DNA from: an uncultured Lachnotalea sp.
Lineage (GTDB): Bacteria > Bacillota > Clostridia > Lachnospirales > Lachnospiraceae
Reading direction: 5' to 3'
DNA: 39,177 bases
Assembly (NCBI GenBank): GCA_947066815.1
Contig: CAMSZT010000030.1
Span: 1-39,177 of the forward strand
A model generated the notes under the pieces. It worked only from the letters and a program-made list of their open reading frames with translations, did not search any database and had not been told where the DNA came from. Below, in pieces: positions 1 through 39,177 of the stretch (its first letter is position 1; each line of letters begins with the position of its first letter). The position numbers and the translations under genes were made by a program.

Positions 1-76
1 TACAATTTGTGCAAAAGCGCATGAGCAGGAAAATATGTATCAGATCAATCACAAAAATGGCAGTATAAGCCAGCAT
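1..76 (-). CDS. N-terminal fragment of a probable sensor histidine kinase (partial)
   Basis: Only the first 25 codons are inside the window; the gene runs off the left edge. The start ATG is at 74-76, with an AGAGG ribosome binding site overlapping the end of the preceding regulator gene, whose stop codon lies 8 bases upstream. The visible peptide begins MLAYTAIFVIDLIHIFLLMR, a hydrophobic first membrane segment. Position directly after an AgrA/LytTR-type response regulator is the usual place for an AgrC-like GHKL sensor kinase, so this is inferred from context and hydrophobicity only. It could be another membrane protein. Confidence 0.45.
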   Translation of the reverse strand, partial: MLAYTAIFVIDLIHIFLLMRFCTNC

Positions 77-84
77 CCGTAAAT

Positions 85-660
85 TCACCTCTTTCTGTAA
101 AGCTCCGTCAGACAGGCCTTCATAAGCTTTCTGTATTTTGGGCTTATGGGAAGGATCGTGCCGTCTGTCATTTGAACTGTGTCATATTGGTAAATGGAGA
201 CATAGGAGGAATTTACAATGTAGGATTTATGGATTATCCAAACCCCTTTTCCATTTACCTGCTCTGCCACTTCCCGCATGGTTCCGTAAAAGGTTGTCAC
301 GCCCATGTCGCTATATATGTCTATTCTCTTTCCGTTGCAGGCAAAATAAAAAATCTCGTCCAAATACAGCCGCTGTATGGATTTCCCTATAGGAAAGAAA
401 AAATCATTTCTTATTCTTTCGTTTCCAAGCTGTTCCCGGATCTGCTTTCCCACCTGAACACCGTCAAGCTCTAATAGCTGAATATCGAGGAACACCCGAT
501 CATAGTTATCTTTGTTCTCTATCGCCTGAAACAAGGTCTCTCCTGAATAAAATACTTCTGTATCTATCTTCAACGCTTGCCGTCTTGCATAATTTAGAAC
601 TATATTTTCAATGTCGGAGCAAGTACCAATTTCATCGTCACATATTGCTACTCGTATCAA
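85..660 (-). CDS. LytTR-family (AgrA/ComE-like) response regulator with a shortened receiver domain
   Basis: A 191-residue DNA-binding response regulator. The receiver starts normally: acidic pair D8-D9 and phosphoacceptor D59 in FLDIQLLELDG. A LytTR DNA-binding domain follows from about residue 87 (GKSIQRLYLDEIFYFACNG, then IIHKSYIVN). Family members are about 230-245 residues; here the chain jumps at about residues 80-87 from the helix after the phosphorylation site straight into the linker before LytTR. The strand and helix pairs that carry the conserved Ser/Thr and Lys of the receiver are missing, apparently by an in-frame deletion. The start is TTG at 658-660, chosen because GGAGGG sits 7 bases upstream and no ATG is available. 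A probable sensor kinase gene follows. Phosphorylation-dependent control is doubtful. Confidence 0.8.
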   Translation of the reverse strand: MIRVAICDDEIGTCSDIENIVLNYARRQALKIDTEVFYSGETLFQAIENKDNYDRVFLDIQLLELDGVQVGKQIREQLGNERIRNDFFFPIGKSIQRLYLDEIFYFACNGKRIDIYSDMGVTTFYGTMREVAEQVNGKGVWIIHKSYIVNSSYVSIYQYDTVQMTDGTILPISPKYRKLMKACLTELYRKR

Positions 661-852
661 TGTATTCCCTCCGTTTCCTGAGCCTTTCCTGCCGCGGGCT
701 TTTCAGGGTCTATTTGGTATCAGCCGCAGACGTAGAGGGGCCCAGCAGAAGCCGGTCCGCACGCGGACAGCACTCTGTGCGCTTTCTCACGAAACTCATG
801 CGTCGCAATGCTCGCATTCGCTAAGTGTTCAATGCGTCGCAGAATGTCCGCT

Positions 853-916
853 GATAAATAGAAGGACTCTCCCTTCTGCAAGCAAGCTTGCTTCAGGGAG
901 AGTCCTTCTATTTATC
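853..916. terminator. Long near-perfect hairpin, possible bidirectional terminator
   Basis: Arms of 22 bases (853-874 and 895-916) pair perfectly; inside them AAGCAAGCTTGCTT (880-893) is a second perfect palindrome, with a small bulge between the two stems. Because the arms are symmetrical, either strand ends in CCTTCTATTTATC, a moderately U-rich tail. It lies about 85 bases past the nifJ stop codon and could terminate nifJ transcription. Its length is unusual for a simple terminator, so a small mobile repeat is an alternative. Confidence 0.55.
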
Positions 917-980
917 TACGTCCGCTCTGACTCAAAGTTTTCGCGGTATCTATGTCCGCTCTAACTCGAAGTTCCGGCGG
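913..980. repeat. Two adjoining 34-bp direct repeats
   Basis: Bases 913-946 and 947-980 align without gaps at 28 of 34 positions; both begin TATCTA(C/T)GTCCGCTCT and end in GCGG. A third, partial match (GTCCGCT) lies at 846-852 on the other side of the hairpin. The repeats overlap the right arm of the hairpin by four bases. Function unknown. Confidence 0.6.
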
Positions 981-1001
981 TTTGACCGCACTCCGAGGTG
1001 A

Positions 1002-4000
1002 TCAGTCCTCAACACCGTACAGCTTGACCAGCTTCTGGAGATGCTCGTACTTGGCTTTGGACTGGGCCTCTGCCGCATCGAAGAGCTCGGCAGCTCTCTC
1101 CGGGTTCGCACGTACAAGAGAGTTGTAACGCACTTCACCGTTCAGGAACGCCTTGTAGTCTCCGGTCGGAGCCTTGCTGTCCAGGCTGAATGCGGCCTTG
1201 CCCTCTGCAGCCAGCTCAGGGTTGTAGCGGAAGTTGAACCAGTAGCCTGCCTCAACGGCCGCCTTCTCCTCAAGCTGAGCCTTGGCCATGCCGGCCTTGA
1301 TGCCGTGGTTGATACAAGGAGCGTATGCGATGACCAGGGAAGGTCCGGGATAAGCTTCCGCCTCCGCCAGAGCCTTCACGCACTGATTCATGTCAGCGCC
1401 CATGGCAATCTGGGCAACGTACACATAGCCGTAGCTCATGGCGATGGCCGCCAGGTCTTTCTTCTTCACGTCCTTGCCACCCGCCGCAAACTTTGCGATG
1501 GCGCCGGTGGGGGTCGCCTTGGAGGACTGTCCGCCGGTGTTGGAGTAAACCTCGGTATCGAATACCATGATGTTCACGTCTCTGCCGCTGGCCAGCACGT
1601 GGTCCACGCCGCCGAAGCCGATGTCATAGGCCCAGCCGTCGCCGCCGAAGATCCACTGGGACTTCTTGGCCAGGAAATCTTTGTCCTTCAGGATGTCCTT
1701 CGCCCTGTCACAGCCGCAGGCTTCCAGAGCCGCCACCAGCTTGTCAGTGGCTACACCGTTTAATGCGCCGACACTGAAGGTATCCAGCCATTCCTTTGCC
1801 GCAGCCTTCACGTCTTCATTGTCGCCGTTGGCCAGGACGTCCTCGATCTTGGACTTTAAGGTCTCTCTCATGGCGTTCTGAGCCAGGCTCATGCCGTAAC
1901 CGAACTCGGCCGCATCCTCGAACAGGGAGTTGGACCATGCCGGGCCTTTGCCCTCGGGAGTCACGGTGTAAGGCGTGCTCGGGGAGGAGTTGCCCCAGAT
2001 GGAGGAGCAGCCCGTCGCATTGGCGATATACATCCTGTCGCCGAAGAGCTGGGTGATCAGCTTCGCATAAGGAGTCTCGCCGCAGCCCGCGCAGGCGCCG
2101 GAGAACTCAAGGAGGGGCTGTCTGAACTGGCTGCCCTTCACGGTGCTCTCCTTGAATTTCTCAAGGACCGCTTCCTTCTTAGGCAGCGTCAGGCCGTAAT
2201 CGAAGCCCTTCTGACAGTCGATATTTGCTTCCATGGGCTCCATGGTGAGAGCCTTTGCGCCCTTCTTTCCGGGGCAGACCGTCGCACAGGAACCGCAGCC
2301 CAGGCAGTCCAGAGCGTCCACCGTCACGGAGAAGAACATTCCCGGCATGCCGGTCATGGGGATCTTCTTCATCTCGGCGGGAGCCGCAGCCGCCTCTTCC
2401 TCGGTCATGGCCGCAGGACGGATGGTGGCATGAGGACATACATAGGAGCAGAAGTTACACTGGATACAATTCTCAGGATTCCAAACAGGAATGCTCACCG
2501 CAACGCCCCGCTTCTCGAAAGCAGCTGCGCCGGAAGGAGTGGAGCCGTCCACATAATCCACGAAAGCGGATACGGGCAGCTTGTTGCCTTCCTGTGCGGA
2601 AACGCTCTGCTGAACCGTCTTGACAAACTTCACGACGTCTTCTCTGTCGCCGGAAGGAACTGCCGCAGACAGATCCTCGTACTCGGCGTTCTTCCAGCTC
2701 TCGGGAACCTCGATCTGGTGAACCTGCTTTGCGCCTTCCTCGATGGCAGCCCAGTTCTTCTGGACCACGTCGTCACCCTTGCGCCCGTAGGTCGCCTTGG
2801 CGGCCGCCTTCATCAGGTCGATGGCCTCTGCCTCGGGAATGATGGCAGCCAGCTTGAAGAATGCGGACTGGAGGATGGTGTTGATACGGGTTGCGCCCAT
2901 ACCGGTCTCGATACCGATCTTCACGCCGTCGATGACGTACATCTTGATGTTGTGGTCGGCAATGTATTTCTTCGCCTGTCCGGGAAGATGCTCTTCCAGA
3001 CCGGCCATATCCCATGCACAGTTGAGCAGGAAGGTGCCGCCGTCCTTCAGATCCTGTACCATGTTGTACTTCCTCAGGTAAGCAGGATTGTGGCAGGCAA
3101 CAAAATCTGCCTTGCTGATCAGGTAGGTGGAACGGATGGGATCCTTACCAAATCTCAGATGGGAGATGGTAACGCCGCCGGACTTCTTGGAATCATAGTC
3201 AAAGTAAGCCTGTGCGTACATATCCGTGTTGTCGCCGATGATCTTGATGGAGTTCTTGTTTGCGCCCACCGTGCCGTCTGCGCCAAGGCCCCAGAACTTA
3301 CAGCTGATGGTCCCCTCCGGTGTGGCGGAGAATTCCTCGCCCACGGGCAGGGACAGGTTGGTCACGTCGTCCACGATACCGATGGTGAACACCTTCTTCT
3401 CGGTGTTGTTGTAGACGGCAACGATCTGTGCGGGGGTCGTGTCCTTGGAGCCAAGGCCGTAGCGTCCGCTGTAGATCGGAACATTGTGGAACTTGGTGTC
3501 ACGGAGAGCCGCAACCACATCCAGGTAGAGAGGCTCGCCCTGAGCGCCGGGCTCCTTGGTCCTGTCAAGGACGGAAATCTTCTTGACCGTATCCGGGATC
3601 GCCGCAATCAGCTTGTCCGCCACGAAAGGACGGTACAGACGGACGATCACCAGACCGACCTTCTTACCCTGGGCGTTCATAAAGTCAACGGTCTCCTCGA
3701 TGGTCTCACAGACAGAGCCCATGGCGATGATCACCTGCTCTGCGTCGGGAGCGCCGTAGTAGTTGAATAGCTGGTAATCCGTACCTAACTTCTGGTTTAC
3801 CATGGCCATCTTCTCTTCTACGATGGCGGGAAGCGCATTGTAGTAGGAGTTGCAGGCCTCTCTTGCCTGGAAGAAGATGTCGGGGTTCTGAGCGGAACCT
3901 CTCTGGCAGGGATGCTCCGGATTCAGAGCGTGACGCCGGAATGCGTCGATGGCATCCATATCCACCATATCTTTCAGATCCTCGTCGTCCCACACCTCGA

Positions 4001-4547
4001 TCTTCTGGTACTCATGAGAGGTACGGAAGCCGTCGAAGAAATTGATGAAGGGAACACGGCCCTTGATGGCTGCGCAGTGGGCAACGGGAGTCAGGTCCAT
4101 GACCTCCTGCACGCTGCCTTCACAGAGCATGGCGACGCCGGTCTGGCGGCATGCGTAAACGTCAGAATGATCTCCGAAGATCGAAAGGGCATGGCTTGCC
4201 AGCGCACGTGCGGAGACGTTGAATACGCCGGGAAGCAGTTCGCCCGCCACCTTGTAAAGGTTCGGGATCATGAGTAACAGACCCTGAGACGCCGTGTAGG
4301 TGGTCGTCAGTGCGCCTGCGGACAGAGAGCCGTGCACAGCGCCGGCTGCACCGGCCTCGGACTGCATCTCCGCCATCTTGACCGTCTGGCCGAAGATGTT
4401 CTTCTTTCCCTGAGTCGCCCACTCGTCCGTGGCTTCCGCCATGGGGGACGAAGGGGTGATCGGGTAGATGGCAGCCACGTCGGTGTACGCATAAGAAGCA
4501 TATGCGGCCGCATGGTTACCATCCATGGTTTTCATTTTTCTTCCCAT
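1002..4547 (-). CDS. nifJ: Pyruvate:ferredoxin (flavodoxin) oxidoreductase, single chain
   Basis: A cytosolic homodimeric enzyme that converts pyruvate and CoA to acetyl-CoA and CO2, passing electrons to ferredoxin. The 1181 residues match the usual single-chain length. The pyrimidine-binding domain is at about 10-250 (YPITPSSPMAE), a transketolase C-like domain at about 260-390, the gamma-type domain at about 415-620 (WGLGADGTVGANKNSIK) and a two-cluster ferredoxin domain with C694, C697, C700, C704 and C748, C751, C754, C758. The proximal cluster ligands are C819, C822, C847 and C1078. The thiamine pyrophosphate site is GGDGWAYDIGFGG at 968-980. The start has AGAGGAGGATC just upstream. It has its own strong promoter and lies downstream of the split transketolase genes, linking sugar breakdown to acetyl-CoA and reduced ferredoxin. 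Confidence 0.97.
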   Translation of the reverse strand: MGRKMKTMDGNHAAAYASYAYTDVAAIYPITPSSPMAEATDEWATQGKKNIFGQTVKMAEMQSEAGAAGAVHGSLSAGALTTTYTASQGLLLMIPNLYKVAGELLPGVFNVSARALASHALSIFGDHSDVYACRQTGVAMLCEGSVQEVMDLTPVAHCAAIKGRVPFINFFDGFRTSHEYQKIEVWDDEDLKDMVDMDAIDAFRRHALNPEHPCQRGSAQNPDIFFQAREACNSYYNALPAIVEEKMAMVNQKLGTDYQLFNYYGAPDAEQVIIAMGSVCETIEETVDFMNAQGKKVGLVIVRLYRPFVADKLIAAIPDTVKKISVLDRTKEPGAQGEPLYLDVVAALRDTKFHNVPIYSGRYGLGSKDTTPAQIVAVYNNTEKKVFTIGIVDDVTNLSLPVGEEFSATPEGTISCKFWGLGADGTVGANKNSIKIIGDNTDMYAQAYFDYDSKKSGGVTISHLRFGKDPIRSTYLISKADFVACHNPAYLRKYNMVQDLKDGGTFLLNCAWDMAGLEEHLPGQAKKYIADHNIKMYVIDGVKIGIETGMGATRINTILQSAFFKLAAIIPEAEAIDLMKAAAKATYGRKGDDVVQKNWAAIEEGAKQVHQIEVPESWKNAEYEDLSAAVPSGDREDVVKFVKTVQQSVSAQEGNKLPVSAFVDYVDGSTPSGAAAFEKRGVAVSIPVWNPENCIQCNFCSYVCPHATIRPAAMTEEEAAAAPAEMKKIPMTGMPGMFFSVTVDALDCLGCGSCATVCPGKKGAKALTMEPMEANIDCQKGFDYGLTLPKKEAVLEKFKESTVKGSQFRQPLLEFSGACAGCGETPYAKLITQLFGDRMYIANATGCSSIWGNSSPSTPYTVTPEGKGPAWSNSLFEDAAEFGYGMSLAQNAMRETLKSKIEDVLANGDNEDVKAAAKEWLDTFSVGALNGVATDKLVAALEACGCDRAKDILKDKDFLAKKSQWIFGGDGWAYDIGFGGVDHVLASGRDVNIMVFDTEVYSNTGGQSSKATPTGAIAKFAAGGKDVKKKDLAAIAMSYGYVYVAQIAMGADMNQCVKALAEAEAYPGPSLVIAYAPCINHGIKAGMAKAQLEEKAAVEAGYWFNFRYNPELAAEGKAAFSLDSKAPTGDYKAFLNGEVRYNSLVRANPERAAELFDAAEAQSKAKYEHLQKLVKLYGVED

Positions 4548-4612
4548 AGGTTTGATCCTCCTCTAAAATATATCGATGAGAGATGAATAATTTTAAACAA
4601 ATCATCGTTCTT

Positions 4613-4642
4613 ATTATACAATCGGCCTGACCGGATTGTCAA
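4613..4642 (-). promoter_or_regulatory. Sigma-A promoter of nifJ
   Basis: On the minus strand a perfect TTGACA (4637-4642) and a perfect TATAAT (4613-4618) are separated by 18 bases. The spacer carries an imperfect dyad, CAATC...GATTG, that could be an operator, but it does not match a site I know. The predicted start of transcription is near 4606, about 60 bases before the nifJ ATG. Confidence 0.8.
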
Positions 4643-4673
4643 ATGAGTATCACAAAAAATACATCGTTTCTAC

Positions 4674-5615
4674 TTATTTTACAAAAGCCTTCACCTTCTC
4701 GGCAATGCTGCCCGCATCCAGGCCGTATTTCTTGATCAGATCCTTGGCCGGGCCGGACTCGCCGTAGGTGTCGTTGATGCCGATCTTCATGACCTTCGTG
4801 GGAGCCTTGGCCGAGAGCACGTCGCAGACAGCGCTTCCCAGACCGCCGATGATCGAATGCTCCTCCACGGTCACCACCTTGCCGGTCTCTGTGGCCGCCT
4901 TCACCACCAGCTCCTCGTCGATGGGCTTGATGGTATGGATGTTGACTACCTTTGCCTCAATGCCCTCCGCCGCCAGCTTCTCTGCCGCCTCTAAGCATTC
5001 GCTCACGCAAAGTCCTGTCGCAAAAATGGTGACATCCTTGCCCTCTCTCTCCACGACGCCTTTGCCGATCTCAAACTTGTAGGAAGCCTCGTCATGGATC
5101 ACCGGAACGGCCAGACGCCCGAACCGCAGGTACACGGGACCGTCATGCTCGATGGCCGCACGCACGGCCGCCTTCGCCTCCACGTCATCGGCCGGGTTAA
5201 GCACCACCATGCCGGGAATGGTCCGCATCAGGGCGATGTCCTCGTTGCACTGATGGGTGGCACCGTCCTCACCCACGGAGATGCCCGCATGGGTGGCGCC
5301 GATCTTCACGTTGAGATGGGGATAGCCCACGGAGTTTCTCACCTGCTCGAAGGCCCTGCCCGCCGCAAACATGGCAAAGGAGCTGGCAAAGGGAATCTTC
5401 CCCGCCGCCGCCAGGCCTGCCGCCACGCCGATCATGTTTCCCTCTGCGATGCCGCAGTCGATATGACGGTCCGGAAATGCCTTCTTGAAGGTTGCCGTCT
5501 TGGTGGCGCCCGCCAGGTCGGCATCCAAAACCACCAGATTCTCATATTTCGCACCGCATTCTGCCAGTGCGTTCCCGTAGCTCTCTCTCGTCGCAATCTT
5601 CTTTACTTCTGACAT
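4674..5615 (-). CDS. Transketolase, C-terminal subunit
   Basis: A 313-residue protein that matches the second half of transketolase: the pyrimidine-binding domain (DCGIAEGNMIGVAAGLA, with the glutamate that activates thiamine pyrophosphate) and the C-terminal domain. With the N-terminal subunit next to it, it should move two-carbon units between sugar phosphates in the pentose phosphate pathway. The ATG at 5613-5615 overlaps the end of the N-subunit gene by 13 bases, with AGGTG just upstream inside that gene, so translational coupling is likely. Split transketolases are common in Clostridia and archaea. Deoxyxylulose phosphate synthase is excluded because the two halves are separate and the N-half carries transketolase motifs. 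Confidence 0.93.
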   Translation of the reverse strand: MSEVKKIATRESYGNALAECGAKYENLVVLDADLAGATKTATFKKAFPDRHIDCGIAEGNMIGVAAGLAAAGKIPFASSFAMFAAGRAFEQVRNSVGYPHLNVKIGATHAGISVGEDGATHQCNEDIALMRTIPGMVVLNPADDVEAKAAVRAAIEHDGPVYLRFGRLAVPVIHDEASYKFEIGKGVVEREGKDVTIFATGLCVSECLEAAEKLAAEGIEAKVVNIHTIKPIDEELVVKAATETGKVVTVEEHSIIGGLGSAVCDVLSAKAPTKVMKIGINDTYGESGPAKDLIKKYGLDAGSIAEKVKAFVK

Positions 5616-6439
5616 AATGCTTCACCTACTTTCTCCAAATCTGCCATTGCAACCGCAAACTGCTCGTCGTTGGGCGCAGTTCCGTGCCAGGACGCCTGGT
5701 TCTCCATAAAGGAAACGCCTTTGCCCTTGACGGTCTTCGCAATGATGGCCGTGGGTCTGCCCTTCACGGTCTTCGCCTCCGCAAAGGCCGCCCGGATCTG
5801 GTCAAAATCATGTCCGTCGATGTTGATCACGTGGAAATTGAATGCTTCGAATTTTTTGTCGATCGGGTAAGGAGAGTTGACATCTGCCACGTTGCCGTCG
5901 ATCTGAAGGCCGTTGTTGTCCACGATCACCACCAGGTTGTCTAACTTCCTGTGGGCCGCCAGCATGGAAGCCTCCCACACCTGTCCCTCCTGGAGCTCAC
6001 CGTCCCCAAGGAGCGTGTAGACCCGGTAGCCGGCACCATCAAACTTGCCGGCAATGGCCATGCCCACCGCTGCGGAAATGCCCTGTCCCAGAGAACCGCT
6101 GGACATGTCCACGCCGGGCGTGTGTTGTTTGCAGGGATGTCCCTGTAAATGGGAGCCAATATGGCGCAGGGTCACCAGATCCTCCACCGGGAAAAATCCT
6201 CTTCTGGCCAGCGCCGCATAGTAACCGGGCGCCGTGTGTCCCTTGGACAGGACGAACCGGTCTCTGTCCGGCGCGTCCGGGTTCTTCGGATCAACCTTCA
6301 TCTCTTCAAAATACAGATACGTGAAGATATCTGCCGCGGAAAGGGATCCGCCCGGATGGCCCGCCTTGGCGCTGTGGACGGAACGGATGATGTCCTCACG
6401 CACTACATTGGCCATTTTTTTGAGTTCCAACGTATTCAT
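5603..6439 (-). CDS. Transketolase, N-terminal subunit
   Basis: A 278-residue thiamine pyrophosphate-binding half of transketolase. Visible motifs are SAKAGHPGGSLSAADI near the N-terminus (donor sugar and cofactor contacts) and GDGELQEGQVWEA followed by IVDNNGLQ, the magnesium and diphosphate-binding motif. I chose the ATG at 6437-6439 because AAGGAGG lies 7 bases upstream; an in-frame ATG nine codons earlier would place that site inside the gene. It is the first gene of a two-gene unit with the C-terminal subunit and has a good promoter directly upstream. Confidence 0.93.
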   Translation of the reverse strand: MNTLELKKMANVVREDIIRSVHSAKAGHPGGSLSAADIFTYLYFEEMKVDPKNPDAPDRDRFVLSKGHTAPGYYAALARRGFFPVEDLVTLRHIGSHLQGHPCKQHTPGVDMSSGSLGQGISAAVGMAIAGKFDGAGYRVYTLLGDGELQEGQVWEASMLAAHRKLDNLVVIVDNNGLQIDGNVADVNSPYPIDKKFEAFNFHVINIDGHDFDQIRAAFAEAKTVKGRPTAIIAKTVKGKGVSFMENQASWHGTAPNDEQFAVAMADLEKVGEALCQK

Positions 6440-6476
6440 TGCACTTCCTCCTTGTAAAAATATCATACCTGCTAAA

Positions 6477-6505
6477 AGTATACCATTTACCGGATTTTAT
6501 GTCCA
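6477..6505 (-). promoter_or_regulatory. Promoter of the split transketolase genes
   Basis: On the minus strand TGGACA (6500-6505) and TATACT (6477-6482) are 17 bases apart, each one mismatch from the sigma-A consensus. The predicted transcript starts about 30 bases before the ATG. Confidence 0.65.
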
Positions 6506-6667
6506 CCGGATTTTGACCCGTTTCTTTTGAATTTATCCCGGTTTTCCTTATTTCTTTTTAGGTCCCGGAGCTCAAAGATCTTCCATTCCCATGATGCCTG
6601 CGGACATGACATTTTGACCTCCGGTATGTTTTTACAGATTCTGACAAAAGAATCAGAACTTGCCAGT

Positions 6668-6694
6668 GTATTATTTTTTTGCATGCACATAATA
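6668..6694 (+). promoter_or_regulatory. Candidate forespore (sigma-G type) promoter of the SASP gene
   Basis: GTATT (6668-6672) and CATAATA (6688-6694), 15 bases apart, resemble the sigma-G pattern GYATR with CATNNTA. They lie 40 bases upstream of the spore-protein start codon, and no good sigma-A promoter is seen there. This fits the known forespore expression of SASP genes, but short motifs like these can occur by chance. Confidence 0.5.
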
Positions 6695-6733
6695 AGCGTG
6701 TACCAAATAACAACCGAAAAGGAGGTGCTTCAG

Positions 6734-6949
6734 ATGTCTACAAAAAATTCTGGAAGCAGCAATCAGGTAAACGTACCCGAGGCAAAAGAGGCTATGGACC
6801 GCTTCAAGATGGAGGTGGCCAATGAGCTGGGTGTGCCGCTTAAAAATGGTTACAACGGTGACCTCACTTCTTACCAGAACGGTTCCGTTGGCGGCTATAT
6901 GGTCAAGAAGATGATCGAAGAGCAGGAAAGACAGATGGCAGGTAAGTAA
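6734..6949 (+). CDS. Alpha/beta-type small acid-soluble spore protein
   Basis: A 71-residue protein of the alpha/beta SASP family, which coats DNA in the dormant spore, shields it from UV and chemical damage and is degraded at germination as an amino-acid source. The first family block is AMDRFKMEVANELGVPL (about 20-36), holding the expected GPR protease cleavage region around MEVANELGV; the second is NGSVGGYMVKKMIEEQ (about 49-64). The start ATG follows AAAAGGAGGTG. A longer open frame starts upstream but lacks a ribosome binding site. Single-gene unit with its own promoter and terminator. It shows that the organism forms endospores. Confidence 0.95.
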   Translation: MSTKNSGSSNQVNVPEAKEAMDRFKMEVANELGVPLKNGYNGDLTSYQNGSVGGYMVKKMIEEQERQMAGK

Positions 6950-6985
6950 ACCTTCCGCTTTCCGGATCGGGAACTGAACACGAAG

Positions 6986-7041
6986 AATCCCTGCTGAAAT
7001 CAAGGATCGACTAAGCCTTGATCTTCAGCAGGGATTTTTTG
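6986..7041 (+). terminator. Rho-independent terminator of the SASP gene
   Basis: A 13-base stem, AATCCCTGCTGAA with TTCAGCAGGGATT, continues into an inner stem CAAGG/CCTTG and is followed by TTTTTT at 7035-7040. Confidence 0.9.
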
Positions 7042-7116
7042 TTTATGTGGTATTGATTTTATAAACTTGATTTTTTTAAGTTTATGGTATCGTTTTTTAA
7101 AAAGGGGGCTCTCTCC

Positions 7117-7477
7117 ATGCAAAAAAAGTTCTGCGAAAACGTAACCTCTACCTGAATCGGATCATCGCATTTCAGGACACCGAGATGATCAAAGTCATGA
7201 CCGGTATCCGGCGCTGAGGAAAATCCAACTTGATGAAACTGACGGCGGAGCATCTGCGGGATACCGGAGTGACCGACGACCAGATCATCGAGATAAACTT
7301 TGAGTCCATGAGCATTCCGGATATGGATGCAAGAGGATTTTATGAATATGTCAAAGCGCGCCTCTGCGTAAAGTGCGGGACCGCTATGAAAAGCTTGTCA
7401 TTGCCCTGGCGTGTGATCTCACCCGGACACAGGACGGCATCAAGATCATAAAAGCATTGGATTTTCTTTTAAATTAG
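7117..7477 (+). pseudogene. Decayed AAA-type ATPase with DUF4143 C-terminus
   Basis: Remains of a gene of the large ATP-binding AAA_14/DUF4143 family, usually about 400-450 residues. From about 7124 the frame reads LYLNRIIAFQDTEMIKVMTG, then GIRR, a TGA at 7216-7218 inside the Walker A motif, then GKSNLMKLTAEHLRDTGV up to FYEYVKARL. The middle (Walker B and most of DUF4143) is gone: the frame shifts and continues with RDRYEKLVIAL and DGIKIIKALDFLLN before a stop at 7475-7477, which matches the usual family C-terminus. Both ends are thus kept and roughly 300 residues are missing. There is no plausible product. Function in living relatives is poorly known. Confidence 0.75.
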
Positions 7478-7482
7478 AAGAA

Positions 7483-7506
7483 GGACCGGCTCATAGGAGC
7501 CGGTCC
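7483..7506 (-). terminator. Terminator of the aldolase gene
   Basis: GGACCGGCTC (7483-7492) and GAGCCGGTCC (7497-7506) form a 10-base stem with a four-base loop. Read on the minus strand it is followed by TTCTTCTAATTT, 36 bases past the aldolase stop codon. Confidence 0.75.
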
Positions 7507-7542
7507 CAGCGCATTTTGTCGGATTTACGACGATCGTTTTGT

Positions 7543-8481
7543 TCAGATCTTTCCGTCGGAGCCGAGCACTTCCACGATCTTATGTTTCACGACATCCTTC
7601 ACGTAAGCCCTTGCGGGAGACAGGTACTGTCTGGGATCGAAATGGTCCGGGTGGGCCATCATGTGCTCCCGGATGCCCGCGGTGAGAGCCAGGCGCAGGT
7701 CGGAGTCGATGTTGATCTTGCAGACCGCCATGCCGGCCGCCTTGCGCAGCTGATCCTCGGGAACGCCGATGGCATCCTTGAGGGCTCCGCCGTTGCTGTT
7801 GATGATCTTCACATACTCCTGCGGAACGGAGGAAGAACCGTGGAGAACGATGGGGAAGCCGGGCAGCCTCTTGGCCACTTCCTCAAGGATGTCAAAGCGG
7901 AGCTTGGGATCGGTGCCAGGCTTGAACTTGTAGGCGCCGTGGCTGGTCCCGATGGCGATCGCCAGGGAATCCACGCCGGTCTTGTCCACAAACTCCTCTA
8001 CCTCCTCGGGTCTTGTGTAGGAGGAATCCTCCGCGCTGACCTTCACGTCATCCTCGATGCCGGCCAGGGTTCCAAGCTCTGCCTCGACCACCACGCCCTT
8101 GTCATGGGCATACTCGGCAACCTTCTTCGCCAGGGCGATGTTCTCCTCAAAGGGCTTGGAGGAGCCGTCGATCATGACGGAGGTGAAGCCGCCGTCGATG
8201 CAGGACTTGCAGATCTCGAAATCCGCACCGTGGTCCAGGTGCAGAGCAACGGGAAGCTCCGGATAAATGTCGAGAGCCGCCTCGACCAGGCGCTTCAGGT
8301 ATGCGCCGTTGGCATACTTTCTCGCGCCCGCGGAAGCCTGCAGGATGATGGGGGACTTGGCCTCTGCAGCCGCCTCGGTGATGGCCTGGACGATCTCCAT
8401 GTTGTTCACGTTGAACGCACCGATCGCATAGCCGCCGTCATATGCTTTCTTAAACATTTCAGTAGTTGTAACTAAGGGCAT
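7543..8481 (-). CDS. fba: Class II fructose-1,6-bisphosphate aldolase
   Basis: A 312-residue zinc-dependent aldolase that splits fructose 1,6-bisphosphate into glyceraldehyde 3-phosphate and dihydroxyacetone phosphate in glycolysis. Key positions are visible: catalytic D83 and zinc ligand H84 in LHLDHG, E135 in VEAELG, zinc ligands H181 in GTSHG and H214 in LHGSSSV, and the phosphate and substrate motif NIDSDLR near 260. Full length for the class IIA/B enzymes of Firmicutes. The start ATG follows AGGAAGAG. Single-gene unit with its own promoter and terminator. A tagatose-bisphosphate or related class II aldolase cannot be excluded by eye, but the length and motifs fit Fba best. Confidence 0.93.
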   Translation of the reverse strand: MPLVTTTEMFKKAYDGGYAIGAFNVNNMEIVQAITEAAAEAKSPIILQASAGARKYANGAYLKRLVEAALDIYPELPVALHLDHGADFEICKSCIDGGFTSVMIDGSSKPFEENIALAKKVAEYAHDKGVVVEAELGTLAGIEDDVKVSAEDSSYTRPEEVEEFVDKTGVDSLAIAIGTSHGAYKFKPGTDPKLRFDILEEVAKRLPGFPIVLHGSSSVPQEYVKIINSNGGALKDAIGVPEDQLRKAAGMAVCKINIDSDLRLALTAGIREHMMAHPDHFDPRQYLSPARAYVKDVVKHKIVEVLGSDGKI

Positions 8482-8531
8482 TGTTATCTCTTCCTTTCTG
8501 TGAGTTCTTTGCGCTTTTGCGCCCTGTCCCT

Positions 8532-8560
8532 ATTATATCATAAACTCCATTTTTTAACAG
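8532..8560 (-). promoter_or_regulatory. Extended -10 promoter of fba
   Basis: On the minus strand TGATATAAT (8532-8540) is a perfect extended -10 element; the -35 region 17 bases upstream, CTGTTA (8555-8560), is weak, as is usual for extended -10 promoters. It lies about 50 bases upstream of the aldolase ATG. Confidence 0.7.
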
Positions 8561-8571
8561 TTCTTTTTTTA

Positions 8572-10205
<1,634 letters not shown>

Positions 10206-10299
10206 ATCCCATCCTCTTTATTTTATAGCCCGGCCGGCTGCCCCGATCACCGGCTGTGCTCCCGCACAGCGAGTCCGGCCGGATCTTTTTGTAACGTAG

Positions 10300-10333
10300 G
10301 CCGCCCGGGGCAGATTTCTCTTCCCCGGGCGGC
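10300..10333. terminator. GC-rich hairpin between the sortase and APNTG-protein genes
   Basis: GCCGCCCGGGG (10300-10310) and CCCCGGGCGGC (10323-10333) form an 11-base stem. The tail is ATTTTAG on the plus strand and not U-rich on the minus strand, so it may attenuate rather than end transcription into the sortase gene. A second structure follows at about 10225-10285, with CCGGCCGG on both sides of a GCTGTGC-GGGA-GCACAGC hairpin. Confidence 0.45.
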
Positions 10334-10375
10334 ATTTTAGTGTTTCATGGCACCTGTTTGTTTGTTAAATACTGT

Positions 10376-11071
10376 TTATTTCCTGTAAGACAGCTTCTTT
10401 CCGGCAACTACTGCAGCCGTCACGCCCATGCATGCGATCAGGATCAGAGGCCATACGCTTGCGGTGGCATCACCGGTGTTCGGAGCCTTGTCCAGAGTAC
10501 CGGCGGAACCGGACTGGGTCGGGTTCGTGGGTTCCGCGGGATTGGTGGGCTCTGCGGGATTGGTGGGCTCTGCAGGGTTCGTGGGCTCCGCGGGGTTCGT
10601 GGGCTCATCCGGATTGGTGGGCTCATCGGGGTTCGTAGGCTCCGAGGGATTGGTGGGCTCCTCTTCCTCCGCGATGGCCACAGTTGTCGTTCTGTTGCCC
10701 TCGCCCGTAGCTGTGGGATCTGCAGTACCGGTCCCGCGTTTGATGTTGGTCAGTGTAAAGCTGGCAGTCGATCCGGCCTCTCCGGTCACCTTGCAGGTAT
10801 AAACCGCATTGAAACCAGTGATCATCTGCACTCTGTCAGCCGTGCACAGGCTTAAGGGATCGCTGACACTTTCGATCTCCAGATTCTCTACCGCAACATC
10901 TGCGTCCAGAGAACCGTCCTCTCCGCTAAGTGCTACTGTAAAGGTCACCGTGTCACCCTTCTTTGCAGAACTGCTACTGGGTGTTACTACATCTTCCGGT
11001 GCTGCAAATGCCGTCAGAGACATCATGGCAAGCGCCAGCACCATAGTCAATGAAAGTGCAAATTTTTTCAT
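10376..11071 (-). CDS. Secreted cell-wall-anchored protein with APNTG sorting signal and EPTNPx repeats
   Basis: A 231-residue surface protein. It has a signal peptide (1-24, ending TAFAA), a small beta-type domain (about 25-135, KKGDTVTFTVALSG near the start), eight hexapeptide repeats EPTNP(S/D/A/T) at 138-185 that form a Pro-rich stalk, and a C-terminal sorting signal: APNTG at 196-200, a hydrophobic stretch at 206-224 and the basic tail GKKLSYRK. The start is the ATG at 11069-11071 with GGAGG 11 bases upstream. It sits between a dockerin-like secreted protein and sortase B, all in one direction. The beta domain resembles cohesin- or Ig-like carbohydrate or protein-binding folds by eye only; I cannot assign a ligand. 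Confidence 0.88.
   Translation of the reverse strand: MKKFALSLTMVLALAMMSLTAFAAPEDVVTPSSSSAKKGDTVTFTVALSGEDGSLDADVAVENLEIESVSDPLSLCTADRVQMITGFNAVYTCKVTGEAGSTASFTLTNIKRGTGTADPTATGEGNRTTTVAIAEEEEPTNPSEPTNPDEPTNPDEPTNPAEPTNPAEPTNPAEPTNPAEPTNPTQSGSAGTLDKAPNTGDATASVWPLILIACMGVTAAVVAGKKLSYRK
10517..10660 (-). repeat. Eight tandem 18-bp units coding for EPTNPx
   Basis: Exactly 144 bases, eight units of 18, encode the stalk of the anchored surface protein. Units differ mostly at third codon positions (CCC/CCG, AAC/AAT), so the array is old enough to have diverged but could still change length by slippage. Confidence 0.9.
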
Positions 11072-11147
11072 TTCCTGTCTTTCCTCCAAACTATTATGAT
11101 TGTTTCATTTTGTATTTCTTGCGATATTTTTATGTGGCACGGGGAGT

Positions 11148-12995
11148 TTACTTAAGCAGTGCCGCCATACCGACAAGGTCGCCCAAGCCAATCGTTCCAT
11201 CCCCGTTGATGTCGCCTGCCGCAAGGTAAGCTCCTGTCAACGGAGCTTTGCCGTTCACTGCCTGTGCAGCCGCAACGAGCTGGCCAAGGCCCATCACGCC
11301 GTCACCGCGCACATCGCCCTTGACGACTACGGTGATCTCCTCGACCTTGTTTCCGTCTTTATCTTTCAGGATGATCACACTGCCGGTCGCGATCTTCTCG
11401 CCGTCCTTCAGCTCTCTTCCGCCTGCCGTTTCGATCACGATGCTGCCGCCGTTTGCCGCATACATCTCTTTGACCTCAGCTACGGTCACAGCTTCCTTCT
11501 TGGCAGTCAGACCGGTCATCACACCGTTTTCTACTGCTACCGACGCCTCGGTCTTTAATACCGGTGCGTTGGAAATATCCACGATATTGACTTTCACTTC
11601 TTTAGACAGGCCTGCAACGCTGGTAGAAACGGTCACCTTGTCATCGCCCGCCTGTCCCTGGACCAGATCGACCCACACAAGGGCATGCGTGCCGCTCTTT
11701 CCGCCATAGTTCTCAACGGCAGCGTTCGCCGCCACTACCGACTTTCCGGCTTTTGTTGCGGTAAACAGCACAGGGATACGTTTCTCAGTAGCACTGCCGG
11801 CGCCGGCACCGTCTCCCAGAGCAACCGCAGCCCCCACATTGGCCCTGACAGTCAGGACACCATCCTTGAAATCAATGGACTGGACCTGGTCAAGGTTGTT
11901 CTTAGTTTCCAGGGCTTTAGGAGCATCGGCCTTCACCGCACTTTTCTGGACCGGTACGGCTTCGATCTCAAGTCCCTGCTCCAAAGTAACACCGCTCAGG
12001 TCATACGTATAGGTCTTAGAAGGCATCCCCTCTCCTTTTCCCTGAGGATATACCGTGACCGTGACTTGATCGCGGAGCAGCTTGCCGTCTGTGCCCGCGA
12101 TCCTCTGAACAAGGTTAAGGACTCCATCATCGACCGTTATATCAGCGGTCTTGTCTGTGCCATCCTCATTTTTCCCTTTCTGCACGGTGACAACCGTATC
12201 TGCACACACATCGAGCTCCAGCTTCAGCGGCAGATAGTATCCGGATCTTTCCTCGGCCTTGCTTGAAAAACCAGTGTAATCCGTGATCAGATTTACGGTG
12301 TTCGAGCGGACATTGTAGAGAGCCGATGCCCTTTTTCCAAAGTAATCTGTGGCTGTCGAATCTACCTTCAGCTCTGCAGTCTTATATTTCGCCGAATCTG
12401 CCAGCTTGGCGCCGGAAAAATCATATTCCATGACATAGTCACACTGATCCTGTCCGCCGTCAACTCCGCCCATCCAGACTTCCACGGTGAGTTTTTCATT
12501 CTTAAGCACTCCGTCCATCCTGGCGATCTGGGTGGCAAGATTGATATAAGCATCCTCCGACGAAGGGTTTCCGTGAATATCATTATCTTTGGCATCAAAC
12601 ACATTGATTATCTTATCCTCTTTCGTAATGGCATCCCCTTCCGGGTTGCTGTGCCCATTGACGAGAACGATATCAGTATCCGCGGTCGCGCCGGGAACAT
12701 AGACCACCAGAGGCAGATAATAACCAGATCTGTCCGCAGCCAGAGCCGTATTAAAGTCCGTATACCCCCTCACAAGCTTCACCTGTCCGGTCCGGTTGTC
12801 AATAAAATCACTTGCGATCTTGCCGCCGATGAAGATATTCGTATCACCCGGCTGGGCGCATTCGATCCTTCCTTCCTCCACAGCAGCCTTCTCAGCATGT
12901 ACGGCGACATCTTCATTCGCCGCAAATGCCGTGACCGGAACCATGGTCAGCATCATGCAGCCAGCCAGAGTCGCAGAAAAAACTCTTTTTTTCAT
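11148..12995 (-). CDS. Large secreted protein with duplicated module and C-terminal dockerin-like domain
   Basis: A 615-residue secreted protein. The signal peptide is at 1-25 (ending TAFAA). Two related modules follow (about 53-195 and 212-333), each with a YT-x-F...RSGYYLPL core and a Y-D-(F/L)-SG strand near the end. A further beta-rich region (about 365-475) precedes a C-terminal module with two calcium-loop motifs, GDVRGDGVMGLGQL (560-573) and GDINGDGTIGLGDL (594-607), the pattern of type I dockerin repeats. The start ATG (12993-12995) has GGAGG 10 bases upstream. It has no sorting signal, so it may be released or held on the surface through its dockerin-like end, perhaps by the neighbouring anchored protein. 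Binding target unknown. The leader upstream is long and complex. Confidence 0.85.
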   Translation of the reverse strand: MKKRVFSATLAGCMMLTMVPVTAFAANEDVAVHAEKAAVEEGRIECAQPGDTNIFIGGKIASDFIDNRTGQVKLVRGYTDFNTALAADRSGYYLPLVVYVPGATADTDIVLVNGHSNPEGDAITKEDKIINVFDAKDNDIHGNPSSEDAYINLATQIARMDGVLKNEKLTVEVWMGGVDGGQDQCDYVMEYDFSGAKLADSAKYKTAELKVDSTATDYFGKRASALYNVRSNTVNLITDYTGFSSKAEERSGYYLPLKLELDVCADTVVTVQKGKNEDGTDKTADITVDDGVLNLVQRIAGTDGKLLRDQVTVTVYPQGKGEGMPSKTYTYDLSGVTLEQGLEIEAVPVQKSAVKADAPKALETKNNLDQVQSIDFKDGVLTVRANVGAAVALGDGAGAGSATEKRIPVLFTATKAGKSVVAANAAVENYGGKSGTHALVWVDLVQGQAGDDKVTVSTSVAGLSKEVKVNIVDISNAPVLKTEASVAVENGVMTGLTAKKEAVTVAEVKEMYAANGGSIVIETAGGRELKDGEKIATGSVIILKDKDGNKVEEITVVVKGDVRGDGVMGLGQLVAAAQAVNGKAPLTGAYLAAGDINGDGTIGLGDLVGMAALLK

Positions 12996-13176
12996 TGCTC
13001 TAAAACCTCCTTGTTCATAAACTCTTTGTTGCCGTTTAAAATCTTTGTTGCCCTTTGGAGCTGCCTGACAGCCCCGTCTCAAGAACTTTTTCCAGCGGTG
13101 CCTTTTAACACTCCCCTCCTTCCAAGTGGTAAGCCCGGAACCGCACTGATATAATCCTGTATCAGGTACGCTCTGC

Positions 13177-13215
13177 GGGGTGGGTATCCCGTCGTAGCCG
13201 GGGTGGGTGTCCCGT
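13177..13215. repeat. 16-bp direct repeat with 23-bp period
   Basis: GGGGTGGGTATCCCGT (13177-13192) recurs as GGGGTGGGTGTCCCGT (13200-13215), 15 of 16 bases identical. Each contains a short GGG-T-x-T-CCC dyad. Spacing close to two helical turns fits a site for a protein bound on one face of DNA, upstream of the dockerin-like gene. Confidence 0.55.
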
Positions 13216-13230
13216 TATAACCGTGCGGCT

Positions 13231-13256
13231 ATCTCATAAGGTATACCTTTTGAGAA
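13231..13256. promoter_or_regulatory. 26-bp palindrome, site A
   Basis: Runs ATCTCATAAGGTA then TACCTTTTGAGAA, a dyad centred on GGTATACC. It matches site B (13345-13370) at 23 of 26 bases in either orientation. Candidate operator or recombination site. Confidence 0.6.
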
Positions 13257-13299
13257 AAAGGAAAATCATGGAAAAATTACAAAAAATTGGGGAAAATGG

Positions 13300-13328
13300 T
13301 TGCAATATCCAATATTTTGTGTTACACT
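13300..13328 (+). promoter_or_regulatory. Promoter between the two palindromes, pointing rightward
   Basis: TTGCAA (13300-13305) and TACACT (13323-13328) are 17 bases apart, and TGT directly before the -10 makes it an extended -10 promoter. Transcription would start near 13335 and run through site B, the structured repeat and the terminator at 13486-13533. It points away from the surface-protein locus, whose own promoter I could not find. Confidence 0.5.
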
Positions 13329-13344
13329 CTCTTCAGAGTCCGGG

Positions 13345-13370
13345 TTCTCAAAAGGTATACTTTTTGAGAA
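13345..13370. promoter_or_regulatory. 26-bp palindrome, site B
   Basis: Runs TTCTCAAAAGGTA then TACTTTTTGAGAA, near-identical to site A. On the plus strand flanking GG/CC extend the stem and TCCTTTTTTA follows, so it could also act as a rho-independent terminator for the short transcript from the promoter at 13300-13328. Confidence 0.6.
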
Positions 13371-13379
13371 TCCTTTTTT

Positions 13380-13470
13380 ATGCGCAAGCCCGCACAGAGG
13401 AATATACCGCAGGAGCAGCGTGCGGGCTGCGCGGCGAGTAGGGGGAGAAGGACCGCTCCCCTACTCGATT
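13380..13470 (+). ncRNA. Structured repeat, unit 1 (candidate RNA element)
   Basis: One copy of a repeat found three more times before tyrS. GCGCAAGCCCGCAC (13382-13395) pairs with GTGCGGGCTGCGC (13420-13432), and CGAGTAGGGG (13435-13444) pairs with CCCCTACTCG (13458-13467). It starts right after the T-run that follows site B. It could be part of a small RNA of about 200 bases running from the promoter near 13300 to the terminator at 13533. Function unknown. Confidence 0.5.
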
Positions 13471-13485
13471 ATGACGCACACAAAA

Positions 13486-13533
13486 AAGGCCGGCCGATGC
13501 ATTTCCCACATCGGTCGGCCTTTTCTTGTTTTT
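13486..13533 (+). terminator. Strong rho-independent terminator
   Basis: GGCCGGCCGATG (13488-13499) pairs with CATCGGTCGGCC (13509-13520), with one G-U pair, followed by TTTTCTTGTTTTT. It follows no protein gene on the plus strand, which supports an untranslated transcript from the region of 13335. Confidence 0.85.
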
Positions 13534-13604
13534 CTCCCCGGCGGCACCAACCGGAGACTTCTGCATATGATAAAGCAACAGCATTTTCTGAAAGGATGGT
13601 TCCT

Positions 13605-14225
13605 TTGAACGAAGCCTCCTGTTACATCCGTTTTTTCCATGCCGCCGCCGATACGGAGGCCCTCCAGGTCTCTGTGGACGATGAGGCGCTTCTCACGGAG
13701 CTTCCTTACCGCACCGTCACTGGCTACGCGGAGTTAAAAACCGGGTTTTTGACCATCACTCTGGCCGGTACCCGCACGAGACGAGTCTATCTGCAGAAGA
13801 CGCTCCCCTTCTTTCTTCCTATTAAATATACGCTCGCCATCATCCAGACCGACAACGGGCTGGACCTGAAACAGATCTTCGATTACATGTGCCCGCTGTT
13901 CCCGGCCGGTTTCGGATGCCTCCGGGCCGCCAACTTAGCCTACCAGAGCGGCCCGCTGGATGTGTTCCTCTACGGAAACAAGCTGGTCTTCGCCGACGTG
14001 ACCTTCAAGGAAGTGACTCCCTTCAAACCCTTCCGCCCCGGGGAGTACGGCTTCTATCTGACCCCCGGCCAGGATGAGGAAAATCCCCTGTTGTCCGTTC
14101 TGACGGATGTGGAAGCCGGGACCATGTACACCATGTGCGTGATCAACGGGACCTGGCGTCCCGACGCCCTGGACGTGGTCATTCTGGACTACGACGACTC
14201 CATCCCCAAGATCGAGCCCCGATAA
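13605..14225 (+). CDS. DUF4397 domain-containing protein
   Basis: About 206 residues with two DUF4397-like halves: CYIRFFHAAADTEALQVSVD near the start and CLRAANLAYQSGPLDVFLYG near residue 100, each with the family pattern of a beta strand, an N/A-rich turn and a G-x-Y strand. There is no signal peptide, so it may be cytosolic or, as with relatives in spore formers, associated with the spore surface; that is inference. The start is uncertain: TTG at 13605 has AAAGGATGG at a good distance, while the ATG at 13596 lies directly on that site. Single-gene unit followed by a terminator. Molecular function is not known. Confidence 0.75.
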   Translation: MNEASCYIRFFHAAADTEALQVSVDDEALLTELPYRTVTGYAELKTGFLTITLAGTRTRRVYLQKTLPFFLPIKYTLAIIQTDNGLDLKQIFDYMCPLFPAGFGCLRAANLAYQSGPLDVFLYGNKLVFADVTFKEVTPFKPFRPGEYGFYLTPGQDEENPLLSVLTDVEAGTMYTMCVINGTWRPDALDVVILDYDDSIPKIEPR

Positions 14226-14259
14226 ACCGGCCTGCGCTCCCGCACTATACGGCTGTCAG

Positions 14260-14325
14260 GAAGCCCCCCGCAATGTTCCCCGAAACCAAACGTGTCTCCC
14301 GAGGAACACTGCCGGGGGCTTTCCG
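14260..14325 (+). terminator. Terminator after the DUF4397 gene
   Basis: A long imperfect stem: AAGCCCCC (from 14261) through TGTTCC pairs with GGAACA through GGGGGCTTT (to about 14322), with small mismatches. The tail CTTTCC is modest. It may serve both this gene and the convergent ABC exporter gene. Confidence 0.65.
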
Positions 14326-14358
14326 TTCCTGCAAAAGGAAGCGCCGGCGGCAGACTCC

Positions 14359-16242
14359 CTATGCGGTCCTCTCAAACTGACTGTTGTAGAGCTCCGCATA
14401 AAATCCGTTTTTCTCAAGCAGCTCCCCGTGGGTACCCTGCTCGATGATATCGCCGTCCTTCATGACGAGGATCAGGTCCGCGTCCCGGATGGTGGAGAGG
14501 CGGTGGGCGATGACAAAGCTGGTCCGGCCTTTCATCAGGTTGTCCATGGCCTTCTGGATCCGTTCCTCGGTCCTGGTATCCACGGAGCTGGTGGCCTCAT
14601 CCAGGATCAGGATCTTGTTGTCCGCCAGGATGGCCCTGGCGATGGTGAGGAGCTGTTTCTGGCCCTGGGACACATTCCCCGCCTCCTCATTGAGCTCCAG
14701 ATCGTAGCCGTCCGGCAGGGTGGAGATAAAATGATGGGCGTGGGCCGCCTTGGCCGCGGCGATGACCTCCTCGTCGGTGGCGTCGAGCTTTCCGTAACGG
14801 ATATTTTCCATGATAGAGCCCTTGAAGAGCCAGGTGTCCTGGAGGACCATGCCGAAAAGCTCCCTAAGCTCACTCCGGTTGAAGGAGCGGACGTCCCTTC
14901 CGTCGATGCGGATGGCTCCTCCGTTCACGTCGTAAAACCGCATCAGAAGCTTCACCAGCGTGGTCTTGCCCGCGCCGGTGGGGCCGACGATGGCAATCTT
15001 CTTCCCGGCCGAGATCTCGGCGCAAAAATCGTTAATGATGATCTTATCCGGCCGGTAGCCGAACTTCACATGGCCGAAGGACACATTCCCCTCGATCCCC
15101 GCAAGGGAGGCCGGGTCGGCCACCGTCTGGTCCTCCTCCGGCTCCTCCAGAAATTCAAAGACCCGCTCCGCGGCGGCAGCCGTGGACTGGAGCATGTTGG
15201 AGACCTGGGCCATCTGGGTGATGGGCTGGGTGAAATTCCGCACGTACTGGATGAAGGACTGGATATCCCCCACCTGGATCCGGCCGCGGATGGTGAGGAA
15301 ACCTCCCACGATGGCCACGGCCACGTACCCCAGGTTTCCCACGAACTGCATCACCGGCTGCATCATGCCGGAGAAAAACTGAGACTTCCAGGCAGACTGG
15401 TACAGGATCTGGTTGGTCTCGTTAAATTCCCTGAGGACCTCCTCCTCCCGGTTGAACACCTTGATGACCGTGTGGCCTCCGTAACTCTCCTCCACCTGGC
15501 CGTTGACCTTCCCCAGGTATTCCTGCTGCTGTCTGAAAAACCGCTGGGAACGCTTGATAATGAAGGAGATCATCCCCATGGAGATCGGGAGGATCAAAAG
15601 TGCGATCACCGTCATCAGGGGGCTGATGGTGAGCATCATGATAAAGACTCCGATGATGGTGGTCACGGAGGTGATCATCTGGGTGATGCTCTGGTTCAGG
15701 CTCTGTCCCAGGGTATCCACGTCGTTGGTGATCCGGGAGAGCACTTCCCCGTGAGTCCTGGTATCGTAATAATCCATGGGCAGCCGGTTGATCTTCTCCG
15801 ACATCTCTTTTCTCATGCGGAAGCTGACCTTTTGGGAGATGGTCGTCATGGTAAGCCCCTGGATGAAGCTGCACAGGGAACTGACGCCGTAGAGCACCAG
15901 CAGGATCAGGAGGATCCTCCCGATGGCAGGAAGATCAATGCCCGGTCCCCCGGAAAGCTTGCCGGTAAGGCCGGTGAAGATCTCCGTGGTCGCCTTTCCC
16001 AGGATCTTCGGGCCGATCACATTGAACACCGTGCTGGCCACCGCAAAGACGAGGACCGTCAGGATCCCCCACTTATACCGCCCCATATAAGCGGTCAGCT
16101 TTCTCATGGTCTTCCCGAAATTTTTTGCCTTCTCCCCGCTCCCGCCGGCGGGGCCGCCATGGCCTCCCATCCCGCCCCGCCTCATTCTGGGCACAGGTGC
16201 TTCTTTTCTCTGCTCCGGAGTCTTTTCTGTCTCATTACGCAT
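14359..16242 (-). CDS. ABC exporter half-transporter, catalytically complete subunit (pair 1)
   Basis: A 627-residue half transporter: a Gly/Met-rich cytosolic start, six membrane helices (about 45-345) and a nucleotide-binding domain (about 390-620). The ATP site is complete: Walker A GPTGAGKTT, signature VSQGQ, Walker B ILILDEATSSVD with the catalytic Glu, and the switch His in VIAHRLS. Start ATG at 16240-16242 with AGGAGG 9 bases upstream; it overlaps the preceding gene by 8 bases. With that partner it should form a heterodimeric exporter of the BmrCD/TM287-288 type. Substrate unknown; the upstream MarR regulator suggests drugs or toxic small molecules. Confidence 0.93.
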   Translation of the reverse strand: MRNETEKTPEQRKEAPVPRMRRGGMGGHGGPAGGSGEKAKNFGKTMRKLTAYMGRYKWGILTVLVFAVASTVFNVIGPKILGKATTEIFTGLTGKLSGGPGIDLPAIGRILLILLVLYGVSSLCSFIQGLTMTTISQKVSFRMRKEMSEKINRLPMDYYDTRTHGEVLSRITNDVDTLGQSLNQSITQMITSVTTIIGVFIMMLTISPLMTVIALLILPISMGMISFIIKRSQRFFRQQQEYLGKVNGQVEESYGGHTVIKVFNREEEVLREFNETNQILYQSAWKSQFFSGMMQPVMQFVGNLGYVAVAIVGGFLTIRGRIQVGDIQSFIQYVRNFTQPITQMAQVSNMLQSTAAAAERVFEFLEEPEEDQTVADPASLAGIEGNVSFGHVKFGYRPDKIIINDFCAEISAGKKIAIVGPTGAGKTTLVKLLMRFYDVNGGAIRIDGRDVRSFNRSELRELFGMVLQDTWLFKGSIMENIRYGKLDATDEEVIAAAKAAHAHHFISTLPDGYDLELNEEAGNVSQGQKQLLTIARAILADNKILILDEATSSVDTRTEERIQKAMDNLMKGRTSFVIAHRLSTIRDADLILVMKDGDIIEQGTHGELLEKNGFYAELYNSQFERTA

Positions 16243-18508
16243 GTCCAAACGCCTCCTTTTCCGTATGTCCCGCAGGCCCCTTCTCCTCTGCATTTCCGGC
16301 AGGTTCTGTCCGGCCGGCCGATCTCTTCTCTCCTCCGTTCCCGGCAAGCTCCTCCTCCGAGAGCTGGGAGCCTGCGATCTGCCGGTAGACCTCGCAGCTT
16401 TCAAGAAGCTCCTCGTGGGTCCCCTTTCCGGCGATCCGCCCCTCGTCCAGCACGACGATCTGTTCCGCATGGAGGATGGTGCTGACTCTCTGGGCCACCA
16501 CCAGTTTCGTGCTGCCCGCTGCATATTCGTTAAGCGCCCTTCTCAGGGCCGCGTCCGTCTTAAAGTCCAGGGCGGAAAAGCTGTCGTCAAATACATAGAT
16601 CCTGGGTTTTTTCGCCACCGCGCGGGCAATGGAGAGCCGCTGCTTCTGGCCGCCGGACACATTGGCGCCGCCCTGGGCAATGTGGCTTTCATACTGTTCC
16701 GGCTTCTCCTCCACAAAATCTGCCGCCTGGGCGACGGCCGCCGCTGCCCGGATCTCGTCCTCGTCCGCGTCCCGTCTGCCAAACCGCAGGTTCGAGGCGA
16801 TGGTCCCGGAAAAGAGCACGCCTTTTTGCGGCACGAATCCGATCTGCTCTCTCAGTTCTTTTAAGGATAATTCCCGCACATCCACCCCGTCCACCGTGAC
16901 GGAACCCTCCGTCACATCGTAAAGCCTGGGCAGGAGATTCACCAGCGTGGACTTTCCGCTCCCGGTGCTTCCGATGAAGGCCGTCGTCTCCCCGGGCCTT
17001 GCCGTGAAGGTAATGTCATGGAGCACGTCGTTTCCCGCGCCGGGATACCGGAATGAGACATGGTTAAATTCCACAACGCCTTTCGCATCCCCCGGAAGCT
17101 CTGCGGGAACTGTCTTTTCCTCAATGGAGAGCTCTGTCGTCAGCACCTCGTCGATGCGGTTCGCCGCCACCGCCGCCCTGGGGAGCATAATGGACACCAT
17201 GGTGATCATCAGGAAGGCCATGACGATCTGCATGGTATACGTGATAAAGGCCATCATATCTCCTACCTGGAGATTCCCCGCTTCGATCCCGTGGGCCCCG
17301 GTCCAGATGATGAGCACCGTGATCCCGTTCATGATAAACATCATGGCGGGCATCATAAAGGACATGCACCGGTTGGTAAAGAGCATGGTCTTTGTCAGGT
17401 CCCGGTTGGCCGCGTCAAACCGTTTCTCCTCATGCCGTTCCCTGCTGAAAGCCCGGATCACGGGAAGGCCGGTCAGGATCTCCCTGGCCACCAGATTGAC
17501 CCGGTCCACCAGTCTTTGCATCAGCTTAAACCTCGGCATGGCCACCACCATCAGCAAGACCACCAGCAGGCTGACCGCCAGCACCGCCACGCCGATGATC
17601 CAGGCCATGGAAGCGCCGGAGCGGACTACCTTCACCAGGCCGCCGATGCCGATGATGGGCGCATACAAGACCATCCGGAGAAGGAGCACCGTCACAAGCT
17701 GCACCTGCTGGATGTCGTTGGTGCTCCTGGTGATCAGGGACGAGGTGGAAAACCGGTCCATCTCCCCTCCGGAAAAGGAGATCACTTTCCGGAACACCCG
17801 GCCGCGCAGGCGCATGCCCACGGAGGCCGCCACCCGGGAAGCGATCAGGCAGACAAGCACGCTGGCCGCCATGGCGAGAAGGGCGATCCCCAGCATTTTA
17901 AGGCCGGAGAGAAAGAGATAATCCGTCTGCAGCTTGTCTAAATTTACGCCTATGGCCCCGTATTCTGCTCTCACGTAAGCCGTCCCCAGCTGACTCAGCA
18001 TAGAATCCGAAAGGGCCTCCGCCTCCTCGGAAAGCTCCGCCATGATCCCTGCCGCCTCCTCCGGGGAAAAATCCGAAAGATCCGAATCCATCCGCGCAGC
18101 CATGACGGCCCCGGCTTCCGCCGGGCCCAAGATCCGATCCAGCTCCTCCAGGGCATCGTCGGAAAGATCCTTTCGGATCAAAAGCGGCGTATCCCCGGCT
18201 GCCGGGTACTGCTTTTCATAGCGGGCGATCTCGTCCCCGGAAAAATTCTCCTCCGAGAGGAGCAGATACGAACCTTCCACCGTCTGCCGCTCCCCGTCCG
18301 CAAGGAACAAAAACAGATTCTCCATCTCGGCCTGGCGGATGGCCTTTGGCGCGGCATGGCCGATCCCTCCCTGCTGGATCCCCACGTCCACAATGTCCGA
18401 TGTATACTGAGGCAGGGACAGGTCACAGTACGCCTGCAGTCCCAGAAGGGCCAGGATCAGAAGCGCCCAGCCTGCCGATTGTCTGAGATATTTTAAAATC
18501 TTGATCAT
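16235..18508 (-). CDS. ABC exporter half-transporter, degenerate-site subunit with large extracytoplasmic insert (pair 1)
   Basis: 757 residues, against the usual 580 or so. The first membrane helix (about 13-30) is followed by an acidic, helix-rich insert at about 45-195 before the second helix, so a domain of about 150 residues should lie outside the membrane. The nucleotide-binding domain has a normal Walker A (GSTGSGKST, 513-521) and signature VSGGQ, but the catalytic Glu after Walker B is Asp (D642 in VFDDSFSALD) and the switch His is Gln (Q673 in VVAQRVS). This marks the non-catalytic partner of a heterodimer. The C-terminal 45 residues are a Glu/Gly/Ala-rich tail. Downstream of marR by 54 bases. 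Confidence 0.93.
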   Translation of the reverse strand: MIKILKYLRQSAGWALLILALLGLQAYCDLSLPQYTSDIVDVGIQQGGIGHAAPKAIRQAEMENLFLFLADGERQTVEGSYLLLSEENFSGDEIARYEKQYPAAGDTPLLIRKDLSDDALEELDRILGPAEAGAVMAARMDSDLSDFSPEEAAGIMAELSEEAEALSDSMLSQLGTAYVRAEYGAIGVNLDKLQTDYLFLSGLKMLGIALLAMAASVLVCLIASRVAASVGMRLRGRVFRKVISFSGGEMDRFSTSSLITRSTNDIQQVQLVTVLLLRMVLYAPIIGIGGLVKVVRSGASMAWIIGVAVLAVSLLVVLLMVVAMPRFKLMQRLVDRVNLVAREILTGLPVIRAFSRERHEEKRFDAANRDLTKTMLFTNRCMSFMMPAMMFIMNGITVLIIWTGAHGIEAGNLQVGDMMAFITYTMQIVMAFLMITMVSIMLPRAAVAANRIDEVLTTELSIEEKTVPAELPGDAKGVVEFNHVSFRYPGAGNDVLHDITFTARPGETTAFIGSTGSGKSTLVNLLPRLYDVTEGSVTVDGVDVRELSLKELREQIGFVPQKGVLFSGTIASNLRFGRRDADEDEIRAAAAVAQAADFVEEKPEQYESHIAQGGANVSGGQKQRLSIARAVAKKPRIYVFDDSFSALDFKTDAALRRALNEYAAGSTKLVVAQRVSTILHAEQIVVLDEGRIAGKGTHEELLESCEVYRQIAGSQLSEEELAGNGGEKRSAGRTEPAGNAEEKGPAGHTEKEAFGHA

Positions 18509-18562
18509 CCTTGTCGTTCTCCTTCATGTCTTCCTGATCTGTCTCGTTGTCCATCTCCCGCT

Positions 18563-19018
18563 TCAGCGCCGCAGGAATGCCTCCTTTGCACAGAGAATGA
18601 ACTTTTCCGTCAATTCCAAAAGCCGTTCCATATCTTCACCTCCCATACGCTCCGTGATCCGGCGCACCGCCTCGTCCCTGTACCGCCGTTCCGCCTCCAG
18701 GTTCCTTCTTCCAAGCTCCGTCAGATTCACATAGACCACCCGCCTGTCCCGTCTGGAGGCCGTCCGCATGAGATAGCCTTTTTCCTCCAGAGTTCCGATC
18801 ATCTTGGATGCGGCCGGCTTGCTGATATAGCCGTCCATGGTCAGCTCCGATGGCTTGACGCCGGGACTTTCCGGATGCTCCTCCAAAAAGCGCTCCACCT
18901 GCATAAGCATCATCATCTCCCCCGGATTCAGCCTGAGCGCCATATCCTGCATGCAGACCAGGCGGTGAAGCCTGCCGATCTGCTCAAAAAAACGGCCTCC
19001 TGCCGAATCTGTCTTCAT
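18563..19018 (-). CDS. MarR-family transcriptional regulator (pair 1)
   Basis: A 151-residue winged-helix regulator: helices around MALRLNPGEMMML, the recognition region MDGYISKPAASKMIGTLEEKG and the wing with RDRRVVYVNLTELG. It probably represses the exporter genes directly downstream and releases DNA on binding a small molecule. The start is taken as the ATG at 19016-19018 (10 bases after GGAGG); the ATG at 19022-19024 is possible. Its promoter and a dyad operator lie directly upstream, so it should control itself and the exporter as one operon. Confidence 0.9.
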   Translation of the reverse strand: MKTDSAGGRFFEQIGRLHRLVCMQDMALRLNPGEMMMLMQVERFLEEHPESPGVKPSELTMDGYISKPAASKMIGTLEEKGYLMRTASRRDRRVVYVNLTELGRRNLEAERRYRDEAVRRITERMGGEDMERLLELTEKFILCAKEAFLRR

Positions 19019-19036
19019 CCCCATCACTCCTCCAAA

Positions 19037-19059
19037 AATGATTAACCAGGTAAATCATT
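19037..19059. promoter_or_regulatory. Probable MarR operator
   Basis: AATGATT (19037-19043) and AATCATT (19053-19059) form a dyad with a nine-base centre, between the -10 element and the ribosome binding site of marR. A bound dimer here would block transcription, the usual autoregulation of this family. Confidence 0.6.
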
Positions 19060-19072
19060 AACACAAGAAATC

Positions 19073-19100
19073 ATTATAATAGGATTCTGTGAAAAGTCAA
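19073..19100 (-). promoter_or_regulatory. Promoter of the marR-ABC exporter operon 1
   Basis: On the minus strand TTGACT (19095-19100) and TATAAT (19073-19078) are 16 bases apart. Confidence 0.7.
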
Positions 19101-19138
19101 TGGATTTTATGCTTTGTTTAGAAAAAGTAACCGATTTT

Positions 19139-19975
19139 TCAGAAAATGCTTCCCGCCGCTGTCACCGTAGATGCCAGATCCCTCCGGTAATTGGGCGCCG
19201 TATGGTTCAGGCTGCTCACCACCACGCCGTCCTGCCCCATCCGTCCTGTGGCGTGGACATACTGGAGATAGCCGATGTAGAGGGCCATATGGCCCGGAAA
19301 ATAGAGCAGGTCCCCCGGTTTTACACTGCAGACCGGGATTTCCCTCACCGGATAGCCCTCCCGGATCGACGCATCCCGGTAGATGTAGATCCCGTGGAGC
19401 AGATACACCATGGAACAGAGGCCGGAGCAGTCGATCCCCCAGGGCGTTTTCCCGCCCCACCGGTAGGGCGTATGCAGATAGGAAAGGGCGGTTCTCACCA
19501 GGCTCTCCCTGAGTTTCTCCTCCTGGTTCTGAACAGAGTAATGACGTTCTGAGAGGGGGGTAAGCTGCGCCCTCCGCAGATAGACCCCCCGGCCGTCGAT
19601 GAGCCTGGCCTGCTGCCAGCCCGCCTGCCCCTCATCCGCCGCAGAAGCCACCAGACTCCCCCTCGGCAGCGTGAGCAGATAAGGGTTTTGATAGCCGGGC
19701 ACCTCATAAACGTCCGCCGACGGGGATGTCACCACATATTTCGGGAGCTTCTGCCATTTTCGGATATTCCACTCACGGCATTCCAGCCCCTCCGCCCGCA
19801 CATAGCCCTGATATCCGTAAGCCGTCTCCACCGACACCCATCCTCCTCCGGCCGTCTTCTCCCGGATGAGCACCTCCATGCCGTAGAGCGCCTCGTCCAC
19901 CGTCTGGGAATCCGCCGACGGATGTTCCTTCAGCTGCAAAAACGGTTCCTTCACGATCCCACTGTTATTCCACAT
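19139..19975 (-). CDS. NlpC/P60 peptidase with N-terminal SH3-type domains
   Basis: A 278-residue gamma-D-glutamyl-diamino acid endopeptidase of the YkfC type. Two SH3b-like domains occupy about 10-145, and the NlpC/P60 domain about 155-275, with catalytic C183 (GIDCSGLC), H229 (FPGHMALYIG) and H241 (YVHATG). There is no signal peptide, so it probably acts in the cytosol on imported murein peptides rather than on the wall itself. The start ATG (19973-19975) has GGAGG 7 bases upstream; an in-frame ATG five codons earlier lacks one. It seems to be a single gene; no recycling partners are next to it. Confidence 0.88.
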   Translation of the reverse strand: MWNNSGIVKEPFLQLKEHPSADSQTVDEALYGMEVLIREKTAGGGWVSVETAYGYQGYVRAEGLECREWNIRKWQKLPKYVVTSPSADVYEVPGYQNPYLLTLPRGSLVASAADEGQAGWQQARLIDGRGVYLRRAQLTPLSERHYSVQNQEEKLRESLVRTALSYLHTPYRWGGKTPWGIDCSGLCSMVYLLHGIYIYRDASIREGYPVREIPVCSVKPGDLLYFPGHMALYIGYLQYVHATGRMGQDGVVVSSLNHTAPNYRRDLASTVTAAGSIF

Positions 19976-20050
19976 GATCCTTCCTCCCATGGCCTTGTCC
20001 TGATCTTCATCAAGACATCCTATGAGGCCGGCATGTAAGATATACCTTAA

Positions 20051-20348
20051 TTATCCGTGCGGAGCGCATGCATTCGCCTTCCATTCTTCACAGATCTTCT
20101 CAAAATCTTCCGGGATCGGTTTTTTCGGCCTTCCAAACTGTACTCCTCTCTGCTTTGCCGCCTCGATTCCCTCCCGCTGCAGTTTTTTCACCATCTTCCG
20201 GTATTTCGGGCCGGTCAAAATCTTTTCCGGACTGTTTATCCATATAAATGTTTTTCTTCGGGATCCGTTCCCGGTGCATGGCCAGGAGCTGCCTGTCCTC
20301 ATTCTGCTCCCTGGTACTGACGCGTATGTATCCGTATCTCCTTCCCAT
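20051..20348 (-). pseudogene. Decayed serine recombinase
   Basis: Remains of a gene closely like the intact recombinase at 8572-9180. A good ribosome binding site (GAGGAGG) and ATG at 20346-20348 lead into RRYGYIRVSTREQNEDRQLL and MDKQSGKDFDRP; then a frameshift, after which the other frame reads PKYRKMVKKLQREGIEAAKQ and RGVQFGRPKKPIPEDFEKIC up to a stop at 20051. About 80-90 residues of the catalytic core, including the RLGR and Q-NERE segments, are deleted. No active product is possible. Confidence 0.8.
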
Positions 20349-20418
20349 AGTTCCTCCTCTTCCCGCCTTCCTCATCTGTTTCCCGGCAGCAAACCGGCAA
20401 AAATCGAGAAAATCCCTC

Positions 20419-20446
20419 TTGCATTTTTTTGTTATTCTGTTATAAT
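20419..20446 (+). promoter_or_regulatory. Promoter of tyrS
   Basis: TTGCAT (20419-20424) and a perfect TATAAT (20441-20446), 16 bases apart, at the 5' end of the T-box leader. Expected start near 20453. Confidence 0.65.
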
Positions 20447-20452
20447 GCCAAT

Positions 20453-20810
20453 AAGCCAATATGCAAAGGCTTTGACGAGAAGAAGTAAGCCGGATCTCCC
20501 GCTTTCCAGAGAGCATCCCTTTGGTGGAAGGATGCAGGCGGCCCCGGTCTGAATACATCTCCCAGCCGCCTGTCTGAACAGATCTCTGTCTTTACCTTAA
20601 TTATAGAAGACAGGGGATCCCACTAGGGCCGGCCGGAAGCGCCCGTTACCGCGCAGGAGGATACGCTTACGGGATCTTCTGCGGATTTTGCCGCAGAGCC
20701 GTTTTTTGTAAGCGCTTCTCCGTGAGAGGAGGTCTGTGAGGGCTTCCTGAATAGAGGTGGTACCGCGGATTCCTGTTCGCCCTCTGTCCGAATGGACAGA
20801 GGGCTTTTTA
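20453..20810 (+). promoter_or_regulatory. Tyrosine T-box riboswitch of tyrS
   Basis: A tRNA-sensing leader that lets transcription continue when uncharged tRNA-Tyr is bound. Visible elements are the AGAGAG motif and the GGTGGAAGG loop in stem I (about 20508-20532), a likely specifier codon TAC at 20554-20556 in GAATACATC, the T-box sequence AGAGGTGGTACCGCGG at 20753-20768, and the terminator at 20779-20809. The specifier matches the gene downstream. The distance from leader end to tyrS start, about 355 bases, is far longer than usual because of inserted repeats. Confidence 0.9.
20779..20809 (+). terminator. T-box terminator
   Basis: GCCCTCTGTCC (20779-20789) and GGACAGAGGGC (20794-20804) form an 11-base stem with loop GAAT, followed by TTTTT. 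The T-box sequence just upstream is the expected competing antiterminator strand. Confidence 0.92.
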
Positions 20811-21097
20811 TGCGCAAGCCCGCACAGAGGAATATGCCGCAGGAGCGGCGTGCAGGCTGCGCGGCGAGTAGGGGAAAAGAACCGCTCCCCTACTCGATCG
20901 TACATGTGCGCATGCCGGTGCAAAGGGAATATGCCGCAGGAGCGGCGTGCGGGCTGCGCGGCGAGTAGGGGAAAAGAACCGCTCCCCTACTCGATCGTAC
21001 ATGTGCGCATGCCGGTGCAGAGGAAATATGCCACCGGAGTGGCGCATCGGCGGCGCGGCGAGTACGGGAAGATAACTCTTCCCTACTCGATCGTACA
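20810..21097 (+). repeat. Three tandem units of a structured repeat (about 95 bp each)
   Basis: Units start at 20810, 20904 and 21001 (period 94 and 97). Each can fold into an outer stem, a small GCCGC-AGGA-GCGGC hairpin and a second hairpin CGAGTAGGGG...CCCCTACTCG. The third unit keeps the folds with changed bases: GCCAC-CGGA-GTGGC (21030-21043), and GCCGGTGC (21011-21018) pairs with GCATCGGC (21044-21051). A fourth copy lies at 13380-13470. The array lies between the T-box terminator and tyrS. Confidence 0.75.
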
Positions 21098-21165
21098 CGG
21101 GGCGGTGAGGAAATAGGGCCGCGGGACAAGATCTTATTTTACATTTCAGAAAGGAACGTTTATTT

Positions 21166-22395
21166 ATGAAGATTTACGAAGAACTGCAGGCCAGGGGGCT
21201 GATCGCCCAGGTGACGGACGAACCGGAGATCCGGGACCTCGTCAACAACGGCAACGCCCGGTTTTATATCGGCTTCGACCCCACCGCCGACTCCCTCCAC
21301 GTGGGACATTTCATGGCGCTCTGCCTGATGAAGCGGCTCCAGATGGCGGGAAACAAGCCCATCGTCCTGATCGGCGGCGGTACCGGACATGTGGGGGATC
21401 CCTCCGGCCGGACCGACATGCGGTCCATGATGACCAAAGAGACCATCGACCACAACTGCGAATGCTTCAAAAAGCAGATGGAGCGTTTTATCGAGTTCGG
21501 CCCCGACAAGGCCATCATGGTGAACAATGCGGACTGGCTTTTAAAACTGAATTACGTGGATCTGCTGAGAGAGGTGGGCGGCTGCTTTTCCGTCAACAAC
21601 ATGCTCCGGGCCGAGTGCTACAAGCAGCGCATGGAGAAGGGCTTAAGCTTCCTGGAGTTTAACTACATGATCATGCAGGCCTATGATTTCTACTACCTGC
21701 ATGAACATTACGACTGCAACATGCAGTTCGGCGGCAACGACCAGTGGTCCAACATGCTGGCCGGGACGGAACTGATCCGCAAAAAGACCACGGAGAATGA
21801 GGACGCCTACGCCATGACCATCACCCTCCTCATGAACTCCGAGGGCAAAAAGATGGGCAAGACCGCCAGGGGAGCCGTGTGGCTTGACCCGGAGAAGACT
21901 TCGCCTTTTGAATTTTATCAGTACTGGAGAAACACCGGGGATGCCGACGTGTTAAAATGCATCCGCATGCTGACCTTCCTCCCCCTGGAGGAGATCGATA
22001 AGATGGACAAGTGGGAGGGCAGCCAGCTCAACGAGGCCAAGGAGATCCTCGCCTGGGAGCTGACCGCTCTCGTCCATGGAAAAGACGAGGCCGACAAAGC
22101 AAAGCAGGCTTCCCACGCCCTGTTCGCAGGCGGCGGGGACGAGGAGGGGATGCCCTCCACGGAGCTTTCCGTGGAACAGCTCACGGACGGCGCCATCGGC
22201 ATCCTGGATCTGATGATGGCCTGTAAGCTGGCCCCCTCAAAGAGCGAGGCCAGACGGCTGGTCACCCAGGGCGGCGTCACCGTGGACGGCGAAAAGGCCA
22301 CCCTGGATACCAGGGTGACCGAGGCCGCACTTGTGAACGGCGTAAAGATCCGCAAGGGCAAGAAAGTATATCACAAGGCATTACTGAAAGCTTAA
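21166..22395 (+). CDS. tyrS: Tyrosyl-tRNA synthetase
   Basis: A 409-residue class I synthetase that charges tRNA-Tyr. The HIGH-type motif is H45-V-G-H48, the tyrosine pocket includes [12 protein letters not shown], and the KMSKS-type loop is KMGKT at 229-233. A C-terminal S4 RNA-binding domain (about 340-405, [21 protein letters not shown]) is present, typical of bacterial TyrRS. The ATG follows AGAAAGGAACG. Expression is under a Tyr-specific T-box, and the long repeat array in the leader adds possible further control. Confidence 0.97.
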
Positions 22396-22451
22396 TACTT
22401 GGAGTTCCTGTTTTTATTATATGGAAAATGACCACAGAAAGGAATGGCCGA

Positions 22452-22655
22452 ATGAACGACCCGTATGTACCCATTTGGGAAAAATACACATTGACGATCG
22501 AGGAAGCTTCAAAATATTTCCGGATCGGAGAAAAGAAACTGCGGAAACTCGCAGAGGAAAATCTCTCATCAGGCTGGGTGCTCTTAAACGGAAACCGCAT
22601 TCAGATCAAGCGCAGACAGTTTGAAAAGGTCATTGACACCCTGGATGTTATCTGA
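22452..22655 (+). CDS. xis: Tn916/Tn1549-type excisionase, orphan
   Basis: A 67-residue protein whose sequence ([20 protein letters not shown], then [17 protein letters not shown]) is recognisably the excisionase family of Tn916-like conjugative transposons. These small winged-helix proteins bind element ends and direct the tyrosine integrase toward excision. Here no integrase gene follows: the stop is followed by 240 bases without a gene and then the convergent ABC exporter. The start ATG has AAAGGA upstream. It is probably a remnant of an integrative element or a domesticated DNA-binding protein. Confidence 0.85.
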
Positions 22656-22727
22656 CAGCCCGCCCGGCCGCGTATCTCAAGCTCAGGATCCCACGATCAT
22701 CCGTAAATCAGACAAAACGCACCGCGG

Positions 22728-22760
22728 GGTGCTGTGTGCCGATGGCACACGTTTAGCACC
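22728..22760. repeat. Nested hairpin downstream of the orphan excisionase
   Basis: GGTGCT and AGCACC enclose a perfect GTGTGCC-GAT-GGCACAC hairpin. There is no U-run on either side, so it is not an obvious terminator; it could be a leftover of a mobile-element end. Confidence 0.4.
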
Positions 22761-22835
22761 GACCGAAGCGGAGCGGAGAACGCCGCCGCACCACTTCTGT
22801 AACATATTTCCACTGCGTCGGCGTGTACAACAAAC

Positions 22836-22860
22836 GGGAAGAGGCCAAAAGCCTCTTCCC
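22836..22860 (-). terminator. Terminator of ABC exporter operon 2
   Basis: GGGAAGAGGC and GCCTCTTCCC form a perfect 10-base stem with a five-base loop; on the minus strand GTTTGTTGT follows. It lies 36 bases past the exporter stop codon. Confidence 0.75.
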
Positions 22861-22895
22861 TCAATATCTGAACACATCCAGATCTTCACTGCTTT

Positions 22896-24902
22896 TTATT
22901 CCAACTCAAAGGCTCCCGTGTAAAGCTGATAATACTTCCCGTGTTCGGCGATCAGTTCCTCATGGTCTCCCCGCTCGATGACCTGGCCGTGCTCCAGCAC
23001 CAGGATCGCGTTGGAATTCTTCACGGTGGACAGCCGGTGGGCGATGACGAAGACCGTCCGCCCTTTCATCAGGCCGTCCATCCCCCGCTGAACGATGAGC
23101 TCCGTCCTGGTGTCGATGCTGGAGGTCGCCTCGTCCAGGATCATCACCGGCGGGTCGGCCACGGCGGCCCTGGCGATGGAGAGGAGCTGCCTCTGGCCCT
23201 GGGAAAGGCTGGCGCCGTTTCCGGTCAGCATGGTGTCATACCCCTGGGGGAGCCGTCGGATAAAGTCGTCGGCGTTGGCCAGCTTCGCGGCGTGGATCAC
23301 TTCCTCGTCGGTGGCGTCAAGACGCCCGTAACGGATATTATCCATGACCGTCCCCGTAAAGAGACAGGTGTCCTGGAGGACCATCCCCAGAGAACGTCTC
23401 AGGTCCGCCTTTTTGATCTTGTTGATATTGATGTTGTCATAGCGGATCTTTCCGTCGGCAATGTCGTAAAACCGGTTGATGAGATTGGTGATGGTGGTCT
23501 TCCCGGCCCCGGTGGCTCCCACGAAGGCCAGCTTCTGGCCCGGCTTCGCATAGAGAGTCACATTGTGAAGGACCGTCTTCTCCGGCTCATAGCCGAAATC
23601 CACGTCATAGAACCGCACATCGCCGGTCAGCTTCGTGTAAGTAAGAGTTCCCGTCTCATGGGGGTGCCTCCAGGCCCAGATGCCGTCCCGGTCCGTGGTT
23701 TCTTCCACAAGTTCTGCCGGAATCTGCTCCGGAAGCTCTCCCGTCCCGTCCTTCGGCCGGATCCTGGTCAGGGTCACGTAGCCGCCGTCCGCCTCTGGCT
23801 CCTCGTCGGTGAGGGCAAAGATCCGCTCCGCCCCCGCCAGCGCCATGATGATGGCATTTAACTGCATGGACATCTGGTTGATGGGCATGGTAAAGCTTCT
23901 GGATAGCTGCAGGAAGGAGGCGATGGTCCCCAGGGTGATGCCGCCGATCCCGTTTACGGCCAGAAGCCCGCCGAACACGGCCAGAAGGACGTACTGGAGA
24001 TTCCCCAGGTTCATGGACACAGGGCCCAGGATATTGGCAAAGGTATTGGCGCTGGCCGCATTCCTGCAGAGCTCCTCGTTCTTTTCGTCAAACTCCCGCT
24101 TCGCCGCCTCCTCATGGCAGAAGACCTTGATGACCTTCTGGCCGTTTATCATCTCCTCGATATAGCCGTTGACGTCCCCCAGGGATCTCTGCTGGCGCAC
24201 AAAGTAGGTGGCACTCCGTCCTCCGATCTTTTTGGAGACCGTCACCAGACAGGTGATCGTCACCAGGATGAACAGGGTCAGATACACACTGGTATAGAGC
24301 ATGGCGCAAAGCACCAGCACGATGGTCATGCAGGAGGACAAAAGCTGGGGAAAGCTCTGGGACACCATCTGTCTCAGGGTGTCGATGTCGTTGGTGTAAT
24401 GGCTCATCACGTCCCCGAAGGTGTGGGTGTCAAAATAGCGGACGGGAAGGCTCTGCATGTGGGCGAACATCTCGTCCCGGATCCGCTTCTGCACCCCCTG
24501 AGAGATCCCCGCCATGAGCCAGTTGTAGGTAAAGGTGCAGGAAACCCCCGCCAGATACACGCAGGCCATGGTGAGGATGGCACGGACGAGGCCGTCAAAC
24601 ACCGGATCTGCCGTGAGGAGCAGCGGCTCGATGTACCGGTCAATGAGGATGCGCAGGAACATGGAGCCTGCCACATTGGCCGCCGTACTCACCAGGATGC
24701 AGACGATCACCACCGCAAAGGCCGCCCTGTTCTGCCCGGCGATGTATCCGAACAGCCGCTTCGCCGTCTTCGGATCTAACTTCATCCCTTTGGCCGGCGG
24801 CATACCCCGCATCCCCATCCGGCCCGGCATCCGGACTGCCCGCACCGTCTGGGGCGCTGCCCCGCCGTTTCCCTGCGCCGTCGTTCTCTGTTCATTCGCC
24901 AT
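22896..24902 (-). CDS. ABC exporter half-transporter, catalytically complete subunit (pair 2)
   Basis: A 668-residue half transporter with a Gly/Met/Pro-rich N-terminal tail, six membrane helices (about 55-350) and a nucleotide-binding domain. The ATP site is complete: GATGAGKTT, SLSQGQRQ, MILDEATSSID with catalytic Glu, and VIAHRLS with the switch His. About 60 extra residues (near 380-435, with EETTDRDGIWAWRHP) lie between the membrane part and the nucleotide-binding domain. It overlaps the end of its partner gene by 11 bases. Together they should form a heterodimeric exporter; substrate unknown. Confidence 0.93.
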   Translation of the reverse strand: MANEQRTTAQGNGGAAPQTVRAVRMPGRMGMRGMPPAKGMKLDPKTAKRLFGYIAGQNRAAFAVVIVCILVSTAANVAGSMFLRILIDRYIEPLLLTADPVFDGLVRAILTMACVYLAGVSCTFTYNWLMAGISQGVQKRIRDEMFAHMQSLPVRYFDTHTFGDVMSHYTNDIDTLRQMVSQSFPQLLSSCMTIVLVLCAMLYTSVYLTLFILVTITCLVTVSKKIGGRSATYFVRQQRSLGDVNGYIEEMINGQKVIKVFCHEEAAKREFDEKNEELCRNAASANTFANILGPVSMNLGNLQYVLLAVFGGLLAVNGIGGITLGTIASFLQLSRSFTMPINQMSMQLNAIIMALAGAERIFALTDEEPEADGGYVTLTRIRPKDGTGELPEQIPAELVEETTDRDGIWAWRHPHETGTLTYTKLTGDVRFYDVDFGYEPEKTVLHNVTLYAKPGQKLAFVGATGAGKTTITNLINRFYDIADGKIRYDNININKIKKADLRRSLGMVLQDTCLFTGTVMDNIRYGRLDATDEEVIHAAKLANADDFIRRLPQGYDTMLTGNGASLSQGQRQLLSIARAAVADPPVMILDEATSSIDTRTELIVQRGMDGLMKGRTVFVIAHRLSTVKNSNAILVLEHGQVIERGDHEELIAEHGKYYQLYTGAFELE

Positions 24903-26643
24903 CTGCCCTGCCTCCTTTCACCTGAGATCCATAGACCTCTCTGTAGATCTCATTCTGTTCCAGCAGCTCCTCGTGGGTGCCGAAGCCGCTCACCCGCCCC
25001 CCGTCCAGGACGATGATCTTGTCGGCGTCCTCCACCGAGGAGATCCGCTGGGCAATGATAAATTTCGTCGTCTCCGGGATCTCCTCCCGGAATGCCTTCC
25101 GGATCAGGGCGTCCGTCGCCGTATCCACGGCGCTGGTGGAATCGTCCAGGATCAGGATCTTCGGCTTTTTGAGGAGCGCCCTGGCAATGCAGAGCCTCTG
25201 CCTCTGGCCGCCGGACACATTGGCGCCGCCCTGCTCGATGTAGGTGTCGTAGCCGTCCGGAAATTCCCGGATAAAGCCGTCTGCCTGGGCAAGCCTGCAG
25301 GCCCGGACCAGTTCCTCGTCCGCCGCCTCCGGATCTCCCCACCGGAGATTTTCTTTGATGGTCCCGGAGAAAAGGACGTTTTTCTGGAGCACCATGGCCA
25401 CCTGGTTTCGAAGGGTTTCGATATCGTATTCCCGCACGTCGAGGCCGCCCACCAAAAGCCGCCCCTCCGTGACATCGTAAAGCCTGGGGATGAGCTGGAC
25501 CAGGGAGCTCTTGGAGGAGCCGGTCCCGCCGATGATTCCCACCGTCTCACCGGACTGTATCTCCAAGTCGATATCCATCAGGCAGAACTTATTTTTATCT
25601 CCCCTGTAGCTGAAGGACACGTTCTCAAAAACAACGGAGCCGTCCGCCACCTCCTTCGCCGGGACCGGCGGATTTTTTAAACTGCTCTCTTCATCGAGGA
25701 TCTCCACGATCCGCTCCGCCGAGGCCCTGGAAATGATCAGCATAACAAAAATATTGGACAGCATCATCAGGCTCATGAGGATCTGCATAGTATAAGAAAA
25801 CATGCTCATGAGCTGCCCGGTGGTCATCCCTCCCGCCGTGCCGTTCCCGCCCACGATCAGCCTCGCACCGATCCAGGACAAGAGCAGCATGCAAGTGTAG
25901 ACGGAGATCTGCATCAGGGGCATGTTGAAGGCCACCGTCCGCTCCGCCTTCTTGAAATCCCGGTAAATGCTCTCCGATACCCGGCCGAATTTCTCCTTCT
26001 CGTGATCCTCCCTCACGAAGGACTTCACCACCCGGATCCCGTGGAGGTTTTCCTGCACCACCATGTTCAGCCGGTCATAGGTCTTGAAGACCCGCTCGAA
26101 CAGAGGATGGGCCCTGCTCATGATCAGGAACAGCCCGATCCCCAGGACAGGGATCACGCAAAGATAAATCACCGCCAGCCTGGCGTTCACCAGAAACGAC
26201 ATGAACAGGGCGAAGGTCAGAAGGATCGGCGCCCGGACCGCCATGCGGATCAGCATCTGGAATGCATTCTGCACGTTGGTCACGTCCGTCGTCAGCCTGG
26301 TGACGATACTGGCTGTGGAAAACTTGTCAATATTGGAAAACGAGTATTCCTGCACCCGGTAATACATGTCATGGCGCAGATTCTTCGCAAAACCGGCAGA
26401 AGCCCTGGCCGCATGAGTTCCCGCCAAGATGCCGAAACCTAGAGAAACCAGACAGCAGACCGCCAAAAGAAGCCCGATCTGCCAGATGGCCGTCATGCTC
26501 CCCCGGTCGATGCCCTGGTCGATGAGCCTCGCCATCAGCATGGGGATCAGAACCTCCATGGCCCCCTCCCCCACGATGTATGCAGGTGCCAGAATGGAAT
26601 CCCTCTTAAATTCCCTGATACACCCCGCAAGCCGTTTGATCAT
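24892..26643 (-). CDS. ABC exporter half-transporter, degenerate-site subunit (pair 2)
   Basis: A 583-residue half transporter. The Walker A motif reads GGTGSSKSS, with Ser in place of the usual second-last Gly; the signature VSGGQ is normal; the catalytic Glu is Asp (ILILDDSTSAVD) and the switch His is Gln (FIIAQRISS). These changes mark the non-catalytic partner of a heterodimer. The start is the ATG at 26641-26643, which has GGGAGG 9 bases upstream; an ATG three codons earlier lies directly on that site. It follows marR closely. Confidence 0.92.
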   Translation of the reverse strand: MIKRLAGCIREFKRDSILAPAYIVGEGAMEVLIPMLMARLIDQGIDRGSMTAIWQIGLLLAVCCLVSLGFGILAGTHAARASAGFAKNLRHDMYYRVQEYSFSNIDKFSTASIVTRLTTDVTNVQNAFQMLIRMAVRAPILLTFALFMSFLVNARLAVIYLCVIPVLGIGLFLIMSRAHPLFERVFKTYDRLNMVVQENLHGIRVVKSFVREDHEKEKFGRVSESIYRDFKKAERTVAFNMPLMQISVYTCMLLLSWIGARLIVGGNGTAGGMTTGQLMSMFSYTMQILMSLMMLSNIFVMLIISRASAERIVEILDEESSLKNPPVPAKEVADGSVVFENVSFSYRGDKNKFCLMDIDLEIQSGETVGIIGGTGSSKSSLVQLIPRLYDVTEGRLLVGGLDVREYDIETLRNQVAMVLQKNVLFSGTIKENLRWGDPEAADEELVRACRLAQADGFIREFPDGYDTYIEQGGANVSGGQRQRLCIARALLKKPKILILDDSTSAVDTATDALIRKAFREEIPETTKFIIAQRISSVEDADKIIVLDGGRVSGFGTHEELLEQNEIYREVYGSQVKGGRADGE

Positions 26644-26662
26644 AAATGTCATCCTCCCTCCG

Positions 26663-27118
26663 TCACTGATCCATATCCCTGTCGATATTCTCCCGGATCC
26701 GGGTCAAAAAATCAGAAAGCGCCCTCAACTCCTCCTCCGAAAACCCGTGGGAAATCCGTTCCTCGATCAGCCCGATCTCCCGATGGATGGAAGCATTCAG
26801 CGCTTCTGCCTTCCCCGTGAGCCGAATCCGCTTCAGCCTGGCGTCATAGGGCACCTCTTCCCGATAAATCAGTCCGTTTTTCTCCATCAACTGCAAGATC
26901 CCCGTGGCCGAAGACCGATTGATCCCAAACCGTTTCTCGATGTCCTTCTGAAAAATCTCCACGCCCTCATGCTCCTGCAAAAACCTGAGGATCCAGGCGT
27001 GAGTGCCCGTCATTTGATCGGCATACCGCAGCGCCGCCGACCGGTCCATGTATTTCTTGATCAGCCTGGACGTCTGCTTGATCTCAAAACCGATGTGACG
27101 CGGATGAGTTTCATCCAT
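26663..27118 (-). CDS. MarR-family transcriptional regulator (pair 2)
   Basis: A 151-residue winged-helix regulator. The DNA-binding part is about residues 55-100 (IFQKDIEKRFGINRSSATGI, then LMEKNGLIYREEVPYDARLK). The ATG has GGAGG 7 bases upstream. It is first in an operon with the second exporter pair and has a strong promoter with an overlapping dyad, so it likely represses itself and the exporter until a ligand binds. It is not closely like the first MarR, so the two operons probably answer different signals. Confidence 0.9.
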   Translation of the reverse strand: MDETHPRHIGFEIKQTSRLIKKYMDRSAALRYADQMTGTHAWILRFLQEHEGVEIFQKDIEKRFGINRSSATGILQLMEKNGLIYREEVPYDARLKRIRLTGKAEALNASIHREIGLIEERISHGFSEEELRALSDFLTRIRENIDRDMDQ

Positions 27119-27189
27119 GCAGATACCTCCCTCCCAGTTTCATCCGGACAAAAAGGCTGCCGCCCCATTTAGTTCCTGTCCGAACTGTT

Positions 27190-27202
27190 TTGTTCCGAAC
27201 AA
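27190..27202. promoter_or_regulatory. Probable operator of marR 2
   Basis: TTGTTC-C-GAACAA is a perfect 13-base dyad that overlaps the start side of the -10 element of the marR promoter. A related half, CCGAAC, follows at 27179-27184. Confidence 0.55.
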
Positions 27203-27230
27203 TTTTACCACGAAACAACTGAGCTGTCAA
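27202..27230 (-). promoter_or_regulatory. Promoter of the marR-ABC exporter operon 2
   Basis: On the minus strand a perfect TTGACA (27225-27230) and TAAAAT (27202-27207), 17 bases apart. It lies just past the pabC stop codon. Confidence 0.8.
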
Positions 27231-27248
27231 TCACTTTTTACACCCCCT

Positions 27249-27977
27249 TCAAAAAACCTCCGACCACCTCCGCCTGACCCGGTCCGCGACCTCCCTCCCC
27301 TTAAAACAATGCTCCCCCAGCCGCACGGCCGGCATGACCCCCATCAGGGAATTGGTGAGAAAACACTCATCAAACAGTCCAACGTCCCCGGCTGGAATCC
27401 TCTCTTCCGCAACGTCATACCACTCCAAAAGGACCTCCCGCACGATGCCGGGAAGCAGGCCGCAGCAGAGTTTCGGCGTGAAAAGCCTTCCCTCCCGGAC
27501 AAAAAAAAGATTAGAAGCACAGCCCTCGCAGACCTCCCTCCGTCCGTTCAGAAAAACCGCCTCGTCAAAGCCACCCGCCACCGCCCGCCGCCTTTCCAGC
27601 ATGCAGTCCGCATAGTTCAGCGTTTTGAGAAACGTGAGGGGCGAATACTCGTTGCGCCTTCCCTCCGCAAAAGTCAGAGAAAAGCCCCTCCGGTAATCCA
27701 CATCTGTATAAGGGTTCTCCCTGGGAAGGAACAGCCGGTTTTTTTCCGATACGACGATCTTCAAAGCCCCCTCTGTGATCCCCTCGGATTCCAGATAGCG
27801 ACACACCTCTTCTTCCGTCACCCGCCCGGAAATCCCCAGAAACGAAAGCGCCCTGTCAAGACGTCTCAAATGCCGCCCCAGCAGCCGGGGACGGCCGCCC
27901 TTGAGGGCAACCGTCTCAAAGGCCCCCAATCCAAACAAAAAACCCTCGTCCAGCAGGATCCGCCCATTCTGTTCCAT
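27249..27977 (-). CDS. pabC: Aminodeoxychorismate lyase (class IV aminotransferase family)
   Basis: A 242-residue pyridoxal phosphate enzyme that releases pyruvate from 4-amino-4-deoxychorismate to give p-aminobenzoate for folate. The Schiff-base lysine is in TFLKTLNYADCML, and the cofactor phosphate and substrate motif is EVCEGCASNLFFV, followed by TPKLCCGLLPGIVRE. The N-terminus begins with LLDEGFLFGLGAFET, the usual start of this family. The ATG follows AAAGGAAGACG. It is last in pabA-pabB-pabC. A branched-chain or D-amino acid aminotransferase is possible from the fold alone, but the gene neighbours decide for PabC. Confidence 0.9.
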   Translation of the reverse strand: MEQNGRILLDEGFLFGLGAFETVALKGGRPRLLGRHLRRLDRALSFLGISGRVTEEEVCRYLESEGITEGALKIVVSEKNRLFLPRENPYTDVDYRRGFSLTFAEGRRNEYSPLTFLKTLNYADCMLERRRAVAGGFDEAVFLNGRREVCEGCASNLFFVREGRLFTPKLCCGLLPGIVREVLLEWYDVAEERIPAGDVGLFDECFLTNSLMGVMPAVRLGEHCFKGREVADRVRRRWSEVF

Positions 27978-28018
27978 CTTCGTCTTCCTTTCCCCCGGCC
28001 TTCTGTAATTCGTCCTTT

Positions 28019-29431
28019 TTATGGCTCCCGGATCGCTTCCAGCAGCGCCTTCGCCTTCTGGAGCGTCTCCTCGTATTCAAATTCCCGTTCCGACTCACAG
28101 GTGATCCCCCCGCCCACGCCCAGCGAATAGACGCCGTCCCGGTGCAGGGCGGTCCGGATAACAATGTTAAGATCACAGTCCCCGTCCAGGGTCAGGTAGC
28201 CCATGGAGCCGGTGTAAAGCCCCCGCCGCCCCTGCTCCAGCTCGTCGATGAGCTCCATGGCCCGAAGCTTCGGCGCCCCGGTGATGGAGCCTCCCGGAAA
28301 AGCCGCTTCGATCAGGTCCATGACCGTCCTTCCCGGCTCCAACTTCCCCTCCACCTCCGCCTCCAGATGGAACACAGTCGCATAAGTCTCCACCTCGAAC
28401 AGTTTCGTCACCCGGACACTCCCCGGCACACACACCCGGTTCAGGTCATTCCGCTCCAGGTCCACGATCATGAGGAGCTCGCTCTGATCCTTCCCAGACC
28501 CAAGAAGCTCCCGTTTAAGTCTCTCATCCTCCGCTTCCGTCTCCCCCCGCCTCCTGGTCCCCTTGATGGGACGGGTCACCACATGGCCCCCTTTCATCCG
28601 AAGGAAACGCTCCGGCGACGCCGAGATCACCTGAAAATCCCCGTACTGGAAATAGCCCCCAAAGGGGGAGGGATTGTCCCGGCGAAGAGCCCGAAACACT
28701 TCATAGGGCGGTTTCTCACTATAGACCGCAAGCTGCTGCGTCATGTTCATGATATAAATGTCCCCCTCGACGATGTGGGAAACCACCTCGTCCACCGCCC
28801 CCAGATACGCTTCTTTCCCAAAATTCGCTTCCACCCGAAATCCGTCCGCCGCCCCGGTCCTCTCAGGGACTTCACGACCCGGCCCTTCGGACGGACCCGT
28901 CCCGGAAACCAGGCCCTCCTGGATTTCCTCAATTTCCTCGATTTCCCCGATCTGAGAAAGAAGCTCCTCCATCCTGATTCCGCTCTCCCCCGTCTTCCCG
29001 TTGACGATCAGATGCAGCATCCCGGTCCCGTGGTCCTCCACGAGAAACACGTCATAGAAGCACAGCACGCACTCCGGAATGGGGAGGTCCTCCTCATGGC
29101 GGCTCCCCACCCCCTCCTTCCTGCGCCCGTAATCATAAGAAAAATAGCCGATGGCACCGGAGACGATGGGAAGAGACGTGGGATTCGCCTCCCTGTGGCT
29201 TTTCAGATATTCCCTCACATAAGACTCAAAGCTCTGTCCGCACTCCCGGCCGTTCACCGTGAAGCGCTCCCCCTTCACCAGCGTCAGGTAAGGATACAGC
29301 CCCACGATGGAAAAACGGCCTAAGCGGTTTTGCAAAGAAGAATCCAGAAACACCGCCATGTCCTCCTCTGCATACCGGTCAAAAATCCGGAAAAGCGGCG
29401 GATGGGTTTCAAGCGTCCTGATGATTCTCAT
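28019..29431 (-). CDS. pabB: Aminodeoxychorismate synthase, component I
   Basis: A 470-residue chorismate-binding enzyme that, with ammonia from PabA, makes 4-amino-4-deoxychorismate. The N-terminal domain (about 1-150) is followed by an acidic, low-complexity linker (near 165-200, EIEEIEEIQEG) and the chorismate-binding domain, with TRPIKGTRRRG, AAFPGGSITGAPKLRAMELI and YSLGVGGGITCESERE. The PIKGT lysine is the PabB-type catalytic residue. The start overlaps the pabA stop by 23 bases. TrpE is the main alternative, but the PIKGT motif and the pabC gene next to it favour p-aminobenzoate synthesis. Confidence 0.92.
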   Translation of the reverse strand: MRIIRTLETHPPLFRIFDRYAEEDMAVFLDSSLQNRLGRFSIVGLYPYLTLVKGERFTVNGRECGQSFESYVREYLKSHREANPTSLPIVSGAIGYFSYDYGRRKEGVGSRHEEDLPIPECVLCFYDVFLVEDHGTGMLHLIVNGKTGESGIRMEELLSQIGEIEEIEEIQEGLVSGTGPSEGPGREVPERTGAADGFRVEANFGKEAYLGAVDEVVSHIVEGDIYIMNMTQQLAVYSEKPPYEVFRALRRDNPSPFGGYFQYGDFQVISASPERFLRMKGGHVVTRPIKGTRRRGETEAEDERLKRELLGSGKDQSELLMIVDLERNDLNRVCVPGSVRVTKLFEVETYATVFHLEAEVEGKLEPGRTVMDLIEAAFPGGSITGAPKLRAMELIDELEQGRRGLYTGSMGYLTLDGDCDLNIVIRTALHRDGVYSLGVGGGITCESEREFEYEETLQKAKALLEAIREP

Positions 29432-30017
29432 GGTCCCGCCTCCATTTCCTGCAAATTTTACTGAAATTATCCAAAAGCCCCAGGCCGCATTCCGTCAGCA
29501 CCGCCTCCGGATGGAACTGCACGCCGTACACCGGATGCCGCCTGTGGGAAATCCCCATGATCACGCCGTCAGACACAGACACCGCATCCACCGAAAGCTC
29601 CGGCGGGAAGTCCGTCCCACTGACCATGAGCGAATGATACCTCGTGGCGGAAAACTCCTGCGCAAGGCCCGCAAAAAGCCCCCTTCCCCCGTGACGGATA
29701 TCCGTCAGTTTCCCGTGCATGGGGCGTTCCCCCTTTTCCACACGGGCGCCAAAAAAATGGCCGATGGCCTGATGGCCCAGACACACGCCCAAAATCGGAA
29801 TCTTCCCTTTCCATCGTTCCAGAATCTGCAGAGACATTTCTGCGTCCGACGGCTTACCCGGCCCCGGAGAAAGGACGATTCCCTCCGGCCCAAGCGCCTC
29901 AATCTCAGAAAGCGTGATCTCATTCTCACGCCTCACCAGAATATCCTGTCCCAGCTCCCGAAAATAAGCCGACAGGTTGTAGACAAATGAATCATAATTA
30001 TCCAGCATAAAATACAT
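29409..30017 (-). CDS. pabA: Aminodeoxychorismate synthase, glutamine amidotransferase component
   Basis: A 202-residue class I glutamine amidotransferase. It shows LDNYDSFVYNL at the start, SPGPGKP, the nucleophile Cys in ILGVCLGHQAIG and the catalytic His in GVQFHPEAVLTE. It supplies ammonia to PabB. The start is the ATG at 30015-30017, preceded by GAGGGGAGAG; the open frame continues upstream without a better site. It is the first gene of the operon and has a good promoter about 150 bases upstream. It could also serve anthranilate synthase, as TrpG/PabA enzymes sometimes do. Confidence 0.93.
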   Translation of the reverse strand: MYFMLDNYDSFVYNLSAYFRELGQDILVRRENEITLSEIEALGPEGIVLSPGPGKPSDAEMSLQILERWKGKIPILGVCLGHQAIGHFFGARVEKGERPMHGKLTDIRHGGRGLFAGLAQEFSATRYHSLMVSGTDFPPELSVDAVSVSDGVIMGISHRRHPVYGVQFHPEAVLTECGLGLLDNFSKICRKWRRDHENHQDA

Positions 30018-30159
30018 GCTCTCTCCCCTCGCTTTCCAAATGTTCCGGCATAGTCGTTCTTGACACCGAAGCATCCCCGAAAGCGAAGCCTTGCACGGGG
30101 AGGGTCTGTCTCCGGGCCGCCATGGGCCCGGTCCGTATCCTTGCCTGTTTCATTTTCAC

Positions 30160-30188
30160 AGTATACCGCAAAATCCGCAAAAATGCAA
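30160..30188 (-). promoter_or_regulatory. Promoter of the pab operon
   Basis: On the minus strand TTGCAT (30183-30188) and TATACT (30160-30165) are 17 bases apart. The leader of about 135 bases is GC-rich with possible hairpins (GGGCCCATGGCGGCCC), but I do not recognise a riboswitch in it. Confidence 0.65.
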
Positions 30189-30219
30189 GAAGGCCGCCGT
30201 GCCGAGCGCCGTCAATGGA

Positions 30220-30729
30220 TCAGGAAGCCATCCACACACTCGCCACGATTCCGGCAAAAGTGGCAAGAAGCGCCCCGGCCAGAGTATATCTGGTCCTTTT
30301 GATCTTCACGCTCATGAAATAGACACTCATGGTATAAAAGACAGTCTCCGTACAGCTTAGGATGATGGACACCATCCGCCCCGAAAGAGAGTCTGGACCG
30401 AATTCTTTGAAAATGTCCAGGGCCAGGCCAGTGGCCGCCGAGGAAGAAAACAGCTTTACCATAATGACGGGAAGCACCTGGGCCGGAAGAAGGACGGCCG
30501 GGATCAACTTCGACAGCCAGAAGGCCAGAAGGTCCAGGAAGCCGGAAGCCCTGAGGATCCCCGTCCCGATCATCAATCCCACCAGCGTCGGAAGGATCCC
30601 GCCCACGGTTTTCATTCCCTCCTTGGCCCCCCGGATGAAATCTTCAAAAATCGGGCGCTTTTCCAGCAGCCCGTACACGGCCACCAGACATACCAGAGCC
30701 GGAATCATCAGATTGGAAATATAAACCAT
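30220..30729 (-). CDS. spmB: Spore maturation protein B-like (nucleoside-recognition domain) membrane protein
   Basis: A 169-residue membrane protein of the SpmB/Gate family, with about four or five helices and the family stretch FIRGAKEGMKTVGGILPTLV, then KLFSSSAATGLALDIFKEFG and SCTETVFYTMSVYF. In Bacillus and Clostridium, SpmA and SpmB help dehydrate the spore core. Here no spmA gene lies next to it, which is unusual. The ATG (30727-30729) follows GGGAG, and the terminator of the gene before it ends exactly at the start codon. Membrane location is clear; the spore role is by family. Confidence 0.88.
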   Translation of the reverse strand: MVYISNLMIPALVCLVAVYGLLEKRPIFEDFIRGAKEGMKTVGGILPTLVGLMIGTGILRASGFLDLLAFWLSKLIPAVLLPAQVLPVIMVKLFSSSAATGLALDIFKEFGPDSLSGRMVSIILSCTETVFYTMSVYFMSVKIKRTRYTLAGALLATFAGIVASVWMAS

Positions 30730-30767
30730 AAAAAAACTCCCGCATACTGTTTATACATCGTATGCGG
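30730..30767 (-). terminator. Terminator of the chemoreceptor gene, overlapping the spmB ribosome binding site
   Basis: CCGCATAC and GTATGCGG (30740-30747, 30760-30767) form an 8-base stem; on the minus strand GAGTTTTTTT follows, directly before the spmB ATG. The GGGAG of spmB is partly in the stem. Confidence 0.75.
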
Positions 30768-30800
30768 AAGCCACGGTTTTTCATGCATGATTCCCTCCGG

Positions 30801-32387
30801 CTACAGATTTGCAAACACGTCCATCTGCTTTCTCAGCTCCCCGACGATCTCCTGATTCGTATCCATGCGGGCGGCGATGCCGGCCATGTCCTCGGCCAGA
30901 ACCCTGGTACTGCTTGCCGCACCGGTAACGTCAGGCAGCGCGCCTTCGATGGCCCCCGAGATGCCGGAGATCGAACCGGCAATTTCATCCATGGCGCCTT
31001 GCAGTCTGTCCGTCCGGCTGTTGAACGCCTCCATGGAACGTTCCACGTAAACCGCGTCTTCCCGGTACTGTCTGCCGGACCTGACCGAAGCCTCAAACTG
31101 CGTCAGAATGTTCTTACCCAGGTAATCCACCAGCTCCCTGGCACTTTCAGAAAGATAGTCCACCGCACCAGTAACGACACCGCCAACCTCCTGGATGTGT
31201 CCGGCAGTGGTGGCGCAGGAATCTGCCAGGCGGCGGATCTCCTGGGCCACCACCGCAAAACCCTCCCCCGCCTTTCCGGCCCTAGCCGCCTCGATCGAAG
31301 CGTTGACGGCGATCAAGTCCGTGGTCGATGAAATAGAGAGGATATCCTCCGTCAGCACATGGATCTGATCGACACTCCGGCTCTTTACAATGGCCTCCTG
31401 AAGCACGGACATGATCTCCTCCGTCTTGGCGCGGATCGCCTCCATGTTCTGCTTCGCCGCCCGCTCCATCTCCTCCGCCCGGCTCCGCATGTCCGCGGAA
31501 TAGACCGTGATTGCGGCGCATTCCTCCGCCATGCTCTTCGTGTCTCCCTGTGTGCCGGAGGCATTGGCATTGATGGAAGCGGCATTTCCGGCAATCTCTT
31601 CAAAAGCGGCCGACAATTCATCCGTCAGTCCGGAAAGCTTTCGGACACTGTCATGGGACGTCTTGGTCCTTTCCCGCACTTCGGCCACCACGCCGCTGAT
31701 CCGCTCCGAACTGCCCTGAAGCGTCCCCATGGCGTCCCGGATCGGGGCGATGACCGATTTCCGGATAATGCGGAAAGCCGCCAGTACCAGAAGGACCCCC
31801 ACCGCCAGAGTGACCGCACTGGTGACCAGAGAGACCACGTACACCAGGAAAAGCTGGCCCCGCGCCCGCTCCGCCTGTGCGCTGACCGAAGCGTAAAGAG
31901 CGTCAATGCTTTCCTCGGCGGCATTGCTGTATGCGGCCACGTCCCCGTTGGCCACGGCATAAGCCTCCTGGGTTTTGCTGTCCGCACTGGCGCAGACCAG
32001 TTCTACCAGAGAATGCTTGAAGGAGTCATAGGACATAAGAAGCGTGTCATAGACTTCCCGGTCCCCCTTGGCAACATAAGCCTCGTACTCTGCCAGCTTT
32101 TCATCCAGCGCCGCTTCCTCCTCCTTGATCTCTCCCACCACCCGGATCATCGTGGCATGGTCTGCCGCCACGATATGGGAAAGCGCCAGACGGTGGATAT
32201 TCAGCATCGAATGCCGGACACTTTCCAGCTTCGTCTCACTGACCATGTACTCGTCAACAATGACGCCGGCATTGCCGTTTACATTATTGATCCCAAACGC
32301 CGCCAGGACATTGGACAACAGCGTGATCACCCCCAGCAAAAGAATCGGCAGAAGCAGCCGTTTCTACAGCGTCAGTTTGCTTTTCAT
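30801..32387 (-). pseudogene. Methyl-accepting chemotaxis protein gene with an in-frame amber codon at codon 8
   Basis: A chemoreceptor of about 528 codons. GGGAGGAAATATGGT precedes the ATG at 32385-32387; translation reads MKSKLTL and meets TAG at 32364-32366, then continues in frame with KRLLLPILLLGVITLLSN, the first membrane helix. The rest is intact: an outside four-helix-type region, a second membrane helix (LVYVVSLVTSAVTLAVGVLL), and a signalling domain with the hairpin-tip region SSTTDLIAVNASIEAARAGK followed by EGFAVVAQEIRRLA. One base change (probably CAG to TAG) or a sequence error explains it. Without readthrough the product lacks its signal anchor. It follows a solute-binding lipoprotein gene by 68 bases. 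Confidence 0.75.
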
Positions 32388-32455
32388 ACCATATTTCCTC
32401 CCAAAACGATCTTAATCCACTACCCAGATACTCTTTATCAAAAAACCTGCCTCTT

Positions 32456-33691
32456 CTACCTGGCAGTCACTTCTTCCACCAATCGGTCCAACTGCTCCTG
32501 AAGAGATGCGCCGGAGGGATTTCCCTGCGCCATGCCGTTCGCAAAGGCAGTCACGGGATCCCAGAACTTTCCGCCCACCCGCTGAAGCTGGGAAAATTCT
32601 GACTGCTCCAAAAGCGCCGCAATTGCAGGCGACTCCTGCACCTCGGCCGAGCCGGCCGCCCGGACATTGGACGGGCCCTGTCCCCGCTTCTCAAAGCGAA
32701 GCGTCTGACCGTCCTCGCTGGTGATCCACTCCGCAAGCCTCGCTGACCACTCCGGATGCTGCGAATAGGCATTCACGCCGATCAGCTTGCAGCCGGAAAA
32801 AGAAGCCATCTGGATCTGCTCCCCCCCGCAGGTATAGGCCGGAAGTTTGGCGGCCCCCGTCTGGCTTCCCCAGGCCTCTTCGATCGCCACCTCGTTCCAG
32901 ACACCGCTGACTCCGGCAATCACGGAGCCGTCCTTCACGCCGGCCAGAAATTCCTCGTCCGTACAGCTTCGAAAGCCGGGGCTGGCGGCGATGTCCAGCA
33001 TGGCCTGAGCCACGTCCACCCCCTGGATCGGCCCGTCGGTGCCGTTCCAGGTACAAAAATTGGTCAGGCCGTCCTCATTGAGCCCCACCTCCAGACCCGT
33101 ATTGCCAAAAAAGGAATAGACATACCAGGCAGAAGACCAATCCATGGTCACAAGCTTCCCACCCTTCGCCGCAATCTCCACCATCCGGTTCAGGCTCCGT
33201 ATGTCCTCCTCAGAAAAAAACTCCTTGTTATAATAAAGAAAATAACCGTTATCCGCCGTCAGCGGATAGGCATAAAGTGTACCGTCCACAGAAGCCGCAT
33301 CCACGGAGGCGGGAAGATTTTCCGCCCGAACCTCCTCCGCATGCTCAATGGGATCCAGTGCGCCCGCGGCGGCCAGGGCCGCCACCTGGTCATCTGCAAA
33401 AGCAAACACATCCGCGCCGTTCTCGAGGTCTCCCAAAAGAACATCCTTGCAATTGGACTCGCTCTGCGCCTGATAGGAGATCTGAAAATCCGCCTGGTCC
33501 TTGTAATACGATTCAAAAGAAGCAAACAGTTCCCGGAGAAGCTCCTCGTCATCCTCCCCGCCCCAGACCGTCAGTTCGATCACCTGGTCAGTGACCGCTT
33601 CCGTTTCCGCCATCGTCTCCTGTTTTCCGCAGGCATTCAGGCAGAGCAGACTCCCCACCGCCCAAAAAAGGCAGATCCATCTTCTTTTCAT
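32456..33691 (-). CDS. Extracellular solute-binding lipoprotein (family 1 type)
   Basis: A 411-residue lipoprotein: signal peptide with lipobox LNAC (lipid-carrying C21), then a two-lobed binding fold of the sugar-binding type: VIELTVWGGEDDEELLRELF near the start, GADVFAFADDQVAALAAAGA and YAYPLTADNGYFLYYNKEF in the middle, and GVNAYSQHPEWSARLAEWIT near the end. Such proteins usually feed an ABC importer, but no permease or ATPase gene is near. Instead it lies between tetR (4 bases upstream) and a chemoreceptor gene, so it may present a ligand to the chemoreceptor. Ligand unknown, possibly a sugar or oligosaccharide. Confidence 0.88.
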   Translation of the reverse strand: MKRRWICLFWAVGSLLCLNACGKQETMAETEAVTDQVIELTVWGGEDDEELLRELFASFESYYKDQADFQISYQAQSESNCKDVLLGDLENGADVFAFADDQVAALAAAGALDPIEHAEEVRAENLPASVDAASVDGTLYAYPLTADNGYFLYYNKEFFSEEDIRSLNRMVEIAAKGGKLVTMDWSSAWYVYSFFGNTGLEVGLNEDGLTNFCTWNGTDGPIQGVDVAQAMLDIAASPGFRSCTDEEFLAGVKDGSVIAGVSGVWNEVAIEEAWGSQTGAAKLPAYTCGGEQIQMASFSGCKLIGVNAYSQHPEWSARLAEWITSEDGQTLRFEKRGQGPSNVRAAGSAEVQESPAIAALLEQSEFSQLQRVGGKFWDPVTAFANGMAQGNPSGASLQEQLDRLVEEVTAR

Positions 33692-33695
33692 AACC

Positions 33696-34325
33696 TCAAC
33701 CCTTTCCCTTTGTTTCGTTTTTCCGGAAGGCCCCCGTGAAAACCCTCTGCGAATAGGATTTTACCTCTTCCCAGCCAATTTCCCGATACCGTTCCGGAAA
33801 CATGCTGTAGGCGATCACTGGGGCAAGGGCGCTGTAAAGCGCCGTCCGCCTTGCCATCCGCCCTCCCTCCGTCTCCAGGACCCCTTCCCGGAAACCAGAC
33901 CGGACCAGGGCCTCCGTCACCTGCTCCGCCGTGTCCAGCCCCTCACGGTCCCCCCTTCCAGAATCATAAAGCTCCCTCTTTATGCCCTCCGGAAGCTTTC
34001 CCCCGTCCACGAACCGCATCAAGAACAGCGTGCGGCCCTGGGGAGAGCCGACCCACTCGAGGATCACGTCCAGCATGGCCGCGAAACCGGAAGCCTCCTC
34101 CATCTTTCGGTAGATCTCCTCCGCCTCTTTTTTCAAAGACCAGATGATGGTTCCGGCAAGCAGCTGATCCTTGCTGTGAAAATGCTCATAAATGGTCCCC
34201 TTGGGGATGCCGGAAGCCCGGGCAACCGCCTCCATGCGGATATTTCCCCAGTCCGTCCCCTCCATGTGTAGTCTCCAAACACTCTGAAACAACAATTCTT
34301 TTTTCGAAGCAGTCACCTTACTCAT
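33696..34325 (-). CDS. TetR-family transcriptional regulator
   Basis: A 209-residue regulator. The helix-turn-helix is at about 27-58 (IRMEAVARASGIPKGTIYEH, then FHSKDQLLAG), and the rest is a ligand-binding helical domain. The ATG (34323-34325) overlaps the end of the RND pump gene by 8 bases, with GGAG upstream inside it. The gene lies in the middle of its likely target operon. A 20-bp palindrome just after the operon promoter is the probable operator. Ligand unknown; likely a substrate of the pump. Confidence 0.9.
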   Translation of the reverse strand: MSKVTASKKELLFQSVWRLHMEGTDWGNIRMEAVARASGIPKGTIYEHFHSKDQLLAGTIIWSLKKEAEEIYRKMEEASGFAAMLDVILEWVGSPQGRTLFLMRFVDGGKLPEGIKRELYDSGRGDREGLDTAEQVTEALVRSGFREGVLETEGGRMARRTALYSALAPVIAYSMFPERYREIGWEEVKSYSQRVFTGAFRKNETKGKG

Positions 34326-37300
34326 CCAATATCTCCAGCTCCTCTTCCCTGACCACGCGCATCTTCTTCCTGTGGAACAAATCATAAAGCACCGGCACCA
34401 CGAACAGCGTCATAAGAGTCGCATACAGAAGGCCGCCGATGGTGACGATGGCCACCGGCTGCATCATTTCCGCCCCGGTTCCCACACCGATGGCCATGGT
34501 GGCAAGGCCCAGGATGGTGGTCAGGGCCGTCATGAGGATCGGCCGCATGCGGGTCGCACCCGCCTCCACGATGGCCTCCCGCTTTTCCACGCCGTCCCGC
34601 CTGAGCTGGTTCACGTAATCCACCAGAACGATGCCGTTGTTTACAATAATCCCAGCCAGCATGACAAAGCCGATCATGGCGATGACGCTGACCTCCTGCC
34701 CCGTGAGGAATAATCCCAGGAACCCTCCCGTGAAGGCCAGGGGGATCGTGAACATGACGATAAACGGCGACAGCAGGGACTGGAACTGGGCCACCATGAT
34801 CAGATAGATGAAGGCCACCGCCACCAAAAGCATCTTCACAAGCTGTTCCATCGCCTCCACGATGGTCTCGTTTTCCCCGGCGAACTCCATGGCACATCCC
34901 TCCGGAAGCTCAAAATCCGCAAAAGCCGCCTCCACGTCATTGCTGACCAGGCCCACGTTGTAACCCTCCTCGATCTGGCCGCTGACCGTCAGGTAACGCC
35001 TCTGGCTCTCCCTTCTAATGGAAGAAAGGCTCTCCGTCTCCTCTATGGAAGCAATCTCCCTTAAAGCGATCACCTTCTCTTCCCCGTCCATTCCGGTCAC
35101 GTGGAACTTGAAGTGCTCCAGATCCTCCCGGTCAAAATCCGCCAGGGACCCGTCGTCTACCACGACGGAAGACCCTTCCGCCCCCTCTGAAAGCTCCGTC
35201 GCCTCCTTCTCAGAGCGGAGGGCTCCCTGCAGATCCATGTAGGCCTGGGCAACTGTCACGCCCTTTGCCATGGCCTTTTCCTTGTCAATGACCACCCGAA
35301 GCTCCGGCGTGGGATCCTCGATGCCGTCCGTCACCTCGATGATTCCCTTCACTGTGGAAAGCCTCTCCGCCACGGCCTTCGCCGCCGACCGAAGCTCGTC
35401 TAAATCCCGTCCGCTCACGTTGATCGTCACCCCGGAACCGCCCAGAGCACTGATATCCATGGTGGAGCCGCTGGCGGAAACGCCACATTCCAGGTCTGCG
35501 CAGGCCTCTTCGATCTGAAGAGCGATCTCCTGACTGGAGGCCGACTTATCCTCCTTGAGAATCGCATAGACAGACACCGAATCAGAAGAGCCGCCGCCCA
35601 TCATGGACATCATGCCGCCGCCGCCCATCATGGCGCCCACCGTCTCCACGTCCTCCACGGACATGATTCGCTCAATGGCTTGGTCGGCCAACTCCCGGAC
35701 CTCCTCCGTGGTCACCTCCTCCGGCATCTCCAGAGAGACCGAAATCTGCGTGCCGTCCATCTCCGGCATATAGGCCGTCCCCCGGCTGGTGCTGGCGATG
35801 ACGCTGAACACCAGCATACCCACCGCCGCAAGAATGGTGAAAACCCGGTGCCTCAGACAAAAGCGGACCGCCTTCTCGTATCCCCTGAGCATCCCGTCAA
35901 AAAGCCGGTGGGACCGCTCCTTCTGCTTCTTCTTAAGCATCCCGGAAGCCATGGCCGGAACCAGGGTCATGGCCACGATCAGGCTCGCCACCAGAGAATA
36001 GGTGATGGTCAGGGCCATGTCCGTAAACAATTGTCTCGTCATGCCGTGGATGAACACGATGGGGACAAACACGCTGACGGTGGTAAGGGTGGACGAGGTG
36101 ATGGCTCCCGCCACCTGGACCGTACCGCTGACCGCCGCCTGAATGGCCGACACTCCCTTGTTTCTCAGCCGGTAGATATTCTCAATGACCACCACCGAGT
36201 TATCCACCAGCATGCCCACTCCCACGGCCAGACCTGACAGGGAGATCATGTTGAGAGTCACGCCGGAAAAATACATGAGCACGATGGCAAAGATCACGCT
36301 GATGGGGATGGAGCAGGCGATGATCACCGTCGGCCGCAGATCCTTGAGGAACAAAAGCAGGATGACGATGGCCAGGACAGCTCCGTAAAGGAGGTTGTTG
36401 AGCACCGAATCCACCACCAGGTGAATATAATCCCCCTGATTGGAGAGCATGGTAAAATGGAGCCCCGGATGTTTTTCCTCCAGCTCGTCAAATTTCTTCT
36501 GAATGCTCTCCGCCACGTCGGCCGTGGCATAAGTGGGCTGCTTTTCAAGGGAAAGCACCACGCCGTCGTTCCCGTTGATCTTCGCATAGATATCCGCACT
36601 GTTGTCGCTTTTATAAACCTCTGCCACGTCGGACAGGCGGACCGGCTCCGCATCCTCCGCGCCGGGGTCAAAGAGGATCAGGTTCTGAAGTTCTTCGATA
36701 TCTTCTAATTTATTGCCCACCCGCACCAGATACTGGACTCCGTCCTCCGTCACATAGCCTGCGGGCATGGCGAAGTTCTGGGCCGTCAGGATCTGGGAGA
36801 TCATCTCCACTGTCAGCTTGTCGGAGACGTCGGCCGCGTCGAGGGCAGTCTCCTTGGAGGAATCGAAGGTTTCCTTCTGGGTATTGAATTCTTTTTCCCC
36901 GTCCTCCAGCTGCCGTTTGGCCTCGTCCAGCTGGGCCTGTGCCTCATATTTGGTCATGCCCGCTTCCTGGGCTTTGGCGAGAAGGGTCTCCTTCCCGGAG
37001 GCAAGCTCCGCCCTGGCCGCCGCCATCTGGGCCTTACCTGCCCTAAGGGCCTCGATGCCGGAAAGCCCGGTCTCAAGCTGCGCCAGAGTCCCCTCGCTTT
37101 TGATCTTGTCAATCTGGGCGACGGCCGTCTCCGCCTCTGCCTTTTTCGCCTCAAGCTCTTCCTTCTGCGCCGTAAGGGCCGTCTTGTTCGCCGTAAGCTC
37201 CGCTTCCGTGGCCTCCAGTTGAGACAGGCCCTGACGGTAGGTGTCCATGGCCGCCTTAAGTCCGGCCGCCTGGGCCGCCAGCTGCTCATAGCCCGGACTT

Positions 37301-38424
37301 CCCGCCGGGATCAGCAGATTTCCTTCCTCGTCCATGACCCCCTGTTTTACCAGCTCATCAAAAGCCGTCCTCGCCGTCTGGAGCTCCTGATTGTTTTCCA
37401 GGGCCTCTTTCCCCTCCGCCACCTGGGAAAGGCCGTCCTCGATCTGAGAGAGGCCCTCGTCCATCTGGGAAAGGCCCGTCTCAAGCTGGGAAAGGCCGTC
37501 CCGGATCGTGCCCTCCTGGGCAAGGAGTCCGTTAAGCTGTTCCAGGGACGCTTTCAATCCGGCCTCCATCTCGTCCACACTGGAATAACCGGCCTGACTT
37601 AAGGCCTCGCTCTCCTTCGTTTTTAATTCTTCCTCCGCCCGGTCCAGGGCGATCTCCCCCTGGAGGATCTGCATCCTGGCCTCGGAGAGAGCCTGGTCCG
37701 CCTGGACCATCCCGCTCTGGAATTTGGCGGTCTGCTCCTCGAGCTCTGCCTTGCCGTCGGCAATCTTATCCTCGGCCTCCTTCAGGGCGTCCTCGGCCTC
37801 GCTCAGGGAATCCCGGACCGAATCTTTCAGAGTCTCATTGACATCCTCCACCAGTTCCTTTCGGATCACCACGTTGACCTGCTCCTCCAAAAGCCCGGAG
37901 GCCGACACGCTGGCCACGCCGCCCACTCCCTCCAAAGCCGGCTGCACGGTCTCCTCCACGTAGGCGGAGATCTCTTTCACGTCCATATCGTCGGCGTCCA
38001 CCGAAGCCACCACGATGGGGAGCATATCCGGATTGATCTTCATGATCAGAGGGGAACCGACACCGTCGCTCCAGTATCCCGTGATCTGGTCCAGCTTTTC
38101 CCGGATGTCCACGGTCACTGAGTCCATATTGACCTCGTCGTTAAATTCCAGGATGACCATGGATACGTTCTCACTGGAGACGGACGTCACCTCGTTGATA
38201 TCGTTGAGGGTCGCCATGGACTGCTCCACCGGCCTGGTTACGGTCGTCTCCACCTCCTCCGGGCTGGCCCCCGGATAGCTGGTCACCACCACCGCATAGG
38301 GCAGGTTGATGCTGGGCAGAAGATCCGGCGTCATCTCCGTAAAGGAAACCACGCCCAGGATCAACACCAACACCACCGCCACAAACACGGTCATCGGTTT
38401 TTTTACACTGAATTTTGCAAACAT
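34318..38424 (-). CDS. RND-family efflux pump with long coiled-coil insert
   Basis: A 1368-residue membrane pump of the AcrB/HAE1 type, against about 1030 in Gram-negative relatives. It has the family start KKPMTVFVAVVLVLILGVVS, then DLLPSINLPYAVVVTSYPGA, two groups of six membrane helices (the first starting near residue 660) and GLAVGVGMLVDNSVVVIENI with the proton-relay acidic residue. A charged, helix-forming insert of about 340 residues (about 190-530) splits the first porter domain; it carries heptad-like GLSQ(L/M/I)E repeats near 310-335. The ATG has GGGAGG 6 bases upstream. No adaptor or outer-membrane gene is near, as expected in a single-membrane cell; the insert may replace an adaptor. 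Substrate unknown. First gene of the operon with tetR. Confidence 0.93.
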   Translation of the reverse strand: MFAKFSVKKPMTVFVAVVLVLILGVVSFTEMTPDLLPSINLPYAVVVTSYPGASPEEVETTVTRPVEQSMATLNDINEVTSVSSENVSMVILEFNDEVNMDSVTVDIREKLDQITGYWSDGVGSPLIMKINPDMLPIVVASVDADDMDVKEISAYVEETVQPALEGVGGVASVSASGLLEEQVNVVIRKELVEDVNETLKDSVRDSLSEAEDALKEAEDKIADGKAELEEQTAKFQSGMVQADQALSEARMQILQGEIALDRAEEELKTKESEALSQAGYSSVDEMEAGLKASLEQLNGLLAQEGTIRDGLSQLETGLSQMDEGLSQIEDGLSQVAEGKEALENNQELQTARTAFDELVKQGVMDEEGNLLIPAGSPGYEQLAAQAAGLKAAMDTYRQGLSQLEATEAELTANKTALTAQKEELEAKKAEAETAVAQIDKIKSEGTLAQLETGLSGIEALRAGKAQMAAARAELASGKETLLAKAQEAGMTKYEAQAQLDEAKRQLEDGEKEFNTQKETFDSSKETALDAADVSDKLTVEMISQILTAQNFAMPAGYVTEDGVQYLVRVGNKLEDIEELQNLILFDPGAEDAEPVRLSDVAEVYKSDNSADIYAKINGNDGVVLSLEKQPTYATADVAESIQKKFDELEEKHPGLHFTMLSNQGDYIHLVVDSVLNNLLYGAVLAIVILLLFLKDLRPTVIIACSIPISVIFAIVLMYFSGVTLNMISLSGLAVGVGMLVDNSVVVIENIYRLRNKGVSAIQAAVSGTVQVAGAITSSTLTTVSVFVPIVFIHGMTRQLFTDMALTITYSLVASLIVAMTLVPAMASGMLKKKQKERSHRLFDGMLRGYEKAVRFCLRHRVFTILAAVGMLVFSVIASTSRGTAYMPEMDGTQISVSLEMPEEVTTEEVRELADQAIERIMSVEDVETVGAMMGGGGMMSMMGGGSSDSVSVYAILKEDKSASSQEIALQIEEACADLECGVSASGSTMDISALGGSGVTINVSGRDLDELRSAAKAVAERLSTVKGIIEVTDGIEDPTPELRVVIDKEKAMAKGVTVAQAYMDLQGALRSEKEATELSEGAEGSSVVVDDGSLADFDREDLEHFKFHVTGMDGEEKVIALREIASIEETESLSSIRRESQRRYLTVSGQIEEGYNVGLVSNDVEAAFADFELPEGCAMEFAGENETIVEAMEQLVKMLLVAVAFIYLIMVAQFQSLLSPFIVMFTIPLAFTGGFLGLFLTGQEVSVIAMIGFVMLAGIIVNNGIVLVDYVNQLRRDGVEKREAIVEAGATRMRPILMTALTTILGLATMAIGVGTGAEMMQPVAIVTIGGLLYATLMTLFVVPVLYDLFHRKKMRVVREEELEILDE

Positions 38425-38517
38425 GCTGCGCCTCCCAGTCAGTAATCAGGTCCTTTGAACTGCGGGAAAGCGGCAGACTCCGCATTTTCTCCAACATTTC
38501 GGACCAGTTTATGTCAA

Positions 38518-38542
38518 AGAAAAAGCCGACCAGTTGGTCGGC
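38518..38542 (-). promoter_or_regulatory. Palindrome after the pump promoter: operator and/or attenuator
   Basis: AGCCGACCA and TGGTCGGCT (38523-38531, 38534-38542) form a 20-bp dyad that starts about 14 bases after the -10 element. Read on the minus strand it ends in TTTTTC, the shape of a rho-independent terminator. A TetR dimer site of this kind just after the start of transcription would block the pump operon. Confidence 0.65.
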
Positions 38543-38556
38543 TTCCGGTCTGTGCT

Positions 38557-38585
38557 TATTATATGACAAAGAAAATAAGATGTCA
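38557..38585 (-). promoter_or_regulatory. Promoter of the RND pump operon
   Basis: On the minus strand perfect TTGACA (38580-38585) and TATAAT (38557-38562), 17 bases apart. Such a full consensus promoter needs a repressor or attenuator to be kept low, which fits the palindrome downstream. Confidence 0.85.
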
Positions 38586-38666
38586 ATTTTCAGTGTCTAA
38601 AGTTTTTATAAATTATAAAAATATTTTCAATCGGGGATTTCAGCAATCCATTCTCTATTCTCAATC

Positions 38667-39117
38667 TTAATAATCATGAATCGTCTTAGTATCTTTCCTT
38701 TTTAATGCCTGGGCAAGATCCGTTGTGTAAAAATCAGATTCAAAATGATCATTATCCTCCACAATAAGATGATTCGGCCGATTTTTCCATTTATAAATAC
38801 CAGTATTTCCATTTTCCACTGTATCTTTGCCGTTTGTGGAATAATTTACAGATTCCATCTGTTTTGTTTCCGGTTCTTCTATTGTTTCACTCTTGGTTAT
38901 TTCCTCCATTTTCGTTTCTTGTATTTCAGGAATCTAAAAATGCATTTTTACCAAATTCAGTATCATCATCCCAGACCATAACAGAGGTAAGTCCCGTACA
39001 TCCGTCAAAAGCATGCGCTCCTACTGAAATGACATTATGCGGAAAATCTACTTCCTGAATACCGATACATCCTGCAAATGCATAATCACCAATAGATTCA
39101 GCACCCCAGATAATCAA
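38667..39117 (-). pseudogene. Fragment of a BspA-type leucine-rich-repeat surface protein
   Basis: AT-rich sequence unlike its neighbours. From 39117 to 38926 the minus strand reads IIWGAESIGDYAFAGCIGIQ, then VISVGAHAFDGCTGLTSVMV and FGKNAFLDS, two repeats of the LRR_5/BspA kind found in bacterial surface proteins. The frame then stops (38926-38928), but the next frame continues as IPEIQETKMEEITKSE up to KDTKTIHDY and a stop at 38667, so a frameshift probably split one gene. The ATG at 38907-38909 has no ribosome binding site. No start is seen; the upstream frame meets a stop near 39144. Most likely a decayed, truncated and acquired gene. Confidence 0.65.
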
Positions 39118-39177
39118 AGAAGTTGCACGTCTACAGGATCATAAGATAAAACTGGATGAAAAAATAGAGTTTTACAG

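Follow-up and report, generated by a model that had tools for sequence, protein, structure and literature searches.

Structured repeats of about 88 nt behind T-runs and terminators in Lachnospiraceae, probably a non-autonomous mobile element

The window, by which we mean the whole stretch of DNA analyzed here (39,177 nt), contains four repeat units of about 88 nt each, with TGCGCA at the left end and CTCGAT at the right end. One unit stands alone, and the other three form an array between the terminator of a T-box leader and the start of the downstream gene, which we take to be tyrS. The features are listed below, where R1 is a covariance model built from the units of this genome.

13381-13469, + strand: single unit, TGCGCA...CTCGAT, preceded by a T-run at 13374-13379 (R1 match 13375-13469, 95.1 bits)
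20463-20787: T-box leader, Rfam match to RF00230
20780-20803, + strand: terminator hairpin of the tyrS T-box leader
20805-20809: T-run of the tyrS T-box terminator, the insertion site
20811-20898, + strand: unit 1 of the tyrS array (R1, 107.8 bits)
20812-20862, + strand: hairpin 1 of unit 1, with a 4-bp outer stem, a covarying 9-bp stem (20817-20858), a bulge, a 5-bp stem and a tetraloop
20865-20896, + strand: hairpin 2 of unit 1, CGAGTAGGGG...CCCCTACTCG
20907-20995, + strand: unit 2 of the tyrS array, chimeric and with a damaged main stem (R1, 98.2 bits, a score to be read knowing that unit 2 itself contributed to building R1)
21004-21091, + strand: unit 3 of the tyrS array, where both parts of hairpin 1 carry compensatory changes (R1, 98.5 bits)
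21166-22395, + strand: downstream gene, presumably tyrS, 409 aa, with homologs at E <= 1e-80 in 116 of 120 genomes of the family

Several other repeats were seen in the window. Two near-identical palindromes lie about 115 bases apart, at 13233-13254 (CTCATAAGGTATACCTTTTGAG) and 13347-13368 (CTCAAAAGGTATACTTTTTGAG), with the second occupying the terminator's place ahead of the single unit. They are possibly an operator pair; since the palindrome at 13347-13368 recurs upstream at 13233-13254, it may serve as an operator in addition to, or in place of, a terminator role. A tandem array at 10503-10697 has an 18-nt period, with eight overlapping copies of a 69-nt reference, and falls where a minus-strand ORF of 237 aa is located (10376-11089). 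A long inverted repeat at 840-929 has 44-nt arms that are 80% complementary, separated by a 2-nt gap.

The outer stem of the unit pairs GCGC with GCGC over 4 bp, and the bulge of hairpin 1, which is on the 5' side and 10-11 nt long, has the conserved sequence AGAGGAA(N)TAT. Stretches of 116-126 nt containing the four units fold better than their dinucleotide shuffles, with z-scores of -2.8 to -4.5 and with 1, 0, 0 and 0 of 200 shuffles folding as well. Together with the coordinates, this confirms the original prediction that four units have a common fold. One correction concerns the unit at 20907-20995, where the fold is poorly kept and the 9-bp stem has two mismatches and two G-T pairs. The left arm of this unit is of the unit 3 type and the right arm is of the unit 1 type, and the array contains a tandem duplication of 97 nt, the copies of which are 98% identical. 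Unit 2 looks like a recombinant produced by this duplication, and its mixed arms, mismatches and G-T pairs therefore reflect tandem duplication rather than compensation. In the last unit (21004-21091), the paired changes that had been pointed out are present as quoted: GCCGC/GCGGC becomes GCCAC/GTGGC, and the outer pairing GCCCGCAC/GTGCGGGC becomes GCCGGTGC/GCATCGGC, which includes one G-T pair.

Covariation was measured in two alignments. The first consisted of 21 units from the same genome, for which a structure of 29 pairs was tested. Standard pairs made up 94.7% of its pair cells, compared to 88.9% after shuffling, and the covariation score was 0.265, compared to 0.155 for the shuffled alignments, with 0 of 500 shuffles reaching it and with slid controls at 0.091 or below. 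Two-sided changes were found at 10 of the 29 pairs. R1 had 126 matches in 98 further loci, and the larger alignment, with 115 distinct sequences from other loci, showed two-sided changes at all 29 pairs; because it was fitted to the R1 structure, its 93.0% of paired cells (79.6% shuffled) and its covariation score of 0.374 (0.157 shuffled, slid controls at 0.077 or below) should be read with that fit in mind. The covariance-model test that had been proposed for these units thus gives covariation above both shuffles and slid controls, with 21 and with 115 sequences, from copies that are diverse rather than only recent identical duplicates. The strong covariation in the larger alignment means that the point about paired changes was right, and it supports selection on a single-strand structure, be it RNA or single-stranded DNA. 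The units had not been recognized as a known RNA family, and a scan with Rfam 15 agrees: only T-box and tRNA families matched, no family reached its gathering score over any unit, and matches to the units below that score were at chance level.

Covariation alone is not proof of a regulatory RNA, as these units illustrate. The covarying structure and its conserved bulge could indicate that the units act as cis-regulatory or small RNAs after terminator read-through, for example as part of the tyrS leader, given the position of the array between the T-box terminator and tyrS. Relatives argue against such a role, as no full unit is present at the tyrS T-box site in any of the nine examined. The sister species G007, which is 93% identical across the tyrS part of the query, has other sequence and no units behind the T-box terminator. 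The G004 sequence there starts with ATGCACAG and may be a unit remnant, while G002 has another kind of element, whose core matches weakly (E 0.007); by eye, an element similar to that of G002 is present in G075, from another genus. Other, unrelated-looking sequence was seen behind the tyrS T-box T-run in G006 (L189) and G017 (L162). This T-run may be a general insertion hotspot. Since units can sit in leaders like that of tyrS, annotation may be affected.

The pairs themselves also bear on an RNA role. A copy that acts as RNA is expected to tolerate G-U pairs and not A-C mismatches, and 26 control tRNAs from the same loci had a G-U:A-C ratio of 36:0, a generous control since ARAGORN itself favors G-U. 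The ratio in the units was 38:32 for the main stem, 9:5 for the inner stem and 23:56 for the outer stem, where the A-C surplus arises because one column is frequently A-C. Hairpin 2 had 97:36, or 62:33 when one largely G-U column is removed. Based on its ratio, the main stem looks like a structure that is selected in propagating copies and decays post-insertion, so that the copies are read as moving ones that decay later. Hairpin 2 is less clear, and its excess of G-U leaves room for an RNA role there. That excess is in favor of the units being functional RNAs; the main stem ratio, the lack of any Rfam match and the occurrence of units behind terminators of unrelated genes all speak against it, and we consider this explanation improbable.

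Empty orthologous sites were sought by comparing copies in the same genome (G000) with G007. Twenty copies were chosen and 17 upstream flanks were searched, as L030 has no upstream flank and L019 and L020 (tRNA genes) were left out. Fourteen of the 17 flanks paired with G007 loci; L007 and L010 had no G007 partner, and a partial match of L028 was left unused. Both flanks were found in G007 at 11 sites, and only the upstream flank at L011, L012 and L013. Ten of the 11 two-flank sites have no R1 match in G007, and the remaining site has three tandem units of another subtype, located downstream of what we take to be an L31 ribosomal protein gene. Exact junctions could be determined at two sites, L004/L219 and L014/L217. 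The first reads CCTTTTA/TGCGCA...CTCGAT/CCTATC in the occupied state and CCTCTTA/CCTGTC in G007 (slashes mark the junctions), which identifies TGCGCA...CTCGAT as the insert and shows no duplication of the target. The L014/L217 junction agrees, within an uncertainty of at most 2 nt. By eye, L014 stands behind the complement of an apparent ribosome-binding site. On the assumption that the empty sites reflect gain and not precise loss, the same orthologous position is thus seen both filled and empty, with its junctions defined, as is expected of mobile elements in general.

The genome itself has 38 BLAST matches and 48 R1 matches, and R1 matches are present in 8 of 11 genomes of the genus. In the family sample, 13 of 120 genomes (own genome included) had R1 matches, as did 1 of 245 in the class sample (the own genome) under strict filters; these counts are lower bounds, since only 35 and 17 candidates per genome, respectively, were scored. 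A pattern scan of named genomes returned 89 stretches. Among the 80 stretches listed, 56 are titled Lachnospiraceae, Dorea or Acetatifactor, and 16 are titled "uncultured bacterium." The remaining 8 come from other groups and are probably chance matches. The alignment of further loci left out these 8 stretches and the 9 unlisted ones. As the scan pattern fixes much of the bulge and inner stem, conservation there is partly a selection effect in those loci, a bias that does not affect the own-genome and model-found copies. The element has so far been seen in Lachnospiraceae. In genomes with at least three units, 59 of 106 units have their nearest relative in the same genome, compared to a mean of 10.2 and a maximum of 23 under 1000 label shuffles. 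The opposite holds in 3 of 15 genomes (G005, G006 and G010), whose units resemble those of other genomes more than each other, and in two more the resemblance is about equal. Judging from these sequence relationships, the copies appear to be largely lineage-specific expansions. Carriage by phages or plasmids was also considered and was rejected, with no match to the exact core pattern in viral contigs and no blastn match in plasmids or phages.

Across 110 flanks, in which the stretches left out of the alignment were filtered only by requiring a TG start, units are preceded by a T-run and then an A (TTTTA), with T at 81-89% from -5 to -2 and A at 75% at -1. Right flanks begin with T in 77%, so a one-base duplication or a longer end is possible at some sites. 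Copies have one fixed orientation relative to the T-run and, where tandem, are arranged head-to-tail. A terminator hairpin with its T-run, defined as a hairpin that folds at -8 kcal/mol or lower and ends at the T-run, lies directly 5' of 76 of the 93 non-tandem copies, and no such hairpin was detectable at the other 17. The controls were intergenic T4-7A sites, of which 25 of 250 had a hairpin (sampled from 666 in the same loci, with intergenic status set by a rough ORF rule and rough gene calls). This comparison rejects a mere T-run effect as the source of the terminator preference. Exceptions to the terminator site include L014, noted above, and L048, L061/L076 and L083, where no hairpin could be detected at the T-run. 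The comparisons show that the units insert 3' of a T-run, mostly that of an intrinsic terminator.

We therefore favor, as the likely explanation, that the units are a non-autonomous, structure-dependent mobile element of about 88 nt, which inserts in one orientation 3' of a T-run, mostly that of an intrinsic terminator, and is moved by way of its folded strand. The original prediction of a structured RNA element is correct in that the structure is under selection; an RNA element is not the best reading in light of the insertion, the empty sites, the lineage expansion and a main stem with nearly as many A-C as G-U pairs.

Variant forms of the element also occur. Variant B, found in G001, G002, G009, G013, G029 and G119, consists of a 5' palindrome that often continues the upstream T-run, a bulged core hairpin common to both types, and a terminator-like hairpin at the 3' side. 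Among the 16 variant-B copies listed, most follow a T-run:

Variant-B loci: L036, L037, L044, L045, L051, L053, L059, L244, L246, L247, L253, L254, L257, L261, L270, L271

Five own-genome copies (L014, L016, L017, L019 and L022) are interrupted close to the end of hairpin 1 by a nested insertion, about 50 nt long, which replaces part of the 3' arm of this hairpin and could form a hairpin of its own (GGTGCT...AGCACC).

Oriented insertion 3' of a short motif with no target duplication, as in IS200/IS605-type elements, was found here, cleanly at L004/L219 and to within 2 nt at L014/L217. The units might then be miniature IS200/IS605 or REP relatives that a Y1 HUH transposase moves in trans in the form of single-stranded DNA, and the T-rich nature of the motif, the ends that are not inverted, the one-strand hairpins and the head-to-tail tandems fit this as well. 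The distribution of Y1 transposases (PF01797) does not. None was found in the own genome, and PF01797 is present in 3 of the 6 named element-bearing genomes and absent in the other 3, including Acetatifactor muris. Within the genus, the one genome with a full-length domain is G003, where R1 has no match, and G007 and G010 have fragments. There is no association in the family sample, where PF01797 is present in 8 of the 13 genomes with elements and in 60 of the remaining 107. No unit lies within 2.7-5 kb of four Y1-like genes (two in G014, one each in G119 and G090), three of which by eye are flanked by other repeats, so that none of these four genes is flanked by the element; by eye, no transposase-like neighbor is shared among the 68 loci from named genomes. 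There is also almost no space between the cut site and the hairpin feet, with IS608 as the comparison. With no such gene in the host, no association in 120 genomes and no unit near the four Y1-like genes, we rejected a Y1 transposase as the mover, and we think a Y1-dependent element unlikely. The units also lack the terminal inverted repeats and target duplication of a MITE of a DDE transposon, as the unit ends are not inverted copies and there is no duplication at L004/L219. Separately, Y1-like genes of about 245-272 aa at L262, L264 and L265 are flanked by GTACCTGACACC-type and GGGGACGGGG-type repeats, an arrangement that resembles the TIR-flanked transposases described in the accessible text of PMC3733652.

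Group IIC introns insert at intrinsic terminators, according to the accessible text of PMC4424553, and the units could be parasites of such group II (IIC-like) intron machinery, inserted by the intron reverse transcriptase or by reverse splicing. In keeping with this, RVT_1 was found in 6 of the 6 named element-bearing genomes, and of the 7 reverse transcriptase loci scanned, 6 had group II intron RNA. On contig C66 of the own genome (L235), a group II intron that encodes a reverse transcriptase and is truncated where the contig ends sits by eye behind a terminator-like hairpin, 3' of another gene. However, RVT_1 was found in only 1 of 11 genus genomes, though 8 of the 11 carry elements, and nine reverse transcriptase loci searched with R1 gave only chance-level scores, so that a reverse transcriptase was rejected as the mover. 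The window units match no intron ribozyme domain, neither domain V nor the catalytic core. Domain V of group II introns has an invariant triad, and hairpin 1 varies at the pairs corresponding to it. We find it improbable that the units depend on intron machinery.

Neighboring genes did not reveal a mover either. Among ORFs of at least 90 aa, the largest cluster of a recurring neighbor protein covers 7 of the 68 named-genome loci, for which a common neighbor gene was rejected as the mover, and none of the 25 clusters listed for these loci appeared transposase-like by eye. Core matches that have no right end close by were inspected for a long, autonomous form carrying a gene between its two hairpins, and none was seen. 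They proved to be variant-B cores, units that are truncated, damaged or filled with N, or chance matches in unrelated genomes, and this candidate was rejected too. Metagenome assemblies often miss multi-copy mobile genes, so the absence of a mover is weak evidence.

For the mobile element that we favor, one strand, either single-stranded DNA or an RNA copy, would fold into the two hairpins. A trans-acting enzyme would recognize hairpin 1 via its AGAGGAA(N)TAT bulge, and the element would become attached to the T-run of the RNA-like strand, a strand that may lie open at the terminator during pausing of RNA polymerase. Inserted copies would decay afterwards, and we propose that the requirement of the structure for movement is what preserves it. 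A more far-reaching version, which we put forward as a tentative and somewhat doubtful suggestion, is that the units represent a new class of terminator-homing mini-elements. In these, a folded single strand would be recognized through a conserved bulged hairpin that at least two differently built element types have in common (A, the unit with hairpin 2; B, the long palindrome, core and terminator-like hairpin). The enzyme delivering it would belong neither to the Y1 transposases nor to the intron reverse transcriptases, and its target would be the T-run that opens where RNA polymerase terminates.

As a kind, small structured non-autonomous repeats are already known. One of these, bcr1, makes a TTTAT duplication. 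The bcr elements of the Bacillus cereus group (PMC3446304, as far as its accessible text goes) are, like the units, dispersed, structured, MITE-like intergenic repeats in a Gram-positive lineage; the units have no target duplication at the clean site. REP/RAYT systems, as presented in the accessible text of PMC3733652, share with the units that they are short, hairpin-forming, multi-copy and presumed mobile, and CGTC-tagged REPs are also without a known transposase. Unlike the GTAG and CGTC REPs of that text, the unit ends are TGCGCA and CTCGAT with no GTAG or CGTC tag, the site is mostly post-terminator, there are two hairpins with a conserved bulge, and the host has no Y1 gene. The pneumococcal BOX, RUP and SPRITE repeats (PMC10969869) are also small repeats that cluster and insert beside or into one another; they belong to another lineage, and homing to host terminators does not appear in the accessible text of that paper. 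Neither Rfam nor the accessible text of the open-license literature searched has an element that combines homing to terminators with a fixed orientation, a conserved bulged hairpin and the lack of an identified mover, and this literature likewise gives no description of the element. A parallel in site choice is with group IIC introns, which according to the accessible text of PMC4424553 insert behind intrinsic terminators as the units do; the units differ in their length of 88 nt, in matching no ribozyme core and in having no reverse transcriptase. A ribozyme-free 88-nt repeat in Lachnospiraceae that has a deeply covarying fold, the same terminator habit, clean empty sites and no known mover is therefore a compact, testable case for how mobile DNA finds safe sites, possibly via single strands exposed by transcription.
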